DNA of 64,000 bases from Daphnia pulex (taxonomy: Eukaryota; Arthropoda; Branchiopoda; Diplostraca; Daphniidae), in contig NC_060018.1 of NCBI RefSeq assembly GCF_021134715.1, positions 4,915,501 through 4,979,500 of the forward strand, read 5' to 3'. A program made the translations under genes and the position numbers. The notes under the pieces are model-generated. The model worked only from the letters and a program-made list of their open reading frames with translations, did no database searches and had not been told where the DNA came from. The first letter of the stretch is position 1; each line of letters opens with the position of its first letter. Shown here piece after piece: positions 1 to 64,000 of the stretch.

Positions 1-1344
1 ACCAGTGGAAGACATATCGGAGCGGAGAAATACCCTCCTGCTCCTCGCAGCTATCGACCGGGCGATGAGCTACGCAGCAGCAGAGGCAGCAGCGTTTCGG
101 CGAAAAACCACATTGCAATGAAGGCAACGAATTGCACAGTCCCATAACCCTTGCATTAAGGACACTGGAACTGTCCGAATCGGCCGAGACTCAGCCAAAC
201 ACCTGCGACGTGCCAGAGAGTCGAGATGCTACTGACTTACACACTACGTTTGTGTTGGCATAACAATTAAAAATGACGACAAAAGGAAAAGATGTGACGT
301 TCAAAAAGCATTTTTTGGCTCGGTAAAAGGTTGGAACCGAATCATCGACCGAGAACAAAAGATCAACGCTGAACAAACACGCTCTGCGCATGTGAAAAGA
401 AGCGGTTCACTGGCGAGCATAAAGTATCTATCATCACAATTTTATCGATTTCTTGCACATTTACTATCCCACTCGTTTTTTTTCTTCTTCTTCTTTATTG
501 TGTGTACATCCCTCCCACATCTAGGCCGGCTTGTGATCGAATCGCACCGACATAAACTAGTAATTCCCATTAACCAGTCTGATCTCGTCACGAGGAGACA
601 ACCAAAAAATCTTGTGACTGGCATTTCCAAGCGCAATTTTTCACCCTTTAAATACCACGGCTGTTGAAACAATTTCGATTGCGCTCCCAACTTACGATGT
701 TTTTCTTTCTCGTCTTCTTTGGACGTCGATTCTTTCGATCTCAAGTTTTTCTTGGCGTTGGAAGAGCCGAAACTGGTACGAAACATTCCGAATGCGGCAC
801 TTGAACAAAGAGGAAAACAATCCAGAGAACTCGAGACAGAAAATCTATGCCTGACTGAATCTTGGCACGACTATATACAATATATAAAAGCCGTGATGGT
901 GAAACCCAAACAGGGTTCATACACTCGCTCTCCTCGTGCCGATAAGCCAAAGGGCGCACTCCCACAACTACAGAGTGACAGAGAAATAATCCAGATTTAC
1001 AAAAGTTGATAAGACAAGTGGGCAGGCCCAACCAACGATCGTACTTGGAACTGTGACTGGATCAATCCCACTTTCCCCCACACACTCTGCTTTCCCTTTA
1101 CCTTCGACTAGCTCTCACCCTACACTATACTCTCCTAGTACGTCCTGGCCATCGAGATCCAAGAGCTCTTGGAGCCGGAACAAAGAGGGCTCTCCTCCAA
1201 GCAGCCAGTCGGGGCTGCAGGAGTTTTATTTCGCCGTCTCGGAGTGAAAGAACCCCCATCACGCAGCCGGACCAGCCACCTAGCGGCGTGCATTTTAAAA
1301 TGATGCAACGAACCAACACATTTGCGGGATCACGTAATCATTAC
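1..1344. other. Intronic DNA of the AMPK gamma gene, with one candidate exon
   Basis: This stretch lies between the left edge and the donor of the exon at 1345-2326, so on the minus strand it should be intron leading to the CBS-domain exons outside the window. The only exon-like element is on the minus strand at 241-391: an ATG-started open frame of 50 codons plus one base ending at a strong GTAAGT donor. Its phase (1) matches the other exons that lead out of the window. The encoded peptide is not recognised and I rate it only a candidate. Confidence 0.4.
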
Positions 1345-2326
1345 CTTCTTTGACAATTTTATCGTAAATATTGTAAACAGTCTGAATTGAAGTGGTAACG
1401 TCGGAATCCGTGCGTTTCTTGGGTTTCGCCCCCATCGAATGAGAACGATCACGCATGGGCGCTGGCGGTAGTTTTTCACTTTCTTCGCTGGAGGAAGCAC
1501 GATGAACGCGGACGTGCTTGCGGACTGGCTCTGATCCGACTTCCTTCTCATGACTTCCAATGTGCGAAATGCGGCGTAGATAATGGCCCAAATCGTGAAA
1601 GAGATGGGAACTGCCGTGCGATGGGCCAGCAGGATTTGGATGCTGCTCAGTTTTTTTGTCTTCGACGCTGTGATGTTTGGTACGGTGAGACGACCAAAAG
1701 TGACGGTGAGGTTTTTCCATCGAAGAAGACGACATCTTTTGACCGTCAGTGGCGCTATCCATTTTGCTCTCATCGCCTTTTGAATGCTCATCTTGCCCTT
1801 GCGAATGCGATTTGCCGAATGGGAAAAAGTGAAATGCTTCTAAACTTAATTTGCTGAAGCTTTTAGCACGAGGGCGAGAAGGTTGACTGATGTGAGCCAC
1901 GGGATGAAACGGAAGACTTGACGGTGAATCGACAGATGCCGTTGCTGAAGGACTTTCTTCAACCAAAGACAACAAATCATTAATGAATTCAGGATCATGT
2001 TTCGGTTGAGGTGACAATGAGGGCTCAGGAGTCAAGCAGGGCTGCCACATGGGGTCTTCCGATTTCAGAGCCACACTGGAGAAGTTCTTGTCAGACTGAC
2101 CGGGACTGATAAACTGAAAAGAGCTGGCACTTTCACCCATGGAAACATCTGACCCCAACAAACTTGTCGTGCTGGCAGTGTCACCCTTGTTGGGTGTGTT
2201 TCCACGTTCCACTTCTAGGGCTTCACATCCAGTAAACACTTGAGCGTAGTCTTCATCTGCAATGGATGACATGGAAACGGCAGCTTCCAAATCAGCTATT
2301 GAAAAGCTCTCTTCTTTGCGATCCAT
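1345..2326 (-). CDS. PRKAG: AMPK gamma subunit, alternative first coding exon (partial gene)
   Basis: This is a 327-codon open exon on the minus strand. It starts at an ATG one base after a TTCTTCCAG acceptor, so an untranslated exon precedes it, and it ends at GTAATG in phase 1. The peptide is serine-rich and acidic at its start, then carries an RPRAKS motif near residue 150 and His/Ser-rich stretches, and ends in a YDKIVKEG segment. It has no catalytic domain. I assign it to the AMPK gamma gene because it is on the same strand, shares the RPR(A/S)KS motif with the exon at 3933-4117, and ends in the same phase as the microexon at 3152-3194. The exon at 3276-3509 cannot splice into it in frame, so it needs its own promoter. 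It could instead be the start of a different gene. The assignment is inference; the open frame is plain. Confidence 0.6.
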
Positions 2327-3151
2327 TCTGGAAGAAATTATGTTTCAGTCTAGATATGCAGGATGTTTATATATAACTGAGACTCTTTTGTTGTTGACTT
2401 CAATGTTGTCCTTGAGTTGAACCAGTTGCACAACTTCAGAATCGAACGAAAGTCGTAAACAAGTTGTTCGAGGGGCCTAGTTTCCTGATTAAGGGATATG
2501 CACGAGAAGTAACAGAGAGTTATGGCCGTGACACGAGAAACGTAGCCAGGGGCATTCAACAAGAATCTTCAGTCGTATGCACTTATTCAAGTACAAAACG
2601 TAAAATAGACAATATATCGTAAGAAATATTGTAAAATAATACTAAATCAGGAGAAGAACACACGAGGCGAACGTCACAAACTCAACTGCTGTTTTGGCCG
2701 GGAACAGACGGTACGAACTCAAAAAGTCCACAATGTAAACGAAACAAAAATGTAATAGAATGTCCAGAGGTGCCACATCTTTCTATTTCCGACCCCTACG
2801 GCGGCAATGACTTTCTATAGTTTGCATAGCAACAATGAGCTTCGGTTTCTTCAAAATCCGCTGTGGAACACCAAAAAAAAAATCGGTTTTTTCAAGAGGT
2901 TACTGAACCGTTTCAATGAAATTGATATTGTTGGACTATGTTCGGGCAAGATAATAAAAAAACGTCAAATTGGTCGGTTTTTAACCACGTGCGTTCCCAG
3001 AGGAACTTCCGTCGAAAACACGGATTGGATGGTTGGATCTTTTTAACGATCAATTTGGGAATAAGGTGGATTTTTTTTTCAATTAAGGGGGACGCCCACT
3101 GATTAAAAAAATAAAAGTATACTAAGAAAATTAATCATTTTGGAGACTCAC
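2327..3151. other. Intron/promoter DNA upstream of the 1345-2326 exon
   Basis: This is AT-rich DNA between two exon groups of the AMPK gamma gene. Its position makes it the likely promoter region, with an untranslated exon, for the 1345-2326 isoform. I see no convincing coding exon in it. Confidence 0.4.
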
Positions 3152-3194
3152 CGTGACTGTTGTTGCTAACGACGACAACTGGCTGATTTTTCTG
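3152..3194 (-). CDS. PRKAG: AMPK gamma subunit, microexon
   Basis: On the minus strand this short exon has a consensus donor (G followed by GTGAGT) and two possible acceptors, TTTTAG (43 nt exon, upper end 3194) or AAATCAG (31 nt, upper end 3182). Read in phase 0 from the exon at 3276-3509, it encodes about ten residues, P-V-V-V-V-S-N-N-S-H after an optional Q-K-N-Q, and it ends in phase 1. Both acceptors preserve the frame, so they could give two isoforms differing by four residues. The phase-1 end matches that of the alternative exon at 1345-2326, which supports a shared downstream exon outside the window. It is too short to be called by ORF length alone. Confidence 0.55.
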
Positions 3195-3275
3195 CTAAAA
3201 ATTATTAATTTTGTTTAATTAGAAAATCCATAAAATCGATAAGAATAATTGCTTTAAACGAAAATTGTCCATTAC

Positions 3276-3509
3276 TTTGCGCTTGTCGTCAGTGGAAACA
3301 CTTTGTGAACGATTCCGAAACATATCCATGACTTTAGAAACAGGTCCGCGTGACGTTGACGCTTCCGTGATGGATCGCGTCCGGTTTTTGTCACTGACGC
3401 CATTGCCGCTCCCATACGAGGAAGGGACGTCGTAAGGAAGCGAAGATGGGCTCTGACTTCCCGGTGACGCAATCCGACCAGCAACAATCGGTGATCCCAT
3501 CAGCGAGTT
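3276..3509 (-). CDS. PRKAG: AMPK gamma subunit, N-terminal region exon
   Basis: This exon has a CACAG acceptor, 78 codons, and a GTAATG donor in phase 0. The peptide begins NSLMGSP and ends with KVMDMFRNRSQS followed by DDKRK. From memory, insect long-isoform AMPK gamma (SNF4A gamma) proteins have HSLMSSP and KVMNLFRNRS...EDKRK at the same places, which is my main basis for naming this gene. The segment is a disordered Ser/Pro/Arg-rich extension before the four CBS repeats that bind AMP, ADP and ATP. It continues in frame from the exon at 3933-4117. Confidence 0.82.
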
Positions 3510-3932
3510 CTGTGAATGTACATACAAATAATATTCAATGCATCAGACGGAATTAATAACCATAAACACGACATTCACCATAGAAGAATAAGACATAACA
3601 AGAGACGTCGACAAAAGGGCTCACTCATATTTTTAATCGCCTCCCTATTCATTTATTTGCATTCCTTTCATCCGTGAAGGAGGACGAAAAGTTGTCAAGA
3701 CAACCGGAACCAAGCAATTTCATCTCGGATTTAGATGGTGAACGTAATTGGACACATGAGGAGCGAGGGGATTTGACTGAGCTGGTTGCCCAGCAACCTA
3801 ATCCTTCTCTTTCACAAGTTCATTCCGTCTATTCGCTTCACGGTTCATGGGATTCATAACGCGCAGGAAGGAGGGGGGTATAATCAGGTGAATGCAATCG
3901 ATTATATTTGTATTTATTGCAATGGAACTCAC
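3510..3932. other. Intron of the AMPK gamma gene
   Basis: This is an intron of about 420 bp between the 3933-4117 and 3276-3509 exons on the minus strand, with a GTGAGT donor and a CACAG acceptor. I see no other feature in it. Confidence 0.7.
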
Positions 3933-4117
3933 TTGGACGGCATTCTTGACTGTACTCATGATAGTTGGTTTCTTGATGGCACGCTGGGCATCCGATTTGG
4001 AACGCGGCCGAAAAGCCTCGAAAATGTGGGCGCTCCCGAGGGTCTTGTGACGGCCGGGAGATCCGAACAGGCCGGCGTCGTCGCCAGATTTCCGACGCAG
4101 TCGATCATCGTGTGCAG
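3933..4117 (-). CDS. PRKAG: AMPK gamma subunit, RPRSKSD exon
   Basis: This minus-strand exon has a TTTTCAG acceptor and a GTGAGT donor. It enters in phase 1 from 5021-5120 (the split codon gives Ala) and leaves in phase 0. It encodes AHDDRLRRKSG, then FEAFRPRSKSDAQRAIKKPT, then MSTVKNAVQ. The remembered insect SNF4A gamma long isoforms read FDSFRPRAKSDASR..KKPT and STMKNAMQ here, so the match runs across the splice junction into the next exon. RPRSKS looks like a basophilic kinase or 14-3-3 site (inference). Confidence 0.85.
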
Positions 4118-5020
4118 CTGAAAACAACAATCAACAGAAAGAAAATGAGAATCAGTTGATTGTCCATGGACATCACGTTCCGTTGGGAACGAGAAAAAAC
4201 ATTCGTACGGACTCATGATGATGCAAGATTGTAAGTTACATGCTCATTTCTTTTATAACTTTTTGTCCAGATAACATCAAAGATTAGTTACAACTGTAAA
4301 ACAATAAATAGCGCATGCAGGTCTTGGTCGATTCTTTCGTTTTCTTTTTTCCTTCTCACAACATTTGAAATGCTGGAAGGAGACTCGTCAACACGTGACT
4401 GTGTTATCTATTCTTAGATTGCTGATCAAACACGCGCAGCCCAAAGGGGGAGAGAGAGACACTAGGACAACAACTCACGACCTGGTAAGAGTGTGGTGTT
4501 TTTGGGTTGTTGTTTTTAAAGTCCCAGCAAAAGAATTTACTTTGGCGAATCAGGTGAGCCATTTTTGTTTATTTTAGAGCGCCCAAAGTGAGCTGGAATC
4601 GACAATACGTCCCTCAAGTCGTGCGTCCGACAGACACGGAAGAAACAGCAGCAGCAGAAGAAGCCCAGGCCAAAGCGTAAACAGGACAAACAAACACTCA
4701 AACGGAAGAAGAAGAAGAAGAGCCGACAGATTTTGTGAAAATGTACCGATGATGAGAGTTGCACTGGAAACGACAGAATTCGACGTTCCGCCATGGCGTC
4801 CTGGATTAGGGTGAGGCATACTCCAAGTTCCTATTTTGATTATGCATTATACGCACGTCAACACGCAACAACATGTCAATTTTAATATTTAAATACCTCC
4901 CCCCCACCCTCTTTAATCTCACAATTTAGACAATTACTTCAGTAGAAGAAGGGGAAAACAGGAACAGAATGAAATTATCGATTAGAAAGCCCTTCAATTC
5001 GTAAGACACACGATTCGTAC
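4118..5020. other. Intron of the AMPK gamma gene
   Basis: This is an intron of about 900 bp on the minus strand, with a GTACG donor and a TTTTCAG acceptor. Purine-rich repeats on the plus strand at about 4630-4730 create open frames on both strands that look spurious. I see no exon in it. Confidence 0.6.
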
Positions 5021-5120
5021 CTGCTCGAGGTCTGGCTCCGTTGTCGGCCATGGTGCGACTTCTATCCACGTCTGAAGCGTCCACGTCTTCGGTCACGATT
5101 ACGGGTAGTGGCAGCGAGGA
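5021..5120 (-). CDS. PRKAG: AMPK gamma subunit, shared exon with internal start
   Basis: This 100-nt minus-strand exon has a CTCTTCCAG acceptor and a GTACG donor. Entered in phase 0 it encodes SSLPLPVIVTEDVDASDVD, then SRTMADNGARPRA, and leaves in phase 1 into 3933-4117. It contains an ATG at 5051 in a near-ideal context (CGCACCATGG), so it can serve as the first coding exon of a short-leader isoform. It can also be internal when joined to any of the upstream first exons (8054-8110, 11006-11707, 14632-15060), all of which end in phase 0. Confidence 0.75.
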
Positions 5121-8053
5121 CTGGAAGAGAAGAAAAAAGGAAAAAAGAAATATAAGAGAATGTTTTTATTAGAATTTGGAACGAAGTGACGAAATGCACA
5201 AAGTACATATACTGCACAAAAATATCCACCTACAAAATCGGATTTAAACTACTAGCCGAGCAACTTTAAGAGTCTCTATTTTCGCTCGCTCCGCGTTCAA
5301 AACTTTCAAACATTTTCAAACAACATTTCCAGATTTAAAAAAAAAAATAATAAATAAATAACAAAAATGCAGGAGTTTTATTTTCTCTCTCGCTCCCTCC
5401 ACGTCGAACATTTCGTAACTATTTGAGCGCACGCAGTACATTATAGGTACTGTGCAGGATCAAGCGTACGTGACGTCCGGCCATTTGGGCTCGGAGCCAA
5501 ACTGTCGCACAGCCATGGTGAGGGTCGCCGGTCCCAGACGCCAAAATGTCAGGCGACAACACAATTGACAACAGTTGTTGGCGAAGAAATAAAACCATTT
5601 TGTAAACATTCGGGATTTGAAACTTCACATTGTGGGCGGCAGCTAGGAGAGAAAAAGAAAAGATCAACAGCCCATCGCAGCCCAGCGCCAGACTTTGTGG
5701 CGTCGTGGAAAAATGATCGCCACAAATGGGCCACCAACTTCATGGCCAAATCCATTTCTCAGCGATATCCATTTCCCACCCGTAATCGATATATACAGTG
5801 CACATATTCGTCCAAACCTAATTGACCAGGGGAGTCAATCGCATCCATCAGCTGCGGGCGTGAAGCCAACGACCGATTCATCACTTCTCTTATCCAAAAA
5901 GATGATCTCACAAGGAGAATGACAGAGTTCAACTGATGGAAGAACAAAGAAATGGACGTCAGGGGATCACATCATTAGGAAAAAGAGAGGAGTCCACAAT
6001 TGAGGAAAAGAAAATTAGCTTCCGGAAATGAATATTTCAATAAATTACAACAACAACAATCAAACAAAAACGCTCTTTTCCGAGAAAAAGTGGAAGATGT
6101 CGACGAGTTTTGTGTGCAAGGGTATTTTCTCTTTTTTTTTAAGGTCCCACAGTCACGAGACTGGGCTTAGCTAATGATCTTGTCACGGGGCCAAAAAAGG
6201 AACGGGGATATTTCCAAAAGAAATGTCTGGACGAGATGAACTTGGTCTTGATAGTCCAGTCTGGCGGTGGTGCGCGATGTTTGCACAGCATGCTCGGAGA
6301 AGCGCGGAATCAAGATTAATAAAAAGAAGAAGACCCTCACACACACAGCTGAATGACAAGACGAGAAAAAGGATACGTTTTCTTCTTCTTCTTTCTCCAA
6401 CAGGAAACGCGGTGTCGAATTTTACCTAGCGTTCAATTCGCCGCCATGACGGCACAACTAAAAGTGTCGGTTCTGTGCGTCTCGGATTCGCTCGCAAGGG
6501 GATAGAAAATGAAATGACCAAGTTATAACGTTGACTTTTGCGCGCAAAGTGACTTTATAGTCACCTGAGTAGGCGACTCTCTGCGTTCAAGACTTGAATG
6601 ATCCAACAAGAGTTGAAAACACAATAGCTCGGCGCACATTTGGAAAATACCACACGAGATCAATACCTACTACACCTACCATGTAGACCAACTGCGACTT
6701 GTCTCTGGAGTACCGTCACGTATACCGCCAGCCAAAGTCTATACGCATCCAGCATTGATCTCCACATGGAAAAAATGTGTATTTACGTATAGCTTTCTTT
6801 TTATGTTGGCAAACATCAAGACGGCGGCTATAAATTCCGGTCGTATCGTGAGCAGAATCCCTTTATTTCATTTGTAAGTTTTTCAAGTTCGCCGCCGTTT
6901 GTTTAATCATGTGAAAAAAAGGATTTTGAGAGACGGCCGAGGCCCATTAAATTTTACGATCAAGGGACATAGTTGATAATAAAACATAGGAACAGATTAA
7001 GAGTTATTACTTTGTCCTTTGGCGGATGTTGCGTAATACGCATTAATATGCCATCCGAGATCAATACAGACGGGGAGACTACTACAGCATATTGCTTGGG
7101 CTTCCATGTCGGTTGCAAAATATCCTTTACAAAGTTTCATTTGCGTGTCTCGCAAAGTTTCTCCTCTCTTGGCCGTGCAAGGTAACAAGAAATCGATAGA
7201 AAACTAGGATCTAAATTTACACTTCACAATGAAAATGATTCGGCAAAATGTTGAACCCCAATCTAACCAGTCATAGAGAAATAAACAGGGCAGCAGCTAG
7301 TGGTAGGTGGGTAACAGCCCAGCCAATTTCCTGCTAAATCGAATCAAGCCCCAGCACTCTTCAGCTGCCGAGATATAATTATTCGACTCTTTTCGCCGAA
7401 CCTCGACCAACCGCCGCGTATAGACGAGGCTTTGTACCACACAAAGTTATTGCATCCAGTCACGTAAGAGAAGAGGGAAAAAAAGAGGAAAACTGACAAC
7501 TGCACTCGATTGGATGGAGCGAATAACATCGCCAACAAAAAAAGAAAAAGAATAAGGTCCCGTAGCTCTATTGTCAGGGGGTTTAAAAGTCAACAGCCGA
7601 ATGCACAAATATCAACAGAAAAAACGCGAAAGCAAAAGAAAAGCGGCAACAAAGCGAGGAAAAAAAGATCAAATAGATTTCCTTATTAACTCAAGAAAAA
7701 TCAAAATCATTCTTACCCCCCAACAAATGGATGATTAAAAACCAATGGGCAACACAAGAAGATGGCGCAGCAGTTTAAGTCCTTCAGGCACCAAAGATGC
7801 AGAAACAAAGAACATTCAAAAGAAGGAGACAACTCAAAAGAATTCGAGAGACTCCTTTTTTTTTTGTCTCCAGCGACCCGTGTGATTGAAACGCGTAGAC
7901 TATAAATTAAAGAGTGCGGAGGCCACCACCAAAAGAATCGATCGACAGAAACGGAATTGGATCAAACGGAGAAGCACGGAATGAGATCAACACGATTGTG
8001 AACGATCCCGAAATTCCTTCTCTTCCTAGAGACGATTAGAGTGCCGTACTCAC
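5121..8053. other. Intronic/promoter DNA of the AMPK gamma gene
   Basis: This is the 5' intron region of the AMPK gamma gene on the minus strand. It is A/G-rich on the plus strand, with several poly-T or poly-A tracts. Short open frames on both strands have no family resemblance and I regard them as chance. A possible untranslated exon with a CTAG|GTAAAA donor lies near 6430, with an upstream ATG and an immediate stop. Nothing else is supportable. Confidence 0.4.
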
Positions 8054-8110
8054 CATACTGCCATCATCACCCTGAGTGTGATTGCCCGGAGAAACTAGAC
8101 AGCGATGCAT
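8054..8110 (-). CDS. PRKAG: AMPK gamma subunit, short alternative first exon
   Basis: A minus-strand ATG (context GCGCCATGC) opens 19 codons, MHRCLVSPGN then HTQGDDGSM, ending exactly at a strong GTGAGTACG donor in phase 0. This phase matches the acceptor of the shared exon at 5021-5120. The leader is short and has no targeting signal. Support is the donor quality, the phase fit and the position between the shared exon and two larger alternative first exons. It is too short for homology, so it needs transcript data. Confidence 0.5.
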
Positions 8111-11005
8111 GGCGCACGTTCAATTTCGTTTAATAAAAAAAAAACAATAACCCTTTTCTTTTTCGTTTTGGTGTTAAGAATTCAAGATACAATCCCTGGG
8201 TGGAAACTAGTAAGTAGCAGACGGGAGGCGCAGCCGAACTAACAACGGTATTGATTTCAAAGTTTCTACGGGTCGCTTGACATTCACCGTCAGGTACAGA
8301 GTGGCAAACTACAATTCACGTTTTTTGTTTGGGCTGCAACCCGTGTGTCAATTTTCTTTCTCCCCCTCCCGGTCTGTGGCCCCTTTCACGCAATATGGAA
8401 AGTGGACACACAAGTTGCTCTCTGTGTGTAATAATATGTGTCTGGCACCTAAACGCGGACTGGTGTGATATGACCGAAGATGCCCGCCACACTGGCTAAG
8501 CGAAAGTTTTTGCCCGTCTCCACGCACACACAGACACAGACTGTCGGTACAGCACGCTACACTCACGCCGTTGCTTGCACTGCAGCTGGCTGCCCCCCTC
8601 GTGTGTTAAAGTGTAACATAGAGTTGACGGCGATGTAGGGTGTAGGAGGAGCCATCAGCGTTAGCTGCGTGGACCTGTGTGCGCGTCATCTCTCTCTCGG
8701 CCGTGAAACAGCGTGAGAACCGCATGCCGAGCGTCCGCGCAGTCGCAGACGGATTGGCAAAGCCAGCTAACAGATGCGACGTGCGGGTTTCCAACCCGCG
8801 GGCTAGCCCAGCAAACAAAGAAGTACGTATTTGCGAATATAATCCCGGCTTTACAAAATTCCATTCCAATATTCAAACTGAAGAACAGTAACATAATGAA
8901 CGTCCAAACAATAGAGGGAAAGTTGCACTCCGCACCGGAGTATTCCCAATTTAAACTCCAGACGACGCATCAACCGAAAATAACAAAACCAAAATCTACA
9001 ATCAGTTCTCATTTCCATTTTGAGACTTTCCAAAGAGAGAGAGAGGGAAAGTACATTTTCATAGACACAAACGCGACCTGGCGGAGACGTCTCTACTATA
9101 AAGAAGCATTGAAATGTCAGGGACGGCCCCAACGACCCGATCCGTACGCCGGACTTATATCTATTAGTGGGAACTTGTAATGCGTCTTGCAATCAACGTT
9201 AAAGACTTTTAACCTTAAATGTTTTACTAGTTACAGGGATGATCGAGTGTGACTGTAGAAAGTTGTCGCAAGACGTGAATGCACTCCACTGCCAGAAGCT
9301 CTCGGCCATATTGTTGCCCCGTGACCCAGTCTTACTGGTACCACCACTTTGAGACGCCGATCCTGTTTTGGAGAGTTTTAATGATCGCCGCTAGACGTAC
9401 ACGTAAGGCGCAGAGAACAAAAAAAAGTAATAACAATAAAACACAAAAATTCGGCTGGTTGGAATTCCCCCGTAATTTGAATAGAATTCAAAATGGAAAG
9501 AATTGCCGTTACGAATGGACAAGTGCTACAGAAAAATTAAGTTTTTACAAGGAAGCCAACAATAACAACAGTGTGTCACCATGACGACCCCGTCAACAGT
9601 GGTGTGCGTGGTAACTAAATGCGGACACGGAAAAAATGATTGAATTGAATAATGATTCACGCCAATTGACGCAGGCTCTTTTAGGACAAAGAACGGACAC
9701 GTCTCAAGGACCTATTTCAGACAATCCCGCACGGCAATTCACGAATGCCGGTCGCATCGAAATGATTCGCATTAAATAGGTGCGAACCTTGACTGCGCGA
9801 GTCGAGTCACGTAGTCCAGCGGAGCGAGAAATGCTCGGCCAAATCAGCCGGTCGCAATCGGATATAAAGAACCAGTCGTGGAAAAAAGAAAAAAAGTCGA
9901 CAAAGGAAATACCCACTAGAAAACGAAGCGATGTAGGATTCTAGTCAGGAGTCCTAAGGAAACTGTCAACTCAAAATACCCAAAAGTTAACAACTAGAAT
10001 ATCTAGTTGGCACTAGCGATTAGACAATCTAAAGGAGTCACGACAAATGCATTTTATCAGTGCAAAAAAGGGAAGAATGAGAGAGGCTGAACCCGCCTTA
10101 ACGATGATAAACATCTCGAGAGCGTTCCGATCTAATCTGGAATGCATCGCTCAAATCATTATCGCAGTCGGCAACGACTAGGAAAAGAGATTCACGATGA
10201 TCAAGACGAAAAAAACAAACAAAAGTGAGTGCAAAAAAATGACCAAAACGGGTCGTAAAAGAAAAACCTTTTGGCAAAGGATAGCAACACCAAAGAGGAA
10301 TCACGACTCTTCAGGGCATAATAGCTCAAATCGCCTTGAGAGATTTTCATTCTTTTGCCTTTGATCTTGAAGGACGTTTGTGGACTTTGGTGTATGTATA
10401 CACGAAAAAAGAATAGTCCTCCCTTGTGAAAAACGGGGCGCGGCATCGGGTAGCCGCCGCTGGCTTGTTTGATAATAAAAATAATCCCAACTAGAACGCA
10501 TGCCATTATTTTGAACCAGCTACCAGGGAAGAGTGAGTTTAGTATGACGAAGCATGAAAACCGCAACTTTTCTTTTTGGGGGTTTTGACAAGTTTGGGAA
10601 AGGCAAAACAAAATCAAGACCAACCGAAAATGTCCCGACATTTGGTTAGTGCCAGTTTCCTTTCGTTTCCTTTCGCTTGGTGTTCAAAACGAGAATAGCG
10701 TGGCGATATCAGGAAAAAAATAATAAGATTATTATTTTTTGGTTTCAATTGAAAAGAAAAAAAAGGAAAAAATTGTAAACGTTCGGTTGTCAGTGACATC
10801 TAGGATGCTACGGAACAAGCAGACGAACATGTTCCCCGGGAGCTATTCGGACACGACGGCGACGCCCGTTTGCACTGTCAACATTCACAGGTGCGTACGT
10901 GTCAGACAGACAATGCCGTCCACCAACACCCTCGCAAAACAACAGGGTCGTCATTTTTAGATTGAAAAACAGAAGGTAAATTTAGGTTGTGTAGGGCGCG
11001 GTTAC
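8111..11005. other. Intronic/promoter DNA of the AMPK gamma gene
   Basis: This lies between two alternative first exons and is presumably the promoter region for the 8054-8110 exon. A GTGAGT donor-like site near 8560 (minus) could end an untranslated exon. I see no coding exon with recognisable similarity on either strand. Confidence 0.4.
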
Positions 11006-11707
11006 CTTTCTGTAAACGTAGTTCCTTCTCGGGATCCAAATGTCCTTGTTAAAATAGCCATGATTGTCCAGCTCCTCTGACGTCTTCTCTTCGCCATCCT
11101 GCTGGACGATTTCTTTGACTTCGATGAGACTTTTGTCAATGAAATGGGGATCGAGTCGCAGTGGCAAATTGGAAACAGGCGCCGAAGAGTGTCGGACGCG
11201 CTGTCTACTGTTATTGGGTGAATACATTCCACTGCTACTAGTAATGGTTGTGCTGGTGGTGCTGTTATTATTATTGCTGCTGATGATGTTGCTGTTGCTG
11301 TTGGTTGTCTGCGCCGGGCGTCGGTGATAATGAACGGCAACGGGTTGCTCGTTTGACAATTCCCCTCGAGCACGATTGAGCGAATGCGAACTGGATGATT
11401 CGTCCACTGATCGATTACGACTGGCCATCCAGCGCTTAAAGAGCGTGTTGTGTCGATGAAGACTTCCCTGATAGGAGGGCAAACTGTGATAGACGCTGCT
11501 CTCGGTGGGCGATGAACCTTCTGTGCTGGGGATCTCTTCTTCAACATCTTCGAGTACGCCGTCGTTGGAAGTCTCGCTAATGCTTCGCCCTCGATGGTTG
11601 GCCTGCTGTCCGTTGACAAGACGTCGGCTGGCATTTTGATTGGAATCCGACGACTGGATAGCCCTGCGGAAGCTTCTCCTATCGCCGAAATAGGACCACA
11701 GCGCCAT
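11006..11707 (-). CDS. PRKAG: AMPK gamma subunit, long alternative first exon (234 codons)
   Basis: This minus-strand open exon starts at an ATG (context GCGCAATGG) and ends at AAAG|GTAACC after 234 codons in phase 0, matching the exon at 5021-5120. The peptide starts MALWSYFGDRRSFRRA, continues as a Ser/Asn/Thr-rich disordered region with an N-S repeat stretch around residues 135-160, and ends in the more ordered NKDIWIPRRNYVYRK. It has no known domain. It would be an isoform-specific N-terminal extension of the kind known for the vertebrate gamma2 subunit and fly SNF4A gamma. A separate upstream gene sharing no exons is possible but less likely, since no in-frame stop or other partner exon was found. 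Confidence 0.6.
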
Positions 11708-14631
11708 TGCGCTACAATTTCAACCCCGCCTCTGGGAGTGTACAGTGGCCTGGTTATGGCTTTCTATTTGCTAAAATGAAAATGAGGGAACTTTAAACCC
11801 CAGGGCAATACACGTGGCGATAGCGAATTAGTCTTCAACAGGATTTTCTTCTTTTTTTTCCCCAAAAATTACGAATTTCTACAGAAGTTTAAGAAAAGAA
11901 AATTGCTTTCATTCCAGGAACGCCCCAATTACTTTCTCACTACACAATGCAGACGCAACGCAGACGAAAAACACTCTGCTGTCAATTGATGCCGATAGCA
12001 GCAGAACTTAAAATGTCACATGACAGATCTGAGAATCTGCTCGATCCCTTCAGAGAGAGATATCAACCGTGGTGGGTCTTTTGCTCTTTCTCTCCAACAA
12101 CACACGAGCCGAATGTCACAAAACAAATTTAACAGACTTGACACAAGAGAAACGCCAAACGAAAAGAAAGATGTGACGAGAGAAAAACTTTATCACGTCT
12201 GCACGGTTCGGAGAATCGAAACCTATTAAAATCAGTATACAGACAAATGGAGTGGTGGCACTAGTCGTCGAAAAAAAAAGAGACGGTGGGTGCGTTCGTT
12301 CGGTTGCCGGTGGGTGGGTTTTCTCTGATATAGTTGAACCATGTGAATGCCTCAAAGCGTTCGGAGGCATCCTCTCCTTCAAATATACATTTGGTTGTAT
12401 AAGTCTGCCTCGTGTCTAAAGGCGGGAGCTTTTTTGGGGGTGGTTCGGATGAGCGGGAGGTTCTCTTTTCTTTTTAAAAAATATTTTTGTAATATTAAAA
12501 AGAAAAAACCCGCGCGCACGGACATACGACCTTGAAAGTGCATACCCACCCGGCAGCTACACTATGTACTACTATACAGTGCTTTAGCTGCGTCTCGGGC
12601 CGGCTCAACACGATCTAACAAAACCGGGCAATCCGGGCATGGCGGACGGACGGAAAAGAAAAAGGAAGAAACTGAATGTTTAAAAGGCGCTGACTGATTT
12701 TTTGTTTTTTGGTTTCTGGGTTTTTTTTCACATAAAAGAATGACGATTCAGTTCATATCAAAGAAACTCGTTTTGGTAAATAGGTAACATCCCCACCCAA
12801 CCAGCCAAACTAGCTCAACCAGTCGATTCCTGGATCCGTTTAAGGAATTTCGAAAATGGATTTTACGTTTATTTGTCTTTTGTCCAGAAATGGAGTATTA
12901 GAATATGCATAGCAATTCCAACATTCTCAGGTTTAATTTGTTATCAGTGTATATCGAAGCAGGAGAGGGCCGTTCTATCAGCTTTCCATTCATTCTAGCG
13001 GACATAAGGCCGGATCGGATTTCAACGATCCAAAACGCGCAGTCGATTCGAGCGGAGCAGAAAACAATCCCTCTCCGTTTCGGAGATGGAACAGCGGCAC
13101 AGCAGTCCATACTAATCGATGCAGTGTGTGAACTTTGAAGCCGGAGGAATTGAATGTCAGATGTGGGAAACGACGTTAAATTCCCATTCGCCATCCCGAG
13201 CTTTCACATCCATGTTTCTCAGTTCACATCTAGAATAGACTGGTTTGATTCCCGAACCGAAAAATTCAGTCTTGAACACACAACAGAATCGCAAGTTTGG
13301 CGAAAGAAGAAGAAGAACGGGGATCGGCAAATAAGTGTAGCATTGAAAACAGGAAACCGCCAGTTCTCTACCGACCGAGTCGACTCACGCTCCACGTTAT
13401 TGGGTGCCACTGCGGCAATAGGCAAATTATTTATAGAGAAGGTGAAATGGCCTCCTCACGTGGACGACGGGGTTTTGTTTTTTTGTTCATTCCCCACATT
13501 TTTTCAAATGGCTGAAATGGAAGGCCGCCATTTGTAAGACTAGCGTCGTCGGACGCCGCGAGCGTCCAATTCGATTCTCCCGCTAGTACTGCGTTGTTCG
13601 CGAGCCGGTGACTATAGCGTGATTTTTGCAAGATGGCCGCGATGCCTTCAAGGGGGGGAAATGACGGCCAACATTATTTACGCCCGAATCTCCAAATCGG
13701 GAGATTGGGCGACAGTCCATCTATTTGGATAGCGGCCAGTTCAGCATCCTTGGCTGCAAAACGAAAAAAAAACGGCCAAACGGCCAAATTGATCGTCTCC
13801 ACCACCTGAGGTTAAGGAGGAAAATAACTGACGACCAATTCGACTAGAGCAATAAAAACCCACCCAAAACGTACCAAAAGGAGGGGGGCCCATAATAAAA
13901 GATAAGAGAAAGTCAAATGCGCTGCTGCACGCTGCCTTGTCGACAAACAAACTCGATTCACAAACAAATAAGTTATTTTTAGATATACCTGCCCCCCTCC
14001 TTTCTATGTGTTTGATTCTTCTAGCTCATCCCCGGTATTTTTACTTTCCAGCAAAAAAATAAAGAACAGCAGTTCACGCTGGTGTGTGTGAATGGAATAT
14101 TCGTTCCACGTGCTGCTTCCAGGACCCAAAGAAAGTGGACCCACGATATTATAAAGGGCTCCGGTATAGGTTAAACCCCCCTCCCGATATCACTCACGAT
14201 GGAGAACCGGGCGTTTAATCTGTGATGACTTTTCGTGATAAAGTGTAAATAGCTCAAAGTTCGTCGACCGTACACTCGTGGCATAAATCTGATGATATGA
14301 GAAACGACGCAGTAGGATTTAATATCAAGGTTCTGTGCATAGGAAAATACAACCGTGTAAATATGCCACGCCATTGGCACAGAGCTTTCTCGAGTGCGCA
14401 TAGGCATTTCCAAATTAGACAATACAAGTCACGCAATGCCAACAGCAGAGCCTCTGCAAAACTATCGAGTAATGTGTATACGTATGTTGTATGTACTCTC
14501 TCCCGTTATGGTCATTTCCTCCGGGGACGTACGTAATTTTACCGATATCCCTCACGATTTAATGATTGCACATTTTTTTTCATATCAGAAGGTAAGAAGA
14601 AAGAAACTAAATCTCGATTGGCTCGGCTTAC
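11708..14631. other. Intronic/promoter DNA with one candidate exon
   Basis: This is presumed promoter DNA for the 11006-11707 exon. On the minus strand at 14198-14422 a 75-codon ATG frame ends in phase 0 at a GTGAGT donor, so it could be another first exon feeding 5021-5120. Its peptide is unremarkable and I give it about one chance in four. Other open frames here are short and look like chance. Confidence 0.35.
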
Positions 14632-15060
14632 CTGTCGAATGTGTAGGGAAAGATGCTGGATGGGGAGGAGCTTATGGCGTCTGGGCGGCGGATGAGTGGC
14701 GGCAATTTGCTGCTGGCGGGCTTGATTTTGGGCTGAGTCATTCTCTGCTGTGGCAGATCCAGCGGAAGTCTCCTCGGGAATTGTTTCACATACATCAGAG
14801 GCGATGGGAGAATGGCGTCCTATCCATCTTGGCGACTGACGTCCAGGTATCAGCTGATGCCGTCGGGTGCTGGGCGAAATGGTCGCTCCGATGCCCTTGA
14901 TTTCTGGCGATAAATCACAGACGTCGACGCCCTCGTCCCGGTCGTCGATGGTGGCCAACTGCTCCAGTGATGGATCCTTCATCTTCCTTATTCCGCCAGT
15001 GAAGACGGATCCAGTCACCTGCTCGCCAATTTTCGAGGACAAAGTGCGAATCTGCCGCAT
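14632..15060 (-). CDS. PRKAG: AMPK gamma subunit, distal alternative first exon
   Basis: This minus-strand open exon ends at CGACAG|GTAAGC in phase 0, again matching 5021-5120. The start is either the ATG at 15060 (MRQIRTLSSKIGEQ, 143 codons), an earlier ATG at 15081, or an acceptor GCGGCAG that would begin coding at 15051. The peptide has an acidic central part (DDRDEGVDVCDLSPE) and a basic, Pro/His-rich end. It has no known domain. Membership of the AMPK gamma gene is inferred from strand, phase and the absence of another partner. Confidence 0.5.
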
Positions 15061-18000
15061 AATAGTTACACAGAAACGCAATGTTATTCATTTATTCCAT
15101 GGAAGAAAGCCAGCTTTGTGTTGTACATAACGTCATTTTCTATCATCGCCATCGAGAAAGCCTCAAGGGTATCCAAAGGCGATCTTCCCATTTTATGAAT
15201 TTTCAATTCTACTATTATTACACGAGATTGCTTCAAACCCTTGTCGTCATTGTGGGGGAACAAGGAATCCCCACTCGCTTCTGACTAGATCCCACATTTC
15301 AAATTAGTTCCGTCCTTGTGGGCTCGCCGGTGTACACGAAAAGCTTCAATCGATAAATCGGCAGAGCCGAACGGGAATCAAAATGTCTGTGGAGATTCTT
15401 GATCACGGAGGCAGAAGAAGAAAGGCTAAAGAGAGCGGGCTGTCTCTCGGAAAATGGACGGCAAAGAGTTTCTTTTACTTTTTTACTACCCCGAACTAAC
15501 GTGTTTCAGTTAGAGGGGGTCGTGGTCGTCTCTGATGATCGTCATTTACAAAATGAACGATCCCAGCGGTTCAAAAAAAGCAAGTTGAATAGTGACTAAT
15601 GAAAAAACCCCGGCCGTTTCTTTTCTTGTCCAGAACCAGAAGTTTGTCGGGATAAAAGTTGTGTAAATGACGGAAATTGACCGCCCGACTTGCTGCGCTG
15701 GTGCGCCGAGGGATCGGCACGTGCCAAGTTGGTCGGCAGCTCTGACCGCCGCTATACCCGAACGGAACACGACGTCGCACAAACAAAAGAGAGCTAGAGA
15801 GAGAATAGAGAGACAAGATGGCGCTCATACGCTTTAAATCGATAAGCTCTCTTGGTGGTGGTTGTGTGTGTGTGTGTGTAAAAAGAACTAAACTCGTGGT
15901 CGTCGGCGTTTAATAGCTCCCCCATCAGTAAGCAGACCCCCCTCCTTGCAATATGTAATGCTGGGCGTCGTGCATCGTAAAGACGAGAGAAACAAGAAAC
16001 GAACGTGACATATGTCCCGAGAAGTAAATGAAATACCAAGCGGCGACAATAACAGCAAATCATGAAACGCATGTGGACCTATTCCCACACAGCCAAGGGT
16101 GATCCTATTGCGAAAGAGGAACCATTTAAAAGAGCCGGAGAGTAAACCCAGAACCCATCCGAAAAGGAGTTCTCGGACGTCATTACCGCAAGAGGCGCGT
16201 CAATCATCGCTAATTTAGTCGTTAACGACAAGAGCTTGTTGTTGTACGTGACCTGCAAATTACGTATGCACTTGGCATTTAAAGAGGCGGAAAAATGTAT
16301 GGAGTTATCCATGAGTCGACTGGATGCTGGATCAGATAAAATAAACAAAAGGGAAGAAGCGGCCGGCTTATATATCACGCGGATCCAGCGCTTTGTTCAT
16401 TTTCGGTCGATCAATGATCTCCCAGCAACAGGCCCCTCCGCGCACTACCCGGGAGCTGCAGCGCCAGCCCAGCCGCTCCTCAAGTCCTTTCTTCTTTGTC
16501 AAACATCGACGAGTGCGCTCGCGGAAGCATCCCAGTCGACTCCCTCGGAGAGCCACGCCTTACTATTTGACGCCGACTCATATTTCTCTCGTGTCCATTT
16601 ACACAGTAAAAAAAAAAAGGGCCCGTTCTTTCCGACCCCCATCAGCGCTTTTATTCAGCGACAACCTAAACTCCCTAACCAATGGATCTACGGTCCCTCG
16701 CAATATTAATCAAGTTCTAACGTTCAAAAAAAAAAAAAAGAAAAAAAAAAAAGTGAGAAAATTCAATAAAGTAAAAAGCAGCCGGTTAATCTTTAAAGCG
16801 ATGAAAGCTTTTTCGGTCGTATGCGCTATAGCAATAAAAGCGGAGTGAGAATCCAAATTTATTTTTTTTTCTTTCCGGTTTTGTTATATTCATAAAGGTC
16901 TCGTGGAGAAGATCGATACCTTAATGCGTGTATCTACGGCTTCCAAAATTCGCGAGGCCTCTTATTTTTCTTTCTTTCACCAAACGTAAGAAGCCTGAAG
17001 ATGTTTGAACAAGGAAAGGAGAGAAAGTTGGCTCAGCATGTTTGCTTCATCCGAGCGTGCAAGATACTGTACATACACACTGATATGACACACAGACACA
17101 CACACAAAGAACGGCCAAAAGTTTAAATACCTTCTCTCTCAGGGGTTGCCAGTGACGTAAACCATCGCAAAATAGGGGAAGGAGAGAATGTGACGGAGAA
17201 GGCACGTGCCAATGTCGCACTGAATTTGACGGGCCCCAGAGTATTTAACTCTCTCTCACACACACACACACTCCAGTTATTAATACGACACTAAAATCGA
17301 GTCAACAAAGAAGAAGAAGGGGAAGAGCAGAAGCAGCGCACCAGGGTGGTGGGCCGTTCGCTTCGGGATAGCCGGAGGTGAGCAAACAAACATAAAGGAT
17401 GAAAACGACATCCGTCAGTTTTCTTTTTTCTTTCTTTTTCACGCCGGTGAAGACGAAAGACTAACAGAAACAAAGAGATAGAAGAGGAGAAAGAAGAAAA
17501 CAGAGCAATAGAGCAACACTGCTTTCATGTCTACTTCAGTCAGGGCGATGAATTTTGGAAAAAAATTCTCAATTCGATTTCGGGCGAATAAAAAAAAGGG
17601 GAAATTCACCGCATCGATGTTGGTAACGCGGGGACTCGGGATCGACTAGACTGACTTGCAAGGTGGTCGCAGGAACCAAACCGCGGCAAAGAAGAAGAAG
17701 GATGCCCCCACGAGCTCGTCTCATGGTGGGGGTAGAGGGCGTACCACGCCCCTACCCATCGAGCGAAGTACGGATCTGGAGTATAAACGGGGTGGAGTTT
17801 CGGGACTGTATCCAACGAACGGAGAAGACTCCCAACAGAGGGGGGGGGGGGGGGAGGAAGAGAAAGAAAAGCAGCGCAATGACGGACAGAGGAAGAGCTT
17901 CTGAGGGGATTTTCCTTTTCCTATCCGCACGTACCACCTACGCACGTTGCCCGACCGGCTCCCGCTCTCTCTCCATCTATTTCCTAATGTTTCAGCGTAG

Positions 18001-18522
18001 CCTATAGCCTATCGAAGCGAAAAGGCGAATCGATCAGCAATGACATTGTCATAACCGGCAAATAGAATCGATCCGTCCAGATGAATAAAAGAGCTTAACG
18101 ACTCTGTCGTTGTGTTTCGTTACGTAAGTATGTAAGCCTAATGGAAATGATTAATTCTGTTACCGTGTGTATTTTTTCACGCTGCGATGCCCGTGTTTTC
18201 AACCAGCAACCAGCCTTTTCTCACGATCAATTCTATCTGGGAAAAACACAAAGTCCAATAAACCAATCAATAAATGAGTAGGTCAAAAGTAAAAAGTAAA
18301 AAGTAAAAAGAAAAGACATAAGGCAACCTCTGAGAGGACCGAGTCAACGGAATCGAAAGAAAGATAAACAAAAAAGGCAGAAGAAAAGGATTGGGAATGA
18401 GAAAGACACGGTAGGGAGAAAACAAAAGAAAACATGAAGATATGTGTACACCCAAGAGAGGGAGTGTGTAACTGTGTGTATGTGTCATTTCTTTTTTGTG
18501 TGTTTGTTTTGTTATTTGGTCT
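15061..18522. other. Upstream region of the AMPK gamma gene and 3' flank of IMPACT
   Basis: This is simple-sequence-rich DNA: a TG repeat at about 15862-15879, poly-A at about 16725-16752, a CA repeat near 17260-17275, a run of 15 G at 17840-17854 and a TAAAAAG repeat at about 18287-18312. Long open frames at 16236-16848 (plus) overlap in two frames and carry no recognisable family, so I do not call them. It should contain the distal AMPK gamma promoter and the IMPACT 3' UTR (minus). Confidence 0.4.
17840..17854. repeat. Run of 15 guanines
   Basis: A homopolymer of 15 G on the plus strand is followed by GA-rich DNA. It could form a quadruplex or simply be a slippage tract. Position is about 4 kb upstream of the nearest AMPK gamma exon. 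Confidence 0.9.
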
Positions 18523-20356
18523 CTACCTTTTCTTGCTTTTCTTCTTGGTCACGTCGTCACTCCCGGCCGAAGCGATGTAAGTGCCCATTTCTAAAGCGTC
18601 ACGCGCCGCGTTGTTGATGAGCTTGAAACGGTCGCCACCGAGAAGAATGCCTCCAAACCACCGGGAAACGACAACAATCACGTTTTTCACGTCTAAAATC
18701 TGCAAGGGCGAGACCAGGAACAAGAGGAAACATAAATCGTTGGTTATTTCCAGACAGGCATCGAATTGGGAGAACAATCGAACAGGTTAAATGAAATCCG
18801 AGACGTTGCCAAGACGACCGACTATTTACGTCACGTATCGAAAAAAGAAACTACCTTCGGGACATCGACATATTGAACATTGTTGTATAGTGTATCCTTA
18901 CACCTCTGTAAAACTGACAGGTTTCTAATTAGAGCACTACCGCACAGCAAATCCCGCCCCATTCTTTCCAATATTGTGTCCTTGCGTTTGTCAACTGATA
19001 GCCTGACATTGTATAAGCCCCATAGGCATATGTCGACGTTGAGTAGTTTGATTGGCCTTACCGGAGAAATAATGGTAGAGCGGGAAGCAAAGAGTAATCT
19101 TACTTAGCCCTTGCTTGGGAAAGGTAAATCTATATATGAAGCAAGAACGCCGTCTTTTTATACTGACGTAAAATTGAAATTTTCCTGCATGTCAACACAT
19201 TTTCAAAACCAACGTGATAGCTACTTTAAGCCTAAGTACACCGGCAACTCACGTTGTTTTAGCCCCAATTAGAAAATAAGCACGCAACCTACAACCTTAC
19301 AAATTATTGTTAGACCAATAGACATAATTAAACTGTTTACAAAATCATTAACCTTTCTCGATTGAGCTTAATTAAACCATTATTATAATTCCACTGATGT
19401 ATAATACCTGAAGTAAATGCATTAAACGTCCTCCAGCATGAGTTTCGCCATCGTCATCACAGTCTTGAATCCACATTTTAGTCTGTTCATTGTACATTCT
19501 GTAGGCATAGATATTGTGGGTAGCTTGAGCAATCTTGCGGTTTTCGTACAGTTTGGCTAAAACCAGCCTGCCGGGTTCAATCATGAAATAAGTCGATTGA
19601 AACAACAACTAATAACAATGATTCTGTAATTTTACTTGACTTGGCTGGTGTTAGTGACAGTTGCAGCATGGCCTTGGAAGGTACTTTTCCTTTCTGTAAA
19701 AGGGTCGGCACTGATTATGGATGGGCATTCTGCTTTTGAATCCTCAAGATCTAAAGATTTAAACTTGTTGGGAATTTCTTCTGCAATAGGCGGTACTGTC
19801 TCATCATGAACATCTTTTTCAACATTTGAATCCTGATGTTGTAAATATTCTCGAAATTTTTCTATCCAAAGGTGGAGAATACTTTCTCCAGCGTTTTCTC
19901 TAGAAGAAAAATTAAAAAATTAAAAAAAAAATGTCATTTTGAATATATCTCAGAAAAAATTACAGATATATCTGTTCTAGTTGATTATAGATTTCATCTC
20001 TATCCTTTTCTTTCATCCATGGTGCTGTCAGAAGGTAGAATGGAGGAGATGTGGCTGGATACTCTGGATTAATTAATTTTTTGTTGTTGCTATGTTTATA
20101 ATGAAATTTATAGAAATACTACCTGCTGGTAGGGTAATTAGTAGTGTTGCAACTCTCCCACTTTCAGTAATAGTTGCACTGAATGTTCTGAATGCTTCAT
20201 CTTCTGTTTTCCATTCATCTGGATAAATCGCTGAGAGGGCTTCAATTTCATCCATCTAAGTACAAGAGGTTTTTAATGTGTAAACTTATTAAATCAACAA
20301 CACATAAATCAAGGAATATTATTTACCTGCTTTGATAGATTGTCATCATTCTCCAT
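18523..20356 (-). CDS. IMPACT: IMPACT homologue (RWD and UPF0029 domains)
   Basis: IMPACT binds GCN1 and restrains activation of the eIF2-alpha kinase GCN2, acting in the cytosol (known for yeast YIH1 and mammalian IMPACT). Six exons give 287 aa: 20327-20356, 20123-20255, 19964-20063, 19636-19899, 19408-19567, 18523-18699. The RWD domain fills the first half (ALSAIYPDEW, AEYPATSPPFYLL, NAGESILHLWIEK). The C-terminal UPF0029 domain holds STFQGHAA, SKLYENRK-type AKLYENRKIAQATHNIYAYR, DDDGETHAGGRL and VVSRWFGGILLGGDRFKLIN. The phases agree at every junction. The start ATG opens MENDDNLSKQ and follows an untranslated segment with an acceptor at 20407. A 5' untranslated exon probably ends at 20763. 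The last intron is long (about 700 bp). The Lys-rich tail is usual for the family. I am confident of the family. Confidence 0.93.
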
Positions 20357-22365
20357 TATAAAAGTAAAGTGGATATTTTCTGGTCAAACAAAATTTTTGT
20401 TTATGCCTGTATTAGAAAAGTTGCCATATCATTAGATTCGAAAATCAAAGATCCAATCAAAGATTAATGATCGCTTTGTGTGCATGATAAACTAATTCAG
20501 TTTAAACCTGGTTTAAACCAATTTGAGTACCCCAATTTGTAAATTACTTCTTAGTTTATGTCAAAATAGGCCATGATTGTTGTTAGATTCTTTTAATGGG
20601 AAATTCTTTACGCAGACACCTTTCTTGCTTTCGAATTTTTAAATTTGCGTTTTATATTTTGAAGGAACTTCTCGGTCTTTGAAGAACACTCGGTAAAGGT
20701 TTTTAAAAACTAATAAGGCCATAAGAAGAAGCAATTTCATTCAAACGTAAACAATACAGTACCTGTTGAAAAGAATCTTTGTCGACTGCAGCTCAACGAG
20801 CACGGTGAATCGTACTGTCAAGCGTCAATACTAAATGTAAATAACACCACCTAGCGATAGTTTTTTCAACTTAAAAAATGTAGCGAAATACAAAAAGCAT
20901 ACAACTGTCAACAGAAGTACCAAAGTATTGATAACAAAATTTTTTTTAAAAGTAAATAAAATTGTGCTCTCACTTTACGCAATTAATTCATGTTAAAGAA
21001 CTAAATGTCAAAATTTTAAAAATTCATTCTCTATGAAATTGCATCACTGAAAATAATCTTTTTTTTAACCCTTTGGGCTAATTAATCATTCTTGAGATTA
21101 AAACTGAAATCCTCATTGAGTAGGTCATTACCGACTTTATAATTTGGTTATGTTCAACGAATCCGTGTATTTATAATTATTTAAATGTACATCACCGAGT
21201 TAAAGAAACGAGTTGGTAGTTAGGTAACAGTTACTTTGATTTTCATTCACAACCTTATTTATCTTCCATTACCATTTACATTAGAAGAACGACAAGGAAT
21301 ATGTTACATTAAGAAACGGAAGTCGTCAGTTGCTCGAGAAATGACATCAAATAATTAGTAGGTGATGACGATGAATCAGAAAAAAATATCCGCCGTTCCT
21401 TGTGGGTGTCTGACGCGAAGATGTCAACTCAATCTGTTCGGACGGCATCGATATGTCATTAAGTTTTCCAACTCTTGTCTCGGTAATCAAACTATTTTGA
21501 CTCCTACCAATAAATGGTAACCTCTTCGTACAACAATAACATCCTCCTCTTCTTAGATCGACCGATTATTGACAATCAAAACAATTCCTGAAAGTTCCAC
21601 AATGAAACCTGAAAAAAAACATACGGACATACGTACGTAAAAGGCGAAATTCAATTAACATAAAACATTGACGGCTGAAACAGCTGCACGTGCACCTTTG
21701 CCCGAGCCTTTGCCCAAAAGCTAGAATAATCTTTCTATAATATAAAGTTTTATTGTGTTATTTACCGCTTTCCGAATAATGGCAAGTCAACATATACGAT
21801 CTATCCTGACGGATTAAAACGTCCGCTATCACAACAAAATAGAAAAACGTTTTCATAAGCTTTCTCCGGGTGTTTGAAACAAATCAAAATATTATTTTGC
21901 GCATTGTCAGTTGTTATAGCACTCTTCGATAAACGGGTGAATTGGGATGACAATTACTATCGCCACAAAAAAATGGCTGTTAAATAATCGTACTCCAGTA
22001 ACGGTCAGCAAGGTTATTATTTTATTTGAAACATTTTCTATTAATATATCTATTTAAAATTTCATATATATCGCTTTCCGGCTAGTATTTGTGAACTACG
22101 AAGTATTTGTACAATATCAAATGTCGTTTGTCATCGATTCTATATCATTTTTGCATCAGTAGGGAAATCGGCATGCCCATCTCATTTTTCATAAAACTGT
22201 TCGAAGTTTAAGTGTGTAAATGCTACTCAACAACCATTAACAGCAACACTAGTCAATAGAGGTCGAATCATGTCAAGTTTGGATGTGGGAGATAAACCCT
22301 TAACGAATAATGTTATAACATGATATTACTTTCATGTTAAACATTATTATTATTATTTTTTTTTT
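20357..22365. other. Intergenic: IMPACT 5' end and PPP1R3 3' flank
   Basis: The part to about 20830 holds the IMPACT 5' UTR, with an inferred intron at 20407-20762 (minus, CAACAG|GTACTG donor). The rest is AT-rich. A TTTATT at 22021-22026, about 340 bp past the PPP1R3 stop, would read AATAAA on the minus strand and could be its poly(A) signal. I see no other gene. Confidence 0.5.
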
Positions 22366-24726
22366 TTACATATAGGGCAAGAACGCATCAGATACAGTAG
22401 GATTATTCAGGGCGATGGAGGGAAGATAGTTCGAATTGGAAATACACTGGAACACGTAATTTCGTCCTTGATTGCTATCCCAAATTTCCTGGCCGGCAAC
22501 ACGATAACAAATGGCGAAGATGAGTCTTTGTCCCGGCTGCATCGATTGGGCACCTGCCAAGTTGAAAGTAAAACGGTCCGACAGTCCATCGCAACTGTTG
22601 GGCACGTATGTAGCTAGCTGGTCAGATTGAGTGCGCCATTCATCGACGGTAAAGCGAACCAGTACAGATTTATGGAAGTCTACATTGAGAACGCGGACAA
22701 CGCCGCGCAATCGGCTGTCGTCAATCATGCTGGCCGTTTCCAAGGATATCTTCTGCCGTTTAACTCTCTCCAAGAAATCGGGCATGTTACCCGGCTGTGT
22801 GAAATTGGCCACCAAGATCCGTGGACTGCTGACAAAAGTGGTGACGGAGCTGTTGGTGCTTGGATCTCGTCGGGTAATGCGGATGTAGGATCCCGGTTGG
22901 GCCTGGTTTGTGCGGATCGGGCAGGATTCTCCTTGGCTAGGAGCATCGGTCAAGTCGCTGAATGCGGATTGGGGTACGTTAGGAACCTCGTCCAGAAAAG
23001 TTCGGACCAAGGCAAGATCAAGTCCCAAGGCATCGGCGAATCGGACAATCTTTTTACGACCTGGCGTACCTGGTGGCGTCTTGCATGTTTTAAGTGAAGT
23101 ACTGCGCTTGACTCGAGATCGATACAATTTGCTGTCAACTTCGTCGTCGGTTTGCTCTTCGTTCTCTTCTTTCGACGGAGTTGATTCTTTAGTCGATGTA
23201 ACCTCGGAACTGCTGGAGGTCAGATTCGATTCATCGTCAGCCTCAGCTTTGGGATCTGAATCAATAACGCACGTCAGGAGTGCCGCTGCCTTGGCAACGA
23301 CATTGTCGTCATCGACAACATATCGATCGTCCGAATTCTTTTCGAGTTCAAGTGAAAGGTTATTGGCGCGATGCACGGTATCATTTTCGTCGGCACTTAC
23401 ATTATTAAACAGTTGATCAGAGATAATGGGATCGAGTCGAACCATGTCCAGTTTTAATTTCAACAAATCGGCCAACACATCGGCTGCCTGAAACCTGCAA
23501 GCATCCTCCCTTGCGTCTGGTGGAGGGGAATCCGGTGGAACTTGGCCCAGAGTTGAAACGAACGAACCGGGTGATGCCGGTGGTGAGGAATGAGTGATCT
23601 CGCTTTGCAACGGTTCACTTAAAGCCATGTCGCCAGTTGAGAAATCATTGCTCTCAACGTCCTCTAGATCTCCTTCAAAGCCAAGGTCTGCACGCGCCAC
23701 CTTTTCGTGCGGTGACGTTTCGACGAGTTCCCATTGCGCCTGCGTGCAATCGTCGATAGTGTTGCTAGGCGGCGTCTCCTCCTCCACTTGGACACCCCCA
23801 CTGTGGCCTGATACTTCCATATCGGTAGTATTCACGTTGCTCGAAAGATCCAGAGCGGGTTCACATACATGGGCAATGGGGTGGCCAAAATGAAATCTGT
23901 CAAGATTCGATTTGTGAGCAAAAGTAGCGGATGCAGGTGACTGAGATAGACTCTCGTAGAATGATGGCTCCTCCTCCCGGTCTTCTAGTTGATCGGAATC
24001 GTCTTCTCCGTTGAGAATGGGACTGCCGTAAATGAACCCAGACTCCATGCCGTCTATCTGTCGGACTGGAAGGCCGTCTTCACAGTTAATGACGATTGGC
24101 AGCTCATGACTCACCGTCTCTTCTCCAGCGCTGTCCAAGTCAACAGGCGTTTCAATGCCAAAATCGAAATATTGGTCGCTATCGGACATTGTGTTGTTCG
24201 TAGTCGTACTGCTCGTTTCCGATTCCTGATCGTGGGTCCTACTCGAAGGTACCTCATGACCTTTCTGAAAATTCATCCAGCTTCCTTCCAGGGCACTGCG
24301 GCTGTTGAAATTAGTTTGGGAACCCATACTTGCCAGTTCGTCGGGTGAAGAATCTGCGGAAAATTTATTGAATTGATAATCTGGCGGCTGGTAGACGACG
24401 CAGGACAAATTGTGGATTTGGCGATTCGGCGTGATCAGGGGTACGGTGGTGACAACAGAGTCCACCCGTTTGCTGTTCAAATCAAAGCGAGCTTCAACGG
24501 TCCAGGAGCTGTAGTCGTCTTTCCTTTCACGATACTGATTAGCAGATGACAGTTCGGCATCCGTTGGCGACTGTGACGGACTCAATGACCACAATTTAGT
24601 GTGGAGTTTTTTGGCAAACGAGTGAGCAGCCTCAGCTCTTGAGCGACAACCTAGAGCCAACAGTGAACTTAGCGAGCAGGCGGCTCCTCTATCTCCTCCG
24701 GGCGAGGAAAGCGTCTCCAGATTCAT
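22366..24726 (-). CDS. PPP1R3: Glycogen-targeting protein phosphatase 1 regulatory subunit 3 (CBM21)
   Basis: This is a single-exon gene of 786 aa. It would bring PP1 catalytic subunit to glycogen so that it dephosphorylates glycogen synthase and phosphorylase. The PP1-docking RVxF-type motif is KKIVRFADALG at about residues 556-566, followed directly by the usual LDLALVRTFLDEVP segment. The CBM21 glycogen-binding domain spans about 638-760, with GVVRVLNVDFHKSVLVRFT, DEWRT and the signature W-D-x-N-x-G-x-N-Y near the end. The N-terminal 550 residues are acidic, Ser/Thr-rich and probably disordered. That makes the protein much longer than the roughly 280-320 aa vertebrate PPP1R3B/C, nearer insect Gbs proteins. 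I chose the ATG at 24726 because a preceding GTG is next to an in-frame stop. A strong acceptor (TTATTCAG) at 24860 starts the exon, so 5' untranslated exons lie upstream. Confidence 0.92.
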   Translation of the reverse strand: MNLETLSSPGGDRGAACSLSSLLALGCRSRAEAAHSFAKKLHTKLWSLSPSQSPTDAELSSANQYRERKDDYSSWTVEARFDLNSKRVDSVVTTVPLITPNRQIHNLSCVVYQPPDYQFNKFSADSSPDELASMGSQTNFNSRSALEGSWMNFQKGHEVPSSRTHDQESETSSTTTNNTMSDSDQYFDFGIETPVDLDSAGEETVSHELPIVINCEDGLPVRQIDGMESGFIYGSPILNGEDDSDQLEDREEEPSFYESLSQSPASATFAHKSNLDRFHFGHPIAHVCEPALDLSSNVNTTDMEVSGHSGGVQVEEETPPSNTIDDCTQAQWELVETSPHEKVARADLGFEGDLEDVESNDFSTGDMALSEPLQSEITHSSPPASPGSFVSTLGQVPPDSPPPDAREDACRFQAADVLADLLKLKLDMVRLDPIISDQLFNNVSADENDTVHRANNLSLELEKNSDDRYVVDDDNVVAKAAALLTCVIDSDPKAEADDESNLTSSSSEVTSTKESTPSKEENEEQTDDEVDSKLYRSRVKRSTSLKTCKTPPGTPGRKKIVRFADALGLDLALVRTFLDEVPNVPQSAFSDLTDAPSQGESCPIRTNQAQPGSYIRITRRDPSTNSSVTTFVSSPRILVANFTQPGNMPDFLERVKRQKISLETASMIDDSRLRGVVRVLNVDFHKSVLVRFTVDEWRTQSDQLATYVPNSCDGLSDRFTFNLAGAQSMQPGQRLIFAICYRVAGQEIWDSNQGRNYVFQCISNSNYLPSIALNNPTVSDAFLPYM

Positions 24727-26943
24727 GATCACTCAAACTCATTGGTGTTGGTCTTTACTCCATTCAAACACAGAGCACGATCCTCGGAAGAGAAAGCTGA
24801 CTAGGATCCCTTGTTCAGACAGATCACACGAACCGACTTCTTTCCGCAACTGTCACTACCTGAATAATTTCGAGAACACAAGAAAAATTTAAAAAATGTC
24901 AGTTAGATACAATGTACGTGCTTGCGTTTTGCCCGTTGGCAATAGTTTAAAAAAATAACAAGGTCTTATGAAGTACGAAGACTAAGGACACCACCAAGGA
25001 GAGTCTACAATGCCCTGTTAAACGAGTTGGAGCCCGTTTCGAATTTCGCCACACGTATTCCACTTTTTACTTGAAAAAAATAAGACAATTGTTCTAGAAG
25101 AAATGAAAACATAAACACCTTATGCGGAATGGCTCGAAGCTATTGATTATTGTTATGCAAAAGACGAAAGTAATTGTTATGCTGGAATATTTAATAGGTG
25201 GATCGTGCGATTAATAAAACCTGTATTCAGGAAGGAACAGTGCGATGAATCATTGGGAAATTCGCGGGCAAAAATTTGAAGGGAAAAACATTGCCTCTGG
25301 GCGGTAGATTGCGTGAGTCTACCGATAACCGACTGGCATACTTTTGACTCAGAATTGTAAACAAAGCTGTAACAGGTAAACCTCTGGGACAGAAAACCGC
25401 TCATTCAGCAATAATATATACGGACACAATGACCTTGGAAAATAGACGGTCACAGTCCACAAGGTATATTCCCAGTAAAAGGCCTCTGGACGATAAAAGT
25501 GCGGCCGCTATCGGCATTCGCCAACCATCTATTCCTGGAAACCATTTGCACTATAGACTTCCTGTCAATAGTGACATTATGCACCACTAGGTTCCCAGAC
25601 ATCCAGGAAATTGTTTGTTATTATTATTTCTGGGCTATTGTTATTATTGATCGGGCCGCTGGGAAATTGATACCAACTAATCCTAGACAGAATTTGATTT
25701 GGGTCAAAGCTGATCAAATGAAGATCAAAAAATTAGAAAACAGTTTGTTTTCAGATTTCTAAGACACTATTACTAAAAAACACTCACTTAAGAAAAAGTA
25801 TGGACGAGTGTAACTTTTTCTAATCTTTTCCCGAGGGATTGGGCATTGACCCGCTCCTATGACTACGAGGCCTTGCGCCTATTTAAGCGGTTCTAGATAC
25901 AGGGCAGCGAACTCTCCTTAGGTTCTATGTAAATGCTTCTATTGAAAGTTGTACAAGGCACCATATTCGGTGTGTTCCTAAAAACAAACCGTATAAAACA
26001 GCATTGGTTCAACATTTTCTAGAGAAAGACATCACGTGAACGTAGAGTCCAACTTTCTATACCAAGAAATACATCTGGAATTATTGGCTGTCGAATTATT
26101 TTGATATAAAAAATAATCCTTGGCCAATAACAAGAAAATGGCCAAATTCACACCAACCACGAATCGATAAGATACTGTACCCAGAAACTATAAACTACCG
26201 TAAACATTGGGTTACGAAAATTTGATATCTGAAGTTTACATTCAAGATTTTGACCCAGATTCATCAGACTATTTTAAAAGTTGAAATTTGACATGCAAGC
26301 TTACTTGATTTTTGCAGCGAATGACAAGCAGATGAAAGAAAAAGACAGCACATGTGACCGTTTGACCGACTTCCGACCTTGGCGGAGCTGCACAACACAA
26401 GGAGAGCAGGCCCGTTCTAATGCTGGACGGTTTTTGGGGGACTACAGTACACGAAGAGAGTGCGTGACTGGAAAAATACGAAGAGAAAGGCTGGCCGGGG
26501 TATGGTGCACACAGTAGACGTTGCCAGGTCACCTTGAGAGTGGGGAAAAGGCGAATAATCCGGAAAACGAAACAGAAAGCTGTAAGCAACTCTTCCCTCT
26601 GGCCACGTCGCCGCTTTATTTCGATCTGAACTCAGTAGTCTGCGGCGCCCTCCTTTATGACTTTGTTCTGGAAATGTTCGCCCGAGTTTGCGCACTGCAT
26701 TGTACCCTGTTACACGGCCCCTGCAGCCCCACTCCACAAGAAAGTCTTTGAACTCGAGAAAACAATTGACACTCCCAACTACGCACTTTGTAGAACAACT
26801 TGAAACGTCACGAAAAAAAAATTGTCTTCAAAATGTTGTTTTTTTAAGTTATGCGATCCTATTGTGCATTTTCACTAGGCAGCTGGATATCCACCCTAAC
26901 TGTTGCCATTATTAGTAATTTGAAAATTTCCATTGATTCTTAC

Positions 26944-27037
26944 ACAACGGGTGATTCCCCTCCGGACGCCAACCAGAGCCCTTAACGGTCAACGATCTTT
27001 CGAACATCATTGGCGGATGCGGATCCGTTCCATTTTC
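26944..27037 (-). CDS. Candidate internal exon, unidentified protein
   Basis: On the minus strand a clean acceptor (TCTATTCAG) is followed by 31 open codons and then a GTAAGA donor in phase 1. The peptide reads ENGTDPHPPMMFERS then LTVKGSGWRPEGNHPL. Its composition (Pro, Gly, Trp, charged residues) is protein-like and unlike the surrounding AT-rich DNA, which gives mostly Leu/Phe/Lys/Asn frames. I do not recognise the family and could not find a partner exon with matching phase. It cannot extend PPP1R3 because the PPP1R3 ATG is preceded by an in-frame stop. It may be a relic of a lost gene. Confidence 0.35.
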
Positions 27038-27353
27038 CTGAATAGATAAAAAAATCACAGTTCAATTACGGATACTCGGCATGAATTATAAATTTTTATA
27101 AATACCGAGTTGCCAAATCCAAGGCACGTGTGTTCAATGTAAACACTAAGATATGTGAAACCACGCTTAAGAATTTTGCGCGCACTCTACCACCCTCAAC
27201 CGAGATCCCGTGTCAGCCCGACGCAGCGATTGCTCTAGATTATTATTGGACAAGCCTTCCCGCCAACTTTATCATTTTGTTTTCTTCCGCGCTGAATAAC
27301 GAATTACTCCCCTTTTAGATGGTGTCTGCGTGGTTTCTCTGGTTTCTAGAACA

Positions 27354-27386
27354 AGCCTGGAATTATTCTTAGATCGAGATTGCATG
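27354..27386. repeat. Repeat copy A of a decayed duplication
   Basis: About 31 bases running from ACAAGCC to GAGATTGC recur at 27994-28026 with one mismatch. Weaker similarity continues to the right (GATGGC...GCC...CAAA), and another pair of similar stretches lies about 610-650 bp apart (near 27794-27830 and 28408-28446, sharing AAGCACGTG and CAACC). This suggests an old tandem duplication of a unit of roughly 0.6 kb. Neither copy has a long open frame. Confidence 0.55.
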
Positions 27387-27993
27387 ATGATGGCCAGCCG
27401 GGCCAGCTCACCAAACAGGCACTGCCGTTAAAAAAACCACGAGTTGGTGGACGAGGAATCGGCATCACAAACAAAGGCGCATCCACGAGCATCGTTTTAC
27501 GACTCGTTCTAGGTTTGTTTTCAATCAAAGAAGTTAAATAGTCATTAGAGCAATGCTAATTTCTAAAAGAGATAATGAAGAGAAACCCAACAAACGTGAA
27601 ACGTTAGATGAAACCATACAACTGACCAATCTACTTTTCTACTTAAGGCAATTTTACGCTTATAATCAGGGTCATCTGTATTTGAACAGTTAATGTCTAT
27701 TGTTGCTGTTGTTAAGGCGACAATACTTATTGGAACTACCGCAACCTTCTCATACATCCTTCCCTGAAGGTCTTTACTGCTTTTATATTGATCATGCACC
27801 AAGCACGTGTTCAACCAAGACAATCGAGTCAGAATTCAAATATGGAATTTGGGGACTTTGGAGGACATTTGAATCCCCTTCTTTTCAATACCACTCAAAC
27901 AATTTGCATATAGAAAATAAACTTTTGAAAGGAAATAAAACATCCCCAGTAGCGCAAAAACATAAACTAGTTGGTAACCCGTCGGGATTGCAG

Positions 27994-28026
27994 ACAAGCC
28001 GGGAATTATTCTTAGATCGAGATTGC
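27994..28026. repeat. Repeat copy B of a decayed duplication
   Basis: This is the partner of 27354-27386, in the same orientation. In the plus frame both copies encode T-S-(L/R)-E-L-F-L-D-R-D-C before diverging. Both frames stop soon after, so the shared peptide may be incidental. Confidence 0.55.
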
Positions 28027-28895
28027 CCACCGACATGGCGCGCCAGATCATGACATCAAAGCCGGGTCGGTACAGTACGTTAGTGATGAATCGTCTTCGT
28101 CAAGGACGAATGTCATTTCCCAACATTCTAAATTTCCAACCCACTTTAGGCAGACGTTACACAGATATAAAGAAACCAAATTAAAACTACCGAATGCATA
28201 GGAAATTAACTACAAACAGAAGAAAACCAAGCAGCTAAAAGAAACCTTTAAAAAACTTGTCTCGTAGAGTATATCACCTACGAGGGTGACATATTCAAAA
28301 TAATTTTTGGATCTACGTCGAAATCGAATTAAAGTGCGCACACATAAGGAGATCAACGAGTAGTAACCTTCAGATATACCTAATGAACTTTTTGGCTGTC
28401 GAGCAAGCATGTATCAAGCACGTGGACAACCCTACAAGCCAATCGATCCGGATGTATTCGTTGGCCCATTTTTTTTTTTTTCGGCGTGAGAATAGAATCG
28501 GATAGAATCTAGATGCTGTAAATTAATCGCTGTAAATTAAAATTTCTGTCACAGAACAGAAGTTGTGATAAAGCGTTGCCGGGCGAATAAATAAAAATCG
28601 CTATACGTCAAAGCTAACGGAAAACAAAAACGACAAGATAACTCGGCGCACGCGGCTTGTACAGCGATTGCACTTATTTAAACTATATTTTGCACCCTTA
28701 CTGCATTAACTCTTACCTGCGAGTAAAATCACATTTAAGCTTTTCTGTGCTCGGCAACTGTTGACGTTTTCTGGAGAATTTCACAATTTACTTCCTTAGA
28801 TAGAAATCAAAATTTTATTAGTTTTCTCATTCAGGATGATAAGGTACGGACGTGACTGACTTTCAAAATTCTTTAATCTCTCCCTTTATGGACTT

Positions 28896-29099
28896 TTATG
28901 GACTCCTCCTATCTGCGGTCACTAAGTTCACGACAACTGACGTTAAATCGTCACGTATACGCTCAACAATTTTTGCATATTGCGACGATGTGTGATCATC
29001 TTTCCACACCATCTTACTTGCCGGTGTATGCGAAAAATTAAAAAGTTTCATGATATGCGAATAATTTAAAAATATAATTAAATTGGGATTCGAAAGCAT
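28896..29099 (-). pseudogene. Unidentified open frame, possible gene or transposon remnant
   Basis: This is a 67-codon minus-strand frame. Its second half, from about residue 26, reads TPASKMVWKDDHTSSQYAKI then VERIRDDLTSVVVNLV, which looks protein-like, while the first half is AT-rich and Asn/Phe/Ile-rich. No partner exon or family was recognised. It could be the last exon of a gene, a transposase scrap or chance. Confidence 0.2.
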
Positions 29100-29728
29100 T
29101 TAGTTGTTATTTAATAATAATAAATTTCGTGAATTTTTTTAAACGAACTGCAATCTCACCTTGAAACTTATTGATCGGCTTGGCGAAGCGCCATAAAAGC
29201 TGAGCCTCCACACGATGACAATGCAATAAACCTAAGTCGAACGTGAACCAATATATATTACCTTTCACCACAGACAAGTCCACAACTTTTTGTTTGTGTT
29301 TTCCATTACGAGTGACACCAAAATCCTTCCTTCAACTGAAACAATTTCAATTTTATTAAGTTAAGAATTCACATGAAGTTTTATCAAGTTCATGCACATG
29401 AAGTTGCCTTTGTCTTAAAAATAACTAAAAAGGGGAACTTTAAAAACTTTTGGACCCGAACAGGTATCTTACGTATAAGGTCCTAAAGTTACATGTTTGC
29501 ATCAACAGGTTATTCACTTTGTCGTTGTCAAGGAATCTCGAACAGAGAGATACCGTTTTACGTAATCCTTGGCAAGATAAATTTATCCCTAAACTTATCT
29601 TAAAAATAAAATTAGAAAATATTTTTTCAATTGAATAAAATGCAGTTAAGGGTCTCTGAATCAGCACAGATTTGTTTGAAACATTTTGCAAAAATTTGAA
29701 AAATCATAGTTAAGGAAATTTTTTTTCA

Positions 29729-32700
29729 TCAGAAGCCTTTACTTGTAAACCATTGATTCAAGCTTTCAAAGTTATCATCCATCCACTTAATATTGGCGGT
29801 TACGACGGATTGGATGTTGTTGGCAGACGTCTGTGCCTTCTTGAGCAACATGGCATTGGACTCCATCAAATTTTGTATCTAATAACAAAAAAACGTGACA
29901 GCTCAGTCACGTGTCGCGAAGAAAGAGATAAATATAGAAGTAAAAATTAACGTACCTTGACGAGCTCTTCCTGTGTGTTAAGACTACTAGTTGTGCTACT
30001 AAGCATCTGGAGGACACGGACTGGATTCCCAAAACTATTTTTTTAAAATTAGAATGGGTATACAAGAAAAAACAGAGCAATCAAGCTAGGAACAAGGAAA
30101 AAGTCAAGATCTTACTATGAGAACATTTCTTCGAAATGTTTTAACATAAACTGGAAGGCAATTCTTCGTCCACCAGGATTACTTGCCACTGCGCTGATCA
30201 CACGTCGTCCGTCTTGCTTACGAATTCCAGATTTTGGATCGAGTACAAAAGACAAATAACGAATAAGAATCCAAGGATCGCGACTGCAACCCAGCGCCGA
30301 CAATATCACGTCACGATCCTGGGCAGAGGTCATGTTGAAACTCATTGCCCAAGCAAAGTCCCATTCCAGCTGGCCACCGTACTTGATGGCCGTACAGTAG
30401 GTGGAAGAGCGAAGGTCAGGGATAATTCTTATTAAAACACAGGACCAATATGATTATATGAATAACATTGTGAAACTGAGTGAATAAAAATACTTGTTGG
30501 TATGTATGGGATCTGGGCTATCCATCCACTCGTCAAAAAGAAGTTGAGCATTTCTAATGCATGGCCTAAATTCTTGACTACAAGCTTGCGTAATCATAGA
30601 AATGCGAAACAGTTTGGTGAGCGGACTGTCGTCCGACCGAAATTCGGTTCCTAAGCGGGTGTATACCGGGACCACTAGTGAGCGCATAAAGTCCTGGCGG
30701 AAGCCAATAAAAAATAGATGAGTTCGAAAATGAAAGAACTAAAAGATATTGTAGATTAGAATATTACCTTATATCTTCCATGATCTTTCGTGTAAGAAAA
30801 CATCCGACCGATATAATTTAAAGCCCTCAGCGCGCTAGACCAAGGAACATGGTGATTTTCATCAGGAAGATATTCAATGAGGCTAAAAGCCGTGGTGTAA
30901 GGTAAAATTTCGGCAGCAGCCAAAGCAAATGAATCATCGATGAGATAGGCTCGGTTAATGGGATGGATAACTTGGTGATCAGTTTTTAGCTGCAGGCCAA
31001 GTAGTTTCCAGTTTCTCTCGTCATAATTAACTCGGTAGTAACCGGTGGCCAGAATGTTGGCTATAACCCAAGAATCTTCATTTTTGCCAATGAACTTGGT
31101 TGCAGAGAGTTCATTTGGAGTTAGCCAAATAGCTGGCCGAGTGTTACTTTGGCTGAAGTTCTGAGCGACTGAATCCGTAAAGGAAACTGGTACCCACCAA
31201 CGATAGTTGGGTAGACGAGAATTTTTTTCTTCGACGAAATTCGTTAAAGACGATGATTTATTTTCTTTCGCAATAGCTGGCTTAACTCCACGAAGAAAAC
31301 GTTTCTGCGCATTTAACGGTTGGTTGGTAAGAATTTGTGATAAATCAACAATAGTTTCCATCTTACTTGTTGGATGTAAGCGTTACCATCAGTGTAATTT
31401 CGCTGGACGGTTACAAGCGGGAAACCCATTTGTAACGTCCATGTATCCATAATAGTCTTAATGTCAAGACTGAGCGGAAGAACAGAGTCCCGATGTGCTT
31501 GTTCACTTAAGAATTGCCAAAGTTCGTCTTGCCGAGCGTTTTGATATTTTCTAGAATTAAGTACCGTGAATTAGTTGACATTATTCTTATTGACATTATT
31601 CCAACTCTAAATCATACTTTTCGTTGAGGTAGTTCTTTACTCCTTCGCGAAACGTTGCCTCCCCAAGAAAGTCATTCATCATCCGGATAATCGCAGCACC
31701 TAGGATTTCACATTCAATTATTAGTGAAAATACCTATGAAAAGATTAAGTAACTTACCTTTAGTGTAAGAAATGGCATCAAAGATTTCAGTAATTTGCGT
31801 TGGGTGCTATTATGTAAAAATAGAAACGTGACTAACCCACATAACATTTCTTGGTTTTAAAAAGCGGATACTTACGGCAACGTCTACTGAAATAGCATGA
31901 GAAGATTCCAGTCCGTCCGCATCCATCACAGATAGGAAATCCAAAGCCTGCAAGCTACCGTATTGGTACTTTGGCGAAACCTGTTTTAAATATACACACA
32001 CATACAAAAGAATTTATTACTTAGAAATTATCAACTCTTAATCAAGACTCCTTACGTTATCGAGTACCAAGCGCTGAACGTAAGTGGCGAAACCCTCGTT
32101 AAGCCTGCATAAACATTTTTTTTAGTTTTATTAGTTAATCTAGACATTTTTGTATGATTTTCCTACCATAAATCGTTCCACCAAGCCATTGTAACAAGGT
32201 TTCCAAACCTGAGAAAAAATCCGTTACAAATCTGTGTAAGAAAAACCAATATAGTAAATGTAGTACTCACCATTGGTGAGCTAATTCGTGAGCGATAACA
32301 CGTTCGACGTTCATTTCATCGCGGACGGCTGCTGATTTTGGATTCACTAGAAGAGTAGTTTCCCTAAAAATCAATAAAGCTGTTGAAACTGAGTACAATT
32401 TGATTTTAACCAACTAAACCTGTAGGTGATGAGGCCCCAGTTTTCCATAGCCCCGGAAGAAAAATCTGGCAATCCCACGAGATCCACTTTTGGAAGTGGG
32501 AACGGAACTTGAAAATATTGTTCCAAAAATTCAAGCATGTCCGATGTCACTTGTACAGCCCTATCCGCCTGTTCTATCGCTTCGGATCGTGCCCATATGC
32601 GTACTTCCGTTACATTATGCATAGATTGATCATTACCATCAACCTGACGAATGACTGGCCTCGCCGTACGAAAAGCGAATTCTGATACCAAGCACGCAAC

Positions 32701-33929
32701 GAGGTAAGTCGACATGGGCACGGATTTTTCATACAAATCCCAGAACCATCCTTCTTTGTTGGGCCTGTTTCGAAATAGATGGATTTTAGAAAATCAATCG
32801 ACAGAAGCGAAAACAGGCAACGGACATCGATTAATAAAGGCTATGATCAACAAATTATCATTTCTACAACAAGCAAAAATTTATGAAATTTAAAATAAAT
32901 ATTTTTCTACACAAGTTTCCTTTTTTTACATTAGTTATTGACTTGAAACTAATTAAAAAGAAAGGAAAATGTATAGTCTCTGATTTTGAAATTATGATTG
33001 GTAGAACGAAAGTGGATCGCAAAACTACTACACCCTGATTATAAGCCACGAGAATAGTACCGTAATAAAGGTAATAATCAACTAAGCATATCTACTTCAG
33101 TTGCTAGTTCTTACATGGGTTCGGTTTTGACGAGTGGCATGTTAGATAGCGAGGTGTAGTTGGATCTGCGTCCGATGGAAATGGTGAAAGTGGCTTTCAT
33201 GGCTGGTTCGTCAAGGCAGGGAAAGGCAAGCCGAGCTGAAGTGGGCTCAAATTGCGTGACACCCAACCATCTGAAGATATCAAGTGGTTTTATGAGATTT
33301 TTACATAAAATATCATTAAATAAGAAGCCATACCTTTTCGTTTCGCTTTTCTTATCCAAATATTCGGAACCGTAAAAGCCTTTCAAATTTCTCGCCAACA
33401 TTCTGTATTCAAAATGAAAAGTTAATTTCACACAGCTTTCCACATTCACGGGTATGACCAATTACCCAGAATAGTTGAAACTGACGCGATATCGTTGGTT
33501 TTCCTCCAACTTTGATCCTAAGTGGATTATAGCAAATTCTTTGTCGGCATCATAAGAGATCGGACGGAGGACTTTCAACATTTTTAACTTTTCACTTAGT
33601 CCGCTTGAACTGGTTTTACTGACATCATTTTCCCGCATCATTTCCATATTTTTAGATGGAAGGAGATTAACTGAGACACTATCCTCGTTCAATGTCAAAT
33701 TTACGGCGTGCATGACTATGCGATCAGTAGGTGTTTGAACGAAAAAATCCAAGTGAACAAAACCCTCAATGGCATTGTTATTTTGATGAATGTCAGGGAC
33801 TATTCCGACGAAATAATGTTCTGGCACAATTGATTTTGGAAGTCGAATATCGGGCAGAACTTTTCCTTCTCCCTTCACGATAAACAAAACTGCTGCAAGC
33901 AGGCATAGCCCCTTTTTAAATGGCATCAT
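29729..33929 (-). CDS. M1-family aminopeptidase N-like zinc metalloprotease
   Basis: This enzyme removes N-terminal residues from peptides. Sixteen exons sum to 2916 nt, 971 aa: 33466-33929, 33334-33402, 33115-33270, 32420-32764, 32271-32363, 32167-32208, 32056-32104, 31876-31980, 31758-31806, 31618-31699, 31367-31550, 30768-31304, 30494-30693, 30116-30427, 29956-30034, 29729-29878. A signal peptide covers about residues 1-22. The GAMEN substrate-recognition motif is at 334-338. The zinc site HELAH is at 370-374, and the third ligand is the Glu of NEGFA at 393, with 18 residues between His374 and Glu393, all intact. The second half is the ERAP1-like C-terminal domain. The C-terminus ends WFTSKGF with no hydrophobic tail, so neither a GPI signal nor a TM segment is evident and the mature enzyme is probably secreted or lumenal. 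An untranslated exon ends at a GTAAGT donor at 34247. Confidence 0.93.
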
Positions 33930-35772
33930 ACTAAAACAGCAAATGAGATATAATTAGTTCATAGCACATTTCATGTCGAGCTTAACTACACTCAAGTACG
34001 AAAAAAATTGAATGAAAAAAAAATTTAAGATAGAATAATCTATCAGTGTAAAAGATTTTTAAATTGAGCACGAACCAAGATTTTCTGCAGAAATACATTA
34101 AACCAATAAATACTGTCTGAAGACCCTTTGTTTCGGTTGTCAATGACGTTAACAATACAAGTATTTCAAACCATATCCAGGAATTAATAATTTTATCGAC
34201 GAACTAAAAAATAACACGGGTTAGACCCGGAAAAAGGATCAACTTACCAAGAAACAGAAATCAACGAGAAATCGATGCGTTGGCGAGTAGGAGAATTTTA
34301 AAGGGGGTTTTGCTTTGGCTCCAAGCAACGGTAGACTGGCTAGTCTGACTGCTTTGCTACCGAGTCAAGAAGTGCCTTGAAGCATCACTGTTAAGGTACT
34401 GAGAAGGAGGGTCTAAAAAAGGACATAATAATTTGATCTCTAGAGAACCTGTCATTTAAAAATATAAGCCTTTGGCCAGACATGGAGACGAAAGGTCATC
34501 AATCCTCTTTGTCAGAAAACCTGATTCTGCAGGTACGTTCGCAGTACGAATAGTTTGCACTCGGTTTACTAAATTCATTAAAATAGAGATTGGGCGTCCG
34601 TCTACATGGCAATTCAGCTCCAGGCATAAAACCATAATCATAATGTGAACAAAAATAATAATTAGAAAATATTACTAAAAGATATGTGATGACAGGACAG
34701 GTTTTATACCAAATGTGAATGACATCTTTAAAAATTTTGTAAAATAGGTTACAAAAAAATCTTTTAAAATTCAAATGCACAAATGTACTCAGCAAGAACT
34801 AATTTTCAATTATATTAATAAGTTGCTTCGTTTCAGAAGGAACAGCGTAACTAAATGGAAGTTCCTTATTAAGTGGGACAATTAAAAATGCGTTAAAACT
34901 AAAAAGACGAAACTCATAAAAAGAAACTGTAAATAAATGTAGGCCTACTTACGAAAAAGGTAACGGAAAAATTGAAAACTACGATATTCAAAAGAAAGAA
35001 AACTATGATGCCCAATCTTGAAAAGATAAAAATTGTTACTACGAACTGAAAATCGTTTCAACTTCAATCAAGTTTCGAAATAGTTTTCACCAATTTAGCT
35101 TGACATTGCTTTGAGACTTTGACGTCTGTTCAAATAAATAAGCGGTCTTTCCCACGTTGCCAAAATTTTCTATACGCGTTAATTTCAAAGCTGCGCCTGT
35201 ATAGGCTTCCGTGTTCCATCTACATGAGAGAACCTAAACTTGACTTCAGAAAAAAATGTTAATGTTGACTTCCGTGTTTCCGTCAAACACGTTTCTTTTT
35301 TTTTGTTTAACACGAGAAAATGTAATCAATTTATAATCAATAATCCTAGTAAGATAGTCTAAGAAGTATATAATCAAGTTACCTTCACTAGCAGGCAGTT
35401 GTTCCTCGTTCAGCAAAAACCGATTAAGACAAACAGCACCGAAATAATTTAATCAACGCTGCTACCTTCGAAACTTAAGCCCCCAGCGCGATAAATTATT
35501 TCTACTATCTTAAAATACACAAACTACTGAATTGGTTCCCATTTAAAGTACATCAACTTTAATGCAAATGCAATAATACGTTAGAAAAAAAAAACGGGGG
35601 CGTTTAAAAGCAGTGATGTCAATCTTGTTCGGAAAACCGATGGAAAACATCACCATTTTTTTATTCTGTTTTAAAAATCACATCGACCCGTTTCAAAAAT
35701 TAAAATGAGTTGAAAAAAGTTCGGAAATATAAAAAAAAACGCAGGAATTAAAAACCACAGGCGTTAAACAAG
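33930..35772. other. Intergenic: aminopeptidase promoter side and CDT1 3' flank
   Basis: The aminopeptidase 5' UTR exon lies at about 34248-34290 (minus); a TTTAAAA element near 34300 may be its TATA-like box. A minus-strand frame at 34499-34630 encodes a Cys-containing stretch (NYSYCERTCR) with no acceptor, and I could not place it. The CDT1 poly(A) signal may be TTTATT at 35660-35665. Otherwise I see only AT-rich DNA. Confidence 0.45.
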
Positions 35773-38528
35773 TTAACTTTTGGCATTGTCTTCAAGTTTC
35801 TGATAAACGATATTGCTATCGATCTTACGGTCCACTTTGACGTAGTCAATACCCCCTCTGCTAAGAATATCCAGCCACTCTGGGTATACCTTACGCAGAA
35901 GTTTGATGTGTTCTTCTACTGCTGACGTACTCATAATTCCCCTATGGCTGTACTGTATCTTCTCAATAAGCGGGCGGAGGGCAATTACCGATTTCTTCTC
36001 CGTCACAAAAATACTATTAATAATTCGTGCTAATTCGGGAAGCAATTTAGCAATTCCCTGCCGACGAATTTCCTCCGTATTCATTGTCATTTGTGTTTGA
36101 GCTTTTGCTGCTTCACGGGCTCGGATCTGAAAAGCCGTTGGAACTTACTGTTAAAACAGAACCCAAAACGATTTCAAAAATAATTAAAGTACCTTATCGA
36201 TTAGAGATTGCGATACCCCTTTTAATCCTGCATTAACAGGTGGTGGTGCAGGTTTTGAGGCTTCAATATCCTGAAGAGGATCATTCTTAACTTGAACAGT
36301 TGAATCTTTAGACACAGCACATTTCTTTAACGCAGCTTCCAATCGAGGATTCAACATGGCTAGATTGTGTGCTTGTTCTGAAAGGAAGATATGAGTTAAT
36401 TCTTTTAAGTAAGTTAATAATGACAAGATCATTACCGAGTACATCTTTGGCAGTTGCAAAAGTTTTGACGTCTGGAGGTGTTGGCAAGTTTGCTAATGGA
36501 ATTTCTGGAACGCCATCAACATCGAAATTTTGATGCCATCGAGTCACTTTATCTTCAGACACTTGCAAGAGCGGGTTGTAATTAGCTAAGAATTCCTACA
36601 AGGAAAGAAATAGCAAATTTATAAAAATGAAACTAACATCTAGAAAAAATGTGACTACCGTATGATGTCCTTTAGTGATTTTGATCAAACGATTATGGAA
36701 AATGTATCGACGCTCAACCAGCATTGTAGGAGCCAAGGGCTGGAAACTTTTCTGGTCTTCGTTTAGGTCGTCCGACTCTTCTTCGTCAAGTAATTCTTAA
36801 AATAGAATCTGATTAGAAAATTCCCCGTTATAATTATCATGTCTGAAATTACTTGGACTCAAATAGTTCAGTCTGGGAGCCAAAGTTAAATGGTAAGTGC
36901 GGTTCTTGACAGGAGAACTTCGGAGATTAGCAACAAGTTTTTCGTAATTGATCTTGTAAGCTGACGGAAAGACGTGACAAACTTGAGCTAAATGTTTTTC
37001 GGTGAAGTCCCTATGAGTTACAGAATAAAAACGTTTCATAATTTTAATGATTCCAGTCAAATAGCAAAAATACATACCTTTGAAGCATTTTCTGTACTGC
37101 CGGCTTTAGCTTTGTGAAATTAATACATTCTTTCCTGTTATACAGCATAGCGACCACAGTCTCAATACAGCGGAAAACTTCATTGAGAACCTTGTACTTG
37201 AAAGGTAGAACGAGATGTTCTGAAGGAGCCTGTGCAAGCGCATGAAAACGCTCAAAGGCTGGCCTTTTCTCAACTTGTGGCTGTCGTTTGACAGGCGACT
37301 GTTTTGAAGGACTACACAAAATAAACGGATAAAACATTATTGTTATTACTACGTATATCATTTTTTTAAACTATACCTGACTGGGACTGAAAGATTAAAC
37401 TCAAGATTGGAAAACTTCTTTAATTGAACTTTGCTTTCGTAAAATTCTTTGACTTTTTCCGAACAATTGTTGACTTTAGAGAGTTTTGCTCGGAGTTCTG
37501 CGAGATTCTTGCTATTGCCTAGGCGAGCCTTTACTTCTTCTGAAGTCAACTAGTAAAAAATAGACACGTAACAATGCAAGTTGAAAAAACTGGAATAGAA
37601 AGCAAATAAACAAAACTACCTTTGTTGGGAGCTCCTTAGTGGGAGCAACTTTATCAAGTAAAGATGCCAATGATTTTACAGCTGGAGACTTAAACCTTTT
37701 TTCAGCTATGTTTTGTAACATTTTCTCAGTGCTTGATTTATTCACCAATGGGCTGCTTCTTATACGAATGGGTGAATTGAGACCTGGCTTCCGAGGAGAA
37801 AGTGTGCCCATACACAAAAATGTAACTGGCTTCGATGGAGAGTTCAGAAGATCTGCCTTCATTTTGACTTCTTCACTGGCTTGGATAGCTGCAACTTTTT
37901 CATTGCCCATTTCCAGTTTTTTGCGAACTTTAGTAGACAGTTCAATTCCTGCATCACTTTTTTCTGGAAGTTTTTCAGGTGTTTTACTAATCACTTCAGA
38001 TTGTTCATCGACACACTGCATTTTTCTCTTCCGACAAGATGTGGTAAGGCCAGTTGTTCCTTTCGGAGTGGACACTGGAATGCAGCCATGATTATCTGCA
38101 AAAGATGTTGTCTCCTCTTTGATTATTTCGGTCTTGACACAAGAATTCTCAGTCAACAAGGTTTTTGGAAAAGAAACCTTGAGGGAGCTTTCAGTTGACT
38201 TAATAGTCTTTCTACTCTTTCTAACACTAGATTTTTTCTGGACACTCTTCTCCAGTTCAATGCCAACAGTAAAAATGTTTTTGGAATTACCTATTGGACC
38301 AGACTCTGTTTTCAACAGATCACTCTTCAACAGCACGCCTGGTTCGTTCACAAATTGTGCTATCGTCTCCTGTTTGAGGGAAGCAACAGTGGGTTTAATA
38401 TCACATTTAGATTCAACTTCGCAAATGGGATCTTCAATAACGGCTTTTCGTCGTTTTGCAGCGGCTGCTGAAGAACTTGTAGCTTTCGTGGGCCGGAAAA
38501 AACCTGTAATTTTGGCTTGAGATGCCAT
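35773..38528 (-). CDS. CDT1: DNA replication licensing factor CDT1
   Basis: CDT1 loads the MCM2-7 helicase at origins in G1; it is inhibited by geminin and destroyed in S phase through PCNA and CRL4-Cdt2. Eight exons sum to 2310 nt, 769 aa: 37620-38528, 37377-37549, 37078-37311, 36853-37010, 36659-36795, 36436-36595, 36193-36377, 35773-36126. The extreme N-terminus MASQAKITGFFRPTK holds a PIP box (Gln4, Ile7, Thr8, Phe10, Phe11) with Lys15 at the +4 position needed for Cdt2, but Gly9 stands where Asp is usual. The Lys/Ser-rich N-terminal 300 residues look disordered. The geminin/MCM-binding winged helix covers the middle (FKYKVLNEVFRCIETVVAML, FTEKHLAQVCHVFPSAYKI). The C-terminal winged helix is in the last exon (RPLIEKIQYSHRG). 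It shares a 294 bp promoter with APEX1. Confidence 0.93.
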
Positions 38529-38822
38529 GTTTATGCGCTTTGTCCAGTCTATGAGGTCTGAGCGTCAGTACTCAGTAGCACCCCTTCCCCTTAAGTGTGT
38601 TTTTTGGCGCCTTTTCCGAAATACAACAATGTTGCCAGTTTCAACATTTTTACAGCGTTCTTGTGCATATTCCGATTCCTTGAAGGCGCGCAGTTCAAAT
38701 CTATTGCTTTACAGCAGTGCCATCTGTTAAGGAAAACGAACGGAGATTTTTTAGTTACATTTGTGTTTGAGTTGCTTCATTCTAATTTATTTACAAAATT
38801 TACTTGCTCTTGTTCATCAGAA
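38529..38822. promoter_or_regulatory. Bidirectional promoter between CDT1 and APEX1
   Basis: The start codons of CDT1 (minus, 38528) and APEX1 (plus, 38823) are 294 bp apart and divergent, so both promoters and 5' UTRs must fit here. No clear TATA box is seen. Both genes act in S phase or DNA maintenance, which fits shared control (inference). Confidence 0.7.
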
Positions 38823-40153
38823 ATGCCACCGAAAAAGAAAACTAAAGTTGACCCACCACAGGTTTCTAGTGATGAAGGAAACTCTGATCATTCTAAGAAA
38901 AAATCTGCAGATAAACCGAAACGTGAACGAAAAAAATCTGTTAAGGCTACAACCGTTCATGCTACCGAGAACGAGAAAACACCAAAAATATTGCAAAACA
39001 AGACTTCTACAGAATTCCACAACCAAGATTTCAATAATGTTTCCAAAACAGTTAATGGGAAAAATTGGAATTTAAAAATTGCCTCATGGAATGTTGATGG
39101 TTTGCGTGCTTGGATCAAGGTTTTTACAAATTTGTTGATATTACAGTTAATGTATTCTCAATAAATGTTTTTCTTTAGAAAGGGGGATTGGAATACTTAC
39201 AACATGAAGATCCTGACATTCTTTGTCTTCAAGAAATCAAATGTTCAAAATCAAAACTTCCTCCAGAGGTAGAAGTACCTGGTTTTCACATTTTCTGGAA
39301 TCCGTCAGAAGCAGATGGTTATGCAGGTCTTGGTTTATACACCAAAGTTAAACCTAAGTCAATCAAATATGGTATTGGAATGCCAGATTTTGACAAGGAA
39401 GGCCGTTTAATGATAGCAGAGTATGAAAAGTTTTACCTGGTCAATGTGTGTAAGTGAAATTATATTAAAACAATAGTTATATTTAAAGAATAAAACAATA
39501 GTTTTATTTAAAGAAAAACCACTTTTTAATAGATGTCCCAAACGCCGGAAGAAAGTTAGTCACCCTTGATAAGCGTTTGCAATGGAATCCAAAGTTTCAA
39601 GAGCTTATTCAAGATCTGGATTCTAAAAAACCTGTAGGCTAATAAATGATCATTTGTTATTTTTTCATTATTTAATTTTGCTATTGCAGGTGATTATTTG
39701 TGGAGACATGAATGTAGCGCATCAGGAAATCGGTATCCGTTTAAGAACATTTTTCGTCTCATATTTTTAAAAATATTTATTGTCTACAGATATTGCTAAT
39801 CCGAAGTCTAACAAACGAAACGCTGGATTCACTCAAGAAGAAAGAGATGGTTTTTCAGAATTGCTCAAATCAGTAAATCTCACTGACGGATTCCGACATA
39901 AAAATCCGGATGTGAAAGGAGCATACACGTTTTGGACTTATATGGCGAATGCTCGAAAGAAGAATATTGGATGGTAGAAATCAAAATGAGATTAATTTAA
40001 ATGATTGATGATATGGTTTTTCTATTTGCTATTAGGCGATTAGATTACTGTCTGCTTTCAGAGAAGTTGTCTTCGAATTTTTGCGATTGTTGCCACCGCC
40101 ATGAAGTTTATGGAAGTGACCATTGTCCGGTCGTCTCCTTTCTTCACATATAA
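38823..40153 (+). CDS. APEX1: AP endonuclease APEX1 (exonuclease III family)
   Basis: This enzyme cuts the backbone 5' to abasic sites in base excision repair. Six exons sum to 1014 nt, 337 aa: 38823-39119, 39179-39449, 39533-39633, 39690-39732, 39790-39973, 40036-40153. A Lys-rich N-terminal extension of about 80 residues (MPPKKKTK) is a likely nuclear signal. The catalytic core is complete: [16 protein letters not shown] (metal Glu118), the Tyr of [19 protein letters not shown] (Asp and Asn), RLDYCL, and the terminal YGSDHCP (His). Human APE1 has the redox cysteine in KICSWNVDG; here the residue is Ala (KIASWN), as expected for a repair-only enzyme. AATAAA follows at 40248-40253. Confidence 0.96.
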
Positions 40154-40480
40154 TACCACAATACAATTTTTGTATTCTTATTGGCTTCGTCGTATTTTAC
40201 TCATCGAATGTGCTTACCTGATTATCACAATTGAAAAGTTATCCAGAAATAAATTCTGGTAGATGAACAATAATACACAGGTGAACTTAAAAATTTACTT
40301 AGAACTGGGATTCAATAATATTATTGCTTGTGGTAACTAAAGACAAACTAAATGAACTATAAAAATCTACTTGAAAAACTGAATATTAGGAAAGAGTATT
40401 GTTACGAAAACCTTGTGTATTTATGACCCATTATTAAAAGAAACCCCTTTAAAAGAAAAAAAAAAGAAAAAAAATTTTAA
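40154..40480. other. Convergent 3' flanks of APEX1 and KIF4
   Basis: This is an AT-rich stretch between convergent stop codons that contains the APEX1 poly(A) signal AATAAA at 40248-40253 and an A-rich tract near 40450-40475. I see no gene. Confidence 0.7.
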
Positions 40481-43400
40481 TCATGATTCGAAGAAACCTC
40501 CTTTCTTTGTTAATTTACTCAATCCTATGCGACTCTTCTTCAATGGCTGCGTTGCCGACAAATCATTTTCGACATCGTCGCCGCTATTTTAAAAAATGGG
40601 TAAAAATTATTTAGTTAGTAGACTATGATGTAAAACAAAACTAATTAATTAATTACTTTCTGGAATTTTCTTTAGAAGACGGTTGACTTCTCTTACGGCC
40701 TAAATCAAACGTTTCATTCAACAAGTGGTTTTGTTCTTCTTGTATATCCCGGTTTTGGTCTTCTTTCTGTTATTAAAGAATATTTTTTTAAAAATATACT
40801 CTACATGCATAATCTGCTAAAAATCCTTACTAGAACATTTTCTGTTGCCATGTTTTTACATATTCCCGAAGCACTACATCCACAGTCAGCATTGCATGGG
40901 CGATTTTCCCTTGTGCAGGAACAACTTCTATTTTGTCAAAGAAAAAAAATGTTGTTATCAAAATAAAAAATTACAACTAAGAATGGCTTTTAAATCAATA
41001 ATCAAGTGATACCACTGTACCTGCAGCCACCAACTGTGCATGAGCAATGGGTGCGACTCAACCTCTTTCCAACTTTTTTAACTTGCTTGTCCATATCAAG
41101 CATTTTCGGTGGGGCCGCTTCGTCCTCCTCTTTGAGTTTTCTAATTCTTTTAGCCATGGGAGTGTTGCGCCATTCAGGATCGTCATCTGAATTGTAATCA
41201 TCGATTTCCTCGACATCGTCGATATCCACATGAACACGATTCGGCTTAGGCGCCACCGTTTTAGGCTTCTTCAGTTTGGAAGGAAATTGTGGGGCCCTGC
41301 AAAACAGTTCATTAAAAATTTGAAAGAATATGGATTAATCTCTTAGCTACTTCATTTCCGTAGATTCCTCCTGTTTCGGCTGCTTCAGCATTTCGATTTC
41401 GTTTAACGCCGCATGTAATTGCTCTTGTAAGGTACTGCAACGCTCAAGTTCTTCTTGTTGTATTCTCAACCGTTCCAGAAAATCCTTTTCACTTATCTGC
41501 ATTCAATTTTAATTAAGAAAAATGCACGCACACTTTCAACAAATTGCAAACAATCATACCTTATGATCTGCCGATTCCTTCAACCCAACTGGTGGAAGTT
41601 GTCTAATGAGAGTAAGCATTCTCTCCTCGTAATCGCGGCTGAGCTTGCTCATTTCCGAATGATGCTTTTGCTTCACTTGCACGCACTAAAATAGTAATTA
41701 AATTATGTACTTGAACGCTTTTAGATATGAGTAAAAATTTACCTCCAGATTATTATTGGAAAGCTCGTGTAACGCTTCATCGTGTTGACGCTGGAGATCG
41801 TCAAGCTCTCCTCTCAAATCTTCTACTTCAGAACTAAGCGAAAATGTTTCGACACGTGCCGTCACAGATTCTTCAAGCAAGATTTTCAAAGCAATCTTTA
41901 AAAGTAACAAAAATTTGTCATTAGATAATAGCTTTTTTAAGATAGTATAAGAAAACATTACTTTAGCTTCAATCATTGTCTGAAGATAATCAAATCGAGT
42001 TTTAGCTTTGTTATCTAAATCTGCAGCTGCAATTTTCTGATTTAGTTCGTTAATTTGCTCGCTACGCAAGTCTATATCGGCTGCAACATTAGCGATTTCA
42101 CTTTTGAGTGTGTTGAGGAAAGTTGCACTGTGCTCCGGATCTGCGAGTTTAGCTTCAAGTTTGGCCTGGCGTGTGGCTAAAGTTCGGCGAGACTCCTTCA
42201 AGGACTCTAAAGCCAATTCAGCGTCTTTGGTCTTAGTAAGCAAATTGAGTTCTCCCAACAGCCAACCTATAAAATTAATTGGTTGTGTCAGGATAAGTAG
42301 GAGAGAGCACGAAAAATCTAATGAATAATACCCTTGATTCGTTGATCGTTTTCGGTTGAAGTTGCTGAACTTGAGGACTTGCTGATTGATTTTGAAGAAT
42401 GTAAACAAAGTGCTTCTTTTAAACGTTTTGTAACGGCCATAGCGTCTTCCATTTTACGGCGAAGAACATTCTGTTGTTTGGCATGTAAAACTTCCATTTT
42501 CTGAAGCTGCCCTTGGCGCTTTCGGTCCTGATCCTTAAGACGAGTGACCTCGCGTTCTTTTTGCTGACGCCACGATCTGAATTTTTCGTTTTCTTCGCGC
42601 ATTTGGCGAACAAGCTTAACCTTCTGGGTTCTCATTCCTTGAATCTCGTTGTTGAATTTTTTCAACTGCTCTTCCGTTCTCTCTGCAGAAAAAAATGAAT
42701 TAGCATAACAATTACCGTTTGATAGACGTTGGGGTTGAGGGAGAACTCACGTTTAAGCTTGATTATATTTGCTTGCTCCTGGATCTTTTTCTTCAGTTCG
42801 CTAATCTGCGGTTCCAGTTCTTGGAGCCGTTTCCTTCTCTGCTCGGAAATTTTACAAGCATTGACATTACTACTAGCTTGTGCTAATAGACTAGCCAATT
42901 CATCTTTTTCTTGTTGCAAAGCAGCGATTTGATTCTCCAATTCGCTTACTGTTGCATCATAATGAGCTTTTACAACACTATACGGGCCTTGTTGGTCTTG
43001 AGTCATTTTATTGACCATGTGAACTTTTAAGGCAAGTTGGGCATTTAGTTCTTTGAGATCATTACTTAGGGCAGCTTGACGTAACGCCATATCGGCTCCC
43101 AACTTTGACAGGCGTCTACAACAAATGAAACAATTTATTAGTTGTGGGTTGCAGGGGTTGTGCAAAATTAACTATTCATACTTAGGAGATTGTGTCGATT
43201 CAGAATCGCTTTCTTTGTTTTCTTTGTCAGAATCATTGGATGTCTGCATATCGTGATTGACTTGCTCGATCTCGCCCTTTCGTTGGACATCTTGAATTTC
43301 TTCAATTTTTGACTTTAGACTCAACACTTGTTCTATGGTTTTTGTTGCGTTCAAATCGCCCGTTTCGTTAATTGTTTGATTCATAGCTCCAAGGGTTTGT

Positions 43401-45036
43401 TCAGTTTGAACCTACGTAAGCGATGCAAACACATATATTTAGTTTTTAAACGAAAGTTACTTCACTAGCTAAATACCTGCAACTCTTCGAGTCTCTGCTT
43501 CATTTGCTGGTTAGCTGCATCAGCTAAAAGTGCTTTCTCACACATGTTTGTATTTTCTTCCAACGCCAACTGTAACGCATGAGTGAGTTGAACCTTCTCT
43601 TCTTCAGCAAACTTGAGGTGCTGACGAAGTTGCTCGACTTCAGCAAAACTTGAAGTTCCATTGGATGCCAAGAGTTGTTGAACTTGGGCTCGTAGGGCCA
43701 TTACTTCTACCATTGTCGGGTCCTGATTGACAACTGGTTTGTTCTTGATTTTCCTGGCACGGTCAGCATATCGCAGGGTGCTAAGAGTTTCCTCGTAGTT
43801 GGAGTCAGCTGGACTCACACAGGCGATCATCAGTGTGTGAGAATTCCCACCTAGAAAACAATGCAGTGAACGAAGATTATTATCGACATTCTTTTTTGGG
43901 CAATTGGTTTTTATATAAAATGAAAAATATATATTTACCGAGAGAATCTTGAAGAAGGCGTGTGAGCTTAGAATCTCGGTAAGGAATGTGTCTAGGATTG
44001 TTTTCGCATAGGGCACTAATTACATTGCCAAGAGATAGCAGCCCTTTATTGATGTTTACTCCTTCAGCGAATCTTTCTCCAACCGCATGCGTTTTGCTAG
44101 CCCGTTCAGAACCAGCGAGGTCAACCAGATGAAACTTAGACGTTTTAATCGTTGACGAGCTCTCTTTGTTAATCTAAAAATAACATAAAAATGACATTAG
44201 TATGCCCTACACATCAATTGATGTTGGAAACAAACCTGATTTATTGTGAGGGTAAAAATGGCATGTGATCGACTACTCTGGTGATTCATAGCCGTTGCAC
44301 CAGTGCGTCTGTTCAAGGAACCATTTTCAAGGCACTTCAATGTTTCTTCCCAAGTGGTAACAGCTGTTTCATTTAAACCATTAATTCTTATTCCAATTTT
44401 GGGATCCTCTCGTATCTCCACTTCTTCATTTCTAGTTTTCGATAAGAGATCATAAACCTTCTCCATGTAGAGCTAAAAACAAAAATGGTAAGTTCTTGCA
44501 GTTAAAAAGAAAATTTTAAAATATCATACCTCTAAGAATGACACATTGATTTCAAACGAAAGGTTCCCATCTTCATTCATCTTTCGAAACAAATCTTTGA
44601 CAGCCCGTTGAATAATTCCACTGCTTTGTGATAAAGTTGCACTTGAAGCACTCGCTGTGTCTGCAGTTCCCATTGAGAAAGTTTTGCCCGAGCCAGTTTG
44701 GCCATAAGCAAGGATTGTTACATTATAACCTTTGAAAATTTTTCCCACAATTTTAGTGACAGCAGTGTCGTACACTTGGCTTTGACTTTCGTCTGGGCCA
44801 AAGACGTAATCGTAGGTGAAAGCTTCACTTGAACCTTTGACAGTCACTTGTGGTTGATTTGAAACTTTACTGATAAAATGTTGAGATCCTTCTGTAATCT
44901 CCTTTGGTACTAATGGCCGAATTCTTACTGCCTACATGTGTAAAAAGAATCACACAAAGTTTATTAAGAGACAAATAAGATCATTATAATACAAAATGAG
45001 ACATACCACTCGAACCGGAATCGCTTTGTCACTCAT
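40481..45036 (-). CDS. KIF4: Chromokinesin KIF4 (kinesin-4)
   Basis: This is a plus-end microtubule motor that binds chromatin and shapes the spindle midzone and mitotic chromosomes. Sixteen exons sum to 3528 nt, 1175 aa (human KIF4A is about 1230): 45007-45036, 44530-44931, 44236-44472, 43939-44161, 43477-43850, 43182-43411, 42751-43115, 42332-42682, 41962-42266, 41743-41895, 41560-41685, 41351-41496, 41021-41296, 40831-40927, 40657-40766, 40481-40583. The N-terminal motor has P-loop GQTGSGKT (87-94), switch [10 protein letters not shown], switch [10 protein letters not shown], then [18 protein letters not shown] long coiled coil follows to about residue 1000. The cysteine-rich domain is near 1062-1100 (HCSCTVGGC joined to SCSC..C..DCGC), the chromatin- and iron-sulfur-binding signature of KIF4. 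The acceptor of the fourth exon was chosen for frame: the first AG gives a stop, and the AG ten bases on restores the frame. Confidence 0.93.
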
Positions 45037-46346
45037 TCTAATTCAAGATTGCACGCAAATTCTTACATGAAACAAAGAATCAATTAAAATCGTATATAAA
45101 TAAACCTAACAAAATGACGACTTGTCAAATCATCACCAAGCATTTAAAACTGGAATTGAAATAAGAGCTTTTTTAGACTTGCAACAAACGCAACGGCTTG
45201 TCAACTGTTCTGAAATGATGGGCCTGGGCCGTTTGAAAATATCGAGCGCCCGTTGCCAGATTATTGAAATGAAAAATAGTTTTCCGTCGTCCCCATCCCC
45301 TTACTCGCCCACGCCCTCTGGCTATTCGGCTCAGTTTAATGGGTTTATGTTTAATTGTTTATTGCTTTAACGGCAAAAATTTTAACACGTAGTGAAAAAA
45401 GAATTGCCACGGACTGCTACCACAGAAATCATTCTTCTATAAACCATGAAAGAATCACATACCTTTTATTTCTTAAACTGTATAAACCACCACGTTATAC
45501 ACGAATTAAAAAAAGAGATATACCCTAATGGACGTAGAAAGATTAATAGGTTGCACGACGCTGTAAAAGTTTCTGATACATCAGAGTCATAGACGACAAC
45601 CTATGACTTATTCTGCCCCTATGGTTTCCTTTCCTACCCCTTCCAAATCACAAATCAGTCTGCACTAAGGTTTTGTTAAATGAGCACGTGGCCGCCCTCC
45701 AGCTAGTGCATCTTGGATCTTGGACGAAACGTCATTCATTCATCACTGTTAGATGCGATGAGAGCTGAGTTCGTGTTTCTCCGTATATTGGCAACTTCTT
45801 GGAAAGTATCCAAATGCCTGATTTTGAAACGAGGATACGGGATACCCACACAAAGACTCAGTGAGTTTAAATTGACGTTAACGACACAACACTTCCACAT
45901 TTTATTTTAAGGTAGGATTGAAAAATTAAGTTATATTTATTTATATTTAAGTTTGTTTGATTTTCATTGCACTAATTTATTTCCTCTCAAAGTGGTGAAA
46001 ATCAAATCTCACCTATAATTTATTTATTGGGGGAAAATAATAAGTCTTCGGCAGGGTCCCTTAGATAAAACAAATTTAGAATTTTCATATTCGCCGCCAA
46101 TTTTTCAATGATGCACCGCTGCTATTAATTTGTCATTCATATGTCTGTTTATTTGACAGCTAAACACGTCCATAAGGTCCGATGCACAATTTCTCGGAAA
46201 TGTCGGAATAATCTTGATCTTTTGACAAGCGGTCTCGTGGTAATATTAAATAACAATTTTCTGTGGATGTCGCAGTAAATCGTAATTTGTGAAAATAGGT
46301 GAAGCTGAATAATTTAAAAAAATCGAGTCCGCGGTAACTGTAAAGT
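45037..46346. other. Divergent promoter region of KIF4 and the receptor cyclase
   Basis: This is 1.3 kb between divergent starts. A plus-strand frame at 45122-45370 has no family resemblance and I reject it. I see no motif I can name with confidence. Confidence 0.5.
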
Positions 46347-49300
46347 ATGGCGAAGAAACCAGACCTGTTCTCGCCATGGAAAGCTCGTCAATTTCTTCTC
46401 GTCCAACTAGTTTTCTTGATTGTGTTCCTTCTTTGCCTGGTTCCGGTTAAAGTGTCCGGCATAAATCTTCCAATCGGATTTCTGTCTTCTCCTCAAGATC
46501 ACCTTGCGTTTCGAACAGAGCAAGACATTTATAGCGCTCTACAAATGGCCGTAAATGACGCCAATCAACAGTTATCGAAAACCCTCCAACTGGCGATTAC
46601 ATTCAAGCAAGTTAAAGTTAACCAATCTGTTACAGTTGCGCTAGAAGAGTTGTTGAAGTCAGGAGCGGTAACAGTATTTGGACATAATGACATCTGCAGC
46701 TACGTCACATCAGCATTGAAGTCGCACAATAGAATCGCCATATCCAATGTAAGTTAATGTGAAGAATTTAAATGTATATGGGAGGAAATTTACCTTTTCT
46801 ATAACGACTCAGGTCTGTGGAGACGAAAAACTGTCCAACAAAGAACTCTTCCCAGCATTCCTACGCACCCGTCCCCCTGATTCACAGGTATAATCAATAT
46901 ACGTCGGTTACAAAACCCGAATTTATTGGGTAACATTTATTTATAGATGGTCGAGTCCATGCTAATGCTGTTGCAACACTACGACTGGAATAGCATTTCC
47001 TTGGTAGTTCAAAACACGTCGAAATGGCATGCGATAGCGGACTCTTTCGAAAGAAGAATAGGAAATAAAGAGGGAATTTCTGGATACAACATAACTGTCC
47101 ATCACAAAATTCATTTTGACGATAACAGGTTGTGTTGCGCTCTTCGACAACCTTGTTGCTACGTGGCCTGGCCTCATGACATATTCGAAAAAATTAAATC
47201 CACGACCAGGGGTTCGTTTGCAACAATTTTATAGAAGATGTGAAATTAAATTAATACCTTTTTCTTTTTCTGCTTTTACAGTTTACGTATTCCTGGGAGA
47301 GACGATGTCCCTGCGGATTTTTATTCAAGCCATTGAAGATCGGGAATTGTGGCAAGCCAACCAGTATCTCGTGATCTCTTGCGATGCAGAGGCGTTTAGT
47401 ACTTTTTGGGCCACCAGTTTTCTGCAATGTAACATGTCAGATAATTTTAGTAATCAAACTTTATTAGAAATTTTTCTTTTTTTTTTTAGCCCCACGTGAA
47501 ACACAGAAAGAAATGGAAAGTGAATCTGGGAACTGGGATACTAACAGCATTCTGACTGAATCAAGGAAATTTCATTCTTATAGCAATTTGATTGAAAATT
47601 CCTGGCTACCGGATGGACCGCCGTCCTCAAAACGTTCGCCTTCCAGAGATGATTTTAGAACTAAAACTACTCCTGGAATTTTGATGGTTGTACGTAATAT
47701 TGCAAATGAGCATCTAAACACTTTCACACGACGTCTCCGTTGGTTTTCCAGCAACCAAACAGAAGAGGTACTCAACATCTTTTGATTTGCGCATATACCC
47801 TTCATTACATAGCAGTTCATTTTCAGAAAGTATCGCTACCTTCTTCCATTTATGCTGCTTATGCCTACGACGCAATCATGGTTTTAATGCAAGCTTTAAC
47901 ATTTCACACGCAAAAAATCGGTTCAAACGGAATGGATAGGAGAAAAGCGGCTTTGAACGGATCACTTCTCTATAGTACCATAATGGAAATTCAAAATTTC
48001 TCTAGTAATTTCACTCAACTGTCTTTAAAAAAAACACTCGGTGATACGTGTCAACCATGTCATACAGGTGCTCGAGGAGGATTTATTTCGTTTGATGCCA
48101 ATGGAGACACTGAAGATAGCTACATTGCCGTTGGCTCCCTAGATTTATTCTCATCGAAAACCAATTCATCGGCAGACGTCCAGAGGAATGTGATGATTCC
48201 TTTCGGCTACTTTCGTGGAACTGTAAGCTATTCGAAAATTGTAATACATAATAATTGAGGTGCATAACAATTTTGCATTTAGGTGTTCGTTCCGAGTCCG
48301 ACTGTAGAATTCAATCAGACAATTCACAATCGTCTTTCGGAAAATAATTACGCTAAAGTTACCTACGACGCTGAATTGCTCAACGACAACATTAATATTT
48401 TGATGGTTGTTGTCCATCTTCTAACCTTGGTTGCAATGGCATACACATTTACATACCAAACAAGAAAATTAGCTGCAAAAATGGACATTCTCACTATTAA
48501 AATAGCAGCATCGACCGATGCAGAACTTTGCGCCCATCTGTTAGATGCGAAACAGGTAAAAGTTAAATTTCAGTATCCAAGTGAATACTAAACAATGTTT
48601 GGCGCGTGTTCATGTAGATGCGTGTTATGAATTACAATAACCACCCCAACAAAGTCGTCGACGACTGGCGCATGAAAGTGTGGTATAAATCTTTGAAATT
48701 AAAATCTTCATGGCCAGCATTTAATTGTAAAACAATAGGAGAAATCCGCCAGGTGAGTCAGTTTCTTCTATACTTCTCAAAAATAATCCACTGGGTGATG
48801 CTTGAATTTCTTACAGATACGAACGTTTCAACACGATAATGTGAATCCATTTATATGCGCCATTATTGAGCCTGCTCGGATTTGTCTCATCACTGAATTT
48901 CAGCCACGAAACAGTCTCATGGTACGCTTGCTTAATTAACACATTACACTAGCTCTGACAAAAGTTAATTTTAGGACGTACTATCAAGCTCAAATCACGA
49001 TTTCAGCTGTAAAATGGTTGCTTCACTGGCCACTGATTTGGTTAGAGGAATGCTCTACATTCACAGCACCAAATTACGCTGTCACGGAAACTTAAAGTCA
49101 TCAAATTGCCTACTCGATTCAAACTGGACTCTTAAAATAGGGGACTTTGGTTTACAAGAATTACGCAATGCAGCAAAAGACCCGATCAAGAACGAGAGAG
49201 ATTATTACTTCAGTATGTAAAATTTGATCGTTAAAAAAGATTTCCATTCGCCTAATATTTCAAGTTTGGGATTTCAGGTTTGCTTTGGACAGCTCCCGAA

Positions 49301-50991
49301 ATTTTACGAAACGGCCCTTCACTAATCGGTACACCCGAAGGTGACGTCTATTCCTTCGCCATAATTCTGCACGAAATGGTCTGCCGCCAAGGTCCCTTCG
49401 CTATCTGCTATGACCTTGGTGATCCGATAAGTAACTCCCAATATAACTTTCCAAGTGTCGTATTCGCATTTTGATCGGATTTTTTTAATTCCCAGGAATC
49501 GTTAATAAATTAAAGCGGACCCTTAGAGGATGCCAAATCCCTATTCGACCTCCCATGGAAGTATTAAATTTGATCAACACCACAGCAATAAGAAACGTTT
49601 TCATGATGCATTATCTTGTGTAACAGACATTAGACTCGAATCTGGCCTACATGATTCCCTGTATGATTGACTGCTGGACTGAAGATCCAAATGAGCGCCC
49701 CGATTTTTCCTCGATATTTAGTTATTTTTCAAAACTGGAAGAGACTAGGTAGGGATGTACAAGTACAGTTATCAGCGCAATGTTATATTAAAGGAGTAAA
49801 AACAAATTTTCAGTCTGGACTTAAATCATACGAAAAATGTGTTGTCCGACAACGCTTGTATCGAAGAAAAGAAGCGTGCCTTAAAAGATGAAATCCAGAA
49901 AATCGACGAAGTTCTACATCGCATAATTCCCAAGTAAAATTGTGTAAAAAAAAATACTTTGCTGTTTACTAATACCCATTTTTTTCGCATAGATCTGTAG
50001 CTAACTGTTTGGCAAATGGACTTCCCGTCGAATCAGAGTTATGGGAAAACGTGACTGTTTTTGAAGCTGATTTGGTTGGATTCACCGCCATTGCATCGGA
50101 AACTACACCTCTTGGAGTGAGTCAATACATTAGGAGGATGTATGTTGCTTTCTAAAGCCTCCTTTTCTTACACACAGACCATGATTCTCTTGGACGACGT
50201 TTACACTATGTTCGATTCCATAGCCAGAGGCTACGATGTTTGCAAGATTGGAACTATCGGCGATGCCTATATTGTGGTAAACAGAGAAAAACTTGCCAAT
50301 CAGTGGTGGATGGTTGTGTTAAAGGCGTTTCCTTCACAGGTTTCAGGGATACACTCTTCACATGGGAAAAATTCCGCCGGGGAGATTGCCTCCATGGCCC
50401 TAGAGGTGGTAGAGAAAATGAAGAACTCTGGAATCGAACACCGAGGCAAGCCGCTAGTTGTGCGCATTGGCGTTCACACAGGTATTCATTTAGCAAAACT
50501 GTCACGTAGACCATGGAGTGGGTACCAATTGGGAAACTCTCAATCGCTTCAGGGTTCTATTTTTTTTAAATAAATGTAAATCGTTGCTTTAATGTTTCTC
50601 ACGTGTTATACGCTGTTCAAATTTAGGTCAGGTAGTGACGGGAGTAGTGGGCAGTTCTACGATGCCTACCTATTCTATCTTTGGCGACACGGTATCGGTA
50701 GCCTCACGAATGGAATCCACTAGCTCTGAATTGCGCATCCAGATCAGCGAAGCCAGCTATCAAGCCCTGCAGCAAATTGGGGGCTACATAACGGAGGAGC
50801 GCAATGATAGAACTGATTCTTCCGAATCGTTAAAAACTTACTGGCTGATCGGGAAAACGTTGAAGGCAGTTCAACGAAGAGAGAAGGATCGTTCGAAAGA
50901 AAAATCACTTTGTAATCGGCAATCTATTATATCTTTGACAAGTACGGATATTTTCATCGATCATTCGACAGAAGATGGCCGTGAATCGTAA
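46347..50991 (+). CDS. Receptor-type guanylate cyclase with degenerate catalytic site
   Basis: Eighteen exons sum to 3504 nt, 1167 aa: 46347-46748, 46813-46887, 46947-47211, 47282-47428, 47490-47767, 47827-48222, 48283-48555, 48618-48752, 48817-48921, 48975-49212, 49278-49430, 49496-49560, 49627-49748, 49814-49933, 49993-50116, 50178-50276, 50340-50481, 50627-50991. In order: signal-anchor segment (about 17-38), ANF-receptor-like ectodomain (TTRVYVFLGE), TM helix (about 558-579), kinase-homology domain with HGN in place of HRD ([19 protein letters not shown]), dimerisation helix ([23 protein letters not shown]), cyclase domain (about 942-1130). Metal-binding Asp951 and Asp995 and transition-state Arg1074 are kept. 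The guanine-recognition Glu is Gly991 (KIGTIGDAY), the second specificity Cys is Ser1063, and the catalytic Asn of VNxASRME is Ser1070. Activity is therefore doubtful. The TAA at 50989-50991 overlaps a GTAAGT, so further exons are possible. AATAAA lies at 51565-51570. Confidence 0.88.
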
Positions 50992-52084
50992 GTTCTGATC
51001 TAGAAAAAAAAATACCATTCTTATGTTATGTTCCTCAACACGCTGACGAGCTATTCTACGTCAGCTGTATTATGCAATTTTATGTTTGTAACTAAATCAT
51101 TTTCAACGAGCCATAGTAATATCAGGGATAAAATTAGAGATTGACGTATTAGATTCCGTCAGCGGAGTGTTCCTAGCTCGACCTCGAGTATTTTCCGCAT
51201 CGAACATTTGCAACTTCTACTATTACAAAGACGTGCTGGGTGTTGGGTATTAACTTTTCAATTTCCTGGCGACCTTCATTCAAAAGCGCAAGGGTATCTT
51301 TTGTCAGTTTCATGTTCACATCACGTTCGCTAGCGTCTATTTTTGGTCATAATGCACTTTGTTCTTTCGCTGCTGATCGTATGGCATCGTCCTCTGAATT
51401 CCTGTTTGTGTTTTTCTCAATTTCTGTCTTTCAGTCCAAGTGTATCTAAAATCCCATTCGTCGCAATAAGCACGCATGGCACGCAGTATTTCGAATTACA
51501 GCCAGCGAAAAGATAAACAAAGCTCTCAAATGACCCGTTAAGTTACCTGTTTTGTAAAAACAAAAATAAAATAAAAAGACCAGTTCAAAATTTCACTCTA
51601 CGGGTCGGTTCTATTGTGGCCAAGCGTAATAATCCTGCCACCATGCCTTATCGCGGACTGTCCTATTAATGTTTCCAAGAAACCATTTGCCAACTCTGTT
51701 CATTGTTTCCACTCGATTTTCCTATAAGCATAAACAAACCCCCTGATTTCAAAAAGAAAACTCGAAAAGCAACGTAAAACTAATGATATTAATTTGTTTT
51801 ATTTGGCCCCTTTATTCGCTTTTTCTTCCCTTGAAATGAAAAACAATTTTTATCGAAGTCAATACACCAGTCATTAAAAAAAAAGTGTTTGCCGCTAACA
51901 GCATAAACGTTATTTTTTTAAATAAATGATAAGTACATGGTGTAATCTACCTTCTGTAGCGCGCGCTAGATACCAACGAATGATTTTTCGGACGTGTCAG
52001 TAAGGCTGTTATCTCTTTGCGATATGAACACCGCAGTCTCTGTCGTTCGTCATCCACATAGTCTTTCATTTTGTGGTTTCAGTC
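50992..52084. other. 3' flank of the receptor cyclase and promoter of the first CD20-like gene
   Basis: A TATTAG acceptor near 51150 is followed by an in-frame Ser/Arg-rich stretch (FRQRSVPSSTSSIFR) that could be a further cyclase exon if the GTAAGT at 50988 is used. AATAAA at 51565-51570 is a likely poly(A) signal. No separate gene is seen. Confidence 0.45.
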
Positions 52085-52735
52085 ATGGCGTACAAGTGTT
52101 TGTTTCTTTTGTTTGAGCCTGTATTCCTCGTTTCATTGGATTTATTTTTGGGCGTAGCAAGCTTCTGTTTCCAGGTTGGCTATTTGAAATATAAATTTAT
52201 CCGTGATAATGTGATTGCACTCTTACTTTTTATAGATTGCCTTTCTTTCGACCTACCTTTTGGCAACCGACTATGATTTAGTGGGAACGGGAATTTGGGC
52301 TGGAATTGTTTTCATTGCGACTGCTGGGGTAGCATGGACAATGGATGGTAAAGTCCATAAATTGTAAGTGAACGAAAAGATTATGCTCCTTGCTCAAATT
52401 GAGGAAACAGTTTGATTTTGGTCCGTTCCAATCATAGAATTCTAGGCGCTGGACCTTGTCTTTCCTTTATCTGCGGAATTATACTGTTTAGTCTAAACGT
52501 CGCCGCACTAAGTGATCTTAACAAAGTGTGCCCTCTTGTTGTGACGTCGGCAAACATCGAGTATCACTGTAAGTTATTAAAAATTAAGCTCGTGAATGGT
52601 TGCTAAACATTTTTTAAAACTCACAAAGGCTGGAAAGAAATCGGATTCGACGTTGTACTGATGTTATGCGGTTTATTTGCCATCCCTGTTAATGCTATTC
52701 TGGTATTATTTGTGTTTAATCTAATTAAGTCTTAA
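52085..52735 (+). CDS. CD20/MS4A-like four-TM protein, copy 1
   Basis: Four exons give 151 aa: 52085-52174, 52236-52363, 52438-52568, 52629-52735. Four hydrophobic segments are predicted: FLVSLDLFLGVASF, GIWAGIVFIATAGV, FICGIILFSLNVAAL and VLMLCGLFAIPVNAIL. The G-x-W-x-G-I between TM1 and TM2 and the layout resemble the CD20-like/MS4A family; the function in arthropods is unknown. The exon phases (0, 2, 1) equal those of the next two genes, so the three are paralogues, and this one is the most diverged. I chose the ATG at 52085 over an upstream GTG. AATAAA at 52737-52742 begins one base after the stop. Confidence 0.75.
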
Positions 52736-53201
52736 TAATAAAAATTTGATTACATGTCATTCGATTGGTGTTCAACACGTGTGGACTATTTCCGTTCTGT
52801 ATTTTTTTTTTTATAATACATAATGGATTTTAAGCAAACATAACGATGCACCAGCATAACGTACTACACCAGCCCATATGGAAATAGGGTGGGAAAATTC
52901 AAACGATCCGATAACGTGATTAGAGTGAGCAACCTTATATCCTAAAGGCGACACATGTTATCCCATTCTAAGATAACAAAAAGTTGCTAGCTGCAATGAT
53001 TACACTTCCTTGCTCAAGAGATAAAACTAGGCAATACGACAGTGACTCAAGACAAAACACATAACGAATTTCTACAAGCAAAGCAATTGATTTTGGTGCG
53101 ATTAGTCATTATCATACGAAGAAGAAGAAAACGTGTGGCGATGAAATTGTTGACGTTTCCTGTCATGGACTAATTTTTCAGTTTCGCAATATTCGTTCGC
53201 C
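52736..53201. other. Intergenic between CD20-like copies 1 and 2
   Basis: It holds the copy 1 poly(A) signal AATAAA (52737-52742) and the copy 2 promoter. No other feature is seen. Confidence 0.6.
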
Positions 53202-53952
53202 ATGGTGATCCCAAATTTTTTGCTTAATACGAAAATTCACGCAAGGTCTGACGTCGGAATAGGCACCCTATATTTCATCTTTCAGGTATTCTTTTACGTT
53301 TGGTTAAATTTGTAAATACTGCAATCTGCGAAATTTAACTGGTATTGAGAACTTCAAAATATGTAGATTGCGTCACTGGCCTCAAGTCCGTCTGATGTTT
53401 ACGAACGAATTGGAATTGGTTTTTGGGGTGGGATAATTCTGGTCGTTACGGGAGTAACTTCAATCAGAGCGGCCGAAAGAGAGTCTTCTTTGTAGGCTAT
53501 AGTGATATTAATTATTATTAGTTGCAAAGTTAACCTTTCCCTTACTTTCTTATGTATTATCCACAAAAGTCTTTTAGGATGCAGTTTTATATTATCTATC
53601 TTCGCCTTGCTAGCTAGCTTTTTTGCTATGTGCGTCTTCGCCGCTTCCATTGATGAAATGAAACGTTACAATAACCCATGCACGGGTAATTTTATTGTAC
53701 CAAAGGGTCATTACATGGGTGAAACCGAATTGCCCATACCTCCGTGTTCTTACTACAGTAAGTTTTACGTTTTGTCTAAAAATTTCTTTATAACTTGCGT
53801 TACGAATTAACTGTTTGGTAGGTAGTCCTCACTTGGCGTTCGACTACATCTTACTGTTTTGCGGAGTGACTGGAATTCTTGCGAACGTTCTGTTAGCAAT
53901 CAGCATCTTCACATTGAAGAGGATCGAGAGTAGAGTGACCGTTCTACTCTAG
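53202..53952 (+). CDS. CD20/MS4A-like four-TM protein, copy 2
   Basis: Four exons give 175 aa: 53202-53285, 53367-53491, 53570-53757, 53822-53952. Features are IASLASSPSDVYERIGIGFWGG before TM2, LLGCSFILSIFALLASFFAMCVFAAS as TM3, an outer loop with NPCTGNF and PPCSYY (two likely disulfide cysteines), and TM4 ILLFCGVTGILANVLLAI. GFWGGI plus a following T/S-G matches the CD20-like signature. Exon 3 must start at AAAAG|TC (53570); the stronger-looking TTTTAG eight bases later would frameshift. It is very similar to copy 3. Confidence 0.8.
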
Positions 53953-55289
53953 TTGACAATACGAACTAAGTTTTCATTCGAATACATTTAGCGCTTACGA
54001 GTCTAAATGTCTAATACCTACAACATTGTAAATTATATCTGCACATCCCTACTCTGACCCAATAATACAATTTTTTTTTTAAGTCAGGTTGGTACTGATG
54101 CGTTCTGAGTTCTGACAGGTTAAACTACAGAAACGTCTCGGTGGCAATTATTGGAAGGTAAATTCGCAATTCGTTTATAATATTCAATAAACACTTATTC
54201 GAATTCATTATACCAGCGTTTGTTATCTTTCGGAACAGCACGATCAGAAAAGTTTTGGGTTGAGAAGGAGAATATTTTCGCATTCTAAAGGCACGTTTCT
54301 TGGCAAACAGGAAACTATGGATACTTAAACTGATTCTATTTCGAGACTGTTGTTTTAAAGGCAAATATTAAAGCTAACAGTAGGTATGGGCTAATTGAAA
54401 GATTAAATGAATCACGACTTACCGCGCAGTTCCAGACGTCCGTGAGAATCGAGGGTGGTTGCTTGGCACTCCGTCCACACGAACCTTTTACACACTCCGT
54501 CCATTACAAACACACACAGTCAGATTTGAAAAATTTAACAGAATATTGAGCTCAACAATAAATTAAACCTGATGAAGAAATTCACCTTCCCATAGACCAC
54601 GAGACAGACTACTACCAGGTGTGCATACCCTTCCATAATGGCGGATGTTTCTGGAAAATATTTCTAAGCAATAAGGAAAGGAAGAGTCAGGAAAACTGGA
54701 ACAAAGAAAGATACACAGGGAAGGGGTCGGAAGAGAACATAGAGAGAGAAAAAGCGTTAGAACCCCCATCCCTGAAATTAGTAATAAAGTATTGCACTAA
54801 AGTAGCGTAATAAAATATGTTGTAACGTATTGATGCATCATAATGTATTCCCACAATTGTGACGTTAATTTCTTTGACCAAGAGCACTTAAAGGAAGAGA
54901 AAGAATGCGTTAGAATTAGAAATGACCGTATTACCAAGTTTTGAAATTTAAGGTACTGTGTATACATGTATACAATATACATAAGGTAAGGGACCCGGGG
55001 ACAACTCAAACGAACTGCTGATAACAGCATGCGCAATCGATTTACCAAAGAGATAAGCAAAACCCCGACGGGATAATATATGTATAAGAAATGCGCCATA
55101 GTTACTCATAAGAACGCCATTTCTTTTCAAAGATAACGAACAACGCTAGGTTAAAAAGATTATGCTGAGGGGCAAGGAACAACACTGGCGAGCGTTCATT
55201 CCATAAAGAAAATTCAATCGACCGGCGAACTGTGGATTAGTCCCTGTTGAATTTCATTTGCAGTTTATATTTGTTTTAAATCATTCATC
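53953..55289. other. Intergenic between CD20-like copies 2 and 3, with a candidate exon
   Basis: This 1.3 kb spacer contains a minus-strand candidate first exon at 54423-54504 (listed separately). Other open frames are short and unconvincing. The copy 3 promoter should lie just left of 55290. Confidence 0.5.
54423..54504 (-). CDS. Candidate orphan first exon, unidentified
   Basis: A minus-strand ATG opens 27 codons, MDGVCKRFVWTECQAT then TLDSHGRLELR, up to a strong GTAAGT donor in phase 1. Unspliced it would stop after 30 codons. The composition is protein-like, but no acceptor downstream gives a long continuation before a stop. It may be a fragment of a gene left by duplication, or chance. 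Confidence 0.25.
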
Positions 55290-56060
55290 ATGTCAACAGT
55301 GATTCCGGCCTCTTTGCTTAACATGAAATTTCACTCAATTACCAATCTTGCACTGGGAATTATTTGTTTCATTTTTCAGGTTGGTTTTATCTTATGTTAC
55401 ATTAATGTGTCTGGTTCGTTTTTAAACCGGAATTTCATTTTTTAAACAGATTGCTGCCTTGGCCTCGAGCCCGCACGATGTTTACGAACAAATTGGAATT
55501 GGTTTTTGGGGTGGAATAATCCTGATCTTAACAGCATTAGCTGCGTATAAATCTTCAACAGGTGAAGCACCATTGTACGTGAGGAATTCTTAATTCACTG
55601 GCTTGAAATTCGTTCAACTAATATAATGTCAGAAATTTTGTCTTACTTGTTATTAAAGTCTTTTAGGGTGCAGTTTCGTGCTGTCCATCTTTGCCTTCTT
55701 TGTCAGCTTTTCCATCATGTGCATCTTCGCTGCTTCAATTGATGAAATGAAACGTTACAGTGGTAATCCATGCACGGGTAACTTTACTATACCAGCTAAT
55801 ACTCCGCAACAGAACTGCACTATAGGCGCGACATATCCTATTCCTCCTTGCTCTTACTACAGTAAATTTTTGTTTTATGATGGATTTTTAAAAAATTTCA
55901 ATTAAACAGCACTTGTAATTTGTTGAATATAGGTAGCGCTCACTTGGGTTTTGACTCGATCCTTCTGATTTGTGGAATTATTGGCATTCCAGTGAATATT
56001 CTCTTGGTGATGGGTGTTATTACAGTTTACAATCCTGCACCGGCAGCCCCTGCCACATAA
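55290..56060 (+). CDS. CD20/MS4A-like four-TM protein, copy 3
   Basis: Four exons give 181 aa: 55290-55379, 55450-55574, 55659-55861, 55933-56060. It shares long near-identical segments with copy 2: IGIGFWGGIIL, AASIDEMKRY, NPCTGNF, PPCSYYS. The outer loop is about seven residues longer and has an extra Cys (QQNCTIG). TM4 is ILLICGIIGIPVNILLVMGV, and the C-terminus ends in an Ala/Pro tail. The start ATCATCATGTC fits weakly. Exon 3 uses the same AAAG|TC acceptor followed by TTTTAG as copy 2. Confidence 0.8.
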
Positions 56061-56328
56061 AAACACTGAACGTGCAAATTTCGATTCAGTGGTGGTCATT
56101 ATTCCAAAGAGAAAGTGTTGATCGTGTTTCTTTTTTGAATGTTTTCTTTACTGAATACACGGATCATAATATTACATTAAAAAAAAACCCAAAATTTTTT
56201 TACTACCCTTCACATATAACCCGTAATAGTATACAACGGCCGCGACTGCTAAAATTAAATCCGTTAGTGGATGTGAAATGACCCGTTATTTGCAAATGTT
56301 TACATGTGTAATAAATGAATACAAATAG

Positions 56329-56357
56329 GTCACCAGGGATGTGGTGTATCCCGTGAC
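56329..56357. repeat. Inverted repeat 1 (hairpin)
   Basis: The arms GTCAC..GGGAT and ATCCC GTGAC pair around a loop of about seven bases (GTGGTGT), with a two-base bulge. It stands 20 bp from a second hairpin. It could be a structured 3' UTR element of the CD20-like gene or chance. Confidence 0.6.
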
Positions 56358-56376
56358 AAGGTCTAGTCGTGAACCA

Positions 56377-56422
56377 GCGACTGCATTAGTAGCAGTCTCT
56401 ACCCACCTGCTAATACAGTCGC
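56377..56422. repeat. Inverted repeat 2 (hairpin)
   Basis: The arms GCGACTGCATTAGTAGCAG and CTGCTAATACAGTCGC pair, with a three-base bulge and one mismatch, around a loop of about eleven bases. The stem of about 16 bp is short for a pre-miRNA. Confidence 0.65.
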
Positions 56423-56618
56423 ATCTTTTGTTTGTACTTTGTCGTGTGACTTGTCAACGGCATTGCACTTGCCGCTAAAAGTTTTTTCGTTGACAGTAGG
56501 CACATTTCCTTTTAGTCAGTTTGGGGCAGTGCGGATCGACGGACATTGGCATTTACCGTCGCCTTGTCATTGAGTTGATAGCCTTTTTTTTTTAATCGAG
56601 AAACTCAATTTCCTACAC

Positions 56619-58585
56619 ATGAATCTCAAGAAGAAACCAGGATTAGATTTGTCCGGCAGTTTTATTTCCCTTTTGTGGAGATGGCGCGGCTCTTTGTACA
56701 AATTGTGTTACAAGGAACTAATCTGCTTCCTTGTTCCCTTTGGTATTGTCAGCGTAATTTACCGTCAGGTATTTCAGCACTGCCAATATTTAAAAAGCGT
56801 TTAATAATTTTCACGTTGGAACGTTTACGTTGCAGGCACTCAACAGTGAACAGAAAAGGTTTCTTTCTTCATAAAGTACTGTACGCATGTCAACCTTACA
56901 CTGAATTTTTTTTCCCCACTGGCATGTGCAGTCTATTTGAACAGGTGGTCAGGTATTGTGACAGATACCTGAATATGATTCCCCTTTCGTTTATCCTGGG
57001 TTTTTACGTCACCATCATAGGTATTTTCAACCAATCAAAAAAGAGGAAAAAAGAACGAGAGAACTATTGCATTTTTTTAAAATGTTTCACTTGTCTAAAA
57101 ACGTGTCCCTATTTTCCCTTTTTATTCAAATGTCCGTCGAGTGACCGATAGCGACCCGTTGGTGGCAACAATGCATGGCATTACCATGGCCAGACAGGTT
57201 TGTAATTACAAAACCTATAAGGTTTGGGTATTAAACTGCTATGTTTTTGTTTTCCAGATTAATGTTGACGATCGCCATGTATATTCCGGGCTGTGACAAA
57301 GAATCCAAACTGCTGCGAAAAACCCTAATGCAAAACTGCAATCTTATGGCCGTTCTCGTTTTCCGCTCTATTTCGGAGTCGGTTAGAACTCGTCTGAAAT
57401 CTTTGGAGGATGTTGTCAATGCAGGTGTTCATAGAATAAGATCCTTGCTTTGAATCAGAATTGGCAATATCAATTCATGTCATGCAGGTTTCATGACCTA
57501 CGCAGAAATGGAAACTTTCAAGGCAGTCGAAGCCGATGTGAATTTGTATTGGCTACCAGGACTCTGGTTTTCTCATAGACTTCGGGAAGCTCAAGCTCGA
57601 GGTCGTATTATCGATTCGTACGGAGCTCAGCTTATCATGAAAGTAAACTCTTGTTGCACTATTCATCATCAGCACGACGTCACTGAACCCATTAATTTTG
57701 TTGTCTAATTTTAGGAACTGTTGGAATTCCGATCCAAATGCGGCATTTTGTGGAGCTACGACTGGGTCTCGATTCCATTAGTTTACACTCAGGTATTCGT
57801 AATGCACAAGTTGAACTAAAAAAAGGGATTGTCTTTCTTCCTTATTAAAACCTTGGTCGGCGTATTTTTTTAAAAAAGGTGGTCACCTTGTCTACGTACT
57901 CATTTGTCATAGCCTGTATTTTTGGCCGCCAGTACACAGACAACGGGAGCACGGATATTTCAATCGACGTTTACTTTCCATTATGGACTGTGCTACAGAT
58001 TCTTTTCTACATGGGACTTCTAAAAGTACGTGACTGAACTACCTAACGAACCAACCACCGAAACTTGAGATCTTTCCTGTTTGTTTTTAATTCATCAAGG
58101 TCGCTGAGCATATGATCAATCCCTACGGTGAAGACGACGAAGACTTTGATTTAAGTTACCTTCTTAACAGGCATTCCGAGGTCATCAATCTAGGGACGAA
58201 CATCTTAACTAGCGACAGGTGCCCACCAATGGAAGACGAGAATCTCCGCGGTGCTCCTGGTATGCACACTCCCAAAAATCTAGACAGGACATCGCTGAAG
58301 CACAGATTCTCGCAAACGTTGACTGGGCTCTAGTGAGTGAAAAAACATTATTATTAGAAAGAAAGAAAATCACGCTTAAAACTATATACATAAAATATAA
58401 ATAAGTAAATAACAGCTTATTGACGAAACAGTTCAACAGGTAAAGAGAGAAAGAGATCGCGAGCGGAAAGCATCACGACAATTTCGGAGAACGTGGAAAC
58501 CAATACAGTCTCATCGGTCGACTTGAAGCGACTTCCGGATGAGACCGAATGGCCATGCGAAGGCGTTTACATGGAAAGAATTTAG
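56619..58585 (+). CDS. Bestrophin chloride channel
   Basis: Bestrophins are pentameric Ca2+-activated anion channels. Ten exons give 413 aa: 56619-56768, 56836-56858, 56932-57020, 57152-57197, 57258-57424, 57488-57642, 57715-57792, 57879-58025, 58100-58332, 58432-58585. Features: [14 protein letters not shown], the neck sequence [12 protein letters not shown] (the Ile and two Phe of the human BEST1 neck are kept), [37 protein letters not shown], and the Ca2+ clasp [12 protein letters not shown]. The N-terminus is short, about 12 residues before the usual SxLLxRWRGS. Exon 2 is only 23 nt. The end is uncertain: without the last intron the protein stops at a TAG at 58331-58333 (362 aa); with splicing at the overlapping GTGAGT it gains about 50 residues. 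AATAAA is at 58732-58737. Confidence 0.92.
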
Positions 58586-59450
58586 AAGACTCCATCGACC
58601 AAAAATCAATCGAATGTCTATTAGGAGTTTTCAGGATCCAGCGCTTCATGTTTTTAATATTTGAAATTAGACTTGAACTAATTAGAACTAGTATTTGAAA
58701 CTAAGAATCACCCCGACTAGCCACTTTTCTGAATAAAACTAAGAATAACCCCAACTGCCCATTTAAAAACAACTTACAATTGCATGTCAAAAGCGCATTA
58801 TCCTTTGAGAGCCACAATGCTCGGTTCCCTACTAGATACACTACTCACTAACAATTTGTTAGTTTGTACAACTAAATTGTGCCTTTCTGATCAATATATC
58901 ATACCTTTTCTTTTTCACACTTCGTGTCTCCGTCTAGTAAATCAATTTTAGGTCGATTCTCTTCCGTGGGCCTAAAAATGGAACAACAACAACAAAAAAA
59001 AAAAAACTAAGAAAGGTTTCAAATGAAATTCGCAAAATGTAGTACTTGAACCAATCGCTGGATGGCAACACCTTTTAACGAGTCATCCGCTATCTAAATT
59101 TACAAATTTATTAGCAAGAACACGAATCTAATCTTAGTAAGAACTGGCATCTAACTGATTACCAATAAAGAACGTTTAACAATCCATGTACCGTTCTGAT
59201 AAGCGTATCGAACACCTTTTATTCAAATTCCACTTACAGCAATAGCCAATCAAATGGATAACTTATCCGGCAGTTTTGGATTGCAATGGTAAAATAATAC
59301 AATTTACCGTCAACTGCATTGTCATTTGTCAAGTTTATTTGGAATAGACTTCCAGCTATGAGAGTCCAACGGTGACAGGGGAGTTATGATGCCAAGGCTT
59401 CGAAGTGAGTCAACTGTGTGAAGTTTTGTGAAAAAAAAAAAAAAAACTTA
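58586..59450. other. Convergent 3' flanks of bestrophin and RRP1
   Basis: AATAAA at 58732-58737 serves bestrophin, and TTTATT at 59334-59339 may be the RRP1 poly(A) signal on the minus strand. No gene is seen. Confidence 0.6.
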
Positions 59451-62291
59451 TCAAAATCTAGACAACGGTCTTCCAGCACGGCCACCGCGCTGGGGTTTAC
59501 GAGCAACAGGAGAGGACGCAGAGGCCGCTTTTGTACGAGCAGAATCGTTTCGTTTTAACACGCCACCACCACTGGGTTGACGATCAGGATCGTGTGGAAC
59601 TCCTGGGCTCTTTCGTAGAGACTCTTGGTAGTCTTTCGGTTCTTTAGGACGAGAAGGAAACCAAACGTAAAAAAAATACTAAGCTTTGCGAACAGCAAGA
59701 AAAGGATTCATTCGGAGACCACTGTGTGCATTAATTTACCAGAATTACGTGTAACGTGTACCAAGTTTTAGATTGGAGTGTACAGTTCAATTCCGGATTG
59801 TATTATCGCAGTACAGTGTTTGTTTTTTTATCAATTTCACTTTCTAGAACATGCACGGTGAGATTTACCTTGGGCTGTATTTTTGTTGAGCACGAAATTC
59901 ACTCGTCGGTTCCCGCTGTTGTTGGATGTATTCAATTTAGGATTCTGCAAAGGAGAAGAGAAAGGTAAGGCTAACAGTATCTTGAAAAGTAAAAGCTTAA
60001 GTTACTTCAGGAGTAGCTGCTGCTGGTGTTTGAGCAGGCTGTAATTTGACAGATCCTTTAAATTTCTTATTGGGAATCACGATCTCTGTTTCCCCTTTAA
60101 TTAGGGACTCGCTCCAGCCAGAATTTTTGGGTCTTTTACCGGCCTTAAGTTTCTGTTTTAGCTGTTGCATAGAAGCAGGGGCAGGTGTGTCTTCTTCTTC
60201 TTCCCAATTGTTTTCAACTTCGAAAGTCGCTGGTTTTTTCACTCTTGGAACAACCTGATGACAAAATTTATCATATCGTTTACTGAAGAAAACTGTGAGC
60301 TGAAATTATGTACCTTTGCAATCGGTCTGGGAGCAACAACTACTTTCTCCTCTTCCTCCTCTTCTTCGTCCAGCGTGGCATCTTCATCATCTGACATGTT
60401 TTCTTCATCTTCGTCGTCTTCTTCTGAGATGTCGTCGTCTTCATCTGACACTTCATCGTCCTCGTCAGAAATGTCTTCCTCGCCGTCAGAATCGTCCAAG
60501 TTGTCGTCACTATCCTCGTCATCCTCATCATCAAGATCAGCGAAATCGCTGCCTTCTTCACCAACTACTGCACCATCGTCTTCTCCTTCGAAAACATCCT
60601 CCAATAATTCGTCAGAGATGTCCGTTTCGGTTGCACGGAGCTTTCTACTTGCTTTAGACGATTTCTTCATCTCCAGCTTATCAGCCTCTCTCTGTGCAGT
60701 CATTGCCAGTTCATCTTTAATGAACTGCTTGGCAGCTGACTTCATAGACCTAGGGGTCAGACCTGGCCCAACGGTAGGGAAATTGACCGCCAAGGGATAA
60801 ATTCCGGTTGCCAAGTCACGAAACCTGAACAAAGGGAACGAAAATCAAAATTATGTTTTGTTTTTAAACATGGCCAGTATGAAGAATCACATACTTTTTA
60901 ACAATATCATAAATGGCTTTCCGATTTTTGCTGCGAACCGATTTTTCTGATGCCATTTGGAAAAGCATGTCTGCTATTTGATTGTAATCTGGTTTGATCT
61001 GAGGAATAATAGCGTCGACGCCCCCGGCTCTGGGATCCTTCGCTCCCCAATCCAAATTTGATTCTTCCATCTCCATGTCGTCATCCCCAAGAACCTCTTC
61101 TTCTTCGTCTTCAGTTTCACCACCTTCATTGTTTTCCTCGACATTTTCATCGTTATCTTCTTTTTCTTCCTCAACCTCCTCCTCCTCTTTTTCTTCCTCA
61201 ACCTCTTCCTCTTCTTTTTCTTGGACAACCACTTGATTTCTTTTTGCTTTCTTCATAGCCTTTTTCCTGTTGGCTTTGGCATCACTCATAGAGATGATGG
61301 CTTGTTTGTCAAGGCCTTGTTCCTCATATTCTAATGCTTCATCACTTTGTTTGATCAAGTAGGTGAAAATAAACTGATGGATATCTTTTTTCAATCTATA
61401 GTCATTGCTTTTGGCAAGACATTTAGCAAATGGTTCAATCATTTTTGAGATGGTTGAAGCCTTTAGTTCTTCACCACCAGCCTACAGAGTAAAAAAAAAA
61501 AATTGATTTTTGACATGGGCCGTACAGAGTGTTCTTAGACATTACCTTGGCTAACTCTTCTGGAAACAAATTTACTAAATGCAACTGTAAACCTAGTGGA
61601 ACTTTCAGTTCTGCTGTACTTTCATTTGCATTCATGACGACATCTGATATCATTTGTGAGAAAGCATCTACTTCTTCCTCTTTCCACTCTCCATTGCCGA
61701 GGTACTCTAGACTATGGCGAACAATTCTCCTGACAAACTAAAAAACAAAAATTATCAGAAAAACACATGAATAACAAAAACGGGAATAAAAAAAACTCAC
61801 CATTAAAAACTTATCCATCCTCCAAGTGTCAATGCCAGACCAATGGTTGGCCATAGTTTTAAGTGCAACTGTAATGAATTTCAAGCCTGTCTTACGATCA
61901 ATAATAGAATGCACAAGCTCAGAAATGGTTTCAGCGAGATCTTCCTGGATCAAGGGTTTGTCGGACATCCACATGCAGTAAAAGAGTCCCTTCCACAATT
62001 TCATAAGTTCATCCTCAGAAAATGCTAAATTAATTCGGGTAATCACATTACCAGAATTTAGAATACATTTAGAAAAGCAAACAGACACCAAGTGGAAATA
62101 CCGTCAGGGACTGCTGATCGTGCTGCAATCCATCGCCTCAATTTCTTCAGCGATCTGTCACGAATTTTCTTCTCGTTAGAAGCCAACTTCCGGGCGAAAT
62201 AAATCTCGGGTGTCATCTTATTGACAGCATTTTCGATTTTATTCCTGGGAGCATTTATGCTTTTCCCACGTGTTTTCCTCGAGACCGCCAT
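59451..62291 (-). CDS. RRP1: Ribosomal RNA processing protein 1 (RRP1/NNP-1)
   Basis: This is a nucleolar factor for 60S subunit rRNA processing. Eight exons sum to 2220 nt, 739 aa: 62102-62291, 61801-62024, 61546-61737, 60895-61481, 60314-60824, 60006-60254, 59869-59944, 59451-59641. The N-terminal Nop52 domain reads IYFARKLASNEKKIRDRSLKKL, WKGLFYCMWMSDKPL, DTWRMDKFLM, VRRIVRHSLEYL and GLQLHLVNLFPEEL. Two long Glu/Asp tracts follow (in exons 4 and 5), then a basic C-terminal tail with RRVNFVLNKNTAQ, matching the RVxFxLxxN motif near the end of animal RRP1 proteins, and an RGGRAGRP end. The start ATG opens MAVSRKTRGKS, a basic nucleolar-type signal. Phases agree at every junction. Confidence 0.93.
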
Positions 62292-64000
62292 GACTGCAAA
62301 GAGAATCTTGCAGACGACGCTGTACTGACAATATAATACGCCAACCGTTCTTTTGAATATGCAGAAGCCTCTTCTTGCAACTTGTTGTGGGAACCAGATG
62401 TCGCGCTCGCAGCTGCTCGAAGGCAGTGCGTTTAATTTAAACGGTATCTCACGGCTGCTCACGATGTCGTAAACAGTTCCCTGATAGGGATTCCATTTTC
62501 CATAGCACACGAGAAATTAAAATCCCATTAAAATATCAACGTTACGACGTTACATCTCCCCCAAAAATGGAAATCCCCAGCATCCGGATTCCGTCGTTAA
62601 TTCAATTTAACTGCACACTTTATCTGTATGTCTGCGCTAAAAAGGAATCAGGATATCGTAAATTCTTTTAAAATGTACATTTTTTATATTAAAAACAGAT
62701 TTTAAAAAATTTAAAGCAGATCGATTCCAGAGGGAAACGCTCGTGAATCGGATTTCTTTGTAACTGTTTTAGCTACCATAAAAGAAGTACGTAGTTACTT
62801 ACTCTGATTACACTAGAGCTAATGCTAAGTATAAGTTTTGCGTTAAAACGAGCGCTATTATTATAAGCTGTTAGGTGATCTACACACAGATATTGTACAA
62901 GATGATTTTCTATGGGAAATCGTTGGAAAGTTTTTCCTGACGGGAAACGAACCAAACAGAAAAGGGGGGAAAACAAAATTCAAACAATACATAAGTGGCT
63001 CTTTTCTGTTGAATGCGACATAAATATATAAAGTGCTGGCTCAGAGTGCTGCTGCTGTGATTGGGAGAGAAACAAATGGAAATGTCGCCATGTGATGCCA
63101 ATCCGATGAGACAAGCGACAAGCGTTTTTGGGTGCGTGCGTCTGTGTTTGCTTGCCTTATTCCCACCACACACACACCACAGCGCCACTCCAAAACGGTT
63201 TCAGCCTGAGCCTCTTCTCGCTGCAGCAATTAGCTTTCAAAAATAAAAAAAATAAAATGAAATAGGAAGCTCTCGGGTAGGTCCGTCCTTTCATCTTCCT
63301 CCTCTGTCGTCATGACAACAGCCGACAAATATACACGGCACAATCAACAGGTACCGATTGCCGTGGTTTCAACTATATACACATCAGAAGCTCCATTCTC
63401 TGTCCATATGTATACATGCAGACGTATACTATATGCTACATATAGGGGCCGGCCCACATCCACTTCACTTTGCCGTGGCCGTATTTGATTCGGTGCGGGC
63501 CTGGCGACATTGCGCCATCCGGCTCGACGGCTCCTTCCCTCGTCGTCCGCCGTAAAGTCTCTTGTACGCATTTGACCTGGCGTCTCTAACGCCGTATGGC
63601 CCGGCCCGACGTCTCGAAACCACTCAACAAATCAAAAAGCTGCGAATACACACACACACACACACAGAATGCTCAGTCATGTGTGTGCATATAGCTGCTA
63701 CTATACAGCACACACACTCTATAAGTTGTTGGACGATGATGATGCCGGGCATGAAGATCGAATCGATGTCAACAACAACTTATAGTAAAAAGGTTTTCTG
63801 CTCTATAGCCAAACCCGTTATCATGATTTTCATTTTTTTTTTCTTTTTTTTTTACTTTTGTTCGGTTCATTTTTGGATTGTATTATTTTTCTTTTCCCCC
63901 TTGCATTTCCTTCCATCAACCATAACAATAACAGCGACACAGCACTTAAGCTATTCAGTTGGGTGGGTGAAATGGGGGGGTCTGCTGCTGTGCTGTACTA
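62292..64000. other. RRP1 upstream region, no supported gene
   Basis: The first 100-200 bp should hold the RRP1 promoter and 5' UTR (minus). The remainder has simple repeats, notably a CA repeat at about 63648-63667 and pyrimidine-rich runs at 63825-63900. It also has short overlapping open frames with no recognisable family. It may be the 5' region of a gene beyond the right edge. Confidence 0.45.
63648..63667. repeat. CA dinucleotide microsatellite
   Basis: About ten CA units lie on the plus strand, with further broken CACA/TGTG runs nearby. It is a simple repeat with no other evidence of function. Confidence 0.85.

Follow-up and report, generated by a model that had tools for sequence, protein, structure and literature searches.

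The window, by which we mean the whole 64,000-nucleotide stretch of Daphnia pulex DNA analysed here (G000:C2:4915501-4979500), belongs to a genome of 133 Mb in 13 contigs. It carries a receptor guanylate cyclase-like gene on the forward strand (positions 46347-50991 of the window), with 18 intact exons joined by GT-AG splicing, 1167 residues and a single terminal stop. The initial annotation had described eighteen clean in-frame exons, and the splice model agrees with it (18 exons, 1167 codons, one stop at the end). A separate spliced alignment that used the NPR1 cyclase domain as query agrees on all five exon boundaries in that part of the gene. In the protein, Pfam finds ANF_receptor at residues 62-485, a kinase-like domain at 630-876 and Guanylate_cyc at 938-1121, each above its cut-off. 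The features of the gene are:

46347-50991, forward strand: receptor guanylate cyclase-like gene, 18 exons, 1167 residues (splice model, one terminal stop)
46347-48222, forward strand: exons 1-6, N-terminal hydrophobic stretch (residues 16-34, hydropathy) and ANF_receptor ligand-binding domain (residues 62-485, Pfam E=6e-23)
48283-48555, forward strand: exon 7, one transmembrane segment at residues ~560-578 (hydropathy 2.11 over 19 residues)
48618-49748, forward strand: exons 8-13, kinase homology domain, residues ~628-876 (Pfam PK_Tyr_Ser-Thr E=1.1e-32, Pkinase E=1.1e-28)
49814-49933, forward strand: exon 14, linker/dimerisation helix, diverged from the LVxERTxxLxxEK motif seen in canonical paralogues (alignment)
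49993-50856, forward strand: exons 15-18, cyclase domain, Pfam residues 938-1121 (PF00211 E=3.7e-46; spliced alignment)

An ANF_receptor ectodomain, one transmembrane segment, a kinase homology domain and a C-terminal cyclase domain make up the layout of the animal receptor guanylate cyclases. We take the gene to be a receptor guanylate cyclase by architecture and descent, although not as a self-sufficient enzyme. Its TAA stop lies inside a consensus splice donor (TCGTAAGT, positions 50986-50993), so a longer-tailed spliced form is possible. The neighbouring genes were identified by eye. A kinesin-like gene, recognised from its reading frames, occupies positions ~41700-45037 on the reverse strand, head to head with the cyclase gene and about 1.3 kb from it. 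At positions ~52083-55905 there are short, mutually similar genes with several hydrophobic stretches, apparently a small tandem family of membrane proteins.

As described by Winger et al. 2008 (PMC2576301), the catalytic residues of class III cyclases are shared between two monomers: monomer A provides two metal-binding Asp and one triphosphate-binding Arg, and monomer B provides the ribose Asn, the transition-state Arg and a triphosphate-binding Lys, while guanine is read by one Glu and one Cys. Where that paper describes the loop distorted in each monomer, Glu523 is labelled 'A' (PMC2576301). The corresponding sites in the window protein are:

50069-50071, forward strand: Asp951, first metal ligand, kept (site table)
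50250-50252, forward strand: Gly991 (GGA) in place of the guanine-reading Glu (site table)
50262-50264, forward strand: Asp995, second metal ligand, kept (site table)
50674-50676, forward strand: Ser1063 (TCT) in place of the guanine-reading Cys (site table)
50695-50697, forward strand: Ser1070 (TCG) in place of the ribose-orienting Asn (site table)
50707-50709, forward strand: Arg1074, transition-state Arg, kept (site table)

In adenylate cyclase, the Lys and Asp equivalent to the guanine-reading Glu and Cys are both in C2, and, following the adenylate cyclase structures, we assume that the Glu and Cys belong to monomer B. The initial annotation had reported that Gly991, Ser1063 and Ser1070 replace Glu, Cys and Asn and that both metal Asp and the Arg are kept, and each of these residues, with its codon and number, is as it said. 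Its count of three missing active-site residues was too low: all three losses are real, and it overlooked a fourth, the triphosphate-binding Lys of the KGKG loop (RTDSSES, starting at residue 1108), as well as a change of MPRYC to MPTYS. A simple read error was considered as the cause of Ser1070 and rejected, because going from Asn (AAY) to Ser TCG takes three base differences.

The A (metal) side of the window protein is intact, with Asp951, Asp995, Arg1041 and the P-loop GFT, while on the B side Glu, Cys, Asn and Lys are gone and Arg1074 is all that is left of the five named residues. All four lesions thus sit on one half of the class III site, the C2/beta half, with the other half intact. 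The protein has neither the complete set of Asp, Asp, Glu, Cys, Asn, Arg and Lys expected of a self-sufficient subunit nor the Lys/Asp base-reading pair of adenylate cyclase, as it has Gly and Ser at those two positions.

A Pfam cyclase profile search of the genome gave at least 68 matches (77 of 77 candidates scored). We took the 26 regions that span the matches outside the window and used spliced alignment to rebuild the cyclase domains in them. These include six different canonical receptor cyclases (L009, L012 with its identical copy L013, L014, L016, L017 and L021), and both Asp, Glu, Cys, Asn and Arg are retained in all six; the Lys is not resolved in L014, nor in L023. Among the Pfam-found domains that were rebuilt, L029 is the only altered intact receptor cyclase besides the window gene. 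The soluble cyclases are altered in several ways. L023 (alpha-like) keeps the metal side, with Asn and Arg changed and Glu and Cys retained, and in L022 (beta-like) the base side is retained and the first Asp and triphosphate Arg are missing. Both metal Asp are absent from L025 and L026, which retain Glu, Cys, Asn, Arg and Lys; we take these two to be Gyc89D-like and L034 to be Gyc88E-like, and L024-L026 and L034 are likely partners. The guanylate cyclase table and trees leave out the adenylyl cyclase-type domains (L010, L011, L015, L018-L020, L027, L028, L031, L032), L033, and L030, which has stops. L013, being identical to L012, is absent from the tree. The L024 model fuses exons of tandem genes; it is present in the site table and the cyclase tree and is not counted as evidence.

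The survey also turned up features of the family that stand apart from the window gene. L024-L026 (G000:C4:6597159-6616595, reverse strand) are a cluster in which at least three soluble-type cyclase domains follow one another in tandem, without the metal Asp and with the base side kept. L012 (G000:C2:11406861-11407454) and L013 (11438525-11439118) encode identical cyclase-domain proteins about 31.7 kb apart, either a recent duplication or a duplication in the assembly. L030 (G000:C8:7154781-7155346, forward strand) is a decayed receptor cyclase copy near L009/L012 in sequence, with in-frame stops and a metal motif that is unreadable in the model. Degenerate-looking adenylyl cyclase-like domains are seen in L018, L031 and L032, with stops in the L032 model and incomplete or odd models for L018 and L031.

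L029 (also numbered L035; G000:C1:4012309-4014775, reverse strand) has 11 exons and, from a start codon of our choosing, 584 residues. It has a transmembrane segment (hydrophobic stretch at residues 17-35, hydropathy), a kinase-like domain and a cyclase domain, and neither ANF_receptor nor any other detectable ectodomain. Its lesions are on the metal side: the first Asp is Asn403 (AAT), G and T of the P-loop are N and R, and the G preceding the second Asp is K. It retains Asp447 (the second metal Asp), Glu443, Cys514, Asn521, Arg525 and Lys564, the last of these on a TTTTAG acceptor that was judged the better of two. When five paralogue ectodomains were spliced-aligned to the 6.65 kb upstream of L029, they scored 46-68, which is background (47-70 in 15 shuffles, 56-65 on the opposite strand); as positive controls, the window's ectodomain scored 163-301 against three paralogue regions. 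A genome search with Pfam ANF_receptor is uninformative on this point, because it missed the window gene's own ectodomain too. From these alignments L029 seems to lack a ligand-binding ectodomain and to have a membrane anchor only. An opposite-strand gene with RNA-binding sequence (NONO-like, by eye) starts at most about 1 kb upstream of L029.

The lesions of the two proteins are reciprocal. We compared both with the canonical cyclases at 17 nucleotide-contacting positions, nine on the metal (A) side and eight on the base (B) side. Nine of the 17 were taken, as our assumption, from adenylate cyclase structures, and the other eight are those named in Winger 2008. The window gene is changed at 1/9 positions on the A side (Ile to Leu) and 5/8 on the B side; for L029 the counts are 5/9 and 0/8. 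In a test devised post hoc, with the pattern already seen, opposite skews this strong arise by chance in either orientation with probability 0.0018 for all changes and 0.0031 for non-conservative changes only, and with only the eight Winger 2008 residues the value is a marginal 0.054. As a guide to real heterodimer halves, the genome's own soluble cyclases show the same kind of split: L023 has one conservative change of nine on the A side and two changes on the B side (Lys not resolved), L022 has 4/9 and 0/8, and L025 and L026 have 6/9 and 7/9 on the A side and 2/8 each, both conservative, on the B side. One feature of L029 counts against a heterodimer: only one of its two metal ligands has been lost, Asp447 being kept.

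Whole-domain similarity shows a comparable separation in two of three comparisons. The phmmer bit score against adenylate cyclase C1 (1cjk_A) minus that against C2 (1azs_B) is +10.1 for the window domain and -29.4 for L029, both outside the range of the canonical paralogues and at opposite ends of it (L017 -2.0, L009 -2.4, L016 -11.4, L021 -13.1; four of the six, L012 and L014 being left out). With the alpha and beta subunits of Manduca soluble guanylate cyclase (6pas), the window gene (+38.0) and L029 (-4.8) are again opposite extremes, the canonical cyclases lying between +10.4 and +27.7. The human subunits (6jt0) give no separation, with +15.6 for the window gene, +13.0 for L029 and +5.9 to +20.9 for the canonical cyclases. 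We also asked whether the linker helices of the window protein and L029 carry complementary charges, and dropped this as evidence (P 0.42 and 0.19 against shuffles for two scores); of a 5 x 5 matrix, theirs is the only pair that comes out negative, that is attractive, whichever score is used, which is not significant. No ciliary X-box (RFX) site, strict or loose, occurs in the 900 bases upstream of either gene, which says little because the chance expectation is under one.

The ancestry of the two genes is recorded in their introns. Of 13 cyclase domains compared, those of the window gene, L017 and L029 combine introns at 14.2, 56.0, 89.0 and 137.1 (NPR1-domain numbering), and the other ten do not. 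The intron at 89.0 is by itself exclusive to these three genes, while those at 14.2, 56.0 and 137.1 occur singly in paralogues; L021, some of whose introns are doubtful, has one modelled at 88.0, one residue off. In the cyclase tree, the same three genes form a modestly supported group of their own (94.1/70), and L029 pairs with L017 and not with the window gene, without support (0/46). The window gene is not a soluble guanylate cyclase alpha: it groups with the receptor cyclases and has an ectodomain and a transmembrane segment. In a tree of the kinase-like and cyclase domains together, the window gene and L029 split from four canonical paralogues in 88% of 200 bootstraps, a grouping that could be long-branch attraction, since both genes are on long branches (1.06 for the window gene and 1.38 for L029; 0.96 for the window gene in the cyclase-only tree). 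The introns are the firmer evidence, and point to a common origin of the window gene, L017 and L029, not to which two of them are closest. In the simplest history, a canonical gene resembling L017 would have been duplicated, and the copies would then have undergone reciprocal loss.

Both genes show coding constraint. We inferred an ancestor for the kinase-like and cyclase domains from the sites at which canonical L036 (which is L017) and L039 (which is L009) agree. The window gene differs from it at 115/326, 90/377 and 128/202 sites of codon positions 1, 2 and 3 (0.35, 0.24 and 0.63), and L029 at 130/319, 96/368 and 141/198 (0.41, 0.26 and 0.71), a comparison that retains some bias, as there are few conserved third positions and these are partly saturated. 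Neutral decay is expected to proceed at equal rates at the three codon positions. In simulations, neutral change at 0.05 per site gave a mean of 7.3 stops and no run of 300 without one, and the 1167 codons of the window gene include no internal stop. That the window gene is neutral debris is rejected, because it has no internal stop and its codon-position differences are skewed. Of the 84 columns invariant in the canonical cyclases, the window gene and L029 keep 56 each and the soluble alpha 55; at 75 variable columns, the window gene is identical to L017 in 24 and L029 in 19.

Taking these results together, we consider it likely on balance that the window gene encodes the metal-binding (C1/alpha-like) half of an obligate heterodimeric receptor guanylate cyclase, with L029 as the most likely partner. 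A homodimer of the window protein should have no working site, because its guanine/ribose/triphosphate half has lost Glu, Cys, Asn and Lys, and a homodimer of L029 would likewise be dead or nearly so. A dimer of the two would have one complete site, made of Asp951, Asp995 and Arg1041 of the window protein and Glu, Cys, Asn, Arg and Lys of L029, and a second, mirror-image site that would be dead. Since the window protein has an ectodomain and L029 seemingly a membrane anchor only, the former would sense the ligand and so place the pair under ligand control, and the latter would supply the binding of guanine. Output of cGMP, the expected product, would then need both genes to be expressed in one cell.

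Other partners and other fates have to be weighed against this heterodimer. The half-enzyme might pair with a canonical receptor cyclase such as L017, instead of or besides L029, and form a one-site receptor; L029 too might take a canonical partner. L017 is the one canonical gene that shares the intron pattern, and of three regions compared with the window's ectodomain its own scores highest (301 versus 163 and 175); such a pairing leaves the reciprocal decay of L029 unexplained, and we find it unlikely. We give similarly little weight to a pseudocyclase, a signalling-dead receptor that would act as a decoy, a scaffold or a dominant-negative partner. A homodimer from which four residues of one half-site are gone should indeed be dead, but the metal-side residues, which are useless in a pseudoenzyme, survive, with eight of nine identical and the ninth conservative.

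The long branch of the window gene (0.96 with the cyclase domain alone, 1.06 with both domains) might suggest a gene under relaxed constraint that is being lost. We hold this to be very improbable, given the strong codon-position skew and the 1167 codons free of internal stops where simulation puts 7.3 on average; a decayed receptor cyclase copy in this genome, L030, does carry stops. Least credible of all is a cyclase with an altered choice of nucleotide. Both base-reading residues are changed, as this would require, but Gly/Ser fits neither the Glu/Cys pair of guanylate cyclases nor the Lys/Asp pair of adenylate cyclases, and this half of the site is also without its ribose Asn and triphosphate Lys. 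The initial annotation had left the choice between a pseudocyclase, a heterodimer partner and altered nucleotide choice; the last of these is now disfavoured, and the heterodimer partner is favoured because, at the sites examined, every non-conservative lesion is on one half-site and there is a related receptor cyclase with the reciprocal lesions.

The nearest precedent for the window gene and L029 is the ODR-1/DAF-11 pair of C. elegans. That species has 27 receptor cyclases (PMC5225109), a number of which are described as lacking key GTP- and Mg-binding residues and are proposed to be obligate heterodimers (PMC8045692; PMC5225109). For ODR-1/DAF-11, fusions of both intracellular domains are reported to have restored function where single ones did not; the same review gives clues to homodimer action as well, and describes formal proof of a native heterodimer as awaited (PMC8045692). 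As would be expected of a pair of that kind, the window gene and L029 are two receptor cyclases of one genome with complementary lost residues. The pairs differ in that ODR-1/DAF-11 is a nematode system and ODR-1 has an ectodomain, albeit one described as dispensable (PMC5225109), whereas L029 seems to have none. The fungal NeoR/RGC rhodopsin cyclases are described as obligate heterodimeric membrane guanylyl cyclases too, with RGC1 and RGC2 of NeoR-type pairs retaining all relevant residues (PMC8815786). Membrane adenylyl cyclase is described as a C1/C2 pseudo-heterodimer in which one site works and the other is degenerate (PMC8815786); bit scores put the window domain on the C1 side and L029 on the C2 side, and the likeness ends with adenylyl cyclase having both halves in one polypeptide and being adenine-specific.

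The same division of labour is found in alpha-1/beta-1 soluble guanylate cyclase, in which alpha keeps the metal side and beta the base side (here L023 and L022). Soluble guanylate cyclase is, as its name says, soluble, and it is haem-regulated; it forms a separate group in the tree, and alpha-like L023 keeps the Glu and Cys that the window protein has lost. The atypical soluble cyclases Gyc88E/Gyc89D (presumably L034 and L025-L026 here) offer a further parallel, L025 and L026 being without both metal Asp and with the base side kept, and differ in not being receptor-type in the tree. A survey of five Diptera describes the receptor cyclases as conserved homodimeric proteins (PMC3863949), and among the matches listed in the open-access literature there was no arthropod heterodimeric (split) receptor cyclase. 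We therefore put forward only tentatively, as a possibility that falls somewhat short of an even one, that the two genes form a crustacean split receptor cyclase that is coincidence-gated, with a sensor and metal half on one gene and a sensorless base-binding half on the other, and that it evolved within arthropods, separately from the nematode pair, when two duplicates underwent reciprocal loss.

The receptor guanylate cyclases of animals are for the most part regarded as homodimers. If the proposal is true, the split-site solution would also have arisen outside nematodes, and the two genes would offer a two-gene test of how obligate heterodimers evolve through duplication and reciprocal loss. 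It would also follow that attempts to deorphanise the window receptor or L029 singly must fail, because neither would signal without its partner.
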